Below, one piece after another: positions 1-64,000 of a DNA stretch of 64,000 nucleotides. How positions within the stretch are numbered: the stretch's first letter is position 1; each line of letters opens with the position of its first letter. Both the position numbers and the translations under genes were made by a program. The notes under the pieces are model-generated. The model did no database searches. It was not told the origin of the DNA and worked only from the letters and a program-made list of their open reading frames with translations. Source of the DNA: Sphingobacteriales bacterium 50-39 (GTDB lineage: Bacteria; Bacteroidota; Bacteroidia; Chitinophagales; Chitinophagaceae); assembly GCA_001898505.1 (NCBI GenBank), contig MKTZ01000027.1:124001-188000 (forward strand), in the 5' to 3' direction.

Positions 1-2206
1 GATCGTATCGGATCACCAACTGCGGCACTCCCGTGACCGTCTCCAAATAAAGGTCTTTGGCGCCTTTTACGGTTTGAATGATGTGGCCCAGCTTTTCTTC
101 GTAGCGCGAGAGCGTATCCAGGTCATCTCCGAATATCTTGCAAACGACATCCTGCCGTGCGCCCGTCATCAGCTCGTTGAACCGCATCTGGACGGGAAAT
201 TGAAATCCGGTGGCGATGCCGGGCACTGCTTCGAGGGCAGCGCTCATTTTGTTGGCCAGCTCGGGAAAATTTTTGGCTTTCTTCCATTCCGCCTTGGGCC
301 GGAGTATGACCATCATATCAGCTGCCTCGAGCGGCATAGGATCGGTAGGGATCTCCCCGGACCCTATTTTGGTGACAACCTTTTCTACTTCCGGAAAGCT
401 GTCCAGCAGCACTCGCGCGGATTGTTGCGTGGTCTGTATCGTATTGGAGAGAGAAGAGCCTGTCAGCAGCCGTGTGTCCACCGCAAAGTCGCCTTCTTCC
501 AGCTGCGGGATAAACTCTCCGCCCAGGCGGGTCAGGAGAAAGATGGAGCAGCAGAATAGCAGGAAAGCCGTCGTAATAACCCATCGGGGAGTGCGAAGGA
601 CTTTCTTTAAAAAGGGCTGATAGATCCGGAGCAGCCATTCGATGAGGCGATCGGAAATGGTCTTCTTATGATCCAGCTTTTTGCTGAGGAAGAGGGCGCT
701 CATCATTGGGACATACGTCAATGAGAGAAGAAAAGCGCCGATGATGGCAAAGGAGACCGTTTCCGCCATAGGCCGGAACATTTTACCCTCGATGCCTTGC
801 AGTGATAGGATGGGTAGATAGACGATCAGGATGATGACCTGGCCGAAAACTGCGCTACTCATCATTTTCCTTGCCGAGACCTCTACCGTTTCGTTCATTT
901 CCCCCTGGTCGATGGTGGCCACCTGACCCAGGATGCGTCCATGCGAGAGCTTGTGGATCACAGCCTCTACGATGATGACGGCACCGTCCACCAGCAGGCC
1001 GAAATCGAGCGCGCCGAGACTCATCAGGTTGCCACTGACGCCAAAGATATTCATCATAATGATGGCGAAAAGCATGGAAAGGGGTATCACGGAGGCTACG
1101 AGCAGGCCCGCGCGAATATTGCCCAGGAATAGGACCAGCACCAGGATAACGATGAGAGCGCCTTCCAGCAGGTTATGTTCCACCGTGGAGATCGCATTGC
1201 CGACCATTTTGCTCCTGTCGAGGAAAGGTTCGATGACAATGCCTTCGGGCAGCGTCTTTTCGATGTCCCTGATCTTCTTCTTGATATTTGTGATGACCTT
1301 GCTGCTGTTCTCGCCCTTGAGCATCATGACGACCGCGCCGGATACTTCCCCGGCATCATTGAACAGCATGGCGCCATAGCGGATGGCGCTGCCCATGCGC
1401 ACGTCGGCCACATCCCTGACCAGGACGGGAGTGTGGATGCCAGTCTGTTTGACAACGATGTTGCCGATGTCATCCAGCGTGCCCGCCAGTCCTTCGGTGC
1501 GTATAAAGAGCACGTTGGGGCCTTTCTCGATATAGGCGCCGCCGGCATTCTGGTTGTTGGCCTGGAGGCATTTATAGACCTCTGCAATGGTGAGCTGGAA
1601 GCTTTTGAGGCGTTCAGGGTTGACCGCCACTTCATATTGCCGGACCTTGCCGCCGAAGCTGCTGACATCGGCAACGCCCTCCGTGCCGAGCAACTGCCGG
1701 CGAATGATCCAGTCCTGGATGTCCCGAAGCGCGTTGAGATCGTATTTGCCTTCGTAACCCGGTTTGGTATGGACGGCATATTGAAAGATCTCTCCCAGGC
1801 CGGTGGTCACCGGTCCCAACTGAGGATCGCCCATGCCCGCCGGTATTTGCTGCCGGACCTGGATCAGCCGCTCGCTGACCTGCTGGCGGGCCCAGTAGAC
1901 GTCGGTGGCATCGTTAAAGACAATAGTGACCAGGCTGAGACCGAAGCGGGAAAAGCTTCGCTGTTCGACAATGCCGGGGACATTTCGTGTGGCCTGTTCT
2001 ATGGGTACAGTAATGAACCGTTCGACGTCCGGGGCGCCGAGGCTGGGCGAGGGGGTGATAATGAGAACCTGGTTATTGGTAATGTCGGGTACGGCATCAA
2101 TCGGCAGCCGGGTAACCGAATACGATCCCCAGCCAATGAGCAAAAGAACGAAGATGCCGACAATGAGCTTGTTCCGTACGGAAAAGCTGATAATAGCATT
2201 CAGCAT
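1..2206 (-). CDS. Heavy-metal efflux RND transporter, CzcA/CusA family (3' end outside window)
   Basis: Inner-membrane proton-driven pump subunit of a tripartite RND system that exports metal ions such as Cu, Zn, Co or Cd; the ion cannot be told from the sequence. The frame is open from an ATG at 2206 to the window edge (735 codons of a family usually over 1000 residues). Visible hallmarks are the N-terminal membrane helix (RNKLIVGIFVLLLIGWGSYS), the porter segment with LPIDAVPDITNNQV, the TM4 motif ALDFGLLVDGAVIIVE typical of metal-exporting RND proteins, and the GGEFIPQLEEGDFAVDTRL and KIGSGEIPTDPMPLEAADM segments. The small secreted protein at 2324-2704 lies just upstream on the same strand. 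Adaptor and TolC partners are not in the window and may follow beyond position 1. Family is certain; substrate is not. Confidence 0.93.
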   Translation of the reverse strand, partial: MLNAIISFSVRNKLIVGIFVLLLIGWGSYSVTRLPIDAVPDITNNQVLIITPSPSLGAPDVERFITVPIEQATRNVPGIVEQRSFSRFGLSLVTIVFNDATDVYWARQQVSERLIQVRQQIPAGMGDPQLGPVTTGLGEIFQYAVHTKPGYEGKYDLNALRDIQDWIIRRQLLGTEGVADVSSFGGKVRQYEVAVNPERLKSFQLTIAEVYKCLQANNQNAGGAYIEKGPNVLFIRTEGLAGTLDDIGNIVVKQTGIHTPVLVRDVADVRMGSAIRYGAMLFNDAGEVSGAVVMMLKGENSSKVITNIKKKIRDIEKTLPEGIVIEPFLDRSKMVGNAISTVEHNLLEGALIVILVLVLFLGNIRAGLLVASVIPLSMLFAIIMMNIFGVSGNLMSLGALDFGLLVDGAVIIVEAVIHKLSHGRILGQVATIDQGEMNETVEVSARKMMSSAVFGQVIILIVYLPILSLQGIEGKMFRPMAETVSFAIIGAFLLSLTYVPMMSALFLSKKLDHKKTISDRLIEWLLRIYQPFLKKVLRTPRWVITTAFLLFCCSIFLLTRLGGEFIPQLEEGDFAVDTRLLTGSSLSNTIQTTQQSARVLLDSFPEVEKVVTKIGSGEIPTDPMPLEAADMMVILRPKAEWKKAKNFPELANKMSAALEAVPGIATGFQFPVQMRFNELMTGARQDVVCKIFGDDLDTLSRYEEKLGHIIQTVKGAKDLYLETVTGVPQLVIRYD

Positions 2207-2259
2207 ACACTGCGATATTATTTTGTGATCAAATCGCCCGAAGGGTAAAATGAGGAACC

Positions 2260-2278
2260 AGGCACGGGGGCCGTGCCT
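2260..2278. repeat. Inverted repeat between small secreted gene and CzcA
   Basis: AGGCACGG and CCGTGCCT form an 8-bp perfect stem with a 3-nt loop in the 117-bp gap between the 126-residue gene and czcA. No T-run follows on the minus strand, so it is more likely an mRNA-processing or attenuation hairpin than a full terminator. Confidence 0.5.
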
Positions 2279-2323
2279 TCAAAACCCTACTATGGGCTGG
2301 TAATTAGAAACGAGGGACAAGGA

Positions 2324-2704
2324 TCAGGCGCGGGGAGGTTGGAAGACCGTGTGGGGGAAAGCTGGAAATTCAAATTGCGTATCCCGGATAACATAATCCA
2401 GCGAGGACAATAAAGGGCTTTCTACTTTTATACCAATGGGCTGGGGGATATCATTTATAGCGGAGAAAAGAGCCGTGTTTTCCTGTGTCTTGAAGGGCAG
2501 TTTCATATCCTGGGCGTAGTCGGAGTCGAAAACTGTCTTGCCTGAATAGTGGAGCCGGAGGAATCCAAGCAGGGTTAGATGCGGATCTTCATGCTTATGC
2601 TTGATATAATGCGCGACAAGCATCGGCATTTTCAGCGCCTGATAAGCTTCCGTCGTACCGAAGAGGTAGAGGGACAAGAGGAATATGGCGACGACGCCTT
2701 TCAC
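2324..2704 (-). CDS. Small secreted hypothetical protein upstream of CzcA-type pump
   Basis: A 126-residue protein with an N-terminal hydrophobic signal segment (VVAIFLLSLYLFGTTEA). The mature part carries the sequence MLVAHYIKHKHEDPHLTLLG, rich in His and acidic residues. I recall similar small proteins next to CzcA/CusA genes in Bacteroidota, so a periplasmic accessory role in metal handling is plausible, but no function is proven. The start is a GTG at 2704: the frame has a stop a few codons upstream and no in-frame ATG before the signal peptide. A -7 element (TACCTTTG on the minus strand) ends only 4 nt before the GTG, which suggests a leaderless transcript. Confidence 0.75.
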   Translation of the reverse strand: MKGVVAIFLLSLYLFGTTEAYQALKMPMLVAHYIKHKHEDPHLTLLGFLRLHYSGKTVFDSDYAQDMKLPFKTQENTALFSAINDIPQPIGIKVESPLLSSLDYVIRDTQFEFPAFPHTVFQPPRA

Positions 2705-2708
2705 GGTG

Positions 2709-2716
2709 CAAAGGTA
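2709..2716 (-). promoter_or_regulatory. -7 element TACCTTTG, possibly leaderless promoter
   Basis: Minus strand reads TACCTTTG, a perfect match to the Bacteroidota TAnnTTTG consensus, 4 nt before the GTG at 2704. No -33 TTTG is seen at the expected spacing. Confidence 0.45.
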
Positions 2717-2925
2717 GGATAATTATCGGTCGTGCGGCGTAACGCTTTTATAAATTGTTCTGAATTCGAGACCCACCCATATTCCGCCTGAATAATAAAA
2801 AGAGAGGCCTCATGATTGCTTCGTGGAAATTCAAACCCGTCGGGCTCCCCCGATGATAACCCATTTTAAGATAAATGATCTTTATGCCTGTCTGTGTCTT
2901 GCTGCTGTCAGAACATGAAGATCAA

Positions 2926-4938
2926 TTAGGAGGCTGTAAGACTACGTGTGAGCTCCAAAGGATGATATTCCGGTCCGGCGGCGTCCGAAGGGGTTTTGGG
3001 CGATTCGACAAAATACATATCCACCTCCCCTATGTTCTTGGCAAAGATCTTGCCCCGGTAGGTACAATTATAGATATCCTTCACCCGCTCATAAGCAGCT
3101 GCCGAAATATTCACTTTCCCCGGCTCCCCATTGCTTTCCATCCTGCTGGCAATATTTACCGTGCTGCCCCAGATGTCATAGGCGTACTTTTTCCTGCCTA
3201 CGACGCCCGCTACCACAGGGCCGACGTTGATCCCGACCCTTAAGTCCCAGGGCGTCTGACCCAAGGCAATCTTCTTTTTATTACGATCGCGGATAAACTG
3301 CTGTATCTCCAGGCTGGCCTCTATCATTCTCGCCGGGTGAGAATCATCCGATGTAGGTATGCCTCCCGCGCACATATAGGAGTCTCCGATGGTCTTTATC
3401 TTTTCCAGCTGATATTTTTCAATGATCTCATCGAATGCATTGAAACACGCATTGAGCTCGGATACCACTTCCTGAGGTGTAAGCGTCTCTGCTATCATGG
3501 AGAAGCTCTTGAAGTCCGTAAACAACACGGATACGTTCTCATAGTATCTTGGCTCCGCCTTGCCGCTTGTCTGCAATTCTTTCGCCACTTCCACGGGCAG
3601 GATATTCAATAGCAGCCGCTCGATCTCTGCCTTCTGGCTGTCGAGCAGCCGATTTGTCCGGATCTTTGTCCGATAGTCGCGGTATATGATCAATACAATG
3701 ATGAATACCAGGATCAGTCCGGCAATCAATGCATTCCTGGTGACCCTTTGTCTTTTCAGAGTGAGGTCCTGCAGGGCCTTATCTTTGGTGAGCAGGTCGA
3801 TCTGCGATTGTTTTTTCTGAATGTCGAAATTGAACTGGAGACCCGACAGTTTCTTGTCCGTATCGATATTATATAAGCTGTCTTTCAGATCGGTGAGCTT
3901 TGACTGGTATCGATAGGCATTGACATAGTCGCCGCTGCGTGCATAGGAGAGGGCCAATCCGGCGCAGGCATTTTTCAGCTCATAGTTTACGGAACTTAGC
4001 TGCTCTGCAATGACAACGGCTTTCCGGTAATATTCAATGGCTTTTTGGAGGCCACCCTGCTCCAGATATGTATCAGCCATCCCGATAAGGGATTGCGCCA
4101 TGTACAATGTCGTATTTAATTTTCGGGCTATTTCAAAAGCCTGCTGATGATAGTGGATGGCGTTGGCATAGTCCTTTCTTATGGCATATACTTTACCGAT
4201 GTCGTTCAGGGGATAGGGCGTATAAGAGGAGTCTGAACCCCGAAGGGCTTCGAGGGACTTTTCAAAATAAGAAAGAGCCAAGCTGTCATTTCCCCTGGTC
4301 AGGTAAATCTCTCCTATGTTGACCTCGACGTTCCCGATGGCTTCCTTATTCCCGGCGGCCAGGCAGAATGGATAGGCGCGCTGGTAATATTCCAGGGCCT
4401 TATCCAGGGTTGAAGCCTTATTGGAATATACGGCGCCGATGTTCTGCAGCACTGTCGCTATCCGAATGGTATCGGCGGTTTCCTCCGCAATTTTCAGGGC
4501 CTTTAAATAGAGCTCCAGGGCCCTTGCATCGTCGGATTTATTGTAATAGGCCGCGCCCTCGTTGCTCAGGATATTGGCCATACCCACCTTGTCGCCAATG
4601 GCGGTGAACAAGGCCAGGGACTTTTCCCAGTTTTCAAGCGCCTCCAAGTATTTCCCGCCCTTGGAATAGGCGTTACCGATGTTCTTGAATGCATAGGCGC
4701 TGCCTTTCTGGTAGTGTAGTCTTTCCGAAAGCCCCCTGGCTGAATCTGCATAGTTAATGGCATGCAGGGGGTCTACGCTCAAATAAGCTCTGCTAAGCGC
4801 CAACAGGCTATTTACTTTTGCCGTATCGTCCTTTTCGGCGCCCAGCATATTTCGAATGCTGTCTATTTCCGAATGTTGGGCGATACCCTTTGTGGCGATC
4901 AGTAAACAGATAAGGAGGAGACCTTTATTTAATTTCAT
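2926..4938 (-). CDS. TPR-sensor class III adenylate cyclase
   Basis: A 670-residue predicted membrane-anchored adenylate cyclase that makes cAMP from ATP. Order: signal peptide (1-20), about seven TPR-like repeats (40-350), coiled coil, one membrane helix (403-420), linker (425-455) and the class III catalytic domain (465-645). Metal-binding Asp475 (VLFTDF) and Asp519 (KTIGDS) are present. The adenine-specificity pair of mammalian-type cyclases is kept: Lys515 in KIKTIGD and Asp588 in YDIWG. The transition-state residues Asn595 and Arg599 (TVNIASRM) are also present, so it should be active and ATP-specific. The TPR part would face the periplasm. Start at 4938 is chosen because its ATG overlaps the TGA of the giant gene upstream (ATGA) and gives a signal peptide. 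Translational coupling with that secreted protein suggests a functional link. Confidence 0.9.
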   Translation of the reverse strand: MKLNKGLLLICLLIATKGIAQHSEIDSIRNMLGAEKDDTAKVNSLLALSRAYLSVDPLHAINYADSARGLSERLHYQKGSAYAFKNIGNAYSKGGKYLEALENWEKSLALFTAIGDKVGMANILSNEGAAYYNKSDDARALELYLKALKIAEETADTIRIATVLQNIGAVYSNKASTLDKALEYYQRAYPFCLAAGNKEAIGNVEVNIGEIYLTRGNDSLALSYFEKSLEALRGSDSSYTPYPLNDIGKVYAIRKDYANAIHYHQQAFEIARKLNTTLYMAQSLIGMADTYLEQGGLQKAIEYYRKAVVIAEQLSSVNYELKNACAGLALSYARSGDYVNAYRYQSKLTDLKDSLYNIDTDKKLSGLQFNFDIQKKQSQIDLLTKDKALQDLTLKRQRVTRNALIAGLILVFIIVLIIYRDYRTKIRTNRLLDSQKAEIERLLLNILPVEVAKELQTSGKAEPRYYENVSVLFTDFKSFSMIAETLTPQEVVSELNACFNAFDEIIEKYQLEKIKTIGDSYMCAGGIPTSDDSHPARMIEASLEIQQFIRDRNKKKIALGQTPWDLRVGINVGPVVAGVVGRKKYAYDIWGSTVNIASRMESNGEPGKVNISAAAYERVKDIYNCTYRGKIFAKNIGEVDMYFVESPKTPSDAAGPEYHPLELTRSLTAS

Positions 4939-7900
4939 AGTTTTATCAATTGGAATACACTGAGTGTATTTCCCGTTCTGACTTTGATCCAATACAAACC
5001 GTTGTTCAGATTGCTGATATCGAGCTGGAGGTCGCTCATGCCAGTCCTTCTGACCGCGGCCGGATGACAAGCCCTTCCCTGCACATCGAGAATCATTAAG
5101 CCCTCTTCCGACACAGGCTGACCATCCACATGCACATTCACCGTATTGGTTGCCGGATTCGGATAGAGGAGCGTCTTCATATTTGTCGCAAGGCCGGCCT
5201 GTCCTGTCAAAGTATTGACGGTCGTAACAGACGAGGTGGTTTTCTTTGCCGGACAGCGTCCCGAGGTCGAGCTGGCCGTGCTGGCCACCGAGGACTTTTG
5301 ATTTCCGTTGAAGCTGATGACGGTCCATATCAGTTTGTTGCCGTCGAAGGGAATATCGAAATTACCTGTTCCGGGCAGGAACAGCACCGGAGGCGTGCCG
5401 AAAAATGCTGTTCCACTGAGGTTGTTGTTAACACCGATGGGTATATATACCGGGACGGAATTGCTGTTGGTATAGGTAAAGTGCGCCACGTATCGGAGCC
5501 CCGTCGGGCTGCCGATCAAGGTATCCACGCAATTCAGGCTGGGCTTGATATTCTTGGCTCCACTGCCGTCGGGGTCCACATACAGCGGACCCGGGACATA
5601 ACTAATAGTATAGTTATTCGGGATGGTCAGCTTTAACGCGCTGGGGATGATGGAATATACTCCCGCTGCTCCGGTATAGGAGGGGCTAAGGGTAAATACC
5701 GGTCCGGATACAATGGTGCTTTGGTCATTGTTTACAAATCCTGTATAAGTGGCGGTAAATACAGGCAAGGGGCTGCCCTGGATGATGAACTGGGTGTCTG
5801 CCTTGACAGTGAGTGGCAAGGGAGCAACGGATAATTTTCCAGTGATATACTTCAGCGTATAGCTGGTAGGTTGCTTCAGCTCGAGGCCCGAGGGGACGAC
5901 CTTATAGAGCCCGGCAGGCGTCGTGACTCCCTGTATCACCACTACGTTATTGCTATCGAGCAGTGTATAAGTGGGGGCGCCGGTGAATACCGAATCCGGT
6001 CGATCGCCATACTGGTAGCCTGAAATGACAGATGTGAGGGTGGGTGCTGTGCCGTAGTTTGTATGTACGCTGTCAGCCCGAACCGTCAGTGTGTCCGGAT
6101 GGATTGTCAATGTCCCGAGTCCGTAGGTAACGATGAAATTGCCGCTGATGAATGCCCCGGGGGCGATGGTCTGCACTCCTGCCGTAAACCCGGTGATCAG
6201 GTTCATCGGATAGAAGGTGTTGAGCGTCACCGATGACGAGGTAAGGTCCGATTGGTTGACGATGATAGCGACATTGCTATGGGTGGAGTCGCCGATGCTG
6301 GTGCTGTTGATGAGGGCGCTGCCGTTGATGAGGGCGTTGCCATTGATCAGCGCACTTCCGTTGATCAGGGCGCTGGCGTTGATGAGCGCACTGGCATTGA
6401 TCAGGGCATTCCCATTGATCAGGGCGCTAGCCGAAGCCAGGTTCGTAACAGCGGGATTAGTTTCATAGTTAATGAGGCAGGTAGGGGATACCAGCGTCAG
6501 CATGGTGGTGTCGGCGCCGGGTACGCCATTGATCAGTGCATTTCCATTGATCAGCGCGCTGCCCCTGCTGAGCGTTCCGACACTGGCCACGATCCCCACG
6601 TTATTCAAGCCTGCATTGATCAAGGCACTTCCGTTGATCAGCGCGCTGGCATCCATGAGCGCGAGGGTATTGGCCAGCTGGCTGGTGTAGGCAATTTGTA
6701 TCGAATCGAGGAAGTGGGGGCGATCTGCCGGCGCTATGAGGGAATCTTTATAAATGAACCGGTAGTTGAAACCTCCAATCTTATCTCCGTAGGTAAGGGT
6801 GGTATCGCGGGGAATAATGGTCAATGGCATCCGGTTGATCGTCAGGACGCCCTGGTTGAAAACGTAGTTAAACGTTTCGGTCAGGCCGATGTCGAAGGAA
6901 TCTTTCGGATTGAGCGTGCGCATCGATGGTTTGATCACATACAATCCAACATTGCTCATGTTGACAGCGGGTGTGGAATAGAAAATGCTATCGAGACCCA
7001 ACTGGTGCAGGGTATAGGTGGTTTGCTGGATGGGTACGCTGTCAATCAGGATCTGCGCGGTGAAGACAGGGAGCTGTTCGCCGTAATTTTTCGATTTATT
7101 ATCGGCGGTGATGGTGACGATCTTCTTTACACGGGAGAAGAAGGTCAATGTATCCGAATAGCCGCCATCGCCGGCGCTGTTGCTGATGGGGGCAGTATAT
7201 ACCTGTATGGCGGGATTACCCGTGAAGGTGGGGACGGAAGCCGTCGCCTGGGTGCTGCTTACGACCGTTGTTGGAAGAGGCGTACCCCGCATGGTAACAA
7301 CCGAGGTAGAGTCGAGGTAATTGCCGTTGACCGTTACCGTAAAGGGTGCGGCGCCCGGTACCGTGGTGGTATCGGGCAATCCCAGACTGTTGATCACCGG
7401 CGTGGGCGTTGCGAAAGAGCGCATGGCTGCGGCGGGTTGTATGAACCCATAGCCCGTAGCATAGTCGAAGCCCGGGGTATTCATGTCGAGGGCTGTACTC
7501 CGCATGAGGTACCGGAGACTGTCCGGTGAAAGGGTCTGCCCGGTGAATTTTTTCTTTCCTTCCAGCAGCAAAGCCGCCACGCCGGCTGCGTGGGGAGCAG
7601 CTGCCGAGGTCCCGAAGAAATTCGGGAAGGCATCTCCGTCGATGTTGGCGCCGCCCAGGTTCACCGTGGTATTGACTCCGTTGGGTGCGGTAAAGTCGGG
7701 TTTCTGTCTGACGATGCCGTTTACAGGTGTGCCGCCCCAGGAGGAGAAGGATGCGATAGTGGGCGGATTGACGCCATATGCCGGAGTATTCTTATACAAT
7801 ACTGCTCCGACCGTCATGGCTCCTGCCGCATTGGCCTGGCCTATGATGGTAGAGTTTCCGGAATTATACTGGCTGACAACGCCGTTGCCCCGGAAGAAAA

Positions 7901-10400
7901 CATATTTGAAATTGACCGGTCCCGAACCGGCGGCCCTAACGATGATGATATTGGTTTGGGTATTCTGTGTTACGGTGAAGGGTAATACTTCGATGGGATC
8001 GCCACCAAGATTATTCCTGTTGAAACCAAATAAAGTATTCCCGCCATTGTCCGTTAAATAAATATCGAGATCATTGGTGGTGCCGGTGGAAGTTTGGCCC
8101 AGCGAATAGATGGAGTCCTGCCATTGCAATACGATTGTATAAACGCCGGGCGTCAGGGTGATGGTCTGGAAGATATTTCCTCCGCCGAAATTATGGGCTG
8201 ATCCGACTATTCCGGCGGGAGCCGGCGCGGCAACAAAATTATTCTGATAGGACTGGTTACCGAAGTTCCCTGCCGCGGAGAAATAGGATACACCCTGGGC
8301 GGCTGCTGCATTGACCGCCCTGGCAACCACGCCGTCCTGGTAGAAAGGCTCGGTGATATAGGTAACATCGTCCACGATGATATTGCAGGAGTCCTGTTGC
8401 AGCTGTTGTATGCCCTGAGCGAAATCCCCTGCGCTGATAAATCCCGTCCTGAAAGCCAGCTTTGCCGCGGGTGCAATATCGTGCACGATCTGCAACATAG
8501 CCCGGCCTTCATCCGTCTGAGGTCCGAAAGGATATTCCTGCAGCACATCTACCGGTGTCGGATAAGTGGGATTACCTATACCCGGAAGGTCGCCATTCAG
8601 TACGTCCGTCTGTGCGGGATTGCCGGTGACTGTATTATAGCTGTTGGAGATCACGCCTACCTTCGAACCTCGACCTGAAATGTTATAGCCGTTGCGAACA
8701 AGGTAAGAACGCATGGCAGTATCCCCCTGGGTAGTTACTATCCCTACATTGCCTAATGGCGGATAAAGGGGTCTGCAGTAATTGATGAGGGTAGGGAGGC
8801 TGTCCAGTTTCAGCAGGTGTGCGATGGGATATTGACCCGTGATGATCAGGGAACCGGGGCCGTTGTTGATCGGATTGGTCAGGCCATAGGCAGTTGTTTG
8901 GAGCAGGGACAATAATGTCTGGACCTGTCCAGTGCGGGCGATAACTTCGATCATTACACTGTCATGGTTCAGGATAAAGATGGCCTTGGCGGAGTCGTTG
9001 ACAAACCCGAAGTTCTGATAGAGAGAGTTCAACTCGGAGCCGATGAGGTTGTTGACCTTGCCGGGTGCCGGAGGCGGGTAATAGGGCAGGACACAACGGA
9101 TAGCCGTCACGATAGCCGTATCGGTGGCAAAGCATCCACCGTTGGGGTCGGTGACTTGTAGTATATAAGTTCCGCCAGCATTCACCAATGGAGTGGCTGT
9201 GTTGGCGCCTGAGACGATATGTCCTCCACCCGTGGCTGTCCAGTTGAAGCTGACATTGGGGGAGGTAGATGAACCGCTGAGCGTGGTTGTTGGGTTGGAG
9301 CAATCGATCTGTTGGTCAGGGCCGGCGTTGGCATTGGGTGTTGTACAAATTATATAGGGGGCATAATTTATGGTGGCCCCGCTTTGCATAACTACCTGTG
9401 TGGCGCTCCACAATGCTCCTGTGATGGAGGTGGAACCCGATCCCGAACCGATGTTTATACCAGCATAGGGCGCCCATACGGTGCCCAACCATCTTGAATT
9501 GGTGTTACCTGTACCGTTGGCGATGGTCCAGGCTGCATTCCCCGTGGGAGAGGTAGCCCCGGAACCATGTGTTTCGGCAAATATGCGTGTCGGGTCGCCG
9601 CCGTTGGCAGTAGCGGCGCTGATCTTGCTCAAGTTGGCATCTCCGTAGATATAGATCTTAAAACTCCCGGTGGCCGCATTTTTGAAATCGAAGGTGAACG
9701 TATTGTTGCCTGCGTTTGTAATGGACTTGAACACATAGACGCCCGGTCCGGAGAAAGTGAGGGTTTTGTTCCCCCCCAGTGTCAAATCACCGTAAGAGCC
9801 GGGAGTGATGGTCTGGGTATTGTTGATCGTGGTAGTGCCTACCGCGGGAAAGCTGGTTATCGAAGGCAGCTGCGGGAGTATGGGAAAGACCGGGGTGGCG
9901 ACTATATTTCCGCCAGCCGGTGTGGGTCCGGTGTATGTCGTGCCGGATGGATGCGTGGCGGAGCCGGAGACCATGCCTCCTCCTACGAAGATATTTCCAT
10001 TGGCCAGTATATTACCTTTTAGTATGGCGCCGGTGCCAGTCGAAATAATATTGCCTGTCGATGCTTTTGTGTTGGCAGCGCTCATTATGCCCTGTACGGT
10101 ATTGCTGCTTGACAGCAGGATCGTGCCGCCGGAATAGATGTTAGCATTGATGGACGAGCTACCGGTGGTGGTGACAAGCGTATAACTACCTATACTACCC
10201 GTAGAACTACCTATGGGGTTAGCCAGTATGCTGGTAGACGAACCCAATTGGACGGAGCCACTGCCGCCGAACAATACGAAATCCGTTATTTTCAATTGTT
10301 GACCTAAACTGCATAGCGGGGTCATGACACAGAAAAGGGCAATGAATAACATTCCATTACCTTTCCCCGTCAAGCTTTTGAATGAGGGAGGAGTTAGCAT
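4935..10400 (-). CDS. Giant secreted DUF3494 / S53-like protease / MBG-repeat protein with T9SS sorting domain
   Basis: An 1821-residue surface or secreted protein. Order: signal peptide (to about 34), DUF3494 ice-binding-like beta-solenoid (35-350), PKD/Ig-like domain (355-435), subtilase-fold protease (575-985), IPT-like domain (1000-1085), MBG-type beta domains (1095-1570) interrupted by eleven xALIN hexapeptides (1252-1366), and a Por-type C-terminal sorting domain (from LLYPNPATNTVNVHV to the end) for export by type IX secretion. The protease has the nucleophile motif GTSAAAP (Ser932) and SAAGN, but the usual His region reads TDEGRAMLQI with Glu631, as in S53-like sedolisin relatives, and the canonical first Asp is replaced (VGVISNSYN). 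It may be a noncanonical protease or a dead binding domain. The TGA overlaps the ATG of the adenylate cyclase. Confidence 0.88.
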   Translation of the reverse strand: MLTPPSFKSLTGKGNGMLFIALFCVMTPLCSLGQQLKITDFVLFGGSGSVQLGSSTSILANPIGSSTGSIGSYTLVTTTGSSSINANIYSGGTILLSSSNTVQGIMSAANTKASTGNIISTGTGAILKGNILANGNIFVGGGMVSGSATHPSGTTYTGPTPAGGNIVATPVFPILPQLPSITSFPAVGTTTINNTQTITPGSYGDLTLGGNKTLTFSGPGVYVFKSITNAGNNTFTFDFKNAATGSFKIYIYGDANLSKISAATANGGDPTRIFAETHGSGATSPTGNAAWTIANGTGNTNSRWLGTVWAPYAGINIGSGSGSTSITGALWSATQVVMQSGATINYAPYIICTTPNANAGPDQQIDCSNPTTTLSGSSTSPNVSFNWTATGGGHIVSGANTATPLVNAGGTYILQVTDPNGGCFATDTAIVTAIRCVLPYYPPPAPGKVNNLIGSELNSLYQNFGFVNDSAKAIFILNHDSVMIEVIARTGQVQTLLSLLQTTAYGLTNPINNGPGSLIITGQYPIAHLLKLDSLPTLINYCRPLYPPLGNVGIVTTQGDTAMRSYLVRNGYNISGRGSKVGVISNSYNTVTGNPAQTDVLNGDLPGIGNPTYPTPVDVLQEYPFGPQTDEGRAMLQIVHDIAPAAKLAFRTGFISAGDFAQGIQQLQQDSCNIIVDDVTYITEPFYQDGVVARAVNAAAAQGVSYFSAAGNFGNQSYQNNFVAAPAPAGIVGSAHNFGGGNIFQTITLTPGVYTIVLQWQDSIYSLGQTSTGTTNDLDIYLTDNGGNTLFGFNRNNLGGDPIEVLPFTVTQNTQTNIIIVRAAGSGPVNFKYVFFRGNGVVSQYNSGNSTIIGQANAAGAMTVGAVLYKNTPAYGVNPPTIASFSSWGGTPVNGIVRQKPDFTAPNGVNTTVNLGGANIDGDAFPNFFGTSAAAPHAAGVAALLLEGKKKFTGQTLSPDSLRYLMRSTALDMNTPGFDYATGYGFIQPAAAMRSFATPTPVINSLGLPDTTTVPGAAPFTVTVNGNYLDSTSVVTMRGTPLPTTVVSSTQATASVPTFTGNPAIQVYTAPISNSAGDGGYSDTLTFFSRVKKIVTITADNKSKNYGEQLPVFTAQILIDSVPIQQTTYTLHQLGLDSIFYSTPAVNMSNVGLYVIKPSMRTLNPKDSFDIGLTETFNYVFNQGVLTINRMPLTIIPRDTTLTYGDKIGGFNYRFIYKDSLIAPADRPHFLDSIQIAYTSQLANTLALMDASALINGSALINAGLNNVGIVASVGTLSRGSALINGNALINGVPGADTTMLTLVSPTCLINYETNPAVTNLASASALINGNALINASALINASALINGSALINGNALINGSALINSTSIGDSTHSNVAIIVNQSDLTSSSVTLNTFYPMNLITGFTAGVQTIAPGAFISGNFIVTYGLGTLTIHPDTLTVRADSVHTNYGTAPTLTSVISGYQYGDRPDSVFTGAPTYTLLDSNNVVVIQGVTTPAGLYKVVPSGLELKQPTSYTLKYITGKLSVAPLPLTVKADTQFIIQGSPLPVFTATYTGFVNNDQSTIVSGPVFTLSPSYTGAAGVYSIIPSALKLTIPNNYTISYVPGPLYVDPDGSGAKNIKPSLNCVDTLIGSPTGLRYVAHFTYTNSNSVPVYIPIGVNNNLSGTAFFGTPPVLFLPGTGNFDIPFDGNKLIWTVISFNGNQKSSVASTASSTSGRCPAKKTTSSVTTVNTLTGQAGLATNMKTLLYPNPATNTVNVHVDGQPVSEEGLMILDVQGRACHPAAVRRTGMSDLQLDISNLNNGLYWIKVRTGNTLSVFQLIKL
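6303..6647 (-). repeat. Coding hexapeptide repeat [S/N]ALIN[G/A/S], 11 copies in three blocks
   Basis: Blocks of 18-bp units at 6303-6428 (7 copies), 6525-6560 (2) and 6612-6647 (2), each encoding Ser/Asn-Ala-Leu-Ile-Asn-Gly/Ala/Ser. They sit inside the MBG region of the giant secreted protein. Units are near-identical in DNA (core TTGATCAG/TTGATGAG), so copy number may vary by slippage or recombination. Confidence 0.9.
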
Positions 10401-10760
10401 AGCCTGGTTTTATTATTGGTCACCAGTGTGGAAAGCACTTATACCGCGAGTTTTGATAAGGGAGGGGATTAGGGGTTATGTAAAAAATATTGATCAGAGA
10501 TGGAAATGAGTTGGATAGATCGACCGGATAATTGGACAGAAAGGAGAAATAGGATAATCCTATAAAATGGTCAAATTGAAATGCTTCCCAAGTTACTCTT
10601 TTGTTGAAAATAAATGAAATATATTTTGGCGCTGAGATGCGAGGTCCCTATATTTATTATCGAAAGAACATCTTATGAAAAGCGACATCCGACTCCCCTC
10701 ATATACTCATTTCGGAGGATTGTAAGAATCATCCGCGAACCAAAGAGACGAATCAATCGG

Positions 10761-13499
10761 ATGAAAAAAAAGCTACCCCACATCCTGAATATCAAGGCGT
10801 CAGAGTCAGGCCAGGTCTTCGATCTGCTGGTTGTACAATTTTTTATCGGCCTTGCGAATGCCCTCGTAAACATCGTAGCCTTTACTCTTTTTATATACAA
10901 TATTTCCATTCAATTCCTGCCGCTGGCTTATATGGTAATTGCAGGATTATTGATCCTACTCAATATTATTTATGAGAAAATAGAGCACCGGTTCTCCCCC
11001 TTGCAACTGCTTAAGATCGTCATTGCCGCATCGGCCATCCTTCTGATCCCTGTGTGGTTCGGGCTGACCTTTTTCAATAAGAACGATTTTATTTTTATTC
11101 TTTTGGTATGGAGTATCCTGATCTATATGGCGACGGGATATGCTTTCTGGGGACTGGTGTCGCTACTGTTCAATATCCGGGAAAGCAAACGGGTCTTTTC
11201 TGTAGCGGGGGCGGGGGATATTCCTGCCAAACTGATCGGATATCTTGCGGCCCCGGTCCTGATCCACTTTCTAGGAGTGGTCAACCTGATCTGGTTTTCC
11301 GTGATCTCGCTGGTCACCGGGTTCTTTTTATTCACGAAAATGACACGGAAGAAGAACTGGGACAAGATCAGGGCCAGGTCTCATGTCCACAAGCACCAGG
11401 AGACTGTCAAACAACAAAAGCGGGACCTTATCGGCTTTTTCTTCAAGGCGAGGCTGATATTCTTTATCTCTATCCTTTCGCTGTTGAGCTATAATGTCTT
11501 CAACCTGGTGGACTATACCTTTCTTTCACAGGTAAAGCTACGGTATGAGAGCCTTTCGTCGCTTGCAGCTTTTATCGCCATTTTTTTTGCGATGGGACGA
11601 TTGATAGCCATCGTGCTGAAACTGCTGTTCACGAGCCGCATGATCGAGCGGCTGGGTATCGTGTCCTGCCTGTTCATTACCCCCATCTTTCTATGTGTAG
11701 CCTGTCTCGTTTTCTTCCTGTTTGGAGAAAAGACGAACTATAATGTGTATATATTCGGGATGATGGCCTTGTTGACCGAAGTATTGAGGCTGACCATTCA
11801 GGAACCAGTTTTCTTTATTCTTTTTCAGCCCTTGAAGGAGCACCTTCGTCTGAAGGGGCATATGATCTCCAAAGGCTATATGCTTCCCCCGTCGTTGCTG
11901 GTAGTGGGGCTGACGTTATTCCTGATGAACAAAGCGGGGATTCCCATCACGATCCTGCTCACCATAAAAATATTGTTGCTTAACCTGGTCGTGTGGGGGA
12001 TCATTATTTTCTTCATCGGGCAATCTTATAGAAAAACAATCCATAACTCTATTAAGAAAGGGATGTTCCATGGCGGAGATGGTTTTCGGTATGATGAAGA
12101 TACCATTGCCATGCTGCTCGGAAAAGTCAAGGAGGGCAAGGAGCTGGAGGTGATCTATGCGCTGAACCTGCTGGAGAAGGCCAATTATCCTCATTTTCGG
12201 CGTGTGCTGGAGGAGCAACTGGGGAATGGCCGGAAGGACATAAAGAAATATGCGCTGGAACGGCTCGAAGCAAACGGAGCAATAGATACTGCGCTCCTTC
12301 ACCAGCTGTTGCAAACGGAAGTGGATATGGAAGTAAAGGAAAAGATGTTTGCGCTGCTATGCAGGCATGACCCCGCATTCCTGCAAAAAGTTTCCGGTGA
12401 TATGGACAATTATGAGCCGGGCATCCGGAAGATAATTATTATCAGTTTGTTGAACCAGACGGAATTCAGCTATCTCCACCTGGCGGGGAATGCGATCGAA
12501 AGCCTGCTCTGCTCCACTCATCCTGCGGACCGGATGCTGGCGCTCAGTATTATCGGCGAGGTAAAGCATGTAAAGTTCACGCATGCCATCGAGAGCCTGA
12601 TCGGTGATCCCGATACGCCGGTGAAAAGAAATGCGATCTCCACCGCCTGCAAGCTGAAGATCAAGCGGCTCCTTCCTGTGGTCATACGTTTGTTGCACCG
12701 TCCGGCAGACCGATACCTGGTCTTAAAAGGATTACAGCAATACGGGGACAATCTTTTTGTCGATGTGCAGGACCTGAATAAGGACCTGTTGAATGCTCAT
12801 ACTGACGACTTGATAAAGCTGGCTGCCAAGATCAACGGACCACATTCCACCCGCTTCCTCTTATCCGTGCTGAAGGGGTCGTCCGGGCCTGTCGAGAAGA
12901 TCTTGCATGCCTTGTGGATAAAGGCGTATGAGCCGACAACTTCAGACGAGGTGCAACAATTACGGCTGGTGCTGGATACCTACCTGAAGAACGGGACGAA
13001 TAAGATCCTTGATTTTTATTCCCTTCCGGATGCCCGGGAAGATGACTTGCTGCAGAGCGCCGTCCGGAGCGAGATCAAGATGGACCTGATCAATTCACTC
13101 AAAGCCTGTTCCATACTGTTTGGGAAAAAGGAGATCAACCGGGTCCTTGAGCTATTAGAAATGGGCCATGATGAAAAACTGTACAATGGTATGGAAATGC
13201 TGGACCTTGTTCTACCAAAGAAGATCGCCTCGGGTGTCAATCATCTGTTCGATTTTGTGCTGGATCCGTCACATACCAAGAAAACGGTTCCCCGGCGTGA
13301 GCTGTATGTCTTTTTTAATAAGCTGTTTTTCGGGGATGAGGGATCGTATAATCCCTGGACAAAAGCGATTTGTGTATATTGTTCCTGGAAAAATAATGAA
13401 TCGGGGCTTTACGGCCGATTGCGTCAGATCCCTGATCCGACAGAGCACCATATTATTTCGGAAACGAGGGATTATGTTATGAATCTTGTAAAACAATAG
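10761..13499 (+). CDS. MFS/NTT-like multi-pass transporter fused to HEAT repeats
   Basis: A 912-residue inner-membrane protein. Residues about 20-450 carry roughly twelve hydrophobic helices with a layout like nucleotide transporter (NTT/ADP-ATP translocase)-related major facilitator proteins. Residues about 465-900 are soluble and helical with HEAT-like repeats (for example EVIYALNLLEKANYPHFRRV). In related proteins I know, this layout continues into a cyclic-nucleotide-binding domain; here that domain is a separate ORF starting 6 bp downstream. The ATG at 10761 (MKKKLPHIL) is preferred over an in-frame ATG at 10614, which would add 49 charged residues without similarity to anything recognised. 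Substrate unknown; the NTT assignment is an inference from architecture. Confidence 0.75.
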   Translation: MKKKLPHILNIKASESGQVFDLLVVQFFIGLANALVNIVAFTLFIYNISIQFLPLAYMVIAGLLILLNIIYEKIEHRFSPLQLLKIVIAASAILLIPVWFGLTFFNKNDFIFILLVWSILIYMATGYAFWGLVSLLFNIRESKRVFSVAGAGDIPAKLIGYLAAPVLIHFLGVVNLIWFSVISLVTGFFLFTKMTRKKNWDKIRARSHVHKHQETVKQQKRDLIGFFFKARLIFFISILSLLSYNVFNLVDYTFLSQVKLRYESLSSLAAFIAIFFAMGRLIAIVLKLLFTSRMIERLGIVSCLFITPIFLCVACLVFFLFGEKTNYNVYIFGMMALLTEVLRLTIQEPVFFILFQPLKEHLRLKGHMISKGYMLPPSLLVVGLTLFLMNKAGIPITILLTIKILLLNLVVWGIIIFFIGQSYRKTIHNSIKKGMFHGGDGFRYDEDTIAMLLGKVKEGKELEVIYALNLLEKANYPHFRRVLEEQLGNGRKDIKKYALERLEANGAIDTALLHQLLQTEVDMEVKEKMFALLCRHDPAFLQKVSGDMDNYEPGIRKIIIISLLNQTEFSYLHLAGNAIESLLCSTHPADRMLALSIIGEVKHVKFTHAIESLIGDPDTPVKRNAISTACKLKIKRLLPVVIRLLHRPADRYLVLKGLQQYGDNLFVDVQDLNKDLLNAHTDDLIKLAAKINGPHSTRFLLSVLKGSSGPVEKILHALWIKAYEPTTSDEVQQLRLVLDTYLKNGTNKILDFYSLPDAREDDLLQSAVRSEIKMDLINSLKACSILFGKKEINRVLELLEMGHDEKLYNGMEMLDLVLPKKIASGVNHLFDFVLDPSHTKKTVPRRELYVFFNKLFFGDEGSYNPWTKAICVYCSWKNNESGLYGRLRQIPDPTEHHIISETRDYVMNLVKQ

Positions 13500-13505
13500 C
13501 TTACC

Positions 13506-13958
13506 ATGCTGCTGATCGAAAAAATATTGTTGCTTAAGAATTCGGATATTTTCAAATACTGCAAGGAGACGGACCTTATGGATATCGCTTCCATATGCAA
13601 TGAAAATCATGTCGAACAGGGGGTGACTATTTTCAGTAAGGGAGACCCGGGTAACTGCATGTATTTCATTTATTCAGGGAAAGTCTCCATTCATGACGAG
13701 GAGCATCCTCTGGCGATGCTCTCGGATAACGAGATCTTCGGGGAGTTGTCCGTGCTGGATTCCGAACCAAGGTCTGCCAGCGCCACTACTCTTTCGGATT
13801 GCATATTGCTGGAGATAGAACAAGAAGCCTTCTATGATGTAATGGCCACCAATCCCGATATACTGAAAGGGATTATGCGCACCTTGTGCAAGAGGCTGCG
13901 GGAGCAGGACCGGGTGACGGTGGAAATGCAAAAGATCGTTCAGGAAAGAAAGCTGTAA
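13506..13958 (+). CDS. Stand-alone cyclic-nucleotide-binding domain protein
   Basis: A 150-residue cytoplasmic protein consisting of a CNB domain without a DNA-binding domain. The phosphate-binding cassette is intact: FGELSVLDSEPRSASA supplies Glu80 (ribose 2'-OH) and Arg89 (cyclic phosphate), so cAMP or cGMP binding is likely. The gene starts 6 bp after the transporter-HEAT gene and should be co-transcribed and act with it, for instance as its ligand-gated regulatory subunit. The adenylate cyclase 6 kb away could supply the ligand. It converges on the HD hydrolase gene, whose stop lies 6 bp away inside a shared palindrome. Confidence 0.85.
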   Translation: MLLIEKILLLKNSDIFKYCKETDLMDIASICNENHVEQGVTIFSKGDPGNCMYFIYSGKVSIHDEEHPLAMLSDNEIFGELSVLDSEPRSASATTLSDCILLEIEQEAFYDVMATNPDILKGIMRTLCKRLREQDRVTVEMQKIVQERKL

Positions 13959-13970
13959 CGGCTGTTACAG
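13953..13970. repeat. Palindrome containing both convergent stop codons
   Basis: CTGTAAC-GGCT-GTTACAG, a perfect 7-bp inverted repeat. Its left arm holds the TAA of the CNB gene and its right arm the TAA of the HD gene on the other strand. There is no T-run; it may still act as a compact bidirectional terminator or 3'-end stabiliser. Confidence 0.55.
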
Positions 13971-14534
13971 TAATTGCTGATAGTTATGTTGTTTGAGCGG
14001 CTCACGCAGCCGTTGTGAGGAGGCGGTGTGGTAGCGGTGATTTTTAAGAAACTGGAGTTGCAGTCTCTCCCAGTCCTGGTCGTCTTTGACTATGTGATAG
14101 TGCAGGAATTCCTGTTTCAGCCTTGCTCCGATGTCAAGGAAGTCGGATCTACCCAGATAATCGAGGTCTGCATCGCAAATAATCCTCTCGAGGAGTGTAG
14201 AGGGCTTCTGCGGCACGCGTGTAGCCATGATCAGGGCCTTTACGGAGTCCTTTTCCGCATCAGTCAGACCGAAATGAACAGCATCACGCATAAAGATCTC
14301 ACAACTCCTCTCTTCGTGGCCGGCATAGGTCTCCAGGAAGCCGGTGTCGTGATACAAGGCGGCAACTTTGAGCAGGAATAGGTCCCCGTCCCCGGAGATG
14401 CCTTCTTCCGCTGCAATCCGTTCAGACTCACGCACTACATCGAGTGTGTGGTCAACGCTGTGATAGGTTAGGTGGGGGCTGAGGCCTTCCAGGGCTTTAA
14501 GCACCCGTGTTCTTATTTGATCAAGTTTTCTCAT
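13965..14534 (-). CDS. HD-domain phosphohydrolase
   Basis: A 189-residue metal-dependent HD hydrolase. The metal ligands are visible: His29 in YHSVDHT, the His62-Asp63 pair in ALYHDTGF, a further His at 73 and Asp in ICDADLDYLG. This spacing is shared with the HD family that cleaves nucleotides or cyclic (di)nucleotides; the substrate is unknown. The ATG at 14534 is chosen; a TTG at 14555 would add seven residues. It converges tail to tail with the CNB gene. A link to nucleotide signalling in this neighbourhood is only an inference. Confidence 0.85.
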   Translation of the reverse strand: MRKLDQIRTRVLKALEGLSPHLTYHSVDHTLDVVRESERIAAEEGISGDGDLFLLKVAALYHDTGFLETYAGHEERSCEIFMRDAVHFGLTDAEKDSVKALIMATRVPQKPSTLLERIICDADLDYLGRSDFLDIGARLKQEFLHYHIVKDDQDWERLQLQFLKNHRYHTASSQRLREPLKQHNYQQLL

Positions 14535-14594
14535 CCATGCCTGTTCGTTAGACAATGCGGAGAGTTCCTCCCGTTACAAGTTCTAAGATACACA

Positions 14595-14625
14595 TTTGAG
14601 GTAAATATTGGGTATCTTATATTTG
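14595..14625 (+). promoter_or_regulatory. Bacteroidota-type promoter, TTTG-N19-TATATTTG
   Basis: TTTG at 14595-14598 and TATATTTG at 14618-14625 match the -33/-7 consensus with 19-bp spacing. The ATG of the giant FG-GAP/IPT gene follows 36 bp later. Confidence 0.7.
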
Positions 14626-14661
14626 CATGGACAACTCCTCCATTAACCCTAAGCTGACCGA

Positions 14662-17600
14662 ATGAATCCTCATTACCTTGTGGCTTTTTATATCAAACGC
14701 CGTCTTCACGCCTGTGTTTTTCTTTTTGTCAACCTATTTTTAATTCAAACTGTTCTGGCCCAACCTTCCATCAATTCCTTTTCTCCATCTTCGGGGCCGA
14801 TGGGAACGGCGGTCACCATTAGCGGTACTAATTTCAGCGCCATCCCGTCTGCCAATATCGTTTATTTTGGAGCGGCAAGGGCTACTGTATTGACGGCCAG
14901 CGCTACCTCTCTTTCTGTGGCGGCCCCCGCAACGGCTACTTATCAGCCCATTACCGTCACCGTTAACGGTTTGACGGCAAGTTCCGCGAGGCCCTTTATT
15001 GTTACGTTTGCGGGGGGTGGGAATATTATAGCACCCTCTTTTGCAGCCAGACTTGATTTTGCGACGGATCTGCACCCTGAAGTGCTGGTTGCGGCGGACT
15101 TTGACGGGGACGGGAAGACGGACCTGGCCAGTTCCAATTACTACAATAGCGGCGGCCCTTCGGCCTCGATATCCGTATTAAGGAATACCGGCACAGCAGG
15201 TACGATCGACTTTGCGCCGCGGGTAGACCTGACGGCTAAAACATATACCTTTGGCCTTGCCGCCGGCGATCTGAACGGGGATGGGAAACCGGACCTGGCC
15301 GCCACCAGCAGCAGCGGAACTCAAACAGTCAGCGTTTTCCTCAATACCAGTTCCCCAGGCGTGATCAGCTTTGCTTCTAAAGTGGATTATGCCACCGGCA
15401 CCAGCCCGGCAGGTGTCGCGATAGCTGACGTCGATGGAGATGGCAGGCTGGACCTCATTGTCGCCGATTTTCTGTCGGGCACCGTTTCCCTTTTTCAAAA
15501 TACGAGTTCGGGCAGCGCCCTTTCTTTTGCCCCGAAAGTGGACGTGGCAACCGGGCAGGGCCCCTATAATGTTGCCATGGGCGACCTGGATGGGGATGGC
15601 AAGCCGGACCTGGCGGTGACGAACAGTTTATCCCGTACCATGTCCATCTTTCTGAACACGGGGCATCCCGGTACTATTGCTTTTGCGGGGAAGGTGGATA
15701 TAGCTACTACATCAGGGTCCGACGAGCCCAATAGTATCGCTATCGCCGACCTGGACGGAGACGGCAAGCCGGATCTCGTCATCGGCAATAATAATATCAA
15801 CAGCCTGAATGCGTCGGTGAATGCTTTTGCCGTCTTTCGGAACACCTGCAGTATTGGCACTGTGTCCTTCGGCCCGCCCGTAAACTATTATTCGGGCAAT
15901 GCCGGTAATATCTCTGTCGGTGACCTGAACGGGGATGGTAAACCAGATCTGATGATCCCGGGCTTCGTAAATCCCAATGGGATCAATGTCTATCAAAATA
16001 CTTCCGTGCCGGGTACGATATCTCTTTCAAACCCTGTCGGTTATGCGGAGGTAATCCCTTACGGTCCGGTGATTGCCGACCTGGATGGGGATGGCAGGCC
16101 TGACCTGGCCATAGGTACAGCCAAAAATACCGCAGCTGTTTTCAGGAATAAGCTCACGGAGCCCAGCATTATTCAATTCAATCCGATGACGGCGGCCGCT
16201 GCGGCGACAGTCACCATTACCGGCGTCAATCTAATGGGCGTGACCAAAGTAAGTTTCGGAGGCACGCCTGCCGCCTCTTTCACTGTTGTCTCTGACACGC
16301 GGATCGATGCGGTGGTCGGAACGGGGAGGTCCGGGGATGTTGCCGTGACCGGCCCAAAAGGTAGCGGATCAATGCCGGGATTTGTCTTTGCCGGTGCGCC
16401 GGTGATCACTTCCTTCTTCCCTGCCTCTGCAAAGAGTGGAGATACAGTAACGCTCGTCGGAGCTAATTTCTCCGGGGCATATGATGTCAAGTTCGGAGGA
16501 ACGGAAGCTCATACGATGACCGTTGTTTCGCCAGATACTGTCATTGCCGTAGTCGGAGCCGGGATCTCGGGTAGCGTCAGTATTACGACTCCTTATGGTA
16601 CAGCGTCGTTGCCCGGGTTCGCCTATATACCCATACCGGAGGTCAATGCCTTTTCTCCTCTCTATGCGGGCCCGGGGCAAGTGGTAAAAATATTCGGCGC
16701 CCATTTAACCGGCGCTACAGCGGTCAGTTTTGGCGGGGTGGCCGCGAGCTCTTTTACTGTTCTTGGGGACTCCACGCTCTCCGCCGTCGTTGGACAGGGG
16801 GCATCCGGCAGCGTTACGGTGACCACGCCGTTCGGCCAGGCATCCGTGGCAGGGTTTACGTATTATCCTCCTCCTGTCATCCAATCCTTTAGTCCTTCGT
16901 CCGGCTTTCATGGGGTAAAGCTTACGATCACAGGCGCCAATTTCGCGGATGCCACCGGGGTCACCGTCGGAGGAGTGGATTATAGCGGGTCCTTTACGAT
17001 AGTTTCGCCGAATACCATTACCCTGACCTTGAATTACCTGGGGGCTTCCGGCAGTATCGTAGTATATACCCGGTGGGGTACGGATTCTATACCCGGCTTT
17101 ATTTTTTATAAGAATCCGGAAGTGAGCGCCATATCACCTGGTATAGCGGGGCCGGGGATGACGGTGACCATCACCGGGAAAGAGTTCACGCGGATCAGTT
17201 CCGTCACGCTGGGAGGTGTGCCGGTGCGATCTTTTACGGTGGTATCGCCGGATACGATCACCGCCATTGTCGATACGGGCGCTACCGGCTTTGTGGCTGT
17301 GACCAATCCTGCAGGTTCCAATATCAACCAGGGTCCTCCATTCATCTTTACTCTCAGACCTCTCATCTCCTCCTATTTCCCCTTATCGGGGCCAGTGGGC
17401 ACTGTCGTGTCCATTTGGGGGTCGAATTTCGATAATAACGATGTTGTTTATATCGGCGGTGTCAAGGCAACGATCCTGTCCGCCAACCCCGGAATGTTGA
17501 AAGTGGCAGTTCCTTCGGGAGCGGGGTATGGTCCGCTGACAGTGACCTCTCCCACCATAGGGCTCACGGGGTACAGTAATATTCCCTTCAATGTCACATT

Positions 17601-19983
17601 CCCGGTGGACACAAGCGCCTTCAATCCGACATCATTTGCAGGTCACCGTGAGTTTGCCACCGGTATCAAGCCCACCGATGCAGCTGTCGGTGATGTCGAC
17701 GGGGATGGCAAGCCGGACCTGGTAGTGGTCAATTTTCAGTCCAGTTCGGTGTCGATATACCGCAACACGAGCAAGCCCGCTCAATTGTCCCTTGCCCCCC
17801 GGATAGATCTTTCGACAGGAAGACAGGGCGCCAGGAGTATTGCTCTGGCGGATATGGATGGCGATGGCAGGTTGGATATCGTGGTGGGCATGGGGCAGGA
17901 TGTCAATGGGGGTGGCGTCGGTACGGGGCTCGTTATTTTCAGGAACATCGGTGCGGTAGGAAATCTGCAGTTTCACCGGGTGAACATCAAGGGTTATTAT
18001 AGAAATGACTTTATGGTCGTAGGTGACCTGGATGGAGACGGGAAGCCAGATGTCGCTGGTGCGGATCAAACGGTGTGCATTAGCTGTTACAACGCATACG
18101 CCAATATTTCTATTTATAGAAATACTACAACGAGTGGGGGCATCTCTTTTGAAGAATTTCCCCAGGGCTTAAATTCTAATAGTGCCGGCACAAGTATTAC
18201 GATGTTGGGAATGGCTTTGGGGGATTTGAATGGTGATGGAATGCCGGAGATCGCAATAGGCACCAATAGAGGAGGTTATGTTCTCGTTTTAAAAAATACC
18301 AGCCGGGCTGACGGCATTTATATGAACAGTATGACCTACGGGGATGCCTCGCGTGAATATAGTTCTAACTATATGGCAAGCCCGTCGATAGCCGATCTCG
18401 ATGGGGATGGGTATCCTGATATTATTACCTCGGGTGAAGTTATCAGGAACCTGGGAGGGCTCCAATTCCAAAGTCAGTCTACCAATTGGATTGGTGGATC
18501 GAACGTTCCGGCGGATCTGAACGGAGACGGGCTCCCTGATATCGCATATTGTTCCATCGATGGGGTGGGGCGATCTTCAGGAAGCAAGCTTTCCCTATTT
18601 AAGAATACCAGCACGCCGGGGGCGGTGGGCCTTGCGGCCGGCATGGATTACCCTGCGCTACCGTCCTCCAAGAAGATACAGACCGCGGACCTGGACGGAG
18701 ACGGGAAACCGGATATCGTCGTCACCAACCAGGAAGTCAATTCCATCTCTATCTTCCGCAACCGTACCGGTGAGCCCTTGCCGCCTGCGCCCGCCATCCT
18801 CTCATTCACGCCCGACAGCGGCAGCTATGCCACCCATGTAACGATCACGGGTACCGGCTTTACCCAAGTTACGGCTGTCAGCTTTGGAGGAGTACCCGCT
18901 GCCTCCTTCCGGATCGTTGGGTCGGATACGATCATCGCTGTCGTGGATTCCGGCGCCACGGGTTTGGTGAGCGTCACGATGCCCGGGGGCACGGGGACAC
19001 TACCCGGCTTCGTATATAATGACACCCACCTGCCGATCATCAGTGTTGTTTCACCTGCCGTCGCTGCGGCCGGCACGACTATTACCCTCACCGGACTTAA
19101 TTTAGCCGGTGCAACGTCGGTGCGCTTTGGTCAAAAGGATGCATCTTACTTTACGGTGGCATCCTCTGCCGGCATCACCGCGGTGTTGGATTCCGCTACC
19201 TCGGATACCATCTTCGTGACGACACCCCTGGGTACCAGCTGGATCACCGGGTTCACCTTTATACCTACTCCGGGCATCACGGCGGGGGATACGGTTTTTT
19301 GTCAAGGCTCCCCTTTGCTGCTGACTTCTTCCGCCGACACCGGTAATCGATGGTACCGGAACAGTATCCCCATTCCAGGGGCTGTCGCTGATACCCTGCT
19401 GGTCAATTCTAATGGCGCCTACACCGTGACGACTACCGTACTGGGAGTGGCTTCCGACACCTCCCGGGTGTTCAACGTGACCTTCCGTCCCCGTCCCGCC
19501 ACGCCGACCATTACCCTTAATGCCAGCAATGAGCTGGTCTCTTCTGTTGCTGTAGGCAACCAGTGGTATCAGGATACTGTCACTGCGATCGCAGGCGCCA
19601 CGGACCAGGTTTTCAAGCCCACCGCCTCGGGTAATTATTCCGTTGTCATCATCCAGGATGGCTGCCCGAGCGCCTTTTCGGATATACGATCCTTCCTGGT
19701 GACGGCTGTCGGCAATGTCAGCGGACCCGACAATTTTGTGCAGTTCGCGCCGAACCCGGTATGGAATTATATCACGGTCAGTTTTGACGGGCTGACGGTT
19801 GGCGCACCTGTATTGACGGTGGAGGTATTCAATATGGAAGGCCAGCGGGTACAGCTCAACCCTGCTATTCATAATGGGGACAGGATCGACTTGTCGGGAT
19901 TACCAAAAGGATCGTATATCCTGAAAGCCCTGAGCCACAAAAATGAAGTGAAGGCGATGGTGAAGATCCTGAAGTTGCAATAA
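14662..19983 (+). CDS. Giant secreted FG-GAP/VCBS and IPT/TIG repeat protein with T9SS sorting domain
   Basis: A 1773-residue surface protein. After a signal peptide ending near LIQTVLAQ come one IPT/TIG domain (34-113), a first FG-GAP/VCBS block (128-500), six IPT/TIG domains (505-985), a second FG-GAP block (about 1000-1365), two IPT/TIG domains (1375-1535), Ig-like linkers, and a Por-type C-terminal sorting domain (from FAPNPVWNYITVSF). I count fourteen DxDGDGxxD-type loops, seven in each FG-GAP block, which are Ca2+-binding and form beta-propeller blades. This fits a type IX-exported adhesin or matrix protein. The ATG lies 36 bp after a good promoter. It ends directly against the NTF2-like gene on the other strand, with no spacer. 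Confidence 0.9.
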   Translation: MNPHYLVAFYIKRRLHACVFLFVNLFLIQTVLAQPSINSFSPSSGPMGTAVTISGTNFSAIPSANIVYFGAARATVLTASATSLSVAAPATATYQPITVTVNGLTASSARPFIVTFAGGGNIIAPSFAARLDFATDLHPEVLVAADFDGDGKTDLASSNYYNSGGPSASISVLRNTGTAGTIDFAPRVDLTAKTYTFGLAAGDLNGDGKPDLAATSSSGTQTVSVFLNTSSPGVISFASKVDYATGTSPAGVAIADVDGDGRLDLIVADFLSGTVSLFQNTSSGSALSFAPKVDVATGQGPYNVAMGDLDGDGKPDLAVTNSLSRTMSIFLNTGHPGTIAFAGKVDIATTSGSDEPNSIAIADLDGDGKPDLVIGNNNINSLNASVNAFAVFRNTCSIGTVSFGPPVNYYSGNAGNISVGDLNGDGKPDLMIPGFVNPNGINVYQNTSVPGTISLSNPVGYAEVIPYGPVIADLDGDGRPDLAIGTAKNTAAVFRNKLTEPSIIQFNPMTAAAAATVTITGVNLMGVTKVSFGGTPAASFTVVSDTRIDAVVGTGRSGDVAVTGPKGSGSMPGFVFAGAPVITSFFPASAKSGDTVTLVGANFSGAYDVKFGGTEAHTMTVVSPDTVIAVVGAGISGSVSITTPYGTASLPGFAYIPIPEVNAFSPLYAGPGQVVKIFGAHLTGATAVSFGGVAASSFTVLGDSTLSAVVGQGASGSVTVTTPFGQASVAGFTYYPPPVIQSFSPSSGFHGVKLTITGANFADATGVTVGGVDYSGSFTIVSPNTITLTLNYLGASGSIVVYTRWGTDSIPGFIFYKNPEVSAISPGIAGPGMTVTITGKEFTRISSVTLGGVPVRSFTVVSPDTITAIVDTGATGFVAVTNPAGSNINQGPPFIFTLRPLISSYFPLSGPVGTVVSIWGSNFDNNDVVYIGGVKATILSANPGMLKVAVPSGAGYGPLTVTSPTIGLTGYSNIPFNVTFPVDTSAFNPTSFAGHREFATGIKPTDAAVGDVDGDGKPDLVVVNFQSSSVSIYRNTSKPAQLSLAPRIDLSTGRQGARSIALADMDGDGRLDIVVGMGQDVNGGGVGTGLVIFRNIGAVGNLQFHRVNIKGYYRNDFMVVGDLDGDGKPDVAGADQTVCISCYNAYANISIYRNTTTSGGISFEEFPQGLNSNSAGTSITMLGMALGDLNGDGMPEIAIGTNRGGYVLVLKNTSRADGIYMNSMTYGDASREYSSNYMASPSIADLDGDGYPDIITSGEVIRNLGGLQFQSQSTNWIGGSNVPADLNGDGLPDIAYCSIDGVGRSSGSKLSLFKNTSTPGAVGLAAGMDYPALPSSKKIQTADLDGDGKPDIVVTNQEVNSISIFRNRTGEPLPPAPAILSFTPDSGSYATHVTITGTGFTQVTAVSFGGVPAASFRIVGSDTIIAVVDSGATGLVSVTMPGGTGTLPGFVYNDTHLPIISVVSPAVAAAGTTITLTGLNLAGATSVRFGQKDASYFTVASSAGITAVLDSATSDTIFVTTPLGTSWITGFTFIPTPGITAGDTVFCQGSPLLLTSSADTGNRWYRNSIPIPGAVADTLLVNSNGAYTVTTTVLGVASDTSRVFNVTFRPRPATPTITLNASNELVSSVAVGNQWYQDTVTAIAGATDQVFKPTASGNYSVVIIQDGCPSAFSDIRSFLVTAVGNVSGPDNFVQFAPNPVWNYITVSFDGLTVGAPVLTVEVFNMEGQRVQLNPAIHNGDRIDLSGLPKGSYILKALSHKNEVKAMVKILKLQ

Positions 19984-20349
19984 TCAATAAAAGAACTGTT
20001 CTTTGACGATCTTGCCATTCTGTACGTGGAATACCGCCACCTCTTCGAGCTCGATACGTGGCCTGCCTTTGAACGTGACTTCCTGTTTCAGGACGACACT
20101 GAAAAATTCGCCTGCGACAAGCGGCTCGCTGCAGGTATAGCTGTGTATGGCCTCGATCGTAGCCCGGCGGGCGATGCCTTTTGCCTTGACAGCTTCCTGG
20201 CCGTTCGTAAGGACGGGTATTCCCATCGACGCCGCCTTGTCGGATTCCTGGCAAACGACGTTCTCGTCATAGAGGGTGTCCTGGATCTGGACAAATTCAC
20301 GTTGGGAGGCTAATTCGTAATAGCGGGCTGCTGTTTCCTGTGTTGTCAT
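19984..20349 (-). CDS. SnoaL/NTF2-like fold protein
   Basis: A 121-residue cytoplasmic protein of the SnoaL-like NTF2 superfamily: an N-terminal helix pair (TAARYYELASQREFVQIQDT), then strands with LYDENVVCQES and a C-terminal HVQNGKIVKEQFFY strand pair that closes the cone. Members are enzymes or small-ligand binders; residues here do not fix a reaction. The CATCTTTG element at 20375-20382 is a likely -7 box. It is monocistronic and abuts the end of the giant FG-GAP gene. Confidence 0.75.
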   Translation of the reverse strand: MTTQETAARYYELASQREFVQIQDTLYDENVVCQESDKAASMGIPVLTNGQEAVKAKGIARRATIEAIHSYTCSEPLVAGEFFSVVLKQEVTFKGRPRIELEEVAVFHVQNGKIVKEQFFY

Positions 20350-20374
20350 AATGCTTTTTATTGGTTTGTTATGA

Positions 20375-20382
20375 CAAAGATG
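20375..20382 (-). promoter_or_regulatory. -7 element CATCTTTG
   Basis: Minus strand CATCTTTG, one mismatch to TAnnTTTG, 25 nt before the ATG of the SnoaL-like gene. Confidence 0.4.
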
Positions 20383-20468
20383 GAGGGGGGTAGTGACAAC
20401 CCTATGTCAGTAGGTGCGATGTCCCACCATTATTCATGCAGTCGGAAAAACATAACCATTGGCGGATA

Positions 20469-20711
20469 TTAGGAAATTTCGTGATCGCCGTACTTCTGCC
20501 AATAGGTTCCATTGATCCGGCTCAAGAGCGATACCAGAGAGTTGGGGCAATTGGGATAACCACGTTTTAACTCAGCTAGCTGCATGTGGCCAGCGCCGGA
20601 AGCATATGACAGTTCGTCTTTATCCTCTTCTGACAGGTGTTCCTGTAAACCTTTTAGATACAGCTCAACGATACTGCTTTCAGACAGAGGACCGCCGTCG
20701 ATGGCAATCAT
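20469..20711 (-). CDS. Short SMI1/KNR4 (SUKH)-like protein
   Basis: An 80-residue protein whose second half (AELKRGYPNCPNSLVSLLSR, then INGTYWQKYGD) resembles the start of SMI1/KNR4 domains, where an acidic pattern is followed by LP-type SLxxLLxxxNG. It is much shorter than a full SUKH domain (about 130 residues or more), so it is either a truncated member or an independent small protein. Its ATG overlaps the stop of the upstream DUF2892-like gene (TAATG), so translation is coupled, and it is the last gene of the efflux operon. No toxin partner is nearby. Function unknown. Confidence 0.55.
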   Translation of the reverse strand: MIAIDGGPLSESSIVELYLKGLQEHLSEEDKDELSYASGAGHMQLAELKRGYPNCPNSLVSLLSRINGTYWQKYGDHEIS

Positions 20712-20899
20712 TATTTTTTATCCACGCCAATCCGTTCCAGGATCTTTTCCAGCGGACAGAACCGAGTGAAGGACGACTGCAGGAGGTTCAGCCCTACAAA
20801 TCCTGTGAGCCACAGCCATTTTTCGCTGACATATATGGCAAGGATCAGGCTTGTCAGAACAAGGCTGCCAGCCACGGCTCTGATAATTCTTTCTTTCAT
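20711..20899 (-). CDS. YgaP-like/DUF2892 small membrane protein
   Basis: A 62-residue protein with two hydrophobic segments (AGSLVLTSLILAIYV and WLTGFVGLNLLQSSF), ending RFCPLEKILERIGVDK. This is the pattern of the YgaP-like transmembrane domain (DUF2892), including the conserved FCPL motif. Such domains are often fused to or encoded beside rhodaneses and SQR enzymes, which fits this locus: a rhodanese, an OsmC protein and an SQR-like remnant lie upstream. It follows the RND gene after 99 bp and is coupled to the next ORF by TAATG. Confidence 0.75.
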   Translation of the reverse strand: MKERIIRAVAGSLVLTSLILAIYVSEKWLWLTGFVGLNLLQSSFTRFCPLEKILERIGVDKK

Positions 20900-20998
20900 T
20901 TTTTTAGTTTTTATTTGTTAACTGACTTGTTTTTCAACGGCGAGCACGAATGCCCGCAAGGGAAACCCATTATGATCAGTAGTTTCATATTCATGTAT

Positions 20999-23900
20999 TT
21001 ATTTTTTGCCGGCATATTTTTTCTTCAGCATCTTATGATATAGTAGTGGTACTACCAGCAACGTGAGGAAGGTGGAGGTTATGGTCCCGCCCATCAATGC
21101 GATGGCCAGTCCCTGGAAGATGGGGTCGAAGAGAATGATTACAGCGCCCAGCACGACGGCGCCGGCCGTCAGCAGGATAGGGGTCGTGCGCACTGCCCCG
21201 GCCTCGATGATGGACTGGTTCAATGACACGCCTTCTTTTAGTCGTATATCGATGAAGTCGATGAGCAGGACACTGTTCCGGACCATTACGCCGGCCAGCG
21301 CGATGAACCCGATCATGGATGTGGCGGTGAAGAAGGCCCCAAGCAGCCAGTGACCCAAAATAATCCCTACGAGGGACAGTGGTATCGCGGCCAGCATTAC
21401 CAGCGGTACGACAAAATTCTGGAACCAGCCGACGATGAGCATATAGATAATGATAAGCACAACGAGGAACGCGATGCCAAGATCCCGGAATACTTCATAG
21501 GTTATCTGCCATTCCCCATCCCATTTCAATGAGAAGTTGTCCTCGTATTCCGGCTGGTGTGTATATTCTTCCTTAAGGCTATATCCTGCGGGAAGGTGGA
21601 TAGATCTTAGACTATCGGAAATAGACATCATGGCATAGGAAGGGCTTTCCAGCCGTCCGGCCATATCTGCCAGCACATAGACCACTCTTTTCTGGTTCTT
21701 CCGGTAGATGGACTTGGGTGCAATGCCCCTGGTGATGGCGGCGATGTCACCTACTCGAACGGAATTTCCCTGCTGACCCGTCACCGTCAGGTTGGCGATA
21801 TCGTTAATGGATGCTTTGTCTGCATCGGCCAGCTGCAGCTCGATAGCTACCGGGCTGAAGGATGCCGGCACATGGAGTGTTCCGGCAGGCATACCTGACA
21901 GGGCGCCCCGGATGGCAGCGACCACCTGGGCAGGTGCTACGCCATATCGCATGGCTTTTTCCCTGTCTACTGCGAATTGGAATGTGGGTTGGTCGTCTTC
22001 CACCATCCAGTCCACATCCACCACGTCGGCGGTCTTGCTGACCAGATCCTTTACCTGGCGGGCGACAGCAATCTGTTGTTTGTAATCCGGTCCGTAGATC
22101 TCGGCCACCAGCGTCGATAGCACTGGCGGACCGGGGGGGACTTCCACTACCTTGACATTGGCATTGTATTTAGCGGCGATGGCCTGGATACCCGGCCTCA
22201 TTTCCTTGGCTATCTGATGACTTTGCTTGCTTCTTTCCCCTTTGCCCACGAGGTTGACTTGTATGTCGGCCACATTATCGCCTCTTCTGAGGTCATAATG
22301 TCTTACGAGACCGTTGAAGCTGATGGGGCCGGAGGTGCCGATGTAACCCTGGCAGTTCACTACCAGCGGCTGACCGGAAACATAGGTGGCTATATCACGG
22401 GTGACGGCCGCCGTCTTCTCCAGGGTGGTCCCTTCGGGCATATCGACCACTACCTGGAGTTCATTCTTATTGTCGAACGGCAGCATCTTCACGGCCACGG
22501 CCCTGGTATAGAACATGCTCATGGATGCGAGCAGCAGCAGGGCGATGCCGATGATAAAGGCGTATCGTTTCCACTTTTTGTCCAGCAAGGGCTGCATGAA
22601 GGAGCGGTAGACCTTGAAAATGCGTGTTTCTTCCGGCACGACAGCCTTCTTACTCTCCCCATGCTTTTTTTCTTTTTCCCGCAGGAACAGGTATCCCAGG
22701 TAGGGTGTCAGTGTAAGGGCGACGACCAGCGAAAGGAGCATGGCTATAGATGCACCGATGGGCATGGGGCTCATATAGGGTCCCATGAGCCCGGAAACGA
22801 ACGCCATGGGTAATACGGCGGCAATGACGGTAAAGGTGGCAAGGATCGTTGGGTTGCCGACCTCGTTGATGGCGTAGATGGCTGCCTGCAGCGGAGGCAG
22901 CTGCTTCAGCTTAAAATGCCGGTGCATGTTTTCGGCGATGATGATGGAGTCGTCTACCACTATCCCGGTAATAAACACAAGTGCAAAGAGCGTGATCCTG
23001 TTAAGCGTATAATGCAACAGGTAATAGCTGAAGAGGGTCAGTGCAAAAGTCACCGGTACCGACAGGAAAACCACCAGACCGCCCCGCCATCCCATGGCCA
23101 GCATGACGAAGGCCGTGACAGCAACGATGGCTATGAACAGATGGAACAGTAGCTCCGATACTTTTTCGGAGGCTGTTTCCCCATAATTACGGGTCACCGT
23201 CATCTTTACGTCGGAAGGGATCAATTGCTTTTTCAGGTAGTCCGTCTTCCTTACTATTTCTTCCGACAGGTGCATGGCGTCGGCGCCTTTCCGTTTGGCC
23301 ACTGCGAGCGTCACTGCCGGGTAGAGGGAATGAAAAGTATTTTGAAGGGTATCGGACTTGCCATAGCCAAAGAAGACGTATTGCGAGGGAGTTGCGGGAC
23401 CGTCGATCACCCTTGCGACCTGCCGGAGATAAATGGGCTGTTGTTTGTTCACTCCCACCACCAGGTTGGCGATCTCTCCCGCGTCTTTCAGGAAATCGCC
23501 TGCATTTACCAGAAAGGCGGTATCCTGTTTCAGGAGCGAGCCGGCTTCTGCCTGTGCATTCCCGCCGGGGATCTGTCTTGCGATACCGGCGAAGTCGAGG
23601 TGATATTCAGCCAGCTTGTCCTTGTCGAGCAACACCCTTACCTGCCGGCCGCGGCCGCCGATGATGTTTACATCTGCCACGTCGGGAACTTTCTTTATCT
23701 CGTTGGTAACGACCTCGGATAATTGTCTGAGACTGTAGTCGCTCTCCTTATCGCTCCACAAAGTGAGGCTCAAAGCGGGGACATCGTCGATGCTGCGGGT
23801 CTTTATCATCGGTATGGTCACGCCCTGCGGCATCCTGTCCATATTTTTCATCAATTCGTCATACAGCTTCACCATACTCCTTTCCACATCTTCTCCTACA

Positions 23901-24202
23901 TAGAACTGGACGATCAGCATGGACTGCCCTTTCATGGAAGTAGAGTAGACATATTCCACACCTTTGATATTGGAGATCATTTTTTCAAGGGGTTCGCTCA
24001 CCCGGCTCTCCACCTCTTCCGGCGCCGCACCCGGGTAGCCGACGAATATATCGGCGATCGGCACCTGTATCTGGGGCTCTTCTTCCCGTGGTATCAGCAG
24101 GGTGCTGTATCCACCGATGAGTAGAAAGGCGATCATGAGCAGGATCGTCAATTTCGACTGAACGAACGCCTTTGCTATTTTTCCGGCTATGCCTTCTTGC
24201 AT
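20999..24202 (-). CDS. RND efflux transporter, inner-membrane permease (AcrB/HAE-type)
   Basis: A 1067-residue proton-driven pump, full length. It has the N-terminal helix, large porter domains starting near PREEEPQIQVPIADIFVGYP, the TM4 signature FITGIVVDDSIIIAENM, and the C-terminal helix bundle with GVMVRNSVLLIDFI. It lacks the DFGLLVDGA signature of metal pumps, so organic or hydrophobic substrates are more likely. Gene order adaptor-pump downstream of a TolC gene and short spacings (10 and 23 bp) mark one operon with 25346-26683 and 24226-25335. The operon is preceded by a perfect Crp-type palindrome, so expression is probably tied to the local Crp/Fnr regulator. Confidence 0.93.
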   Translation of the reverse strand: MQEGIAGKIAKAFVQSKLTILLMIAFLLIGGYSTLLIPREEEPQIQVPIADIFVGYPGAAPEEVESRVSEPLEKMISNIKGVEYVYSTSMKGQSMLIVQFYVGEDVERSMVKLYDELMKNMDRMPQGVTIPMIKTRSIDDVPALSLTLWSDKESDYSLRQLSEVVTNEIKKVPDVADVNIIGGRGRQVRVLLDKDKLAEYHLDFAGIARQIPGGNAQAEAGSLLKQDTAFLVNAGDFLKDAGEIANLVVGVNKQQPIYLRQVARVIDGPATPSQYVFFGYGKSDTLQNTFHSLYPAVTLAVAKRKGADAMHLSEEIVRKTDYLKKQLIPSDVKMTVTRNYGETASEKVSELLFHLFIAIVAVTAFVMLAMGWRGGLVVFLSVPVTFALTLFSYYLLHYTLNRITLFALVFITGIVVDDSIIIAENMHRHFKLKQLPPLQAAIYAINEVGNPTILATFTVIAAVLPMAFVSGLMGPYMSPMPIGASIAMLLSLVVALTLTPYLGYLFLREKEKKHGESKKAVVPEETRIFKVYRSFMQPLLDKKWKRYAFIIGIALLLLASMSMFYTRAVAVKMLPFDNKNELQVVVDMPEGTTLEKTAAVTRDIATYVSGQPLVVNCQGYIGTSGPISFNGLVRHYDLRRGDNVADIQVNLVGKGERSKQSHQIAKEMRPGIQAIAAKYNANVKVVEVPPGPPVLSTLVAEIYGPDYKQQIAVARQVKDLVSKTADVVDVDWMVEDDQPTFQFAVDREKAMRYGVAPAQVVAAIRGALSGMPAGTLHVPASFSPVAIELQLADADKASINDIANLTVTGQQGNSVRVGDIAAITRGIAPKSIYRKNQKRVVYVLADMAGRLESPSYAMMSISDSLRSIHLPAGYSLKEEYTHQPEYEDNFSLKWDGEWQITYEVFRDLGIAFLVVLIIIYMLIVGWFQNFVVPLVMLAAIPLSLVGIILGHWLLGAFFTATSMIGFIALAGVMVRNSVLLIDFIDIRLKEGVSLNQSIIEAGAVRTTPILLTAGAVVLGAVIILFDPIFQGLAIALMGGTITSTFLTLLVVPLLYHKMLKKKYAGKK

Positions 24203-24225
24203 ATTCTTTTTTTTATAATGAGGTT

Positions 24226-25335
24226 CTATTTTTCTATTACAGGGATACCATTGTACAATTTGCCAGAGGCGCTGGCGATAAAGGGTTCATCCGCATTGAG
24301 TCCCGAAAGGACCTCTACCTGATCGCCTACTTTTTTGCCTGTTCTGATCCAGCGCAGGAGGGCCGTATGCATATTACTGACGGTGTAAATACCCGTGAGC
24401 TGATCCCTCTCCACCAGGGCGGATACAGGAACGAAAACAGCTATGTTTTGCAATGGAGATCCTTTTTGCGGGGGCAGCGGTGTTTTTTCGAGTATGAAAA
24501 CGTTGACATACATGCCTGCATACAAGTTTTTTTGGATGTCCTGCGGCAGGCCTATTTTTATCTGATATTGCCCGCCCAATGAGGAAACGCTGATCTGTGT
24601 CACCGTGCCGGTGGTCCTTAGGTCGCCTGATCTCACTTCGAGCTCCGCTTTATCTCCCGTCCTGATCCGGCTGATATCGGACTCTGCCACCGTTGCATTT
24701 ACCTGCAGCACGTTGTTTTGTTCCACCGTCAGGATCGGCATTCCGGGAGCAGCCAGGCTCCCTTCGTCTGCCAGCTTTTGTGTTACAACGCCTGTGAAAG
24801 GGGCCATCAGCCGTGCATAGGCGGAGGAAGCATCCACTTCCCGGCGCATTTGCTGTGCGCCTTCCAGCCTCGAACCGGCTGCCCGGAGGCGAAGGGTAGC
24901 ATTGTCCAGCTCGCTGGCCGTTGCGCTCTGTTTGTTGTAGAGGGCGTTGTACCGGTCATAGTCTTTTCGGGCGTTGTCGAGGTCTGCCTGGGCGCCCGTT
25001 ATCAGGGCATCCGCCTGCGCCTTTTTGGCGGCGATGTCATCACTGCTGATAGTAACCAGCAGCTGTCCCTGCCTCACCTTGTCGCCTACCTTCACATGGA
25101 CCTTCGTGATCGTACCCATCAGCCGGGTGCTGATCGACGCGGAATTTACGGCTTCGACCTGTCCGCTGGCGATGGTGCCGTCGGAATGGACCTGAGATGG
25201 TTTGGCGGTGACGACATTGACAGGGGTTTCTTTTTTTTCTTCCCCCCGGCCAGGGTTACTGGCGCCTGAACAGCCTGCGAGTGAAAGAATGCCTGCTATG
25301 AGGACAGTTGGGAAGAGAATATTTTTATGTTTCAT
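24226..25335 (-). CDS. RND periplasmic adaptor (membrane fusion protein, HlyD-like lipoprotein)
   Basis: A 369-residue lipoprotein adaptor joining the RND pump to TolC. The lipobox LSLAGC places the lipidated Cys at residue 22. Then come the barrel-sandwich halves (ASISTRLMGTITKVHVKVGD; LMAPFTGVVTQKLADEGSLA), a helical hairpin between them (about 105-165), and a beta-barrel domain with LRTTGTVTQISVSSLGGQYQ. It sits between the TolC and RND genes with 10 and 23 bp spacers in a single operon. Confidence 0.92.
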   Translation of the reverse strand: MKHKNILFPTVLIAGILSLAGCSGASNPGRGEEKKETPVNVVTAKPSQVHSDGTIASGQVEAVNSASISTRLMGTITKVHVKVGDKVRQGQLLVTISSDDIAAKKAQADALITGAQADLDNARKDYDRYNALYNKQSATASELDNATLRLRAAGSRLEGAQQMRREVDASSAYARLMAPFTGVVTQKLADEGSLAAPGMPILTVEQNNVLQVNATVAESDISRIRTGDKAELEVRSGDLRTTGTVTQISVSSLGGQYQIKIGLPQDIQKNLYAGMYVNVFILEKTPLPPQKGSPLQNIAVFVPVSALVERDQLTGIYTVSNMHTALLRWIRTGKKVGDQVEVLSGLNADEPFIASASGKLYNGIPVIEK

Positions 25336-25345
25336 TTGTTCGAAT

Positions 25346-26683
25346 TTATTTTCCTGAAGAAGAGGTTAAGTAGTCGATATAGGCCTTGGTTACGTCCCGG
25401 TCGAACACGGCCTGGGCAAGTGCCAGCTGCTGCTGTGATAGCTGTGTCTGCGACAGCAGCACATCCGTGCTCCCGGACAGCCCTTGTTCATACCTGTCAT
25501 GCAGGATGCGGTACGATTCGGCGGCGCTGGCAACGGCGGCCTGCTGCTGGCTGATCCGGAATCCGGCGTCCTCCAGCTTTCGGAGGGTTGCATTCAGCTC
25601 TACCTGGCTTTGCTCTTTGTATAAATTATATTGCTCCGACAGCTTGTTCTTTTCCAGGGCCAGTGTCGCATTTTTGTTCCGGATGCTGTTGCCTTTGAAT
25701 ATATCCCAGGACAGGCGAAGGCCGGCCAGATATCCTCCTGCGCCGAAGCCAAGCATCCTGCTATCGTTGAGCTGATACGATCCGAATGCATTTAGCCGGG
25801 GCAACGCGCTCATTTTGGACGAACGGATCATCAGGTCAGATGCCTCGATGGCCTTCCGGAGGGCGGAGAGGTCAGCACGGTCTTCGGATAGTGTAATGTT
25901 CGAAGTCGTGTCTGTCATAATCCCTGTGCCGATGCTGTCTACGGCATAGACGGGTCCCGGCGTCCGGCCCATCAAGAACCCAAGATAGTCCGAGGCATTC
26001 CTGAGCTGGGATCTTGCTTCCGCAAGCCGGCTCTCTGTAGTCTTCACCTGTACCCGGATGTTCAATGCATCGGCTTTGCCAAGCATTCCCTGGTCCACCC
26101 GATCATTGGTATACCGGTATAGGGCCAGCGCTGTTCCCAGCGCATCCTCCATGACCTTTTGTGTTTTGTAGGCCAGTTGCAGCTGTATATATGCCGTACG
26201 CGCCTGGAATACGATCTCTTCCCTGGTCCGTTGTCCTTTCAGGCGATAGACTTCTTTTTCCATGTACGCGCCTTTGCGTTGATACACCAGGTCCATATTG
26301 AGCAGGGGTTGCTGAATGTCGAACGATGTCATGAAGTCTGGTGTTGCGTTAGGATGGTTCAGCCGGGCAGGGTCGAAATCCGCCGCCCCGATGGACTTCT
26401 GCTGCAGCGTGAAACCAAAAGCATTCAGGGGATTATTAGTAGACATGGCCGAATAGGATATGCTTGCCTGGGGCAGATAGATTGCTTCCGTCTGTTTATA
26501 CCGTGCATCCGCTGCCTTTTCATCCAATGACGCTATCTTCAGGCTGTGGTTGTTGAATAATACTGCAGCAATGGCCTCATCGGCTGTCAGCCTCACGGGG
26601 ACGTTCTGGGCGGAGACGCGGGAAAGGGCTGTTGCCAGTATTATTATCGGATACACTACTCTTTTCCAAAATATTGATGTCAT
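25346..26683 (-). CDS. TolC-family outer-membrane efflux protein
   Basis: A 445-residue outer-membrane channel: signal peptide ending near SRVSAQ, then two TolC-like repeats of long helices (RQKSIGAADFDPARLNHPNA region; STDVLLSQTQLSQQQLALAQ near the C-terminus). It is the first gene of the efflux operon. The ATG at 26683 is chosen; the frame also allows a TTG nine bases upstream. A -7 box TAGCTTTG at 26701-26708 would start transcription about 12 nt before this ATG, and a palindromic Crp-type site lies at 26730-26745 where a -33 box would be expected. Confidence 0.9.
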   Translation of the reverse strand: MTSIFWKRVVYPIIILATALSRVSAQNVPVRLTADEAIAAVLFNNHSLKIASLDEKAADARYKQTEAIYLPQASISYSAMSTNNPLNAFGFTLQQKSIGAADFDPARLNHPNATPDFMTSFDIQQPLLNMDLVYQRKGAYMEKEVYRLKGQRTREEIVFQARTAYIQLQLAYKTQKVMEDALGTALALYRYTNDRVDQGMLGKADALNIRVQVKTTESRLAEARSQLRNASDYLGFLMGRTPGPVYAVDSIGTGIMTDTTSNITLSEDRADLSALRKAIEASDLMIRSSKMSALPRLNAFGSYQLNDSRMLGFGAGGYLAGLRLSWDIFKGNSIRNKNATLALEKNKLSEQYNLYKEQSQVELNATLRKLEDAGFRISQQQAAVASAAESYRILHDRYEQGLSGSTDVLLSQTQLSQQQLALAQAVFDRDVTKAYIDYLTSSSGK

Positions 26684-26700
26684 TATTCCCAATTTTTCAG

Positions 26701-26708
26701 CAAAGCTA
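26701..26708 (-). promoter_or_regulatory. -7 element TAGCTTTG of the efflux operon
   Basis: Minus strand TAGCTTTG is a perfect TAnnTTTG match. Its centre is 33 bp downstream of the centre of the palindrome at 26730-26745. No -33 TTTG is present, consistent with activator dependence. Confidence 0.65.
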
Positions 26709-26729
26709 TTTTCAATTGATGGTGATAAC

Positions 26730-26745
26730 CGTGACTTTGGTCACG
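26730..26745. promoter_or_regulatory. Crp-type operator palindrome A (efflux operon)
   Basis: CGTGACTTTGGTCACG, a perfect 6-4-6 inverted repeat with the GTGA-N6-TCAC core of E. coli CRP sites. It is upstream of the TolC-adaptor-RND operon. Confidence 0.8.
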
Positions 26746-26757
26746 ACTGATGAGGAT

Positions 26758-26919
26758 TCATTTATGGTCCGGGGGCCTTCCTTTTCCGGCGGTGAATGCC
26801 TTTTGCCGGGCGGGATAGCGCAGCCATTCACGCAATGCAATAGATTGCCATATTGCAATCCCTCCCATTACCAGGCGGAGGACCCTCATTACGTTCCAGC
26901 CATAGAGTAGATGCTTCAT
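26758..26919 (-). pseudogene. Truncated small membrane protein downstream of rhodanese
   Basis: A 53-codon ORF beginning MKHLLYGWNVMRVLRLVMGG, 25 bp after the rhodanese stop. The start matches small DUF2892-type membrane proteins that accompany rhodaneses and normally have a second helix ending in a Cys-rich motif. Here the sequence turns polar and basic after the first helix (RYPARQKAFTAGKGRPPDHK) and stops, so the second helix is missing. I read it as a 3'-truncated or frame-disrupted gene; a genuine 53-residue product cannot be excluded. Confidence 0.45.
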
Positions 26920-26944
26920 CTCTTTAATGTTTGAGCTTATTCGT

Positions 26945-27253
26945 TTAGCAAATCGTACGTTCCAATGCCTGCCAGGACCCGCCATTGAATACCTCAAGAC
27001 CGGCCTGGGACAGGAGATTCAACGCCATTCCGCTCCTGGCACCGCTGAGGCAGCAGGTGATGATGGGTTTTCCCTGTTTTTTGAGATCTCCAATGCTGGC
27101 TTTGAGCCGATCGAGCGGGATGTTCAAGGCTCCTTCGATGTGGCCTGCCCTGAATTCTTCCGGTGTACGTACGTCTACGACGATGGCCCCGTTGAGGTGT
27201 ATCGTCCTGAGGTCTTCCTGTTTTCCAAACAGGTTCTTAAGAAAGTTTGCCAT
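26945..27253 (-). CDS. Single-domain rhodanese (sulfurtransferase)
   Basis: A 102-residue cytoplasmic rhodanese that transfers sulfane sulfur through a cysteine persulfide. It shows the N-terminal VVDVRTPEEFRAGHIEGALNIP block and the active-site loop CLSGARS with catalytic Cys68; Cys67 is adjacent. The ATG at 27253 (MANFLKN) is preferred over one at 27274 because the likely -7 element (27272-27279) would lie inside the longer reading frame. It is divergent from the Crp/Fnr gene and shares the palindrome at 27301-27316 with it. Context: persulfide or thiol stress module. Confidence 0.9.
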   Translation of the reverse strand: MANFLKNLFGKQEDLRTIHLNGAIVVDVRTPEEFRAGHIEGALNIPLDRLKASIGDLKKQGKPIITCCLSGARSGMALNLLSQAGLEVFNGGSWQALERTIC

Positions 27254-27271
27254 ATTCTTTTGAATTTTAGA

Positions 27272-27279
27272 CAAAAGTC
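27272..27279 (-). promoter_or_regulatory. -7-like element GACTTTTG of the rhodanese gene
   Basis: Minus strand GACTTTTG differs from TAnnTTTG at its first base. Its centre is again exactly 33 bp from the centre of palindrome B, as at the efflux and osmC promoters, which supports it despite the mismatch. Confidence 0.5.
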
Positions 27280-27300
27280 ATAACCTTCCGGAATTCGATT

Positions 27301-27316
27301 CGTGACAAATGTCACG
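27301..27316. promoter_or_regulatory. Crp-type operator palindrome B (rhodanese / crp divergent promoter)
   Basis: CGTGACAAATGTCACG, a perfect 6-4-6 inverted repeat between the divergent rhodanese and Crp/Fnr genes, suggesting autoregulation as well as control of the rhodanese. Confidence 0.8.
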
Positions 27317-27345
27317 TCGGGTCATTTTCGAATAGCAACAGTTGT

Positions 27346-27353
27346 TACATTTG
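27346..27353 (+). promoter_or_regulatory. -7 element TACATTTG of the crp/fnr gene
   Basis: Perfect TAnnTTTG match, 20 nt before the ATG at 27374. Its centre is 41 bp from the centre of palindrome B, 8 bp more than at the other promoters of the set. Confidence 0.6.
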
Positions 27354-27373
27354 TTCTATCTAAGCACACCACC

Positions 27374-28027
27374 ATGATCGACGAGCAGCAACTGAACGAA
27401 CTATTTCCTTCCTTTGAGCGAGACCTTGTGACCAATCTGGCCGATAAGGCCGTCATCCGTGAGATACCTGCCGGCCAGCTGCTTATGAAGACCGGACAAA
27501 ATTTCCGGAGTACGCTGATTATCACCAAGGGGCTAGTGAAGGTCTACCGGGAGGATGAGGAGGGGGACGAGTTCTTCATGTACTACCTGCAGCCCGGCCA
27601 GGCTTGTGCTTTATCATTGATATGCGCCACCAAGCAGGAGACCAGTCAGATCATGGCGCGCGCCGTCTCGGATACAGAGGTTATCAGTATCCCCCTTGAG
27701 TACATGGACAAGTGGATGACTGAATATAAGACCTGGTATCATTTTGTGCTGGAGTCTTACCGGAGCCGGTTTGAGGAATTGCTGATCACGATCGATCATA
27801 TCGCCTTTCGACATATGGATGAGAGGCTGCTTTTCTACCTGCAGAAACAACAGGATACATTGAAGACCCGTCGACTGCCGGTGTCTATCACTGAGATCGC
27901 TGCCGACCTGAACTCATCCCGCGAGGTTATCTCCCGGCTGCTCAAGAAGCTCGCGGATAAAGGACAGATCCGTCTGGACAAAAATTTTGTGGAAATACTT
28001 CACCTTGATATTAAAGGAGTTGAATAA
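27374..28027 (+). CDS. Crp/Fnr-family transcriptional regulator with Cys pair
   Basis: A 217-residue regulator: cupin-like sensor domain (10-120), dimerisation helix (125-150) and winged HTH (165-215). The recognition helix reads SSREVISRLLKK, with Arg183, Glu184 and Arg188 matching Arg180, Glu181 and Arg185 that contact GTGA in E. coli CRP. The cAMP cassette (GEL...RSA) is absent: the loop is CALSLICATKQETSQ, with Cys78 and Cys84 six residues apart. This suggests a redox or persulfide switch rather than cAMP control, as an inference. The ATG at 27374 is chosen; the frame extends to an ATG at 27302 that lies within the operator. Likely target sites are the three palindromes at 26730, 27301 and 28050. 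Confidence 0.92.
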   Translation: MIDEQQLNELFPSFERDLVTNLADKAVIREIPAGQLLMKTGQNFRSTLIITKGLVKVYREDEEGDEFFMYYLQPGQACALSLICATKQETSQIMARAVSDTEVISIPLEYMDKWMTEYKTWYHFVLESYRSRFEELLITIDHIAFRHMDERLLFYLQKQQDTLKTRRLPVSITEIAADLNSSREVISRLLKKLADKGQIRLDKNFVEILHLDIKGVE

Positions 28028-28044
28028 GCTGAGCCCGCTCAGCT
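28027..28044. repeat. Inverted repeat after the crp/fnr stop codon
   Basis: AGCTGAGC-CC-GCTCAGCT, an 8-bp perfect stem directly at the end of the regulator gene. No T-run follows, so it is at best a weak terminator; it sits 5 bp before palindrome C. Confidence 0.5.
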
Positions 28045-28049
28045 ACTCT

Positions 28050-28065
28050 CGTGACTAATGTCACG
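28050..28065. promoter_or_regulatory. Crp-type operator palindrome C (osmC promoter)
   Basis: CGTGACTAATGTCACG, a perfect 6-4-6 inverted repeat 48 bp upstream of the osmC-like ATG. Confidence 0.8.
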
Positions 28066-28086
28066 TTTTGGGCGCGTAATTGTGAC

Positions 28087-28094
28087 CATCTTTG
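28087..28094 (+). promoter_or_regulatory. -7 element CATCTTTG of the osmC-like gene
   Basis: One mismatch to TAnnTTTG; centre 33 bp downstream of the centre of palindrome C; 19 nt before the ATG. Confidence 0.55.
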
Positions 28095-28113
28095 TTATGA
28101 AAATCAAAGTAAG

Positions 28114-28557
28114 ATGGATAATCAACAATATTACGAAGTAGCCCTGGAATGGGAGGAAGGCCGTAAGGGTCTGATCAGTTCCCCAGTACTGAATGAATCT
28201 ATCGAGGTGGCCACACCGCCGGAATTCCCCAAGGGGGTGGCGGGGATATGGTCTCCCGAGCATTTGCTGGTGGCTGCCGTGGACAGCTGCCTCATGACGA
28301 CGTTCCTGGCGGTGGCCGAGAACTCGGGGCTTGAATTTATCCGATTTGAAAGCAGGGCGTTAGGCAAATTGGAAAAGGTCGATGGTAAATACCTGATCAG
28401 CGAGATCCAACTTTCTCCCAGACTGCAAATAAAAAGCGAGGTTTTTAGGGATAAAGCGCTCAAAGTGCTGGAGAAATCCGAAGCCGCCTGTCTGATCTCG
28501 AATTCCGTCAAGGCACGGATCGTATTCAAGCCCGAGATATTAGTCAAAGAAGGTTAA
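28114..28557 (+). CDS. OsmC/Ohr-family thiol peroxidase-like protein
   Basis: A 147-residue OsmC-fold protein. The two redox cysteines of the family are present: Cys59 in SPEHLLVAAVDSCLMTTFLA and Cys126 in KSEAACLISNSVKA. Family members reduce organic hydroperoxides or act on reactive sulfur species. The ATG at 28114 is chosen; the frame runs back to an ATG at 28051 that lies inside operator C and can be excluded. The SQR-like pseudogene follows 10 bp downstream, so both were probably one operon under the Crp-type regulator. Confidence 0.9.
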   Translation: MDNQQYYEVALEWEEGRKGLISSPVLNESIEVATPPEFPKGVAGIWSPEHLLVAAVDSCLMTTFLAVAENSGLEFIRFESRALGKLEKVDGKYLISEIQLSPRLQIKSEVFRDKALKVLEKSEAACLISNSVKARIVFKPEILVKEG

Positions 28558-28567
28558 ATTATTTTTT

Positions 28568-29270
28568 ATGAAAGTCATCGTCATCGGAGGCAATTTTGCG
28601 GGATTTACGGCCTCCATACAAATAAAAAGAAAATTAGGGAAAGAAGCCGATGTGCTGGTCATCGACCGGAATCCGGATCTTTTGTTCATGCCTTCCCTGA
28701 TCTGGGTGCCCACGGGCAGGAGGGAGGTGAAGAATATAACCATCTATGCGTACCCGGGAGAAACTGGAAGCATTCAAACAAAACCCAGGTCCTATCGTTA
28801 TCGGTGCGACCCAGCAGGCGGGGTGCATGGGGGCCGCTTATGAGTTCCTTTTCAATGTGGAGAAATGGCTTCGTGAAAATAAGATCAGGAAGAAGGTGGA
28901 TCTCTATTGGGTGACGCCGGAGTCTTATCTCGGCAACTTCGGCATCGATGGTATGCCGCTGGGAGAGGCCATGCTAAAGGCGTTCCAGGTTCACTATGCT
29001 AATGCCGATGAGACCGGCAAAATAGTTGCAGAGAACATTGCCCGCACTGTCCGTGGTAAGGGGCCATTGCTTGAAAAACCCTGGGGTAAGATCCCAGGGC
29101 TTTGTATCATGGATGCAGGCAGGAAGGAAGTGCTGATACTTTCCAATCATCTCTTCAAGCCACGGGTATTTGCCATTATGCTGCCGAATATTTTCAATGA
29201 TCTTGGAAAAGTCCTGCTGGAGAAATATTTTCTGTGGAAGATGCGGCATGGTTATGCTCATCTGCCGTAA
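28568..29270 (+). pseudogene. Decayed SQR-like NAD(P)/FAD-dependent oxidoreductase
   Basis: Remains of a sulfide:quinone oxidoreductase-type flavoprotein, normally about 400 residues. The N-terminal FAD motif is intact (VIVIGGNFAGFTASIQIKRK) up to SLIWVPTGRREVKNIT, then about 80 expected residues are missing and the frame shifts. From 28746 a second frame continues with REKLEAFKQNPGPIVIGATQ and AGCMGAAYEFLFNVEKWLRE up to GEAMLKAFQ. There a further stretch of roughly 130 expected residues, which should hold the second redox Cys and NAD region, is missing in frame. The C-terminus (GKIVAENIA to VLLEKYFLWKMRHGYAHLP) is well preserved. High similarity of what remains suggests recent loss. The second frame could still make a 174-residue fragment. 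The sizes of the losses are judged from memory of the family. Confidence 0.75.
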
Positions 29271-29296
29271 TGCTGCAATATGAATGGCGATACTGC

Positions 29297-30061
29297 TTAT
29301 AACTGCATGCCACCCGACGCTTCGATGCGCTGGCCGTTGACCCAACGTGCATCTTCCGTGCACAGGAACGCCACCACGCCGCCGATGTCTTCGGCTACAC
29401 CTGGGCGGCCTAAGGCTGTGATGCTGCTGACAGTTTTCTGCAGGTCCTCGCTATTACGGAGGCGGGCGTTGCCAAAGTCCGTCATGATAGCACCGGGGGC
29501 AACGACGTTGGCGCGAATGCCTCTTGCGCCAAGCTCTTTTGCCAGATAGCGGGTAAATGTCTCTATGGCGCTCTTAAGAGATCCGTAGACCGATGAGCCC
29601 GGCATGGAAACCCGGGCTAATCCGGAAGAAATGTTGACGATGCCACCACCGTCATTCATGAGAGGGAGGAGTTTTTGGGTTAGGAAATAAACGCCTTTGA
29701 AATGGACGTTCAGCAGATCGTCAAAAAATGTTTCTGTAACCTCGGTGATGGGACTATAACCGCCTTGCCCGGCGTTATTGATCAGGAAATCGAAGTGATC
29801 GGCGCCGAAATGTTTGCTTAAGGTTGTTTTGAGCTGATCCGTGAAGTTCCCAAAGCTCTGTATAGCGCCCGTATTGAGCTGCAATGTTGCGGCTTTTCGT
29901 CCGGCAGCCTCGATCTGTGCAACCACCTGCTGTGCGTCCTCAGCACGTTGGTTGTAGGTAATAATAACGTCCAGACCTTTTTCCGCCAGTCTTAAAGCCA
30001 TGTCTCTGCCCAGTCCGCGGCTCCCGCCGGTGACCAGGGCTATTTTGTTTTTCACTGCCAT
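29297..30061 (-). CDS. Classical short-chain dehydrogenase/reductase
   Basis: A 254-residue Rossmann-fold oxidoreductase. The cofactor motif TGGSRGLG (residues 11-18) and NNAG in INNAGQGG are present, as is the catalytic Ser-Tyr-Lys set (NISSGLARVSMPGSSVYGSLK). Cofactor is probably NADP(H), given the Arg in the glycine loop. It resembles 3-oxoacyl-ACP reductase or glucose dehydrogenase-type SDRs; the substrate is unknown. The gene stands alone, converging on the SQR-like pseudogene. Confidence 0.88.
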   Translation of the reverse strand: MAVKNKIALVTGGSRGLGRDMALRLAEKGLDVIITYNQRAEDAQQVVAQIEAAGRKAATLQLNTGAIQSFGNFTDQLKTTLSKHFGADHFDFLINNAGQGGYSPITEVTETFFDDLLNVHFKGVYFLTQKLLPLMNDGGGIVNISSGLARVSMPGSSVYGSLKSAIETFTRYLAKELGARGIRANVVAPGAIMTDFGNARLRNSEDLQKTVSSITALGRPGVAEDIGGVVAFLCTEDARWVNGQRIEASGGMQL

Positions 30062-30255
30062 TGTAGTTTTTTTACAAAGTTACGCGGCATCGCAGGGATG
30101 GCGGTTGCGGCAATCAATCGGAGATTTGTAAAAATCAAATAATCAGCAGGCGTTGTTAATCGGCAGGGCTGTCTAATGGAGGATCACTTTGCAACGATCA
30201 AAGAAGACTAATCATATTCTAATCCTCTTTTAACCTTCTTTTAAGCTGATAAAGA

Positions 30256-30263
30256 TAGATTTG
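30256..30263 (+). promoter_or_regulatory. -7 element TAGATTTG upstream of OmpA-like gene
   Basis: Perfect TAnnTTTG match 58 nt before the ATG at 30322; no clear -33 box. Confidence 0.45.
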
Positions 30264-30321
30264 GAAGTACATATCCCTCAAATACTTATCTTCGGGGATC
30301 GAAAAAACTGATTTCTAACTT

Positions 30322-31218
30322 ATGACAAAGATCAATCCCTTTCTGCCTGTCCTGATGGCAGGCTTTTTCTTTTTTACCGCGTGTGTTCCCACCAGTAAGT
30401 TCAATGCCTGTCAAATGGCGCTGTCATCTGCACGATATGACAGTACGCAATTGGCGGGTAAGGTAAAGGACCTGCAATCCTCCCTTGCGCAGGCGAACCA
30501 GCTGTCCAAAGACAAGCAACAACGGATCGACTCCCTGTCGAAGCAGCTGGATGATGCGTACAGCCAGCAGGCGGCGTTGAAAAAGCAAATGGAGGATCTG
30601 ACGGCAAAGAACCGTGATCTGTCATCCGAATCCGATAAGCGGCTCTCCCTGTTGAGCAAGAGCAAACAGGACCTGGTCAATCAGCAAGCCAAGCTGGAAC
30701 ACCTGCAGGCGCTGATGGATGCCCAGAAAAAGGCTATCGAGGCCATCAGGAAGAAAATGACGGATGCATTGGTAGGTTTCAAGTCCGACGAGCTGTCGGT
30801 CGCCATAAAGAATGGAAAGGTTTATGTGAGCCTCCAGGAAAACCTGCTGTTCCCATCCGGCAGCGCCGTGGTCAACCCCAAGGGGAAGGTGGCGCTTGGA
30901 AAGCTGGCCGAGGTGCTGAACCAGAACCCGGATATCACTGTCGACATCGAAGGACATACGGATTCCATTCCCATTCATGGTAAATACCAGGACAACTGGG
31001 ACCTCAGCCTGGCGCGTTCGGCCTCCATCGTACGTATCCTGACCATCGACTACAAGGTGGACTCCAAACGGGTGATCGCCTCTGGACATAGCCAGTATGA
31101 CCCTGTACAAACAAACAGCACACCGGAGGGCCGGGCGCTGAACAGGAGGACGGATATTATCCTTTCACCCAAGCTGGATGAGCTCTACAGGCTATTGCAG
31201 ACGCCGGATAATATGTAA
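30322..31218 (+). CDS. OmpA-family peptidoglycan-binding lipoprotein with coiled coil
   Basis: A 298-residue outer-membrane lipoprotein. Lipobox FFTAC puts the lipidated Cys at residue 21; residues about 40-150 form a long heptad-rich coiled coil; residues about 175-285 are an OmpA-C domain with VDIEGHTDSIPIHG and the peptidoglycan-contacting NRRTDI (SLARSASIVRIL between them). It should tether the outer membrane to the cell wall. It converges on the next gene with an 8-bp gap. Confidence 0.9.
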   Translation: MTKINPFLPVLMAGFFFFTACVPTSKFNACQMALSSARYDSTQLAGKVKDLQSSLAQANQLSKDKQQRIDSLSKQLDDAYSQQAALKKQMEDLTAKNRDLSSESDKRLSLLSKSKQDLVNQQAKLEHLQALMDAQKKAIEAIRKKMTDALVGFKSDELSVAIKNGKVYVSLQENLLFPSGSAVVNPKGKVALGKLAEVLNQNPDITVDIEGHTDSIPIHGKYQDNWDLSLARSASIVRILTIDYKVDSKRVIASGHSQYDPVQTNSTPEGRALNRRTDIILSPKLDELYRLLQTPDNM

Positions 31219-31226
31219 AATAGCAG

Positions 31227-32276
31227 CTAATAAGCTTTTTCGGGTGGTGGCGGTATCTTACGCAGGTGCATCAATGTGCCATTGACGGGATCGATGATCA
31301 TTTCGTAGGTTGTCTGATTACCGGCACTGGCCAATGCTCTGCCGACCAGGCCAAAAGCAAGCTGGGCACCGAATTTGTCGCCTTCGCTGGCGGCAGTCCT
31401 TACGTCGCCTGTGAAGTATAAATTGTTATGCGCTTTTTCCAGTGGGTAATACCCGTATTCCGTAGCGATATAAGGTTTACCTTTTAATACTACCGCATAC
31501 AGATTTTTCGACTTTACTTTAACCCGTCGGCCTGCTGTGTCTATTTCTACCCGGGTGATCGCCCCATGTTTGTCGGTCGTTATGGCGCCCCGGATGTCAG
31601 GTTGCTGGCTGGAGAAAGACTTGTAGCTGTAATAAATGCCATCTGTATATTGGGTAGCTGCAAAGAGGGGTATCCTGCTTTTTTCGATACTGTCGTAACT
31701 CATGATGTCCTGCATATGATAAATTGAAGTATCCTTTGGGGGGTGTGGCAGCTGCTGTGCCAACAGATCCGACAGCGCCTGGTTGCCCGCTGCTTCCAGC
31801 ATATCCGGTATAGCGCCGCCATAGGTCAATACCAATACTGTATCCAGGATCGACAAACGCCTATATCCATCCTGCTGAATTACATACAGGCCGGCCTGCA
31901 GATAGCAATACCGCGTCTCGGACTCTTCAGCAAAGTAGAAGTTGCGCAGTTGGAACAACAATTTCCCGTTGGCTGCCGTACTATCTATCAATGAGTCCAC
32001 TAATATTTGTAATTGGGGCTGAAAAGGCATACGCAGCTTGAGTCTCCCATCCCTTTTCATCAAACCGATGTTCACCGTGCCGATGTAATTTGTATCCTCC
32101 CGTGAGTCCACGAATTCAATGCTATTGTAGAGGCTGTTGGATACTTTGGTATAAGCCGGCCGGTGTTTTTTATGCGGCACGGGTTTAATCTCGAAATAGC
32201 GGAGGGGAATGTCCTGCGCAACCGCGTATAATCCAAGGATACACAGGCATAAGGTGACAGCATAGTTTTTTTTCAT
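31227..32276 (-). CDS. Secreted protein of unknown function
   Basis: A 349-residue protein with a cleavable signal peptide (VTLCLCILGLYAVAQ). The body is mixed alpha/beta with no motif I recognise. The C-terminal part has paired strands such as YAVVLKGKPYIATEYGYYPL, and the protein ends LMHLRKIPPPPEKAY. A periplasmic or surface location is likely. The ATG at 32276 is used; a GTG two codons upstream is also possible. Function unknown. Confidence 0.75.
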   Translation of the reverse strand: MKKNYAVTLCLCILGLYAVAQDIPLRYFEIKPVPHKKHRPAYTKVSNSLYNSIEFVDSREDTNYIGTVNIGLMKRDGRLKLRMPFQPQLQILVDSLIDSTAANGKLLFQLRNFYFAEESETRYCYLQAGLYVIQQDGYRRLSILDTVLVLTYGGAIPDMLEAAGNQALSDLLAQQLPHPPKDTSIYHMQDIMSYDSIEKSRIPLFAATQYTDGIYYSYKSFSSQQPDIRGAITTDKHGAITRVEIDTAGRRVKVKSKNLYAVVLKGKPYIATEYGYYPLEKAHNNLYFTGDVRTAASEGDKFGAQLAFGLVGRALASAGNQTTYEMIIDPVNGTLMHLRKIPPPPEKAY

Positions 32277-32444
32277 AATCACCTAAAATAACCTGCCTAT
32301 GCCGTATTTGCAAGTGATAAGGACTTAATCGCTTGTTAATCGATGGCTTTTGGTATGAAATAATTCCTTTCTTTCTGTCCAATTTCGGTTCGACCAGTCA
32401 TTATGGGGGTGTAACGCTATTTAATCCATCTAAAACTTTTTATC

Positions 32445-33284
32445 ATGGCAGTATCTCAAAGAGTTGCATCTTCCCCTGTTGTTGCCAGGATAGCCGGAGG
32501 CCGGCTGATCCGGGCTATTGGCTACTGGATCTTTACCGTCTTTGTCGCTTGGGAAATGATCCTGGGGGCATACTGGGACCTGTTCCAGATACCGTATGTC
32601 AGGAATGTATTTACCCATTTGCATCTTCCATCGTATTTTCTGATCGTCATGGGTATCTGGAAATTGCCTTGTGCCGTGGTATTGCTGATCCCCGGAGTGA
32701 CGCGTATGAAGGAATGGGCATATGCGGGGGCTTTTTTCACTTATTCGGGCGCTGCCGTATTGCATCTGTCCGTAGGTGATAGTATGAATGGTTGGGCAGG
32801 TCCGGTGTTATATGCGCTGTTTACCGTCGTCTCCTGGATATTGCGTCCACCATCCCGCCGGCTGGTTGCAAAGGCTGACGGTGTCGGACCGAAGGGGAGA
32901 TTTGAAAAGAGCAGGCTGGCTGCTTATTGGATAGCTACAGTCCTGATGGCATTTGTGGTGATCTCGGGAGGGATAGCTGAACTATCGAATTCGAAAACTA
33001 CTATTGACGGTATGCTCTCACTGGGTTACCCCATTTATTTTACTCATTTGCTGGGATGCTGGAAAATAGCGGGGGGGATCGTTCTGCTGGCGCCCGGTCT
33101 ACCGTTGGTCAAGGAGTGGGCGTATATCGGTATATTCCTGGATATGACAGGTGCATTCATGACGCATATAGTCAGTCATAGTGCGGCTCAACATCTGGTG
33201 TTCACGGGACTTTTTGCTGTACTTACCGTCCTGTCATGGGCGTTCCGTCCTGCTACACGAAAGATAGTGGGTCCGATCTTTTAA
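32445..33284 (+). CDS. Tandem DoxX-like membrane protein
   Basis: A 279-residue inner-membrane protein made of two consecutive DoxX-like four-helix modules (about 20-135 and 150-275). Corresponding pieces are easily seen: the first has VMGIWKLPCAVVLLIPG followed by RMKEWAYAGAFF, the second LLGCWKIAGGIVLLAPG followed by LVKEWAYIGIFL. Most DoxX-like proteins have a single module, so this is an internal duplication or fusion. DoxX proteins are linked to redox or detoxification processes but their reaction is not established. It overlaps the DUF1330-like gene on the opposite strand by 4 bp. Confidence 0.85.
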   Translation: MAVSQRVASSPVVARIAGGRLIRAIGYWIFTVFVAWEMILGAYWDLFQIPYVRNVFTHLHLPSYFLIVMGIWKLPCAVVLLIPGVTRMKEWAYAGAFFTYSGAAVLHLSVGDSMNGWAGPVLYALFTVVSWILRPPSRRLVAKADGVGPKGRFEKSRLAAYWIATVLMAFVVISGGIAELSNSKTTIDGMLSLGYPIYFTHLLGCWKIAGGIVLLAPGLPLVKEWAYIGIFLDMTGAFMTHIVSHSAAQHLVFTGLFAVLTVLSWAFRPATRKIVGPIF

Positions 33285-33583
33285 AGCGCCTGACCCTTGA
33301 TCAGCACGATGCGGTCGACCGATGCCTCTTTTAAGTGCAGCATGGATGCTCTTTCAGGGTCTTTGCTAAAATCCTCAAAGTCTTTTTCGGATGGGAAAGT
33401 TACCAGGTGGATCTCATATGGGAGTTCCGTCTCGCCCTGGATAAAGGAGGAGGTATCCGGGCGTATGCGCAGCAGCAATTGTCCTCTGTAACGGCTGATC
33501 AATGGGATGGCAACCTGTTCAAAGGTCTCGAATGTGCGTTCCTGGCCAGGTCTGACATAGACGAGCTGGGTAATGTAGATCAT
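33281..33583 (-). CDS. DUF1330-like ferredoxin-fold protein
   Basis: A 100-residue dimeric alpha-beta barrel type protein. It has the DUF1330-like pattern of YVRPGQERTFETFEQVAIPL, then HLVTFPSEKDFEDFSKDPER and a C-terminal strand DRIVLIKGQ. Role unknown. It is divergent from the following secreted rhodanese-like gene and convergent with the tandem DoxX gene. Confidence 0.75.
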   Translation of the reverse strand: MIYITQLVYVRPGQERTFETFEQVAIPLISRYRGQLLLRIRPDTSSFIQGETELPYEIHLVTFPSEKDFEDFSKDPERASMLHLKEASVDRIVLIKGQAL

Positions 33584-33611
33584 GCGTGTAGTAAATATAT
33601 AATAATCCCAG

Positions 33612-33619
33612 TATCTTTA
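33612..33619 (+). promoter_or_regulatory. -7-like element TATCTTTA, possibly leaderless
   Basis: One mismatch to TAnnTTTG, ending 4 nt before the ATG at 33624, the same spacing as the GTG start at 2704. Confidence 0.35.
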
Positions 33620-33623
33620 TAGG

Positions 33624-34064
33624 ATGAATAGCAAAAAGAAATTATTCTTGGGTATTTTCCTTTTGATAACCGGGATGACCGTGACCGCCTTTGTCCGGCA
33701 GAGCGAACCCTGGACGACCGAACAGCTAATGGCGCCTGCTGACATGGCAGCCCGCATCAATAAAAAAGATGCATCCCTGCCCCTCCTTATTTGTATCGGT
33801 CCTTCGGGCATTATCAAAGGGTCTATCGAGGTGGGGCCTACGCGCGACAAGGAGAATTTAGATAAGCTCCGGAAACTGGTGAGCAAAGAGGACCGTAACC
33901 GGGAGATCGTCATTTATTGCGGCTGTTGCCCTTTTGAACATTGTCCCAATGTCCGACCGGCGTTTGTCTTGCTGATGGATATGCATTTTACGCATGCGAA
34001 ACTGCTCAATCTCTCGCACAATATCAAGACCGACTGGATCGACCATGGGTATCCTGTCAAATAA
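33624..34064 (+). CDS. Secreted rhodanese-like protein
   Basis: A 146-residue periplasmic protein with a signal peptide (FLGIFLLITGMTVTAFV) and a rhodanese-like fold. The active-site loop is altered: EIVIYCGCCPFEHCPNVRPA, with four Cys in ten residues instead of the CxxGxR loop. It may bind metal or transfer sulfur; neither is shown. It precedes the TonB receptor at 34749 on the same strand, with a degraded region between them. Confidence 0.75.
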   Translation: MNSKKKLFLGIFLLITGMTVTAFVRQSEPWTTEQLMAPADMAARINKKDASLPLLICIGPSGIIKGSIEVGPTRDKENLDKLRKLVSKEDRNREIVIYCGCCPFEHCPNVRPAFVLLMDMHFTHAKLLNLSHNIKTDWIDHGYPVK

Positions 34065-34748
34065 ACAGAATATCTACAGAATGGTCCGCTAGCTTTGGCA
34101 GCAAGTCTCTCTTGTTGAAAAGGCTACAACCATATTGGCTGCTTTTTTCCAACCTGGCGGTCGGTCTGGGTACATTGTCTCTTTGTGTCATCCGCCAGGT
34201 GATCCTGCCGACCCGCCGCAGGAAAGGTAACCTGCTATCCAGTCTTTTTGTTTTTTTTACCAGCGTTGTTGAACAGCTGATCGGATTTGGCGAGGCTGCG
34301 GGCCGTATGCTGCCGACTACCCGCCAGCCTTTTGCCGGGCGGGAAATACTTTTCAAGACATGGGTGTTCAGTCAAAAACAGCTGCGCCTTGTGGTGCTTA
34401 TCGCTACCTGGATATTATTTGTCCTGTCTTTTTTTGAAGGGGCAGGCTCACGGCTGTTGCCCGATGAGCATGTGGCTACCCGGCAGGAAGCAGGTGTAAA
34501 AGAACGGGAATCCCGGAAATACCGTCAGAACAGGCCTTTTGTCGCACGATGGGTCAGCACCGGCTGCATGCGGCTACCATCTTATGCTATTCCTCCTTCC
34601 CGATGGCGCGAGTCCGTGGTCAGTCATTGTGATGACCGATGGCTGACGCTATGTGTCCTTCGCATTTAATATACCGATGTTGCTCACTACACGTTTGTAA
34701 AGGCCTTCCCAACGGTCATTCTCACTTATTCAATCGTAAAATTCGTTT
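34065..34748 (+). pseudogene. 684-bp region with possible remnant of a UbiA-like membrane protein
   Basis: No intact gene. In one plus frame (about 34109-34450) two hydrophobic stretches are readable, LLLKRLQPYWLLFSNLAVGL and FKTWVFSQKQLRLVVLIATW, separated by out-of-place polar sequence. They resemble the start and a later helix of Bacteroidota UbiA-like membrane proteins of unknown function. There is no in-frame ATG after the end of the rhodanese-like gene, so this is probably a decayed gene. The last 280 bp before the TonB gene show nothing I can name. Confidence 0.3.
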
Positions 34749-36734
34749 ATGAAGCAATTCATCGGACTTCTCCTGCTGTTGTGCAGTAAGCCCGCCCTAT
34801 CACAAGATCATCCTACCCGTCCCATCTCCGATACGCTGAAACCTCCTATCGACACCCTTGAGAATGTAGTGATCTCCTCTTCCCGTACCAACCAGCGTCT
34901 CAAAAATATACCGCTGATCGTCCAGGTCGTCAATCGGGAGGATATCGAAGAAGGCATGGCGCAATCCCCCGCCAATATACGGGAACTGCTGACCGAGCTG
35001 TCTGGTACGCAGGTTCAGCAAACCTCGGCTGTCTCCGGCAATGCTGCTATCCGTCTGCAAGGTCTCGACGGCCGGTATACCCAATTGCTCAAGGATGGTT
35101 TCCCGCTATATGGCGGGTTCTCCGGGAGTCTCAGCATCCTGCAAGTACCGCCTCTCGACCTCCGCCAGGTAGAAGTTATCAAGGGGGCAGGCTCGGCGTT
35201 ATATGGAGGGGATGCAGTCGCGGGTATCATCAACCTGGTGAGCCGTACTCCGGACAGTCTATTGCACCTGGACGTCATTGCCAACCAGACGCAAAGGGGA
35301 GGCGCCGACCTGGCCGGCTATTACAGCCGTCGCAGTCAACATACCGGCCTTACGCTCATGGCTACTGCCAGCCGGCAGACGCCAGTCGATGTCAATAAGG
35401 ACGGGTTCACCGATATTGCACGCATTCGGCAGGGGACCATTGCACCGTCTTTTTTCTGGTATCCTGACGACAATACCACGATCCGTCTGGGTTTGAATGC
35501 CTCAGCCGAAGACCGCACCGGCGGGGATCTTCAGGCGGTGAGACATAGGGCCGACAGCCTGCACTCTTTTCTACAATCCAACCATACCGATCGCGACTAT
35601 TATCAGCTGTCGATCATTCGTAAAGGCAGGCGTCAGCAAACGATGACCTTTAAGAATTCTGTAGGTTATTTTTTCCGGCGGATCGAGCAAACCGCGGGTG
35701 AGCCCGCCAGGGGAGTTTTTGCCACGGGTTTTTCAGGCGGCCAGGTCTCCTCTTTTACGGAGGCCAGTTACGGCTTTCGTACCGTGGCTCATCAGGTGGT
35801 AGGAGGTATAAGTCTTGTTACCGACCGGTTCGATCCTTCCTATCCTCATCAGGGTCTCGGTTATACTCATACTACAGCTGGTGTATTTGCACAGGATGAC
35901 TGGAAGCTCAGTCAAAAGTTGACCTTTGAAGCCGGTGCTCGAGCCGATGCAGAACGTACCGTCTATTTCCTTCCCCGTCTGGCATTGCTGTACAAACCTG
36001 TCCGGGATATGCGTGTTCGTCTGGGGGGAGGGTTTGCCTATAAGCTTCCGACGGTGTTCAATGCCCAGGACGAAGAGGACGGTTATCAGCAGGTATATCC
36101 TATGGCTTCCGGCACCCGAGCGGAACGTTCTGCCAGCGCCAACCTGGCGATCAACTATTCCGGCACTCCTGGCGATGAGCTGCGCTTTGCTGCCGACGAG
36201 AACGTGTATTATACCCGGCTGAGCCATATGTTGATCCCCCTGACCGATAGTTTGCAACGGGGCTGGCTTTATTATGTGAATGCGCCGGGCGCCGTCGTTA
36301 GCTTTGGGTCCGAGACCAATGCCCGTCTGACGCTGGACGACCTGTCCTTTGCTGTCAGCTATACGTATACGCATACGCAGCGGCAATATCTCGCCGGGAA
36401 GCCGCCGCTGCCGCTGGCCCCTGAAAGCAGGCTTGCTTCTGTCCTGTCCTATGAGGCGGAGCCGCACTGGAAGGCGGGTGTCGATGCCTTTTTCACCGGT
36501 GGGCAATGGCTGGATAATGGGACCAGGACCCGTTCATTCTGGACCTTTGATCTTATGGTGCAATCTACCTGGGGGCACTGCTCCGTAATGCTGAATCTCG
36601 AGAATTTTACGGATACGCGTCAAAGCAGGTGGGGACCGCTGTATAGCGGCACCATGCAGGATCCGGTGTTCGGCCAGATATACGCCCCGCTGGAAGGCAG
36701 GATCATCAGTCTTGCTTTTAGGTACAGTAGATAG
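34749..36734 (+). CDS. TonB-dependent outer-membrane receptor (FecA/BtuB-like)
   Basis: A 661-residue outer-membrane transporter. Signal peptide to about residue 18 (SKPALSQ), a TonB-box-like segment (ENVVISSSRTNQ), plug domain (48-165, with IRLQGLDGRYTQLLKDGFPL and IKGAGSALYGGDAVAGIINL), and a 22-strand barrel ending in an aromatic-basic terminus (IISLAFRYSR). There is no carboxypeptidase-like N-terminal domain, so it is of the siderophore/cobalamin/metal class rather than SusC. Substrate unknown. It follows a degraded region, and the short gene at 36799 lies downstream. Confidence 0.92.
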   Translation: MKQFIGLLLLLCSKPALSQDHPTRPISDTLKPPIDTLENVVISSSRTNQRLKNIPLIVQVVNREDIEEGMAQSPANIRELLTELSGTQVQQTSAVSGNAAIRLQGLDGRYTQLLKDGFPLYGGFSGSLSILQVPPLDLRQVEVIKGAGSALYGGDAVAGIINLVSRTPDSLLHLDVIANQTQRGGADLAGYYSRRSQHTGLTLMATASRQTPVDVNKDGFTDIARIRQGTIAPSFFWYPDDNTTIRLGLNASAEDRTGGDLQAVRHRADSLHSFLQSNHTDRDYYQLSIIRKGRRQQTMTFKNSVGYFFRRIEQTAGEPARGVFATGFSGGQVSSFTEASYGFRTVAHQVVGGISLVTDRFDPSYPHQGLGYTHTTAGVFAQDDWKLSQKLTFEAGARADAERTVYFLPRLALLYKPVRDMRVRLGGGFAYKLPTVFNAQDEEDGYQQVYPMASGTRAERSASANLAINYSGTPGDELRFAADENVYYTRLSHMLIPLTDSLQRGWLYYVNAPGAVVSFGSETNARLTLDDLSFAVSYTYTHTQRQYLAGKPPLPLAPESRLASVLSYEAEPHWKAGVDAFFTGGQWLDNGTRTRSFWTFDLMVQSTWGHCSVMLNLENFTDTRQSRWGPLYSGTMQDPVFGQIYAPLEGRIISLAFRYSR

Positions 36735-36798
36735 ACTGCGGGAACATTATTTGCATTCATATCAATACAACCAATCTTAACTATAAAATGAATACCCT

Positions 36799-37035
36799 GT
36801 GGCAAATGACCTACTCGAAGACCTGCCCGTTTCAAAACTGCGTACTCTGCTTATTTCTGAAATTCAAGCCTTTATTCGGGGTATCGAATCGAAGACCCCT
36901 GTCGAAGAGCTGACCCGTAAAAGGGATTATATCCGTCATGTTATGGAAGTACTGTCAGTGAAAGAGAATGTTGAATTCGAGGAGATAGTGGGGCGGTATT
37001 TTCACAATTATCATCAGAAGTTTTCCCCAGAATGA
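36799..37035 (+). CDS. Small helical hypothetical protein (GTG start)
   Basis: A 78-residue, highly charged, helical protein (VSKLRTLLISEIQAFIRGIE; ELTRKRDYIRHVMEVLSVKE). The GTG at 36799 is the only usable start: an in-frame TAA lies five codons upstream and the nearby ATG at 36788 is out of frame. A good terminator follows at 37119-37147. Spacing of 64 bp after the TonB receptor allows co-transcription. Function unknown. Confidence 0.65.
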   Translation: MANDLLEDLPVSKLRTLLISEIQAFIRGIESKTPVEELTRKRDYIRHVMEVLSVKENVEFEEIVGRYFHNYHQKFSPE

Positions 37036-37118
37036 TGAAGGCGGGGCGGGGAAAAAAATAATCTAACGTCTGTATTCAGAATAAGGATAAGGTTTAAAGG
37101 CTATGGAGCTGACTAGTA

Positions 37119-37147
37119 AGCCCGTCAGAAATGACGGGCTATTTTTT
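37119..37147 (+). terminator. Rho-independent terminator
   Basis: AGCCCGTCA-GAAA-TGACGGGCT, 9-bp perfect stem, followed by ATTTTTT. It ends the transcript of the 36799 gene and probably the TonB receptor. Confidence 0.85.
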
Positions 37148-37293
37148 GGTGAGCATCATGGCCCGGCAATTGCTATCGTTATCGTAGGCTTTTAATAGGA
37201 TATTGGATTTTAGCAACGGCCCGGATTTCTATCTGGGCTTCTTTGTTTTCGGCCCTTTGTCTCTTCTGGCAACCAACCCGTAGTTAGGTTTTG

Positions 37294-37743
37294 TCAGACC
37301 TTTACTTTTTCCGGCTGTCCTTTCCCGGATGTGATCAGCTTTGCAAGGCTGCCGGAGATATAATAACCCCAGGCGTTGGAACAATCCTTATAGCACTCAA
37401 TGTCCGGAACCAGACCTATGTGTGTAAATGTAAGCCGCGTCTTATCTCCATGAGCAGAGATGTCGAATACCAACCGGGTATCATTCCATTCCTCCTTATT
37501 TTCAAGGAAGCTGAGCCGGCTCTCGGTTATAAGCCATACTATCTTCTTGTCCGGGACAACCTCGATCAACTTTTGTTTCGAATAATGAACGTCCTCGAAC
37601 TGGACGGTAAATTCGTCGTTGAGCGCCTTTGTTTTCCCCTTCAAATCTTCCGTCCACCATTGCGTGACATTACATACAGCATTGAATACTTCGTGTGCTG
37701 ACTGGTCGACATCGACCGTGATAGTTAAGTTTTTGTTGTTCAT
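37294..37743 (-). CDS. SRPBCC/AHSA1-like domain protein
   Basis: A 149-residue START/Bet v1-like fold protein, as in activator-of-Hsp90-homologue-like (AHSA1) proteins. It has the N-terminal TITVDVDQSAHEVFNAVCNV, the WWTEDLKG loop, and a C-terminal helix (CSNAWGYYISGSLAKLI). Such proteins bind hydrophobic ligands; no ligand can be named. It follows the atypical SDR gene by 13 bp and forms an operon with it. Confidence 0.85.
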   Translation of the reverse strand: MNNKNLTITVDVDQSAHEVFNAVCNVTQWWTEDLKGKTKALNDEFTVQFEDVHYSKQKLIEVVPDKKIVWLITESRLSFLENKEEWNDTRLVFDISAHGDKTRLTFTHIGLVPDIECYKDCSNAWGYYISGSLAKLITSGKGQPEKVKV

Positions 37744-37756
37744 ATGTATTATTTTT

Positions 37757-38548
37757 TTAAACGATGATCATTCCGGCAGTGAGGTTAACGACAGTTCCCG
37801 TGAGAGCGCTACCTTCCTCGGAGGCGGCAAAGACAGCAGTGTCGGTGAGTTCTTTGAGCCTTGTCAGGAGCTTGCGGTGCGTCATGTCTTCCATAAAGGA
37901 ATGGAACTGTTCGAAGGTTATTCCATGCGCCTTGCCTTGTATCTGCCATACCTCCTCGATCAGCGAGGTCTCGGGTATGCCCGTGGTGAGCAGACAAACC
38001 GACCGTACCCCTTTTTGCCCGTATTCGACCGAGAGCGACCGGCATAATCCTTCCATAGCTGCCCAGGCCGACACCATCCCGCCTACGAAAGGAGGGCTTT
38101 TCCGGCCGGCGTCGGGCGTCTGCATGATGATCACGCCATGGCCTTGTACCGTCATGCGGCGGCCTGCTGCTTTGGAGGTGATGAAATGCGACTGCATATA
38201 GGTTGTGATGGGAAGCAGGAAGCTTTCTACCGACAGATCCGTGAGCGCTATTCCCTGAATGCCTTTTTGAGGGATGCCGATGGCATTGAAGGAAATGTCG
38301 ATTTTGCCGGCTGCCCGGACCGTCTCGTCCATGTGTTTTTCGACTGCCTGTTCGTCCAATGCGTCGAGCACGGCTGTTTGTATGGATCCGTCTTTGGAGG
38401 ATATATCCTCGGCTATGGCTTTCAGCTTTGCGGATGTCCGGCCTGTCAAAAACACTTTGGCGCCCTCGCGGGCAAAGGCTTTTGCGATGGCGCTGCCTAT
38501 GTTGCCATCTCCGTAGACAACGGCCACTTTATTCTCCAGTCTTTTCAT
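37757..38548 (-). CDS. Atypical short-chain dehydrogenase-like protein
   Basis: A 263-residue Rossmann-fold protein of the SDR superfamily. The glycine motif is changed to VVYGDGNIGSAIA, and the NNAG position reads FNAIG. The catalytic Tyr-x3-Lys is not visible: the matching stretch is GMVSAWAAMEGLCRSLSVEY. It may therefore be inactive as a reductase or belong to a divergent SDR group. Residue NADP-type Arg is present in FLTGRTSAKL. It is the first gene of a two-gene operon with the SRPBCC protein. Confidence 0.8.
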   Translation of the reverse strand: MKRLENKVAVVYGDGNIGSAIAKAFAREGAKVFLTGRTSAKLKAIAEDISSKDGSIQTAVLDALDEQAVEKHMDETVRAAGKIDISFNAIGIPQKGIQGIALTDLSVESFLLPITTYMQSHFITSKAAGRRMTVQGHGVIIMQTPDAGRKSPPFVGGMVSAWAAMEGLCRSLSVEYGQKGVRSVCLLTTGIPETSLIEEVWQIQGKAHGITFEQFHSFMEDMTHRKLLTRLKELTDTAVFAASEEGSALTGTVVNLTAGMIIV

Positions 38549-38717
38549 TTTTATTTTGTTTTTAGTGAATTGATCTTTATCCGGATCAAAGCTATTTTTT
38601 AAAATAAAAATTTTCGGGGTGTGAAATAGACTTTATAGCGGGCCGAATTGGACAGGGGTTGCCGGGGCGATCTGACGCCGGGAGGGAGGAGGGATATCTT
38701 TTGTCAGGTGGGAGGGA

Positions 38718-39204
38718 TCAAAGCTGGTTCAGGTCGGAGAGCTTCAGCCAGCCCTTAGTGGTTTTCTTTCCAAAGTACGTGCACCAGGCCCAGCCCTGTT
38801 CTATTCTGTCGATACAAACAAAATTGTCTTTCAATAGATAGGACCTTAGGCGCATGGTGTCGGATCTGTCATTGTAGAAATATGCCTTTGCCGCAGTCAC
38901 GTACCTGATCTGTGTCCAGGCTTGTTTTTTTTCGAGTGCAAAGCTGACGGGGTCGTTGGCAATAGGTTGTGACAGCAAATTTCCGCCCCGTGGCTGTGCC
39001 TTCGATGTAGAAGATACAGGAGAACCTGGGATTGTGAGTCGTTTCGTCCATGCCGGTGTAATCCTCGAAATAGCCCGTGACTTTTTTTGTGGCGCTGTCA
39101 TAGGAGAGCCTGAGCCCTATGTCATAATCACCTGAGATCGGGTGTTGTCCAAATGAAACTACGGCAGAAAGGCTCGTGATCAGTGTTGTCAGGATTTTTT
39201 TCAT
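38718..39204 (-). pseudogene. Secreted SH3-like domain protein with internal frameshift
   Basis: Two overlapping minus frames make up one gene. The first (from 39204) gives a signal peptide (KKILTTLITSLSAVVSFGQ) and a beta-rich domain to FYIEGTATGRKFAV. The second frame supplies the C-terminus, with DPVSFALEKKQAW and a bacterial SH3-like domain (AKAYFYNDRSDTMRLRSYLL, then GWLKLSDLNQL) to 38718. The switch lies between about 38945 and 38995. It is either a real frameshift mutation or a sequencing error. The start codon overlaps the thioesterase stop (ATGA), so it is the third gene of a VOC-thioesterase-SH3 operon. Confidence 0.75.
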
Positions 39205-39629
39205 AAACTCTCAACCATGGGGAATGAGTCAAATATGTCGGTAACAATCTTTGGCATAGGGGACAACAGCTTCCGCTGCCGGGTATCGATCCATGCGCCG
39301 TCCACGGTCAGGATGGCGCAGCATTTATCATCTGTGGATGTGAAGTCGTGTTGGATCGTCCACCGGGAGGCGTCGTCATTGCGTTTGGCCAGCCTGGTAT
39401 GAATGGTGATCGTATCGGACAGACGGATCTCTTTTTTAAATACACATTCTTCACGGAATAATATCGGTCCGAAATGTTGCTCCTGCATTAATTTTAGGGT
39501 GAGCCCCAGACTTTCGATGATCTCTATACGTTGCTGGGCGCCAAAATCATAATAGGCGCTGTGTCGCATGTGAAAATTAGGGTCGATGTCTGACCAGCGA
39601 ATGGAAATGATCTTGCTGAACGATGTCAT
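39201..39629 (-). CDS. Acyl-CoA thioesterase, 4HBT hotdog family
   Basis: A 142-residue hotdog-fold enzyme. The 4HBT-type N-terminus ISIRWSDIDPNFHMRHSAYY carries the catalytic Asp (SDIDPNFHM), followed by the long helix region (QQRIEIIESLGLTLKLMQEQ). It hydrolyses acyl-CoA thioesters; chain specificity is not readable. It lies 6 bp after the VOC gene and overlaps the frameshifted SH3 gene by 4 bp. Confidence 0.87.
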   Translation of the reverse strand: MTSFSKIISIRWSDIDPNFHMRHSAYYDFGAQQRIEIIESLGLTLKLMQEQHFGPILFREECVFKKEIRLSDTITIHTRLAKRNDDASRWTIQHDFTSTDDKCCAILTVDGAWIDTRQRKLLSPMPKIVTDIFDSFPMVESL

Positions 39630-39635
39630 GCTTTT

Positions 39636-40001
39636 TTATTTAAAAAATTCTCCAAAGTGCCAGAGGATGCCGGATGGGTCATGGACGAAACATTCTCTAC
39701 CCCAATCATATGTCCGGATAGGGGTCAGCCTTACGTCTTCGTATTTAGAAGGAAGGTCCAGGGCTACCAGCTCGTTCCAAAAGCGGGTCACGTCCTCCAC
39801 TTCCATAAAGACCATGGTATTGTCTATCCAGTCTTTGACATCGGCATCCTGCAGATAAAATCCCAGGCCATCCGAGTTGAAATAGGACATGGCGGATGTC
39901 AGGGTACTCTCCTGAAATCCCAGGTCACGATAGAAGCTTCGTGAAAGTGCAAAGTCTCTGGCTCCGATGAATGGTCGAATGGATCTCCCTTTATGTTCCA
40001 T
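39636..40001 (-). CDS. VOC-superfamily (glyoxalase/bleomycin-resistance-like) protein
   Basis: A 121-residue protein with the paired beta-alpha-beta-beta-beta modules of the VOC fold: PFIGARDFALSRSFYRDLGF, then VFMEVEDVTRFWNELVALDL and the typical C-terminal CFVHDPSGILWHFGEF. The last Glu could be a metal ligand. Members act as lyases, dioxygenases or drug-binding proteins; substrate unknown. It is the first gene of the thioesterase operon. Confidence 0.87.
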   Translation of the reverse strand: MEHKGRSIRPFIGARDFALSRSFYRDLGFQESTLTSAMSYFNSDGLGFYLQDADVKDWIDNTMVFMEVEDVTRFWNELVALDLPSKYEDVRLTPIRTYDWGRECFVHDPSGILWHFGEFFK

Positions 40002-40045
40002 TTTTACTCTTATTGGCTAAAAATAATAAATTCTGCGGCTCCTAT

Positions 40046-40073
40046 AAAAAAAGCCTCGCGAAATGCGAGGCTT
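40046..40073 (-). terminator. Rho-independent terminator of the 40095 gene
   Basis: AAGCCTCGC-GAAAT-GCGAGGCTT, 9-bp perfect stem; on the minus strand it is followed by a run of T (plus-strand A tract at 40046-40052). Confidence 0.85.
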
Positions 40074-40094
40074 TCTGTCAATATTACTGCAGGA

Positions 40095-40412
40095 TCAATG
40101 AGTGTCCTGGTACAGGCGGAAATACAATGCTTTTCTCAGTGAGACATAAGCTGCTTTCAAGTCAGCCTCGGCCTGACCTTTATGACCGCCGAAATCATCG
40201 GGGGCGTTGTGCAAGGCTTCCATGGATTTTTCGATGTCATGCATGGCCCTTGTGATATTGGGGTGTTTGGCTTCCTCACCCCTCATAAGCTGTGCTTCGT
40301 TGGGAGCGGGTGGACGATTGCCAATGATCACATCGATACTAATTCTTGCTTGTGCATGTGAAACGGTTGCAGCAAGCATCAGGATGCAAGAGAAGATCAG
40401 GACTTTTTTCAT
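40095..40412 (-). CDS. Small secreted helical protein of unknown function
   Basis: A 105-residue protein with a signal peptide (FSCILMLAATVSHAQA). The mature part is helical: KHPNITRAMHDIEKSMEALH and KGQAEADLKAAYVSLRKALY, with conserved-looking His and Asp residues. It is a single-gene transcript with a strong terminator. I have seen similar small periplasmic proteins in this family of bacteria but know no function. Confidence 0.75.
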   Translation of the reverse strand: MKKVLIFSCILMLAATVSHAQARISIDVIIGNRPPAPNEAQLMRGEEAKHPNITRAMHDIEKSMEALHNAPDDFGGHKGQAEADLKAAYVSLRKALYFRLYQDTH

Positions 40413-40537
40413 AATTTTTCAAATTGTTAAGAATCGGATTTTGTGTTCGACAAGAACCGAGACATAACGTTTAATCCTTATGAAAAATTAATTCAGATGC
40501 TTAATGGGTTTGTTATTAATTGGTTAAGGAGGGTTTG

Positions 40538-41053
40538 TCAATCGCGTAAAAAAGTGTAGGAAAGCATGCCAGCCGGAGTGGGCAGCCCGTAGAGTGTCAT
40601 CGTATCACCGGCAACTTTCATGGACATCCCATCATATACCGACAGTACCTGTCCATTGGTCCCCAGCTGATAGAGCGTGAACTGGCTAAATATACCCGTG
40701 GTCTTGAAGCCATCCAGTTGCAACGTGGGATAGTAGTCAGAAGCTGAATTCCTGACGAGGGTGTAGGAGCCTTGTGAGACGATCTTATTATCCAGCCTGG
40801 AAATGAAGGTGCGATCGTCGTTCAAGGTCAGCAGGACGGATGAATCCCTCGCCGGCCGTATATCTTTTGGGTTAGGGCCTATGTCCGGGTGTTCTGCCAT
40901 CAGCAACCAGTTTCCGATGGGGCCTGATCCATGGGTAAAACCGGAGCCCGACGTGCATTTTATCCTGATCGTTGCATCGGCGTGCAACAAATCCTCCCAT
41001 GACCTGTCTTTAGGGCGTATTCCCACCAACACATCTAAAATCCTGGATACCAT
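40538..41053 (-). CDS. Lipocalin-like beta-barrel protein, N-terminus uncertain
   Basis: From about residue 45 on, the 171-codon frame encodes a compact beta-sheet protein: GPIGNWLLMAEHPDIGPNPK, LLTLNDDRTFISRLDNK and GDTMTLYGLPTPAGMLSYTF, as in the secreted lipocalin-like or META-like proteins of Bacteroidota. The expected signal peptide or lipobox is not found in any frame upstream. The N-terminal 40 residues look non-native, and the only ATG (41053) overlaps the divergent permease start. It may have lost its 5' end. No function is assigned. Confidence 0.5.
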   Translation of the reverse strand: MVSRILDVLVGIRPKDRSWEDLLHADATIRIKCTSGSGFTHGSGPIGNWLLMAEHPDIGPNPKDIRPARDSSVLLTLNDDRTFISRLDNKIVSQGSYTLVRNSASDYYPTLQLDGFKTTGIFSQFTLYQLGTNGQVLSVYDGMSMKVAGDTMTLYGLPTPAGMLSYTFLRD

Positions 41054-43466
41054 GCTTAAGGAAAATTTTAAGATGGCCGGACGCTATCTTCTTAAGGACC
41101 GGCCCTTTACTCTTCTCAATCTCCTTGGCCTTTCCACGGCCCTGGCCTGCACTATTCTGATCTATTTCTGGGTAGATGACGAATGGCATATGGACAAATC
41201 CTTCGAAAAGTCCGACCGGCTTTTTCAGGTATTAAAGAACGCACCGTCGCCCACCGGCACGACTACGGACGAGCGGACGCCCGGGTTGCTGGCGGCGACC
41301 CTTGTCAAAGAAATACCGGAAGTAGAATATGCCACATCTGTCGTGCCCGTATCCTGGTTTGATAAAAAAGGGATCCTTATTTACGGCGACCGATCTATCA
41401 ATGTCAGCTCGGAATTTGCAGGAGCGGATTATTTCTCCATATTCTCCTACAAGCTTATCGCGGGAGATAAAGACCATGTGTTACGGGATAATGCTTCCAT
41501 TGTCATTTCCGACAAACTGGCCCTGAAGTTATTCAATACGACGAACAATTTGGTGGGTCTGCATATCGAATGGAATCAAAAGGACTACAGTGGCGTCTAT
41601 CGTATAGACGGGATATTTGAAGCGCCACCCGCCAATGCCACGGAGCATTTCGACATCGTCTTCAATTACACCCTGTTCCTGGAGAAGAATGCTAAATTGA
41701 ATGATTGGAGCAATAGCGATCCCAGCACCTTTGTTGTCCTGAAAAAGGGCGCCGGTGTGGAGGCGTTCAACAGGAAGATCGCCGGATTGATAAAGACCAG
41801 GGTCGAAGGATCTGCTACGGTGTTGTGGGCGCAGCCCTATTCCGACAGATATTTATATAACCATTATGCAAACGGCGCTCCCGATGGAGGTAGAATAGAA
41901 TATGTGCGTATGTTCTCTCTTATCGCTGCATTTATCCTGGTAATGGCCTGTATCAATTTTATGAACCTATCCACTGCCAAGGCGGCTGAGCGGATCAAGG
42001 AGACGGGTGTCAAAAAGGTGATCGGAGCGTCAAGGCTAACGCTGGTGTCCCAATATATGGGAGAATCGCTGATCCTTTCTTTTCTGGGACTGATCATTGC
42101 GTTGGGATTGGTCCTGCTGTTGTTGCCGCAATTCAACCGGATAACAGGCAAGCAGCTGGTCCTGCACTTTACAACGGGACGGATGTTTATACTTTTGCTG
42201 ATAACTCTTATCACGGGAGTTTTATCCGGCTGCTACCCGGCCATCTATCTTTCCCGATTCAAACCGGCTGTTATTTTGAGGAATGATATAAAGAACTCCT
42301 TATCGGGAATACTGGTTAGAAAAGGGTTAGTGGTATTCCAGTTCACGCTGTCGGCTATTTTTATCTTATCCGTTGTCGTTATTTACCGGCAGATGCGGCT
42401 GATACAAACAAAGAACCTGGGTTATAACCGGGATCATATTATTTATTTCGAACGTGGGGGACAAGCGTCCTATCACAAAGAAGACTATGCTTCGGGGGGT
42501 AAATACGAGTCCGACCTTCAGGATATCCTCGTCCGGATAAAGAATACACCCGGGGTCATCAATGCCGCCAATTTCCGGCATAATATCACCAATAGGGACG
42601 GAGGCACCTACGATATGTCCTGGTCCGGGAAAGATCTCAATAAGCGTATCGATTTTACGGACTTGAATGTGGGGTATGATTTTATCGAGACGGCCGGCAT
42701 CACGTTGAAGGAGGGGCGAACCTACTCACGCGCCTTTGGCAATGAGGAAGGGAATATTATTTTCAACGAGACGGCTATCCGGACCATGGGTCTGAAAGAT
42801 CCGATCGGGAAGGTGGTGCGTTTATGGGGTAAGGACAAGGTCATTGTGGGGGTAGTGAAGGATTTTAACTTCCAGTCATTGCATGAGAATATCAAGCCTT
42901 GTTTCTTCGATATTTCCGTAGGGTCCTGGGCATCCAGGATCATGGTGAGGATACAGGGAGGCAGGGAAGCCGAGACCATTGCCCGGTTAGGAAATCTTTA
43001 TAAGGAATACAACCGAGGGGAGACATTTGAATACCGGTGGCTCGATGAGGATTACCAGGCCCTCTATGCGGCTGAAAGAAGAGTGTCGGACCTGTCAAAA
43101 TATTTTGCGGGCATTGCCATTATCATTTCCTGCCTGGGGTTATTGGGGCTGGCGTCTTTTACTGCCCAGCGGAGACAGCGGGAGATCGGTATTCGGAAGG
43201 TAGTGGGCGCCTCTGTGGAGCGCATTGTTTTGTTGTTGTCGAAGGATTTCCTGTTTTTGATCGGCATTGCACTTGTCATTGCCTTTCCCCTGTCCTGGTG
43301 GGCGATAGCGCGTTGGCTGCATGGGTTTGCATATCGCATCGATGTTGGTGTGGATGTATTCCTTTTGACAGGGGGCTTTATTATCGTTATGACCTTTCTG
43401 TCCATTGGTTTTCAGTCGGTGAAGGCGGCATTGGTCAGTCCGGCGAAGACGCTGCGGTCGGAATGA
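41052..43466 (+). CDS. MacB/FtsX-type ABC transporter permease
   Basis: An 804-residue inner-membrane protein with two MacB-like periplasmic domains and two FtsX permease domains: first helix LLNLLGLSTALACTILIYFW, FtsX block 1 around MACINFMNLSTAKAAERIKE, FtsX block 2 with ASFTAQRRQREIGIRKVVGA. Family members couple an ATPase to periplasmic events such as lipoprotein or peptide export rather than pumping across the inner membrane. No ATPase gene lies beside it, which is common for these permeases in Bacteroidota. The ATG at 41052 is chosen; an 83-codon upstream extension overlaps the opposite gene and is non-native. Confidence 0.9.
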   Translation: MLKENFKMAGRYLLKDRPFTLLNLLGLSTALACTILIYFWVDDEWHMDKSFEKSDRLFQVLKNAPSPTGTTTDERTPGLLAATLVKEIPEVEYATSVVPVSWFDKKGILIYGDRSINVSSEFAGADYFSIFSYKLIAGDKDHVLRDNASIVISDKLALKLFNTTNNLVGLHIEWNQKDYSGVYRIDGIFEAPPANATEHFDIVFNYTLFLEKNAKLNDWSNSDPSTFVVLKKGAGVEAFNRKIAGLIKTRVEGSATVLWAQPYSDRYLYNHYANGAPDGGRIEYVRMFSLIAAFILVMACINFMNLSTAKAAERIKETGVKKVIGASRLTLVSQYMGESLILSFLGLIIALGLVLLLLPQFNRITGKQLVLHFTTGRMFILLLITLITGVLSGCYPAIYLSRFKPAVILRNDIKNSLSGILVRKGLVVFQFTLSAIFILSVVVIYRQMRLIQTKNLGYNRDHIIYFERGGQASYHKEDYASGGKYESDLQDILVRIKNTPGVINAANFRHNITNRDGGTYDMSWSGKDLNKRIDFTDLNVGYDFIETAGITLKEGRTYSRAFGNEEGNIIFNETAIRTMGLKDPIGKVVRLWGKDKVIVGVVKDFNFQSLHENIKPCFFDISVGSWASRIMVRIQGGREAETIARLGNLYKEYNRGETFEYRWLDEDYQALYAAERRVSDLSKYFAGIAIIISCLGLLGLASFTAQRRQREIGIRKVVGASVERIVLLLSKDFLFLIGIALVIAFPLSWWAIARWLHGFAYRIDVGVDVFLLTGGFIIVMTFLSIGFQSVKAALVSPAKTLRSE

Positions 43467-43500
43467 GCGGAGCCTGGGGCCAGTGATGCCGGGGTGGGGG

Positions 43501-44820
43501 CTATTGTTTACGATGGATCATCATCACCTGTCTGCCGTTTTCGTATATGACCAATGTGTTGGCATCGGGGAATTCCATTTGCACGTCATATCCCTCCAAA
43601 AAGAATTTTGTTTCGGATTCGGGGAAAAGAACGGCTGTGGGCGCTCCGTCGCCGGAGACTTTCAGCGCATTGCCATTTTGTTCGACTTTTAGCAGCTTGC
43701 CGTTGCTCTGTTCATAAACACCCGTGTAACGCTGCAGGGTGGCGTCAGGCAGCTGGATCCTTATGTGGTCGGCGGTACCTTTATTCATCGTGCTCAGGAT
43801 CTGCGTGCCGTAGGGGAGCGCTTTTTTTATGACCTGGTCGGAAATGAACATGCCATTATCTCCATTGGTCATGACAACGACGCCGGACCCTGACACCGGT
43901 AAAAAGATAGCCATGGTGCGTACGCCGACATCCGAACCGCCATGCTCCAGCGCATATTCGTCGTTGGGCAGGCCTTTTACCAGACCCCATCCCAGACCGC
44001 GGTAGTAGTTCTCCTTGATCCTGACCTGGGGGCTTGTCATGGCTTTGAACAGGCTGTCGGGGAGGCCGGCGCCCTTCATCGTATATATGCCCAGGCGGCA
44101 ATAATCTTCCACGGTAGTGATCAGGTCGTCTGCGGCGCTGACGGATGTCTGGATGGATATAGCATATCGGCGGCCCTGGCCATCATGCCATTGGGCAAAG
44201 CGGGAGGTGTCGAGGCTTTGGGTCCAATAGCGGGTGTCTTTCATGTGCAAGGGCTTCGTCAGAACAGCGTCGAGCAGCACGTCCAGCGTCCGATGGAATT
44301 TTTGTTCGAGTGCGTGGCGCAGGTATTCAAACCCTTCTCCTGAATAGCCAAATTTTGTTCCGGGCTCGAAATTGAAACGAAGTTTGGCGCCGCCATTGTC
44401 GGTGCGCCAGTTGGGGAAGCCGGACTGGTGGCTTAATATCAGGCGGGTGGTGAGCTTATCCAGGTAGGGGTCGTTCTGTATGTCGGGGTCGATCCAATAA
44501 TGCGATAGGGGTTCGTCGAGGCTCCATTTTCCTGCCTGTATCAGCTTTAGGGTAAGCATGGCTGTTACAGGCTTGGTTTGAGAGGCTATGTTGAAAAGTG
44601 TATTAGGTGGGGCGGGGTGGCCGGCCTGCAGCTGGCCGAATACTTTTACCCATTTGATCTTGTTGTGTTCGATGAGACCGATGCCTACACAGGGTACGTG
44701 GTTTGCGGCCATCCAGACGGGGACATCTTTAAGCAGGGATGCTTCCAGGGTGTCTTTCTGAGCCAGGGAGGGGTGGGTGATGAAGAACACAAGTGCGATG
44801 AAGAGGAGGATATGTCTCAT
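43501..44820 (-). CDS. Secreted serine hydrolase, class C beta-lactamase fold
   Basis: A 439-residue periplasmic hydrolase. Signal peptide ending SLAQ; Ser80-x-x-Lys83 in NIASQTKPVT; Tyr159-Ser-Gly in FGYSGEGFEYL; and the third motif His293-Gly-Gly in LEHGGSDVGVR. All three active-site motifs are intact. The last 100 residues form a DUF3471-like beta domain (RYTGVYEQSNGKLLKVEQNG). Family members are esterases, D-aminopeptidases or DD-peptidases as often as beta-lactamases. It follows the hypothetical gene at 44829 by 8 bp. Confidence 0.9.
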   Translation of the reverse strand: MRHILLFIALVFFITHPSLAQKDTLEASLLKDVPVWMAANHVPCVGIGLIEHNKIKWVKVFGQLQAGHPAPPNTLFNIASQTKPVTAMLTLKLIQAGKWSLDEPLSHYWIDPDIQNDPYLDKLTTRLILSHQSGFPNWRTDNGGAKLRFNFEPGTKFGYSGEGFEYLRHALEQKFHRTLDVLLDAVLTKPLHMKDTRYWTQSLDTSRFAQWHDGQGRRYAISIQTSVSAADDLITTVEDYCRLGIYTMKGAGLPDSLFKAMTSPQVRIKENYYRGLGWGLVKGLPNDEYALEHGGSDVGVRTMAIFLPVSGSGVVVMTNGDNGMFISDQVIKKALPYGTQILSTMNKGTADHIRIQLPDATLQRYTGVYEQSNGKLLKVEQNGNALKVSGDGAPTAVLFPESETKFFLEGYDVQMEFPDANTLVIYENGRQVMMIHRKQ

Positions 44821-44828
44821 ATTAATTT

Positions 44829-45326
44829 CTAAGATAAGTCAAGATCGTATAGCATGTCTGTTATTGTCTGTAGTTCTTGCCATTCTTCCGGGCAAGTATG
44901 CCATTTGTATATGGTTTTAATATCGTCCACGCCGATGGTCAAGGTATAATTGGATCCATCCAGGGCAAAAAATCCAGGCTTGTCAATACGCGGCGGTATG
45001 GAGATGTTTCTTATCAACTGCATCAGACTTTCTATCCTGGAGATATCTGCTTCCCCATTTTCATATTTTATGGTGGGTTTCGGAGTGTCATGAAGATATT
45101 TCAGACTTCCGACGACACTGAAATCATAGGTTTCAGCAGTCTTAAGCCAGGTGGTCCTAAACCATTTGACATCTTTGCCGTTCCAATTCAGTTGAACTAA
45201 GAGAGGATCGTTAAAGGATGGTTCAAACAGCGCCTGGATGTAAGAGTCCCGCGTATTTATGTGTTGCCCCTTCCTGACCAGGTCCATAGCTGTGGAAATA
45301 AACCGGATATAAGGTTCATTGCTCAT
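44829..45326 (-). CDS. Hypothetical cytoplasmic protein
   Basis: A 165-residue soluble protein without signal peptide or membrane helix. Recognisable texture only: N-terminal helix (YIRFISTAMDLVRKGQ), strands around DPLLVQLNWNGKDVKWFRTT, and a C-terminal WHTCPEEWQELQTITDMLYD. No family recognised. It is 8 bp upstream of the beta-lactamase-fold gene, so the two are probably co-transcribed. Confidence 0.65.
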   Translation of the reverse strand: MSNEPYIRFISTAMDLVRKGQHINTRDSYIQALFEPSFNDPLLVQLNWNGKDVKWFRTTWLKTAETYDFSVVGSLKYLHDTPKPTIKYENGEADISRIESLMQLIRNISIPPRIDKPGFFALDGSNYTLTIGVDDIKTIYKWHTCPEEWQELQTITDMLYDLDLS

Positions 45327-45389
45327 AGTCGCTTCAAGATAGTGCTAATTCCTGGGATAATGACCAGCGAGCGCCGGGAGACACGGTTC

Positions 45390-46841
45390 TTATTTTACAG
45401 TCTTGTTTTCGCAGGCATAGCCGAAAAGGCATCTTTCCTTTATCATAGTCGCTACTTCCGCCGGGACATATTCCTCCCATCCATCCGCTCCCTGTTTGAT
45501 CAGGTGCAGGACCTTGTCCGTATCGACATGGAGATTGCTCTCGGAGAAATGCCGGATATCCTCGATCTTGTTGTTGGCGATGAGGTACCGGTAAAGATCG
45601 ACCAGCAATGGGGGAGGGTTGAATCGAAGACAGTTCATGATGATGCCATCACGTAAAGTAGGATAGATGAAGAGCTTTACCTTCCGGCTGAACAGGGTGG
45701 CGAAAGCTTCCAAAATACCACCGGGCAGGTCCTGGTAGTGATCCTGGAATATATATTCGAGATTGGGATAGCCCATTACCACCCCCATCTTTAGCTTGGT
45801 GATCTTTGACAGATAAGCTACCAGCTTGTAATATTCGTGGAAGTCGGAGATCAATACGGTCTGTCCCAAAGCGCAAAGAATATCCACTCTGTCGAGGAAG
45901 TCCTTTTCATCTATTTCCGCCGTGGGGTCGGAATCCCGTTCCTTCAGTGCCTGCAGGGTCAGCTCTGTGATCACCACGACATTGTCCTTGTCCACGTCCG
46001 GCTCCTGCAAGAATTGCCTGACACCGGTGTTCAGCATATCCATGTGTACGTTGATAACGGGGCGGAATCTCCCTCGTACCACCACCACGTGTTTCTTGTA
46101 CAGGACCTCGGAGGGCTGCATGTTTTTGCCATCCGGACCAAAGAGGGCTGTGTCGGAAAAACCATATTTTACCAGGTGCAGGCTCATCAGCCTGTTGTCG
46201 ACATTTTTGAACCCGGGGCCTTCGAAGCGGATCATGTCTATCTGTATGGCATCCTTGGACAAGTTGTCCATCAGGGACAGGAGGAATATATTCGGGTGGG
46301 TATGGTAATAAAAACAGGCATAGATCAGGTTGACCCCCAGAACGCCGACGGCGTTCTGTTGCAGGATGCCATCGTTATCCAGCAGCTTCACATGGATGAT
46401 CACATCATTGAACTCTCCATTTGGCTCCAGCTGGAAGCGAACTCCCATCCAGCCATGTCCTTCGTTGGTCTTGTGATAATTGAGGGCCGACATGGTATCG
46501 GCAAAGGAAAAGAAGGTGGTTTTATCCCCGCGGCTCTCGGCGAGACGCTCGATCAGCAGGCCATATTCCTTTTCCTGCATTGCCAGCAACCTCGACTCAC
46601 TCACATAACGCCGGCCTTTTTGAGCCCCATAGATAGCGTCGGAAAAGGTCATGTCATAGGCCGACATTGTCTTGGCAATGGTACCCGAAGAGGCGCCCGC
46701 CTTGAAAAAATTGGCTGCAACATCCTGTCCGGCGCCAATCTCTGCGAATGAGCCGTAAATCTGTGGGTCAAGGTTAATGGCAAGCGCTTTCTGTTTGGTC
46801 CCTAAATCCTTATTGTGAATAACGCTCATAGAATTTGTCAT
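45390..46841 (-). CDS. Conserved protein, family sometimes named nicotinate-nucleotide adenylyltransferase
   Basis: A 483-residue cytoplasmic protein of a family conserved across Bacteroidota: KALAINLDPQIYGSFAEIGA, SSGTIAKTMSAYDMTFSDAI, GVLGVNLIYACFYYHTHPN, LFGPDGKNMQPSEVLYKKH. Some homologues carry the database name nicotinate-nucleotide adenylyltransferase, but I see no HxGH or ISSTxxR nucleotidyltransferase motif, so that name is unsupported here. The strong conservation of short GTIAKTMSAYD and DNRLMSL motifs implies an enzyme or core cellular role. Monocistronic, with 63 bp to the next gene. Confidence 0.8.
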   Translation of the reverse strand: MTNSMSVIHNKDLGTKQKALAINLDPQIYGSFAEIGAGQDVAANFFKAGASSGTIAKTMSAYDMTFSDAIYGAQKGRRYVSESRLLAMQEKEYGLLIERLAESRGDKTTFFSFADTMSALNYHKTNEGHGWMGVRFQLEPNGEFNDVIIHVKLLDNDGILQQNAVGVLGVNLIYACFYYHTHPNIFLLSLMDNLSKDAIQIDMIRFEGPGFKNVDNRLMSLHLVKYGFSDTALFGPDGKNMQPSEVLYKKHVVVVRGRFRPVINVHMDMLNTGVRQFLQEPDVDKDNVVVITELTLQALKERDSDPTAEIDEKDFLDRVDILCALGQTVLISDFHEYYKLVAYLSKITKLKMGVVMGYPNLEYIFQDHYQDLPGGILEAFATLFSRKVKLFIYPTLRDGIIMNCLRFNPPPLLVDLYRYLIANNKIEDIRHFSESNLHVDTDKVLHLIKQGADGWEEYVPAEVATMIKERCLFGYACENKTVK

Positions 46842-46894
46842 TTATATATACCGCCGCCATAATCAACCTAATGAGCAGGAAAGACTGCTCGAAG

Positions 46895-47440
46895 TTACGA
46901 TTTCCCACCTTGATCCAAAAATAGTTTATCGTCAATTCTTTTTTTCTGCCGGAAGTGGTGCCGCATATGCATTTCAGCAAATTGAAGCCATTCCACCGCA
47001 TTGAAGAACTGGAGTCCCGGATGCTGAGTCTTGCCCGTGGAGACGGAGGGGTCGGAGGCAAAATACAGCTGGTTGACCTTGTCCTTTATGGCTGTCAGCC
47101 CATGTAGAAGCTCTTCCCTGGTCTCCGGCTGCCGCATGGTGACACCAGTGGAAGGGCCGGTGAGCTGTGTATCGGGGAACTCATTGTTCCGGAATAGGAC
47201 CCTGGCATTCTCGTGCATTTCTTTTTCCCTATTCGCAGGAGTGAGCAAACAGGTCCTTACCTGCTCTGCAAACCAGGTGGTATCCTCTATAATGTGTACA
47301 TATACCTGTCCCAGTGACCAGGAGCCGGCATGGGGTTGCCGACAAAGCATTTCCAGGGTATAATTATCCAGGGAGTCGATCCATTTATCGATGGTCTCAT
47401 TAAAGCGATCCAATATGATATGGGCCTTGTTGGGTTCCAT
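46895..47440 (-). CDS. DinB/YfiT-like four-helix protein
   Basis: A 181-residue protein with the DinB fold. The metal-binding His pattern is visible: QPHAGSWSLGQVYVHIIEDT near residue 50, and AEMHMRHHFRQKKRID near 160. Family members are metal-dependent thiol transferases (bacillithiol, mycothiol) or unknown. Given the thiol-stress module elsewhere in the window this is of interest, but no link is shown. Confidence 0.82.
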   Translation of the reverse strand: MEPNKAHIILDRFNETIDKWIDSLDNYTLEMLCRQPHAGSWSLGQVYVHIIEDTTWFAEQVRTCLLTPANREKEMHENARVLFRNNEFPDTQLTGPSTGVTMRQPETREELLHGLTAIKDKVNQLYFASDPSVSTGKTQHPGLQFFNAVEWLQFAEMHMRHHFRQKKRIDDKLFLDQGGKS

Positions 47441-47499
47441 GACTGCCGGCGGAAGGGTCAGTTCTATAACGGCGGGGAAAAACGATTTATTACGGAATA

Positions 47500-47858
47500 T
47501 CAGGATTTTAGCGCCTTTAACGGTCCAGGAAATCCATCCAGCATGATGATCTGTTTGTCAGCCAGCCTCTGCGCTCCGGCCGTCAGGTTGAAGTATTCCC
47601 TGTCCTTCCAGGTAGTTGTTGCGACGCCTTCAAACAGACAAGGCCGCCCATACTATGACCGAACAATAACATTCCATCCATTGGCCTTGTAAATAAACCC
47701 GGGCATCGTAACGCCGCCTGATGGTATAAAAAGTTCGATCGTGCCGGCGCGGGCATTCCGGTCCCAGTCGAGGTCCTTTAATACGATGCTGTCCGTCTGT
47801 GAGCGGGCTGTCTGTGAGGTGAGGAGAATAAAACTGAATAACAGCTTAGGGAGAATTT
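47500..47858 (-). pseudogene. Remnant of a secreted alpha/beta hydrolase
   Basis: Reading the minus strand gives pieces of one hydrolase in different frames. First a signal-peptide-like start without ATG (LLFSFILLTSQTARSQTDSI), then KDLDWDRNARAGTIELFIPS to GVTMPGFIYKANG. After a gap comes a nucleophile elbow in another frame, LLFGHSMGGLVCLKASQQ (G-H-S-M-G-G), and finally YFNLTAGAQRLADKQIIMLD in the original frame, ending at 47500. The gene has lost its start and most of its middle. It overlaps the 3' end of the flavin monooxygenase by one or two bases, so it was probably the last gene of that operon. Confidence 0.7.
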
Positions 47859-48996
47859 ATACATGTGCAGTTGGTTTTTCTTTTTTTTCAATGTCCCGGG
47901 CGATCTTTTGGGCATCCAATGCGATCTCACGGATCTGGCCTGTCGGGCTGACCCAGTAGCCGCAAAAATACAGGTTATCTTTCCCGAAAAATCGTTGTTT
48001 GTCGACGCTGACATTCAGGTCCCGGAAACGTTCGTCATCTACTTCCAGGAATTGCGCATAGTCCCGGTAATACCCAATACCGGCCACGATGGCATCAAAA
48101 GCCTCCTTTCTGCCATCCTCGAAACAAACGATCCGTTCTTCTATATGTTCGATGCCTTCGTATATTTTTATATGCCCTTTTCGGATATACCCCAGCGTGC
48201 CAATGTCTATCACAGGGGCCTGCCCATCTCTTTGGATCTGTTGCAAGGGGCCGTAGGGTAATTTCTTAAGCCCCAGCTTCGTAAGATCGCCCACAGTCCA
48301 TTTTACGACGGGTGCGCTAAGCGCATCTGCTACACGCGGTGAAAGATGGCTTAGTAAAAGGCTTATCTCCAATATGGGTATCCCCAGAATGTCACGTGAT
48401 ATCACATTGACCGGTGATCGAACGGACATGGAGGGTATGGCGCCCTGTTCATACAGATCGATCGCAATCTCACAGGCCGAGTTGCCAAAGCCTACCACCA
48501 ATACATGCTGTCCTGAAAAGTCCTGTCCCGTCCTGTACTCGTAGCTGTGCAGTATCCTGCCCGGGAATGTCTCCATTCCTTTGAACTGGACGGGTTTTGG
48601 CCGGCCATAGGCACCTGTGGCCATGATGAGGTATTTCGATCGGAAGGTATCCTTACCAGTGGCCGTGATCCAGGAATCCTCCTCTCTTCTGACAGATATT
48701 GCTTCCGTATGGAATAGGGGATTGATATTAAATTCTCTTTTATAATCTTCCAGGTATTCGATGACCTGCAGCCTGCCGGGGTATCGGGGGTAGGTGTCGG
48801 GCATTTTTTTATACGGCAGGTGGGAGAACCTTTTGCTGGTGTGCAGGTGCAAACGATCGTAATGGTTATGCCAGGGGCCGGCTATTTGCCCCTGCTTCTC
48901 GATGATGATGTGTTTAATATTTTTTTTCTGCAGACAGGCAGCAGAGGCCAGACCCGAGATGCTTGCTCCGATGATGAGTGTATTTGTTTGTTTCAT
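47857..48996 (-). CDS. Flavin-containing monooxygenase (YUCCA/TrkA-like)
   Basis: A 379-residue two-dinucleotide-binding flavoprotein. FAD motif near the N-terminus is GASISGLASA, where the usual third Gly pattern GxGxxG is slightly changed. The NADPH motif is VVGFGNSACEIAIDL. The FMO-type signatures YDRLHLHTSKRFSHLPYKK and IMATGAYGRPK are present. It would hydroxylate or N/S-oxygenate a small molecule with NADPH and O2. Its ATG overlaps the stop of the sugar-dehydrogenase gene (ATGA). Confidence 0.88.
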   Translation of the reverse strand: MKQTNTLIIGASISGLASAACLQKKNIKHIIIEKQGQIAGPWHNHYDRLHLHTSKRFSHLPYKKMPDTYPRYPGRLQVIEYLEDYKREFNINPLFHTEAISVRREEDSWITATGKDTFRSKYLIMATGAYGRPKPVQFKGMETFPGRILHSYEYRTGQDFSGQHVLVVGFGNSACEIAIDLYEQGAIPSMSVRSPVNVISRDILGIPILEISLLLSHLSPRVADALSAPVVKWTVGDLTKLGLKKLPYGPLQQIQRDGQAPVIDIGTLGYIRKGHIKIYEGIEHIEERIVCFEDGRKEAFDAIVAGIGYYRDYAQFLEVDDERFRDLNVSVDKQRFFGKDNLYFCGYWVSPTGQIREIALDAQKIARDIEKKEKPTAHV

Positions 48997-50741
48997 TTTG
49001 TGTTCCGGATCTTTGTCACCTCGTCGGTGGCGATGGGGCTGTACGTTTTATTAAACCTGGCTTTGACATAGGTAAGTATCGAGGCCACCGCATGATCATC
49101 GAGCAGGGCGCCATGGGCGGGCATGACGCCATTGTAAGTCTTTCCTTTGACCTGTATATTGCCTTGCAAGCCCTGTAAGAGTATCCTGATCAATCTGTCT
49201 TTATCGCCCGTGACCCATTCGGAGCCTGCTAGCGGGGGATAGCGGCTTTCATCTCCCCTCCCATCCCGCTGATGACAGGTGGCGCAATAGGAATTATACA
49301 GGATCAGCCCTTCCATTTCACCGCCCTGACCCAGGTTGTCCTTTACCGAATCCGGTGTTTTTATATAGGTGCGGGATTTTCGCAGCTCCATCGACGCCAG
49401 CTGTGTTTCTGCGAAATGCTGTTTGTCCCCCTTGTACATGACCCGCCATATCTTACCCTTGTTGGACTCGGAAAGATAGAGCGATCCATCAGGGCCTTCG
49501 GCGAGGCCCATTGGCCTGTATTTGGCATCATGTGTATTGAAGACGGTGTCCACGCCGGTGAAGCCATCGGCAAAGACTTCCCAATTACCTGTAGGAACGC
49601 CCTTCTCGAAAGGTACGAAGCAGACAATATAGCCGGCCTGGGGATAGGGGCTGCGATCCGTCGATCCGTGAAATGCAACGAAGACACCTTGTTTGTATCG
49701 ACCAGGGAACTGATCACCCTGATAGAACAGCATGTCCATCGGCGCCCAGTGTCCGGGAAAGCCTAACAGGGGCTTGTCAAAAGCGGCGGCTTTGCCTACC
49801 AACTTTCCATCTCCGCCATAGGCGGGTTGCAGTACATTCTTGCCTTGTATCTGGTCATAGTAGGCATAGGGCCAGCCAAAGTCCGCGTGCTCCCTGACCT
49901 TTACCAGCGGCTCCGATGGAAGTACGGCCGCCTGCCAGGATGAATAGACCGATGGGTAGCGGGTATGAAAATTATCGATACCATTCATGACCGCGTACAG
50001 GCTGTTGTCCAGGGGGCTCCAGGCCATGCCCAGTACGCTCCGGAGACCGGTGGCAAACTTGTATCCGTCCTTTTGCGTTTGTCCTATCCTGTCAGCGCTG
50101 AACCTCCATATCCCTGCATGGGTGGCAAGATCGGGGGAGGGGTCCAGCCCTTTGCCGTTAGGAACACCGGCCGGGCCTACCTTCGCCATGTCCTGCCCTC
50201 CGTCATTGGGTGCGCCGAAAGGGACGTACATATTCCCTTCGTTGTCGAAGGCCAGGGTTTTATGGGAATGCCAGTGTTTGAAAAGATCAGGGTCGTCGTC
50301 GGTGAGGATCACTTCTGTCTGGCTCGTGGGGATCAGCTCTCCCGGGGTCAGCTTGTTGCGTAAAACATATTTTATGGTGGTAGTATACAGATAGCCGTCG
50401 TGTATGGAAATGCCTGCGGGAAGTCCGCCTTCGTCCTTGTAATCCCCGAAGTAGGCGATGATATCGGCCTTGCCGTCGTTATCGGCATCCCGCAGCGCCA
50501 CTGTTCCTCCCTGGCCATGCATGATGTCATTGTAGGATAATTTGACATAGATGTCGCCGTTGGTATTGACGGCGATATGTCTTGCGCGGCCTATGCTGTC
50601 CGCGACGACCACTGCCTGGAAGCCATCCGGAAGCAACAGACCCCCATTGTCCTTGTCACCGGGCGGCAGGCCTGGCTGCTGTTGGGTGCAGCCTTGAAGG
50701 AGTATGGCAGCAATCAAAAGGAGAAGGAAAGGTTTGGACAT
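48993..50741 (-). CDS. PQQ-type sugar dehydrogenase (GDH/sorbosone family) fused to cytochrome c, lipoprotein
   Basis: A 582-residue periplasmic lipoprotein (lipobox ILLQGC, Cys18). Residues about 35-440 form a six-bladed beta-propeller of the soluble glucose/sorbosone dehydrogenase family (RARHIAVNTNGDIYVKLSYN; FATGLRSVLGMAWSP; RPMGLAEGPDGSLYLSESNK). Residues about 470-570 are a class I cytochrome c: Cys486-x-x-Cys489-His490 with distal Met540 (YNGVMPAH). It should oxidise a sugar or related alcohol with PQQ and pass electrons to the attached haem. No PQQ synthesis genes are in the window. It overlaps the FMO gene by 4 bp. Confidence 0.9.
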   Translation of the reverse strand: MSKPFLLLLIAAILLQGCTQQQPGLPPGDKDNGGLLLPDGFQAVVVADSIGRARHIAVNTNGDIYVKLSYNDIMHGQGGTVALRDADNDGKADIIAYFGDYKDEGGLPAGISIHDGYLYTTTIKYVLRNKLTPGELIPTSQTEVILTDDDPDLFKHWHSHKTLAFDNEGNMYVPFGAPNDGGQDMAKVGPAGVPNGKGLDPSPDLATHAGIWRFSADRIGQTQKDGYKFATGLRSVLGMAWSPLDNSLYAVMNGIDNFHTRYPSVYSSWQAAVLPSEPLVKVREHADFGWPYAYYDQIQGKNVLQPAYGGDGKLVGKAAAFDKPLLGFPGHWAPMDMLFYQGDQFPGRYKQGVFVAFHGSTDRSPYPQAGYIVCFVPFEKGVPTGNWEVFADGFTGVDTVFNTHDAKYRPMGLAEGPDGSLYLSESNKGKIWRVMYKGDKQHFAETQLASMELRKSRTYIKTPDSVKDNLGQGGEMEGLILYNSYCATCHQRDGRGDESRYPPLAGSEWVTGDKDRLIRILLQGLQGNIQVKGKTYNGVMPAHGALLDDHAVASILTYVKARFNKTYSPIATDEVTKIRNTK

Positions 50742-50814
50742 ATAATGAAAATAATGAATTTATTGGGGAAATGGTTCCCGTTCATAAAATGTGATAGGAT
50801 GCGACGGATTGTAA

Positions 50815-51513
50815 CTATTGTTTTGCCCCTATTTTGACCAGCAGGAGCAGTCCTGCCAGGTCCCATAGAAAATGGAAGATGATGGCCACTTTTATATTCC
50901 GGTATCTCCAATAGTAGACAGCCAGTCCCAGTCCTATGATGAAAGGATCGACTACATTTTTGACCGTACCGTACCTGAAATGAGCCAGACCGAAGATCAG
51001 TGAAGAGATAAAGATGGCCCAATAGGGATTCTTTAATAGCAGCTCCAGCCTTGGCTGCAGATAGCCTCTAAAGATGAGCTCTTCCGTGACGCCCGCCGTC
51101 AATGCTGTAAAGACCAGGAGGAAAAGATTTTTGCCGAGGAAGTCGACGATGCGGTGCAGCACCTTGCTGGATTCCTCGTGCGTCAGGGGAGAGAGAAAAA
51201 AATTGATAAAGGCTACGCTTATCATTATGATAAAGAACAGGGCAAATACGTGTGATATATGTGTGCCTGCAGAATACTTGTTTTCCTCCCAGATGAGCAG
51301 GGGCTGTTTTTCAACCTTTGTCGCATAGAGCCATAGCACAGCTATGAACAGCCAGTAAAAGGACCGTTCAATAAAATAGGTGATGGCGGGATGATCCGTT
51401 GCAATGGGTCTGAGGAGCGGGACGTCAAGGCCCAATGCCAGAATAAGCAGTATCAGGATGGCCAATAAGACTCCCTGGAGTACGGCAGCTGGTTTGGGAG
51501 ATGAGTCCGACAT
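50815..51513 (-). CDS. CPBP-family intramembrane metalloprotease (CAAX protease-like)
   Basis: A 232-residue multi-pass inner-membrane protein. All three CPBP motifs are intact: Glu144-Glu145-x3-Arg149 (TEELIFRGYL), His178 (FGLAHFRYG) and His214 (IIFHFLWDLAG). In bacteria these proteases often process or give immunity to small hydrophobic peptides; the 35-residue ORF two genes upstream is a possible partner. It starts 3 bp after the cysteine-synthase-like gene, so the two are in one transcript. Confidence 0.9.
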   Translation of the reverse strand: MSDSSPKPAAVLQGVLLAILILLILALGLDVPLLRPIATDHPAITYFIERSFYWLFIAVLWLYATKVEKQPLLIWEENKYSAGTHISHVFALFFIIMISVAFINFFLSPLTHEESSKVLHRIVDFLGKNLFLLVFTALTAGVTEELIFRGYLQPRLELLLKNPYWAIFISSLIFGLAHFRYGTVKNVVDPFIIGLGLAVYYWRYRNIKVAIIFHFLWDLAGLLLLVKIGAKQ

Positions 51514-51516
51514 GGT

Positions 51517-52428
51517 TTAAAATTTATATAAATCCCCGTTGAGGTATTTCAGTCCTGAGTCTACGATGATGGTGACTATATTTTTTCCGGGCCCGATGAT
51601 CCTCGATCGCTGGATGGCGGCCCATACATTGGCTCCGGATGTAGTCCCTCCAAATATCCCTTCCAGTCTTGCCATTTGTCTGGCCGTGGCATAGGCATCT
51701 TCATCCGACACGGCCATTATCTCATCGGCAAGGTCCAGCCGGCAGATGGATGGCACAAATCCAGACCCGATGCCTTCCAGTCTGTGGGCGCCCGATATAT
51801 CGCCTCCCGACAGAGACCGTACGCGCAGGGGCTCGATGGGTATACATCGAATACCGGGGATCTTTTCTTTGAGATATTCTGCGTTGCCGGAGAAAGACCC
51901 TCCCGTGCCTACTCCTGTGATGAATTCGTCGATATCAGTTCCCAGCACATCGATGATCTCCTTTGCCATTTGGTGATAGGCCGTCCTGTTGTCTACGTTG
52001 TTGAACTGATCCGTCCAGAAGGTGTTGGGGGCCTTGCTTAGCTCTCTTGCCCGGGCGATCATATCGTCGATCAATTTGGCGGTGATGCCTCTTTCGCTGG
52101 GGACCAGGTCCAGTTCGGCGCCAAATATGCGCATCGTCTGTAATTTCTCTTTGGCAAATGCTTCGGAGGATACGAAGTGTGCGCGGTAACCTTTTTTGGC
52201 GCATACCATGGCCAGCGAGCCGCCCGTGCTTCCACCCGTGTATTCCACTACTGTTCCACCCGGCCGGAGCTGTCTTCTTTTCTCGGCTCCTTCGATCATG
52301 GCGAGGGCCATCCTGTCCTTCATGCTGCCTGTGGGGTTGGCGCCTTCGTATTTTACGTAGATGTCGGCACAGCCTGGTTCCGAGAGGCGTTCCAATTTCA
52401 ATAAGGGGGTATTTCCGATGGCTGTCAT
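51517..52428 (-). CDS. PLP-dependent cysteine synthase-family enzyme
   Basis: A 303-residue fold-type II PLP enzyme related to O-acetylserine sulfhydrylase and cystathionine beta-synthase. It has the substrate loop IGNTPLLKL, the Schiff-base Lys37 in ANPTGSMKDRM, the carboxylate-binding VEYTGGSTGGSLAM, and the phosphate loop GVGTGGSFSG. The loop around the PLP nitrogen Ser reads IVDSGLKYL. The true substrate is uncertain: the enzyme sits with cytochromes and a protease rather than cysteine genes, so a specialised amino-acid-forming role is possible. The ATG at 52428 is chosen; the longer frame adds residues unlike the family. It follows the 35-codon ORF by 16 bp. Confidence 0.9.
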   Translation of the reverse strand: MTAIGNTPLLKLERLSEPGCADIYVKYEGANPTGSMKDRMALAMIEGAEKRRQLRPGGTVVEYTGGSTGGSLAMVCAKKGYRAHFVSSEAFAKEKLQTMRIFGAELDLVPSERGITAKLIDDMIARARELSKAPNTFWTDQFNNVDNRTAYHQMAKEIIDVLGTDIDEFITGVGTGGSFSGNAEYLKEKIPGIRCIPIEPLRVRSLSGGDISGAHRLEGIGSGFVPSICRLDLADEIMAVSDEDAYATARQMARLEGIFGGTTSGANVWAAIQRSRIIGPGKNIVTIIVDSGLKYLNGDLYKF

Positions 52429-52444
52429 ATTATTTATAGTGATT

Positions 52445-52552
52445 TTATAGTGCGGCGAGCCCCCGGGCATTGGCTGGCGGGAAGACCTCGTTACTGCCAG
52501 GGCCGGCAAGGAACAGGATAAGGGCAACGAGTGATACTATTTTCATCATCAT
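52445..52552 (-). CDS. 35-residue hydrophobic peptide ORF
   Basis: A short ORF starting with three Met codons (MMMKIVSLVALILFLAGPGS) and ending NEVFPPANARGLAAL. It looks like a signal peptide or single membrane helix with a short tail. Its first ATG overlaps the stop of the IPT membrane protein gene (ATGA), and the cysteine-synthase-like gene starts 16 bp later, so it is embedded in an operon with coupled translation. It could be a small membrane subunit, a precursor peptide, or only a leader. Function unknown. Confidence 0.45.
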   Translation of the reverse strand: MMMKIVSLVALILFLAGPGSNEVFPPANARGLAAL

Positions 52553-53592
52553 GGTTTTGAGGGGTCCGGGTTTGTGGTCTTTAGGGTACCGGAGAGATAT
52601 TCTTTGCCGGACTCGTCCTTTACCACCAGCTTCACTTCTGTGGGGGGCGCCTCGGTGGCAGGCGGGAGGTATAGATATTGGAAGGTAATGGTGGAGGCGG
52701 AAATGATGGGGTTATTGACAGCCGTGTCATTGATGGTGATCAGCAGTTTTTGTGCGTCAAGGTTCTCGCCTGTGATGAGGATGGTGTTGACCTGTCCCAG
52801 TACCAGAGCGGACGGGCTGAAGCCTGTGACCTTTAGGCTCTGTCCCTGGTGTAGCTTATCGGGCCGGTGATCGTTCTCATCCGGCCGGAAACCAAAGATG
52901 GTATTTACCACCTCGCCCAGCTTTAGGGTTGCGCGATCGGTATAAAGTCCGGTGAGAATGGAGATGGTGACAAGACCGTAAATATTGATACTGGTGCTGT
53001 CGTCGCTCATGTTCAGGAAGCCACCCCGGAAGACGAAATAAACTCCGAGGGCGAGACCGGCGGCGGTAAAGGGTTTTACAAAATACCACAATAGCCAGCT
53101 TCGTTTGAATTTTACTGCTCCGACAAAGGTGGAAAAGGATGAGGTGATATAGATCATATTTCCCAGGAATCCCGCGGCTGCTACCAGGATCAGCAGGAGC
53201 GTATTGATATGAATGAGCCCTTTTATTGCGTAGTGACGATGCTGTCCTGTCCGGGCGTGATGTGTGGGTGTCGAGTCTTTTGCGGCGACTTTTTGAGTAT
53301 CCTGGACAGTAGTTGCGGAGTCCCTGTCCCTGGCGGGGCCGGCAAGGGAGGCCGTGTCCATGCCGCTGCTGTCGGGGATCCCGGCCAGGCGTACGTGAAA
53401 TCTTTCGTTGATGTATAAGGGTCTTATCCCTTCTTTGGCGCCGGGGAGCCTGTCGGGCCACCAGGCGATGAGAATATACCCGGGGATGAGAATGAACAGG
53501 ATCAGCATTGTGCCTGCGATGATCTGTCCCAGAGGGGTGATCTCGTTGGCGGGGGTGGCAGTGCTGTCCTGCGTGGTGAGGGTATCATTCAT
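52549..53592 (-). CDS. Membrane protein with C-terminal IPT/TIG-like domain
   Basis: A 347-residue protein with three predicted membrane helices: IIAGTMLILFILIPGYILIA near residue 25, HINTLLLILVAAAGFLGNMI near 130 and FTAAGLALGVYFVFRGG near 175. A His/Ala/Thr-rich hydrophilic segment separates the first two. The last 100 residues form an IPT/TIG-like beta domain (GFSPSALVLGQVNTILITGE). No known family for the whole. It lies between the cytochrome c gene (64-bp gap) and the 35-codon ORF (overlap), suggesting a membrane partner of the redox proteins. Confidence 0.75.
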   Translation of the reverse strand: MNDTLTTQDSTATPANEITPLGQIIAGTMLILFILIPGYILIAWWPDRLPGAKEGIRPLYINERFHVRLAGIPDSSGMDTASLAGPARDRDSATTVQDTQKVAAKDSTPTHHARTGQHRHYAIKGLIHINTLLLILVAAAGFLGNMIYITSSFSTFVGAVKFKRSWLLWYFVKPFTAAGLALGVYFVFRGGFLNMSDDSTSINIYGLVTISILTGLYTDRATLKLGEVVNTIFGFRPDENDHRPDKLHQGQSLKVTGFSPSALVLGQVNTILITGENLDAQKLLITINDTAVNNPIISASTITFQYLYLPPATEAPPTEVKLVVKDESGKEYLSGTLKTTNPDPSKP

Positions 53593-53656
53593 AAGTTGTG
53601 AGTTTAATGGTTAACCCATTGAAAATACACTCTTTTCGTGGAAATAAAAAGGCGGA

Positions 53657-54454
53657 TCACGGATGGGATGGGGGACGGGTGTCGACATGGTACCAGCCGG
53701 GGGCGTTTATGGGGAACTGATAATAGTCGTTGGGATGATTCTGTAGCACGCTGTCGGAGAAGGGTGGGTGTCGCCGGAAGGCATCTTCGTCTATATACCG
53801 GTAGATATCGTCAATGTCTGCATCGGACAAGTGGGGGAATGCGGGCATGACCACCTTATTGAATTGGTTATAAAGGGCGTTTGTGTATTGGTCGCCGGAG
53901 GCTCGCAGTTTTTCACTGTTACGGGTAAATGCGCGCAGCCATTGACGGTCGTGTCGTTGGGTTGCGGTGGGAAGGAGGTTCATTTCGAAACGCATGCCGA
54001 GGAGGTGACAGACGCTGCAGTTGGTGGAAAACAATTCTTTGCCATGCAGGAACTCTTTTGACGGAGGGTGGCTGAACAGGGGGTGCGGGTCTTTCCAGAA
54101 ACGGAGGTGGCCATCGGGGTCCGGGGTTCCTTTATACAGCCACTTGTTTTGGGTCGAGGTGGTGGTTGGCAGGGCGACGTATATGGTTTCGTTGAAGGTC
54201 ACTGGCTGGTCTTTTGCGGTCTCTATATCGATGAAGTCTTCGTTCTGGCGGATGATGAGCCGGGCCCTGCTGGCGTCGCTGGTTGTTAGGGAATGTGGGG
54301 AAATATGGATGAGCGCTCCATTCGGCGTGTGAAGGATGGTGTCGCGGGCGTTGTCGATCTCGACGGGAAAAGGCGGCAGGTCTTCCGGGCGGGGGGGAGC
54401 GCAGCGGGAAAGGATAAAAAGAAGGGCCACGAGGAGATAGCGGGGCCTGATCAT
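53657..54454 (-). CDS. Class I cytochrome c lipoprotein
   Basis: A 265-residue periplasmic lipoprotein (LFILSRC, lipidated Cys18). Residues about 30-125 have no recognised domain. Residues 133-225 form a cytochrome c: Cys146-x-x-Cys149-His150 (FSTNCSVCHLLG) and probable distal Met203 (KVVMPAFPHLSDADIDDIYR). The ATG at 54454 is chosen over an in-frame TTG six codons upstream because it gives a clean lipoprotein signal. It follows the LytTR regulator by 27 bp and can share its transcript; it is the first of two cytochrome c proteins in this gene run. Confidence 0.87.
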   Translation of the reverse strand: MIRPRYLLVALLFILSRCAPPRPEDLPPFPVEIDNARDTILHTPNGALIHISPHSLTTSDASRARLIIRQNEDFIDIETAKDQPVTFNETIYVALPTTTSTQNKWLYKGTPDPDGHLRFWKDPHPLFSHPPSKEFLHGKELFSTNCSVCHLLGMRFEMNLLPTATQRHDRQWLRAFTRNSEKLRASGDQYTNALYNQFNKVVMPAFPHLSDADIDDIYRYIDEDAFRRHPPFSDSVLQNHPNDYYQFPINAPGWYHVDTRPPSHP

Positions 54455-54481
54455 TGCTATAATTTGGTGCAAAGGTATTGT

Positions 54482-55204
54482 CTATTTACGACCGGCTGCC
54501 CATAATTTTTTTGTCACTACCCGTTCGATGACCTGTTCCCTATAATTCCTGCTGATGGGTATGCGATGCGATTGGATAAAGATCTCGTTGCCTTCGATGC
54601 CTTCTATCTTGTCGATGGAGACGATATAGGATTTATGCACCCGTATAAATGCCTGGTTGTCCAGGTTCTCTTCCAGGTTCTTCAGATACAAGAGCGTTAC
54701 ATATTTGCCTTTGCGTGTATAGATGGTGACATAGTTCTGCATTCCCTCTACGTAGAGGATGTCGGCAAAATGGATCTTTTCGAACTTGCTTCCGCACTTT
54801 ATAAAGAAATAGTCGGCGGCCTCCGCAATGCCTTCCGCCCGCTGAAGAAGCTGGTGATAATCCCTGGCCTTATTCACCGACCTTAAAAAGCGATCCAGCG
54901 TAATGGGTTTTACCAGATAGTCCAGCACATTCAATTGAAACCCTTCGAGGGCGTAGCTGGGAAAAGCCGTTGTAATGATCACGATGGGCGGCTTTTGCAC
55001 GATCTTCAAAAAATCGATGCCATTCATTTTCGGCGTCTGTATATCCAGGAACAGGAGGTCGACCCGTTGCTGGTCCAGCAGCTGCATCAGTTCCACCGGA
55101 TTTTCGCAGGTATGGATCAGCTGCAGGAAATCCACTTCCTTTGCATACCTGGCGATACCTTCTCTTGCCAGGGGCTCGTCGTCTATAATGGCACAATTCA
55201 TCAT
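54482..55204 (-). CDS. LytTR-type response regulator
   Basis: A 240-residue regulator: receiver domain (3-120) with acidic pocket IIDDEPLAREG, phospho-acceptor Asp54 (LLFLDIQTPKMNG) and Lys in YLVKPITLDRF; LytTR DNA-binding domain (about 135-235) with YVEGMQNYVTIYTRKGKYVT and FIRVHKSYIVSIDKI. It pairs with the sensor kinase gene 51 bp upstream. Probable targets are the downstream redox genes or the divergent TonB-like receptor at 56589, as an inference from position. Confidence 0.93.
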   Translation of the reverse strand: MMNCAIIDDEPLAREGIARYAKEVDFLQLIHTCENPVELMQLLDQQRVDLLFLDIQTPKMNGIDFLKIVQKPPIVIITTAFPSYALEGFQLNVLDYLVKPITLDRFLRSVNKARDYHQLLQRAEGIAEAADYFFIKCGSKFEKIHFADILYVEGMQNYVTIYTRKGKYVTLLYLKNLEENLDNQAFIRVHKSYIVSIDKIEGIEGNEIFIQSHRIPISRNYREQVIERVVTKKLWAAGRK

Positions 55205-55255
55205 ATTCGTTGTTTAACGGGCCAGAGGTCCATTGGCTGAAGTCCTCCTCAGACA

Positions 55256-56401
55256 TCAGGCGGTCTGAACGGCCGACATGGGAACCATCAACTCCGTCAG
55301 CTGTAGCCGTAGTCTTATATCAAAGCGGGTCTCCTCTTGTCGTATGTCCAGGTCATATTGTCCCGGATAGATCAGGTCCAGCCTCCTCTGCACATTCTTA
55401 AGCCCGATGCCGCCATACCGGACCACGTCCGTGAATTTTGTGGACCGGTGGTCCCGGGATATGCTGTTGGATACGGTAAAATCCATCTGACAGCCCCGCC
55501 ATTGCAGTCTGATCCGTATCCAGTTGGGGCTATCCGTATCCTTAGAGACATGCTTAAATGCATTTTCCACAAAGGTCATCAACATAAACGGCGCGATGCC
55601 CAGGTCTTCACAGGGCAGGGGGTCTATCTGGCAACTGACTTCCACATTGTCATTTTGCCGCAAGCGCTCCAGCTCAATGGAATTCTCCAGGCAGGCAATC
55701 TCCTTATTCAGGAGTATTTGTTTGTCGTTGCATTCATAAAGCTGGTAACGCAACAGCTCCGAGAATTTGGCTAAGGACGCCGAAGCCATATCCGGATTTT
55801 TATGAATAAGGAAGAAGATGGAGTTGATGGTGTTAAAAAGAAAGTGGGGGTTGAACTGGTATTTGAGGAAGTTCAATTCTGTCTCCAACTTTTCTTTTTC
55901 CAGTTGCTGCTGTTTTCGCTGGGTCTGCAGCCAGTTCTTGGCCAGCTTGATGCTCATGGCAAGGGTCATGCTGGCGGCGGTGCTGGGAAGGGGGTTGCCG
56001 GTATATACGCTATAAAAATTTACTTTGTCCCATCCATACAGATCGTTCAGCGTCCTGCCAGTCAGCGTGGCGCTCAAAAAATATCCGGGGACGATACAGG
56101 CTGCCGCCACCAAAATAGTCAGGATCAGGCACACGGAGTATTCGGCCAGCCGGTGTTTCTCCAAGAGTCTGGGGATAAGGAAATACAGGTTGAAATAAAC
56201 GGCCAGCGCCTGGAAGACGACGTAAAAAAGATACTTAATGGCATAGGGTGTAAAGAAGAAAATGTTCGTCGCGGCTGCGACGGGGTTGCCAATGACCGTT
56301 GCCCACCAGACATAATGATACACCAGCCAGAAAGGTATATGATACAGCTTATACCTCACCAACCAGTTTTGCTTTGGGGCAACGTACGACACGGGTCTCA
56401 T
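55256..56401 (-). CDS. LytS/YehU-type sensor histidine kinase
   Basis: A 381-residue membrane kinase: four hydrophobic helices in residues 15-155, a coiled-coil linker (LQTQRKQQQLEKEKLETELN), the His_kinase motif with phospho-acceptor His186 (YQFNPHFLFNTINS), and an ATPase domain with MLMTFVENAFKHV and YGGIGLKNVQRRLDLIY. Partner of the LytTR regulator. It is divergent from the TonB-like receptor gene at 56589, with a 187-bp intergenic region. Confidence 0.92.
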   Translation of the reverse strand: MRPVSYVAPKQNWLVRYKLYHIPFWLVYHYVWWATVIGNPVAAATNIFFFTPYAIKYLFYVVFQALAVYFNLYFLIPRLLEKHRLAEYSVCLILTILVAAACIVPGYFLSATLTGRTLNDLYGWDKVNFYSVYTGNPLPSTAASMTLAMSIKLAKNWLQTQRKQQQLEKEKLETELNFLKYQFNPHFLFNTINSIFFLIHKNPDMASASLAKFSELLRYQLYECNDKQILLNKEIACLENSIELERLRQNDNVEVSCQIDPLPCEDLGIAPFMLMTFVENAFKHVSKDTDSPNWIRIRLQWRGCQMDFTVSNSISRDHRSTKFTDVVRYGGIGLKNVQRRLDLIYPGQYDLDIRQEETRFDIRLRLQLTELMVPMSAVQTA

Positions 56402-56588
56402 TTCCTATCAAGATACACAATTTTCCCCTCAACGGCAGGCCTTGTTATGTGAACAGACGCGGATAATTGACGAGCTGCACATTGGGATATATGACCGGGA
56501 ATAATGCTCTTTTGCATTTCGTCAAATAGCTGTGACAGGTGGTCATATCTTTTTTAAAAAGCCTTGCGCCCTTATTTTCTTTGTCAGC

Positions 56589-58829
56589 ATGAAGCAAGCA
56601 ATCCTCTGTTGTATACTTGTCCTATTCCTGCTGCCGGCGTTTTCCCAGAAGGGAAAGACAGACACTACCGGATTGAAGGACACTGTCCAAATGAAGGAGG
56701 CAGTGGTCCGCGGTGTAAGACCTCCTGTACAGCAAACGGCGGCAGGGATCACTGTCAATGTCGAGAACAGTATCCTCTCCAAGGGGAGCACCGTCCTGGA
56801 AGTGTTGGAGCGAAGTCCGGGGATCATCATCGACCGGCGGAATAATAATATCTCCTTAAATGGAAAGGAAGGCGTAATGGTCATGCTCGATGGGAGGCTT
56901 ATGCGGATGCCGGTGTCTGAAGTGATGACCTTATTGCAGGGTATGAGCGCGGATGATATCGAGAAGATCGAGCTGCTGACCACACCTCCGTCCAAATATG
57001 ACGCGGAAGGAAGTGCCGGGCTGATCAATATCGTTCTGAAGAAGAACCGTCGCCGGGGCACCAATGGGAATCTTTCTCTTACGGGTGGGTACGGCTGGGC
57101 GGAAAAGGGAGTAGTCAATCTCAGTCTGGCGCATAATACACAGCGATGGAATATCTATGGCTCCTATACGTATTCCCACGACAGGACCTATAGCGATATG
57201 TATATTACCAGCAACCAGGATTTCCCCGTGCTGGGCGGGCCAATGAGCGTGATCTTTATGGATACGACCCGGGTGACACACCATAACCAAAACATGACCG
57301 CCGGGCTGGAAGCGCATATCACTCCAAAGACCAGTTTGGGTGTCAATCTCATCTACAGCAGGAGCGGCAATCCACTCTATGCCATCAATAATGCGGGTTA
57401 CAATGTGCTTCCCGACAGCCTCCTGTCCTTCGAGGGACATATCCGGTCAGGCAATGTTTGGAACAATCTCGTCTCGTCCGCCTGGATGGAAAGAAAGATA
57501 AGGGAGGGTGAAAAGGTGAGCTTCGACGTAGATTATCTACGATATGATAACAATAATCCTTCCGTCATACAAAGCGTCTTTACAGACAAGCATGGCAACC
57601 AGGCCGGCAGCAATAACGATAGCCTGTTCTCTCCTCAGCAGAGAGGCCAGGCCAATACTATCATTCAGGTGGGTGTAATAAAGATCGACTATGAAGCGCA
57701 GTTGAGTAAAATATTTAAATGGGAGACCGGTGTCAAGGGCACTTATACCCGTAGTGAAAGCCTGTCCGGTCTGGAGAGTGTCGTGGGTGGTGAATGGGTC
57801 CATCGAAGCGAGGCGGCCAATGACATCGTTATGAAAGAAGGAATAGGAGCCGCCTATACGGCAGTCGCCATACAACCCGATGCCGCCACCAGTCTCTCTA
57901 TCGGCGCCCGCTATGAATATGCCCGTACACGTATGAAAGATCAGCTGATGGATAAGACAACCATCGACAGATCATTGGGCGCGCTTTTCCCCAGCCTCTT
58001 CTTTTCGCGGAAGATGGGTGAGCGTTCGGAGATGCAGCTGTCCTATACAAGAAGGATCAGCCGGCCAACTTACAACGACCTGGCTTCATTTACGGGGTAT
58101 GTGGATCCCGTCGCCTTGTTCACGGGCAATTCTTTTCTGTTGCCGACCATTACCAGTAATGTAAAGCTGGGATATAATTTTAGGAGCTATACCTTCTCAC
58201 TGTTATATAGTAGGGACGACCATCCTATTGTAGGGACCCAGCTGACGGAAAGTCCCGCGGGCGATCTGATGTATGTCTCTCCGCAGAATATGCGTTACAG
58301 GAACAGCATCACGCTGCAGGCCAATCTGCCCTGGAAGGTCAACAGCTGGTGGAATATGAACTATAGCCTGGTGGGAGGATGGAGACAGTTCAGGGAAGAC
58401 TATACGAGTCAGCCGCTGGTAAAGTCCTATTGGGGATATTCGTTGAATTTTACACAAAATTTTTTGTTGCCCAGGAGCTTTTCTGCCGAGCTGTCGGGGT
58501 GGTATAATGCTCCGACCTATGAGGGGACTATCCGGATAGAAAGGCTCTGGTCGCTGAATACCGGTATCAAAAAAGAGCTAAGGAACAATGCGGGTGTTCT
58601 GCAACTGTCCGTATCCGATGTTTTGCGGGCGATGCAGGTCAGGATCAAGTTTGGGACGTTGACGCGTGAGGCCTATGGCACGGTCAGCAATGCGGCCATC
58701 AATACGGAGTCCAGGACCTTCCCGATTGTCAAGCTCACGTATTCCAGGTCCCTTGGCGGGGGAGTCAAGGCCGCCGGCAGGAATCTATCCGGATCGCAGG
58801 ATGAGATGGAGAGGATCAGGAAGAATTAG
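56589..58829 (+). CDS. TonB-dependent receptor-like outer-membrane barrel protein
   Basis: A 746-residue outer-membrane protein. Signal peptide (CCILVLFLLPAFSQ), plug domain (about 40-150: VLEVLERSPGIIIDRRNNNI, SLNGKEGVMVMLDGRLMRMP, PPSKYDAEGSAGLINIVLKK) and a large barrel of the OMP_b-brl_3 type. The usual N-terminal carboxypeptidase-regulatory-like domain is missing, so the protein starts directly with the plug. Substrate unknown. The ATG at 56589 is preferred over 56532, which would put a basic extension before the signal peptide. The end overlaps the opposite NTF2-like gene by 4 bp. Confidence 0.9.
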   Translation: MKQAILCCILVLFLLPAFSQKGKTDTTGLKDTVQMKEAVVRGVRPPVQQTAAGITVNVENSILSKGSTVLEVLERSPGIIIDRRNNNISLNGKEGVMVMLDGRLMRMPVSEVMTLLQGMSADDIEKIELLTTPPSKYDAEGSAGLINIVLKKNRRRGTNGNLSLTGGYGWAEKGVVNLSLAHNTQRWNIYGSYTYSHDRTYSDMYITSNQDFPVLGGPMSVIFMDTTRVTHHNQNMTAGLEAHITPKTSLGVNLIYSRSGNPLYAINNAGYNVLPDSLLSFEGHIRSGNVWNNLVSSAWMERKIREGEKVSFDVDYLRYDNNNPSVIQSVFTDKHGNQAGSNNDSLFSPQQRGQANTIIQVGVIKIDYEAQLSKIFKWETGVKGTYTRSESLSGLESVVGGEWVHRSEAANDIVMKEGIGAAYTAVAIQPDAATSLSIGARYEYARTRMKDQLMDKTTIDRSLGALFPSLFFSRKMGERSEMQLSYTRRISRPTYNDLASFTGYVDPVALFTGNSFLLPTITSNVKLGYNFRSYTFSLLYSRDDHPIVGTQLTESPAGDLMYVSPQNMRYRNSITLQANLPWKVNSWWNMNYSLVGGWRQFREDYTSQPLVKSYWGYSLNFTQNFLLPRSFSAELSGWYNAPTYEGTIRIERLWSLNTGIKKELRNNAGVLQLSVSDVLRAMQVRIKFGTLTREAYGTVSNAAINTESRTFPIVKLTYSRSLGGGVKAAGRNLSGSQDEMERIRKN

Positions 58830-59320
58830 GACTTCGGCTGGTTGTCGGGTGGGGTTGGCTTGGGCTGGTTGTCGGGTGGAGTTAGCCTGGGCTGGTCCGG
58901 CTGAGTGCTCATCTTCTTTATACGCCAGCCTCCTTCCTTTTTTATCCAGACCCATTGGGCATGATAGCTGCCGCTGACATGGAAGGTATCTTTTTCATCG
59001 ATGACGCCGGACTGTTTGTAGTGACCGCTTTGAAAGGCCGTATCGTCCGTCATGGCCAGCGAGTCGGTATTGGAGGTGACTTCCAACACTCTTACGTTCT
59101 TAAAGGAGGAAAGGAAGCGGCGGATGGAATCCCTTCCATGCGCGATCCCGCCGAGATCACCGTCTGCTGTATATAATAAGGCAATGCTGTCTGCATCCAT
59201 TTTTTTGATCAGCTGATCGTAGTGCTGCATGGCGTCCTGTACTTCCTGCTGGCGGTGTACGTAGCTGATGCAGGCGGTTAGGAAGAGCGGTAGGGCATAT
59301 GGCAAGATCGCTCTTTTCAT
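58826..59320 (-). CDS. DUF4440/SnoaL-like lipoprotein with proline-rich repeat tail
   Basis: A 164-residue lipoprotein (ALPLFLTAC) with an NTF2-like domain (HYDQLIKKMDADSIALLYTA; HGRDSIRRFLSSFKNVRVLE; GSYHAQWVWIKKEGGWRIKK) followed by a repeated tail PDQPRLTPPDNQPKPTPPDN. The tail is encoded by a 27-bp tandem repeat that runs to the stop codon and overlaps the end of the TonB-like gene. Role unknown. The ATG at 59320 gives a clean lipoprotein signal; the frame extends six codons upstream. Confidence 0.78.
   Translation of the reverse strand: MKRAILPYALPLFLTACISYVHRQQEVQDAMQHYDQLIKKMDADSIALLYTADGDLGGIAHGRDSIRRFLSSFKNVRVLEVTSNTDSLAMTDDTAFQSGHYKQSGVIDEKDTFHVSGSYHAQWVWIKKEGGWRIKKMSTQPDQPRLTPPDNQPKPTPPDNQPKS
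58836..58900 (-). repeat. 27-bp tandem repeat, about 2.4 copies
   Basis: Units at 58836-58862 and 58863-58889 differ at four positions, followed by a partial unit. They encode the proline-rich tail of the DUF4440-like lipoprotein, nine residues per unit. Confidence 0.85.
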
Positions 59321-59359
59321 AAAATGGAGTTTTAACAAGAGTAAATCTACGACTATATT

Positions 59360-60193
59360 TCAGGAGCCGGCCCGGAACAATTCGTTCAATTGGGCATGAG
59401 GCGTTGCCGTCGCTGTATAGGAGAAGCTGCCTTTTCGCCGGATCTCTTCTGCTGCGTTGATGAGGGCTGCATAGGCGGCCCTGGCCAGGGATGATCCAAG
59501 GCTTATCCTTTTGACGCCCATTTCTTCCAGCTCCTTCAGGGTGAGATTACCGAGGGACAATACATTGACGGGTTTGGGGGCTACGGCTTTGACAACGGCT
59601 TCGATCTCTTCCCTGGTCTTTAATCCGGGAGCGAACAGGACATCTGCGCCGGCCTCGGCAAAAGCTGTCAGACGACGGATGGTATCGGGAAGATCGGAGC
59701 GGCCGTGGAGGAAATTTTCCGCCCTGGCTGTCAGGATGAAGGGAAAAGGGAGGCCGCGGGCTGCCTGTACGGCTGCGCGTACCCGCTGTACAGACAACTC
59801 AAATGGATAGATTGGGTCATTTTCCTTTCCTGTGGCGTCTTCGATGGAGCCGCCGACGGCGCCTGCCTCTGCTGCCATCAAGATGGTTTGGGCGCAGTAT
59901 TCCGGGTCGTCGCCATAGCCATTTTCCAGATCGGCCGACAAAGGCAGGGAAGTGGCTGCTGCGATGGATCGTACGTTCTCCAGCGCTTCTTCACGGGTGA
60001 CTACTCCATCCCCATCGGGTTTGCCGATGGAGAAGGACATGCCTGCGCTGGTGGTGGCCAGCGCTTTGAACCCCCTGTTTGCCAGGACCTTTGCCGAGCC
60101 GGCGTCCCAGGGATTGGGTATGACAAAAATACCGGGTCCTGCGTGTAGTTGAGAAAAGGCTGCCGCCCGGGCGGCCTGAGAAGAAGGTGCCAT
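59360..60193 (-). CDS. Isocitrate lyase/PEP mutase-superfamily enzyme
   Basis: A 277-residue TIM-barrel enzyme. It shows FVIPNPWDAGSAKVLANRGF, the metal-binding LPLSADLENGYGDDPE (the D-x-D/E-x-GYG motif), GGSIEDATGKEN and ILTARAENFL. The KKCGH motif of true isocitrate lyases is absent, so it belongs to the PEP mutase-like group, which includes phosphonopyruvate hydrolase, oxaloacetate decarboxylase and 2-methylisocitrate lyase-like enzymes. Exact reaction unknown. Monocistronic. Confidence 0.87.
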   Translation of the reverse strand: MAPSSQAARAAAFSQLHAGPGIFVIPNPWDAGSAKVLANRGFKALATTSAGMSFSIGKPDGDGVVTREEALENVRSIAAATSLPLSADLENGYGDDPEYCAQTILMAAEAGAVGGSIEDATGKENDPIYPFELSVQRVRAAVQAARGLPFPFILTARAENFLHGRSDLPDTIRRLTAFAEAGADVLFAPGLKTREEIEAVVKAVAPKPVNVLSLGNLTLKELEEMGVKRISLGSSLARAAYAALINAAEEIRRKGSFSYTATATPHAQLNELFRAGS

Positions 60194-60458
60194 ATGATAA
60201 GATAGAATTTCCTACAATTTAGAGAATACTCCTGACATAGGGTTGACAGTAACTGATCGTTCCTTTGTAAGGAGAACAAAAAGTATATGAACAACAACTT
60301 TTATAAAGACAACGATCAGCCTGCGGCCCGGAGTGTGCAGTTCGGGGTTTTAGGCATCGAGGATGCGGGGGGATGCCCGGAGATATCCCTGGAACTCCTG
60401 TCTACCTCCTCCGCGGCCTGGGCATGGTTGTTCTTCTGCGGGAAGGAGACCGATCATA

Positions 60459-60986
60459 CTATTGCTGAACAGTATCCATTACCATTACTCTGATGAGGGG
60501 CCGTCCGCCCAGTAGAATTTTTGCCCTGTGCGGGATCAGGGGGTCAAACCTGTCCGGTGTCAGGAACAACACCAGCAGGACCAGGAGGGGATATAGGGCA
60601 AATACGATGGTGCTGACCCAGATCTCGGCGGGTATAAACCATCCCGGACCCGTCTGCACCATCCATACAAGATCATACGTAATGAAAGGACCTATCAGCA
60701 GGGCGAACAGCAACAGAAAGAATTGATTTCTGCTCAGGAGCAGGTGTCCCTTGTTCAGTGCCATCAGCAGACGGGCTTCGTCTTCCAGCTCGCGCAGCTC
60801 CTCTTTATAAAAGCTACGGATAGTGGTGGCATAGAATTGTCCAAAATCCCCATTTTCTTCCAGGTGGTTCTCGATGAGGATGCAGATATGATCCAGCAGA
60901 TTCATACGCATGCTTTCCGTCTCGATGCCCCGCTGGCGGAGGTCGCTGAGTATGAGGTCTATCTGTTGGTCGTTTAGCTGATACAT
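60459..60986 (-). CDS. Two-helix membrane protein paired with a PadR regulator
   Basis: A 175-residue protein: soluble N-terminal helices (LILSDLRQRGIETESMRMNL; FYKEELRELEDEARLLMALN) and two membrane helices (QFFLLLFALLIGPFITYDLV; STIVFALYPLLVLLVLFLTP). Such proteins, encoded right after PadR-type genes, resemble DUF1700-like partners found in Bacteroidota and Firmicutes. Its ATG overlaps the PadR stop (TGATG). It may anchor or modulate the regulator, or be its main target. No enzymatic motif seen. Confidence 0.75.
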   Translation of the reverse strand: MYQLNDQQIDLILSDLRQRGIETESMRMNLLDHICILIENHLEENGDFGQFYATTIRSFYKEELRELEDEARLLMALNKGHLLLSRNQFFLLLFALLIGPFITYDLVWMVQTGPGWFIPAEIWVSTIVFALYPLLVLLVLFLTPDRFDPLIPHRAKILLGGRPLIRVMVMDTVQQ

Positions 60987-61327
60987 CAGGCCATTTTTGG
61001 TTTTATTTCCAATAAGGCGATCATCGTATCCATAAAATTGGTCAGTTCCTTCAATTTTTCACGGGTGGCTGCTTTGCCGGTGGGGCTCAGGCTATAATAC
61101 TTTCTTACCCTCTTCCCAATGTACTCCACTTCCGTGGTCACCAGTCCATCTGCTTCCAGCGCGTGCAATGTCGGGTATAAAGCTCCTTCCGTGATCTGGA
61201 TCTTGTCACGTGTCAGCTCCTTTACCTTCTGGGTGATCTCATAACCGTACATCTTTTTATTGTCGGTGAGGAGCTTCAACACGATGGTCTTTAATGTGCC
61301 CTTTAACAATTCCGGAGAATAGGTCAT
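60986..61327 (-). CDS. PadR-family transcriptional regulator
   Basis: A 113-residue winged-helix repressor: ELLKGTLKTIVLKLLTDNKK, MYGYEITQKVKELT, the recognition region ITEGALYPTLHALEADGLVT and the wing KRVRKYYSLSPTGK, then a C-terminal dimerisation helix. Start at 61327 (MTYSPELL); the longer frame adds 59 non-homologous residues that overlap the upstream gene. It lies 38 bp after the GldL-like gene and is coupled to the membrane protein downstream. Probably autoregulatory. Confidence 0.92.
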   Translation of the reverse strand: MTYSPELLKGTLKTIVLKLLTDNKKMYGYEITQKVKELTRDKIQITEGALYPTLHALEADGLVTTEVEYIGKRVRKYYSLSPTGKAATREKLKELTNFMDTMIALLEIKPKMA

Positions 61328-61365
61328 GGTGTAAGAATTCGTATGACGAATATACATACTATAGT

Positions 61366-61665
61366 TCACTCTGTCCTGAACACCTTGTTCAGGATATGGT
61401 TGGTGTGTTTTAGCGTGCTGGTGAGCTCTTTTGCTTTCTCTTCGCTCAATGGAGTAACGGAAGGCTCTTCTGGCCCGGGTGCTTCTTCCGGCTGCTTGCC
61501 CCATTCCATCAACCCATATAAAAAGAAGATGCCCACTTCTGTCAGCAGTCCTGCTGTCAGGGCGATACTGCCGTAGTCCTTATGTTCCAGTTTGGCCCAG
61601 GCGCCGAATATTACTACGGCTGCTGCAAATGAATACACGGTGTTGATCAGTTTTTCGAGACGCAT
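61366..61665 (-). CDS. GldL-like small membrane protein
   Basis: A 99-residue protein with two membrane helices (INTVYSFAAAVVIFGAWAKL and IALTAGLLTEVGIFFLYGLM) and a charged C-terminal tail (LSEEKAKELTSTLKHTNHIL). The helices match the N-terminal half of GldL, the motor subunit of the type IX secretion/gliding machinery, which has the same AAVVIxGAxxK and TExxIFF pattern. True GldL is over 200 residues and sits beside gldM; neither holds here. It is probably a paralogue of unknown role, in one operon with PadR. Confidence 0.7.
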   Translation of the reverse strand: MRLEKLINTVYSFAAAVVIFGAWAKLEHKDYGSIALTAGLLTEVGIFFLYGLMEWGKQPEEAPGPEEPSVTPLSEEKAKELTSTLKHTNHILNKVFRTE

Positions 61666-61769
61666 AGTTGTTTGTTTTTAACGTAGAGATTCATTGCATA
61701 AGACAAATATACATAAGAATTAGATGTATTAAAATAAAAAAATCCTTTTTTTGGGGAGATAGGTCATAT

Positions 61770-62492
61770 CTATTTCTCCGCCAACGCCGTGAGTCCTGTG
61801 ATCATATAGGACTGATCAACAAAATTTTGAGGTTTGCGGTCGTGTTTGTAGAGCCAGGAGATGGCTTTTTTTATGAAGGAGGAGTAGAGTATCCTTCTTT
61901 TTTTGTTGGAGAGCCCGGACCTGTTGAGCCATAAGGCGAGCATTTGACCAAGGCTGGCATTCCATCCGCCCAAGGCATTCACCTGTATATTCCTGTAACC
62001 CGAATTGAGGAGGTGCTTTTCGAGAGAAAAGGGTGTATACCGGTATTCATCATACGGCATATCGTGCAGGGGCCATAAAAAGGGGACGGTGATAAACACG
62101 TGTCCGCCTTTTCTCAATACCCGGTGGGTCTCTTTTAACAGCATGGCCGGGTCGAAGCAATGTTCCAACACTTCTGTCAGCATCACGGAGTCCATACATT
62201 CTTCGGCGAGGGGGATAGTTTGGCCATCCCAGAGCAGGTCGGGTCTTGTCGTGGAATAGGTGTCGGCGACCGGTGTATCCAGATCCAGCCCTACATATTT
62301 TTCAGTATGTCCCTGTGGCTGTAGCAATATTTCCCTATAGGGCATCTTTCCACACCCCACATCCAGCAGGATGCCTGTAAGATATTGCCGGTGCTGTCGT
62401 ATGGCTTCCAGGATGGAAGTCCGTGCGTAATACCTGTCAATCGTGCCTAAGCTAAAATCCGGAGAAAGATAATCTTTAACAGATGGAGGCAT
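61770..62492 (-). CDS. Class I SAM-dependent methyltransferase
   Basis: A 240-residue enzyme with the Methyltransf_11 motifs: GILLDVGCGKMPYREIL (SAM glycine loop), KYVGLDLDTPVA (acidic ribose-binding residue), SVMLTEVLEHCFDPAMLLKE and VLRKGGHVFITVPFLWPLHD. Related proteins methylate sugars or cell-surface glycans, or small molecules; the target is unknown. It starts 20 bp after the DUF92 gene and is probably co-transcribed. Confidence 0.87.
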   Translation of the reverse strand: MPPSVKDYLSPDFSLGTIDRYYARTSILEAIRQHRQYLTGILLDVGCGKMPYREILLQPQGHTEKYVGLDLDTPVADTYSTTRPDLLWDGQTIPLAEECMDSVMLTEVLEHCFDPAMLLKETHRVLRKGGHVFITVPFLWPLHDMPYDEYRYTPFSLEKHLLNSGYRNIQVNALGGWNASLGQMLALWLNRSGLSNKKRRILYSSFIKKAISWLYKHDRKPQNFVDQSYMITGLTALAEK

Positions 62493-62512
62493 GCTATCAG
62501 ATTATTTTTTTC

Positions 62513-63259
62513 CTATATCCAACTACTGTGCCAAGCTAAAAGCCCTCCCAGCAGTCCTGCTGCGAGGGTGTTGAGGAAGTTGACCATATCATTGCCAAGC
62601 CAGCCCTTTCTTTCCAGGGAGGCGCCCAATATGGAATCCGTGAGATTGCCGATGGCGCCTGACAATACAATGATCCAAAACCCGCCGTTCCAGCTGTGGC
62701 CGGCTGCATACAGGAGTGCGATGAGCGAGGAGCCGGCTACGCCGATCAGCGTGCCTTCCAGGCTGACGACGCCGTCTAGTCCCCGCCGGTCACGTCTCCA
62801 GGTCAGGATATTATAATAGTGGCGACCATATACCATGCCCAGCTCGGAGCTCAGGGTATCTGCCGTCGCGGAGGAAAGGCTTGCGGCCATTGCTATTTCC
62901 AGCACCGGCTGCTGACCGGGCCAGTACATTATGCTTAGACCGGCGAGGGCGGCGACGCCGCCATTGGCCAGCACCTGTCCCGTGGTACGGGTGGGCTGGG
63001 CTGCCGCGCCTTTTTGATCTAGGGAACCCGGGGTATCTTTCGATGGGCCAGCTTTGGCGTGCCAGCTGGTGGCGGCCGTGCCCAGGACGAAAAAAGCGGC
63101 CAGCATCAATATGCCTGTGCAGCCACCTCCGGTGTATACGAGCCAGCCTACTACGCCTCCGGTGAATGCGGCGGGAACGGTCAGTTTCTTCCACCGGATA
63201 CTGGCGGCCATCCCTACTAACAATGATAACAATACGATAATTTGCCCTGACGAGTGCAT
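62513..63259 (-). CDS. DUF92-family membrane protein
   Basis: A 248-residue inner-membrane protein with six or so helices. DUF92 signatures: RWKKLTVPAAFTGGVVGWLV, AAFFVLGTAATSWHAKAG, AASLSSATADTLSSELGMVY, and SGAIGNLTDSILGASLERKG, with NFLNTLAAGLLGGLL at the end. Family relatives are isoprenoid-lipid kinases such as VTE6 and VTE5-like proteins, but bacterial members are uncharacterised. The leader holds a -7 box (63289-63296) and a strong Shine-Dalgarno sequence inside a hairpin (63270-63284), unusual for this phylum. Confidence 0.87.
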   Translation of the reverse strand: MHSSGQIIVLLSLLVGMAASIRWKKLTVPAAFTGGVVGWLVYTGGGCTGILMLAAFFVLGTAATSWHAKAGPSKDTPGSLDQKGAAAQPTRTTGQVLANGGVAALAGLSIMYWPGQQPVLEIAMAASLSSATADTLSSELGMVYGRHYYNILTWRRDRRGLDGVVSLEGTLIGVAGSSLIALLYAAGHSWNGGFWIIVLSGAIGNLTDSILGASLERKGWLGNDMVNFLNTLAAGLLGGLLAWHSSWI

Positions 63260-63269
63260 GATTGGATTA

Positions 63270-63284
63270 CCTCCTGTAAGGAGG
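63270..63284 (-). promoter_or_regulatory. Shine-Dalgarno AGGAGG sequestered in a hairpin
   Basis: Minus strand CCTCCT-TAC-AGGAGG, a 6-bp inverted repeat; the 3' arm is a consensus ribosome-binding site 10 nt before the ATG of the DUF92 gene. Confidence 0.55.
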
Positions 63285-63288
63285 CGGA

Positions 63289-63296
63289 CAAAGATA
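63289..63296 (-). promoter_or_regulatory. -7 element TATCTTTG of the DUF92 gene
   Basis: Perfect TAnnTTTG match on the minus strand, placing the transcript start close to the 5' arm of the hairpin at 63270-63284. Confidence 0.6.
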
Positions 63297-63302
63297 ACCC
63301 AT

Positions 63303-63542
63303 TCAAATCCGTGTATCAGGGATTATATCCGGCAGGACCTCCGCGTGACAGCCCAGCTCCCTTAACAGCCGTATGACCCGGTATGTTTCCACATATCCTG
63401 TGAGGGATAGTATCCGCAATATCCTGTCACAGTCTTCGAGGTCAAAATTCGCCTCGTAGCCTGTAAAAGCCGCATGTATCCGTTCGAGCAGGGCCTGCGC
63501 CTCTCGCTGATCTTTTACGTCGGTGATAAAGACTTCCACCAT
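63303..63542 (-). CDS. Small hypothetical protein with HMA/ferredoxin-like texture
   Basis: A 79-residue soluble protein: VEVFITDVKDQREAQALLER, FDLEDCDRILRILSL, then RVIRLLRELGCHAEVLPD. The strand-helix-strand-strand-helix-strand order is like small ferredoxin-fold proteins, although the CxxC metal motif of HMA domains is lacking. Proteins of this kind are common in Bacteroidota; function unknown. It ends 43 bp before the DUF92 ATG, but a promoter lies between them. Confidence 0.65.
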   Translation of the reverse strand: MVEVFITDVKDQREAQALLERIHAAFTGYEANFDLEDCDRILRILSLTGYVETYRVIRLLRELGCHAEVLPDIIPDTRI

Positions 63543-63594
63543 GGCTGTAAGTTACATTCAATCCCCTTTTTATACAGGGGGGTATTACGACATA

Positions 63595-64000
63595 TTACGG
63601 GTTGATCGTGACATTTTTCCCTTCCAGATAAGCGGGCAGCATATCGCCAATGAGAGCGGTCCAGCCTGCGACAAAATTTTCTCTCCGGAAGTCGGGTAGA
63701 GCAGGGAATGTTTCGATCCCTTCGTGTGTCAGCTTTAGCCTTGTCTTATTTCCTTCTGCAAACAATTCGAATGTGACAAAGGATAGCCCTTCGTACCCCT
63801 TATATGTCCAGCTGTATTTCAGCTTGCGACCTGTCACCACTTCTGTCACCTTACAAAGATGAAGATATATACGGCCTTCATTATTACCCTCGAACTGGAA
63901 TTCAAATCCTACTTCGGGTCTGAAGTCGCTGACATCAAAATACCATTGCTTCATTTCATTCTTGTCGCTAATGGCCTTCCAGACCCTTTCTACGGGCGCC
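63595..64000 (-). CDS. AHSA1/SRPBCC-like protein (5' end outside window)
   Basis: Open from the window edge: APVERVWKAISDK precedes NEMKQWYFDVSDFRPEVGFE in the same frame, so the Met at 63954 is internal and the gene starts beyond 64000. The visible 135 codons cover most of the Bet v1-like fold (LKYSWTYKGYEGLSFVTFEL; HEGIETFPALPDFRRENF), with a C-terminal helix (AGWTALIGDMLPAYLEGKN). It is like the environmental-stress or Hsp90-activator-like SRPBCC proteins of Bacteroidota, often paired with ArsR regulators. The expected partner is off the window. Confidence 0.87.
   Translation of the reverse strand, partial: APVERVWKAISDKNEMKQWYFDVSDFRPEVGFEFQFEGNNEGRIYLHLCKVTEVVTGRKLKYSWTYKGYEGLSFVTFELFAEGNKTRLKLTHEGIETFPALPDFRRENFVAGWTALIGDMLPAYLEGKNVTINP

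Follow-up and report, generated by a model that had tools for sequence, protein, structure and literature searches.

A conserved gene pair of a predicted type IX cargo and a TPR receptor in several orders of Bacteroidota

Does a bacterial cell listen to a protein that it exports itself? The question is raised by two genes on the minus strand of the window, a stretch of 64,000 nucleotides from Sphingobacteriales bacterium 50-39. An earlier note on this DNA reported that the stop of the first gene overlaps the start of the second, and this can be read directly. TCAT on the plus strand at 4935-4938 is ATGA on the minus strand. The TGA that ends an open reading frame of 1821 aa (10400..4935) is shared with the ATG that starts one of 670 aa (4938..2926). 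The pair and its parts are as follows.

4935..10400, minus strand: giant type IX secretion system (T9SS) cargo, 1821 aa (profile matches)
7341..9110, minus strand: prodomain and subtilisin-like domain with a beta-rich insertion, residues 431-1020 of the giant (alignment, model and structure search)
4959..5168, minus strand: T9SS type A sorting domain, residues 1745-1814 of the giant (profile matches)
4935..4938, minus strand: ATGA overlap of the giant gene's stop with the TPR-cyclase gene's start (sequence; not kept in relatives)
2926..4938, minus strand: TPR receptor adenylate cyclase, 670 aa (domain matches, alignment and model)
3868..4878, minus strand: predicted periplasmic TPR ectodomain, residues 21-357 of the receptor (domain matches and model)
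3676..3735, minus strand: transmembrane segment, residues 402-421, inside a continuous predicted helix 358-446 (by eye from hydrophobicity; model)
3004..3546, minus strand: class III cyclase domain, residues 465-645, catalytic residues intact (profile match and alignment)

The overlap had been taken as a sign that the two proteins are translationally coupled. We reject this as a conserved feature. In 77 relatives the two genes are separated by a median gap of 73 nt (at most 200 nt in 72 of them), and none has a clear ATGA at the junction. A single relative has a negative gap, and there an alternative start at +37 suits the signal peptide better. The overlap is therefore peculiar to this genome. 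ATGA overlaps are common in bacteria, and since this one is also not conserved it is no evidence by itself. The evidence is the conserved adjacency of the giant and receptor genes.

Giants were drawn from 58 relatives, then from a wider family sample and a scan of named genomes, and the flanking genes were mapped. With duplicates, short homologues and contig ends left out there are 94 giants with assembled downstream sequence, the window's included. A homologous TPR receptor lies downstream on the same strand in 82 of them. The conservation that the earlier note proposed to look for in other Chitinophagaceae thus reaches well beyond one order. The pair is found in Chitinophagales, Sphingobacteriales, Cytophagales and Bacteroidales. 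Its carriers include Flavihumibacter, Cnuella, Ginsengibacter, Ilyomonas, Solitalea, Daejeonella and Chryseolinea, along with metagenome-assembled genomes named Cyclobacteriaceae, Bacteroidales, Prolixibacteraceae and Lentimicrobiaceae. Genes intervene in just three of the 82 pairs: a second T9SS protein in G071 and L225, and three opposite-strand genes in L256. Twelve giants have no downstream receptor. Some of their genomes hold another, paired copy, and the twelve include G013, where the cyclase is elsewhere, and G043, where it stands behind another T9SS protein. Within the set of 58 genomes the full-length giant and the full-length cyclase are present in the same six. Shorter relatives of the subtilisin-like part (about 840 aa) also occur, in same-genus genomes that lack the cyclase pair (G002, G007, G009, G012, G016 and G031; loci L068-L071, L073 and L074).

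The downstream protein fits what was said of it, a predicted membrane adenylate cyclase with a putative TPR sensor. It has a signal peptide, TPR repeats, one transmembrane helix and a class III cyclase domain (PF00211, 3.8e-52), and its TPR part is predicted to be periplasmic. No other class III cyclase was found in the genome. The claim of a complete ATP-specific active site is also borne out. The two metal Asp, the adenine-specifying Lys and Asp and the transition-state Asn and Arg are covered by D475, K515, D519, D588, N595 and R599, and all six are invariant across 49 complete aligned sequences. Because of this invariance cAMP production is predicted. The receptor model (mean pLDDT 86.5) has a TPR solenoid, a single helix 358-446 through the membrane and the cyclase domain; as modelled, the helix joins the solenoid to the cyclase. 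With a strongly conserved pair and a cyclase predicted to be active, the genomic results leave standing the link that was proposed between the two proteins.

The giant is predicted to be exported by the type IX system, as had been claimed. It has a signal peptide (by eye), its C-terminus matches Por_Secre_tail (9.3e-12) and TIGR04183 (2.8e-9), and the translocon protein SprA is encoded in the same genome (2457 bits). After the signal peptide come an N-terminal domain with a weak likeness to ice-binding-like adhesive domains, Ig/PKD, the prodomain and subtilisin-like domain (Peptidase_S8, 1.1e-18), MBG_2 domains, SALING repeats and the sorting tail. The SALING/NALING short repeats, at residues about 1240-1400, have only weak beta-helix Pfam matches and are probably a beta-solenoid.

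The subtilisin-like domain is not mentioned in the earlier note. Its model (mean pLDDT 83) contains the beta-rich insertion. It has the subtilisin fold, aligning to many subtilisins by VIA-align with Z of about 30-32 and rmsd of 2.5-2.9 over 250-285 residues. The canonical Asp-His-Ser triad of the S8 subtilases is absent across the 52-54 aligned sequences, in a register set by motif and not by residue-level structural alignment. Ser932 is invariant (54/54), the His position is Glu631 (52/52) and the catalytic Asp position is Ser585. The next residue is D586 in 42 of 52 sequences and Asn in the window giant. With Glu in place of His, a shifted Asp and Asn in the window, catalysis is doubtful. 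By sequence the giant is possibly a pseudoprotease, and a binding or signalling role of this domain is possible. Sedolisins (S53) use a Glu-x-x-x-Asp motif plus Ser. The giant has Glu631 and Ser932, but the residue four on is Met635 rather than Asp. S53 chains are absent from the VIA list of this domain, an absence that excludes nothing.

What the receptors' upstream neighbours share is the T9SS tail. A sorting domain was found in 61 of 61 scanned C-termini, most of them from giants and the rest from other neighbours directly upstream of a receptor. None of the 19 testable TPR paralogues that are unlinked to a giant has a T9SS-tail gene just upstream. There are three complete cases of another upstream partner. 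In G071 and L225 the scan detected no tail on the subtilisin-like giant, and a second, tail-bearing protein stands directly before the receptor. In G043 the tail-bearing partner is a 565-aa LTD/Calx-beta protein. G255, G386 and G392 were considered as further cases of non-subtilisin partners and then set aside: their contigs stop within the upstream ORFs, and a subtilisin-like part may have been cut away. It must be added that the giant is seemingly split in L142 (of G071), L225 and L253, with a tail-less subtilisin-like half followed by a second large secreted protein. This second protein is of lectin/HYR type in L142, and L253 runs off its contig.

The receptor's output is a different matter. 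Of the 82 linked receptors, 69 carry at their C-terminus a class III cyclase whose active site is intact, and 13 were counted as histidine-kinase type, a version that the earlier note had not noticed. These 13 keep the TPR and transmembrane parts without a cyclase domain, and a kinase is seen wherever the sequence is complete enough; in two of them the contig stops ahead of the output domain or inside it. A tree of the TPR and transmembrane parts places linked receptors of both kinds in one clade (SH-aLRT 99) with the paralogues outside, though the receptor trees are quick trees in which some outgroup branches are long. A tree of the ectodomain alone needs five changes of the kinase label, and at least four are forced by starred branches. 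A single origin of the kinase form is rejected (single kinase clade, p-AU 5.6e-6). Read from these sequences, evolution has kept cargo and ectodomain together and exchanged the output repeatedly. An ectodomain that stays beside the giant while its output is swapped fits what would be expected of a receptor that senses its partner. In L138, L223, L239 and L262 a second histidine kinase gene (447-467 aa) directly follows the TPR-kinase. Its product appears membrane-bound judging by the N-terminus, and its kinase domain shares about 65% identity with the kinase domains of the TPR-kinases.

If the receptor makes cAMP, where might the signal go? The locus itself probably encodes part of the pathway, in three genes on the far side of the giant that the earlier note did not mention.

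10614..13499, plus strand: NTT/MFS-HEAT membrane protein, divergent from the giant (profile matches and homologue alignment)
13506..13958, plus strand: stand-alone cyclic-nucleotide-binding domain (cNBD) protein, 150 aa, 6 nt after the NTT-HEAT gene (profile match)
13965..14555, minus strand: HD-domain phosphohydrolase-like protein, convergent with the cNBD gene (profile match)

The NTT-HEAT gene matches MFS_1 (1.9e-7), with matches under the cut-off to TIGR00769 (weak, 2.9e-9) and HEAT_2 (9.6e-4). Its true start may be near 10761, because homologues align from about residue 49. The cNBD gene matches cNMP_binding (3.1e-22), and the two together form an NTT-HEAT and cNBD cassette. The genome has 38 cyclic-nucleotide-binding-domain matches against its one class III cyclase, and the best of the 38 is in this locus. 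NTT-HEAT, cNBD and HD genes often flank cyclase-type loci. Flavihumibacter fluminis (L264) has HD, NTT-HEAT, cNBD, giant and cyclase in that order on one strand. There is one copy of the NTT-HEAT gene per genome, and in 23 of 28 genomes it is no more than 5 kb away from the pair. It is present in 30 of 40 cyclase-clade genomes versus 22 of 354 others (Fisher, p=1e-22), and in 28 of 37 cyclase-linked versus one of nine kinase-linked cases (Fisher, p=7e-4), kinase lineages being few. These p-values overstate the evidence since Fisher tests ignore shared ancestry.

On balance we think that the locus is a conserved Bacteroidota module which pairs a T9SS-exported surface giant with a dedicated inner-membrane TPR receptor for signalling. 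Gene order, domain architecture, the intact cyclase site, the exchangeable output and the linkage of cAMP-related genes are direct observations. The contact between giant and receptor, and its direction, we infer. The periplasmic solenoid would recognise the giant itself, the sorting tail, some fragment, or the protein as it crosses the periplasm. The long continuous helix would carry a change across the inner membrane and alter cyclase activity. The cAMP could then act on the cNBD protein encoded beside NTT-HEAT and probably also on CRP-type regulators, and the HD protein may end the signal. In other lineages a histidine kinase would take the cyclase's place, driven by the same pair of receptor and cargo. 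A receptor in the inner membrane has no direct access to a giant anchored at the surface. What it could sense is limited to transit, a fragment that stays behind or an intermediary. This problem of topology has also been stated for PorA and PorY (PMC7712824). The sequences suggest that cells may listen to a protein that they export themselves. A bolder version is that the T9SS cargo is the cognate ligand of the TPR receptor across the phylum, with cAMP or phosphotransfer as output, and that cAMP gates the NTT-HEAT/cNBD protein of the same locus. This we put forward tentatively, with more doubt than belief.

One could picture the two genes as co-expressed and nothing else. The TPR domain would then sense another periplasmic cue, such as envelope stress, peptidoglycan or a small peptide, and cAMP would feed back on the operon, giant included. 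An operon alone would explain same-strand adjacency, and the signal of FimS, the closest studied TPR sensor kinase, is unknown (PMC11053733); the ectodomain here resembles that of FimS (1.9e-28). However, co-expression does not predict that the output is swapped while cargo and ectodomain stay paired. Nor does it predict a T9SS-tail gene before the receptor even where the subtilisin-like part has been split off or replaced. We consider it unlikely, but the strongest of the rivals. In another scenario the receptor senses the T9SS route itself, through sorting tails on their way out or cargo that piles up, and the giant just marks the locus of a general sensor of secretion load. The upstream partners in G071, L225 and G043 share the tail and not the subtilisin-like domain, and in P. 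gingivalis the CTD protein PorA acts upstream of the kinase PorY (PMC7712824). Yet a genome with 52 T9SS-tail matches would have no need to keep one giant beside a general sensor, and the partners' tails are divergent, with a mean column identity of 27%. We find this scenario improbable.

The least credible scenario is that there is no functional link and that the genes are neighbours by chance or through joint horizontal transfer. It was disfavoured already, and we give it almost no credence. The pair is patchy, being present in four of 33 genomes of its own genus, which suggests block transfer or loss. However, the adjacency holds in several orders, between which ectodomain identity is about 40-55%, and the single-copy NTT-HEAT gene stays close by. 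Chance adjacency is rejected by the spread of the pair, by the paralogues with no tail gene upstream and by the NTT-HEAT linkage.

A dedicated giant-receptor module has partial precedents. In P. gingivalis a T9SS tail protein is genetically upstream of an inner-membrane sensor in the PorXY-SigP system, where no direct contact has been shown (PMC7712824). PorA has 246 aa, is confined to Porphyromonas and feeds a histidine kinase and an ECF sigma factor (PMC7712824). In contrast, the cargo here is a subtilisin-like giant whose gene adjoins that of a TPR cyclase. FimS has a periplasmic TPR ectodomain, a transmembrane segment and a cytoplasmic output (PMC11053733), and our kinase-type receptors have the same plan. 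The FimS family model (NF053520) has a cut-off of 600 bits, which both the window protein (99 bits) and a kinase-type homologue (109 bits) miss, and the receptors here mostly have cyclase output and a conserved cargo partner. Other class III adenylate cyclases with sensory domains share the catalytic domain and all active-site residues; what sets the receptor here apart is its TPR ectodomain and the secreted partner linked to it.

The Csp proteins of clostridial spores (CspA, CspB and CspC) have a prodomain and a subtilase domain with a beta-barrel insertion, and CspC and CspA are catalytically degenerate and act in signalling (PMC6636752). They are the top Foldseek matches of the giant's domain and share its prodomain, fold and insertion. 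Identity is only 13-16% with TM 0.45-0.55, and by VIA-align other subtilisins do equally well. Csp proteins are not known as T9SS exports or with a TPR receptor. The arrangement seen in the window, where a cyclic-nucleotide-binding gene comes directly after a transporter-HEAT gene, has been described (PMC5381601). There cAMP from an adenylate cyclase was only speculated on, whereas here a specific cyclase gene is linked.

In the literature searched, mostly outside subscription journals, we found no description of a cyclase-T9SS pair and no class III cyclase with both a TPR ectodomain and a conserved secreted partner. Little was found there on the roles of cAMP in Bacteroidota or on the cues of periplasmic TPR sensors. 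The finding is larger than the earlier note stated. It is a variant of signalling from a secreted protein to a membrane sensor, with a cAMP branch that can be tested. The locus brings together a candidate ligand, the T9SS cargo, its candidate receptor and possible effectors, and through it the published speculation on NTT-HEAT/cNBD and cAMP (PMC5381601) becomes directly testable. It also extends the PorA-PorY idea of an exported protein that reports back to the cell. If the bolder version is true, secretion-coupled cAMP signalling would run from surface to cytoplasm across the phylum.

Two other ORFs of the window may be mentioned. Just past the HD gene, at 14662-19983 on the plus strand, there is another giant of 1773 aa that also has a T9SS tail (match G000:C27:143750). 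At 2-2206 on the minus strand a large ORF crosses the window edge and by eye resembles an RND/CusA-type efflux transporter.
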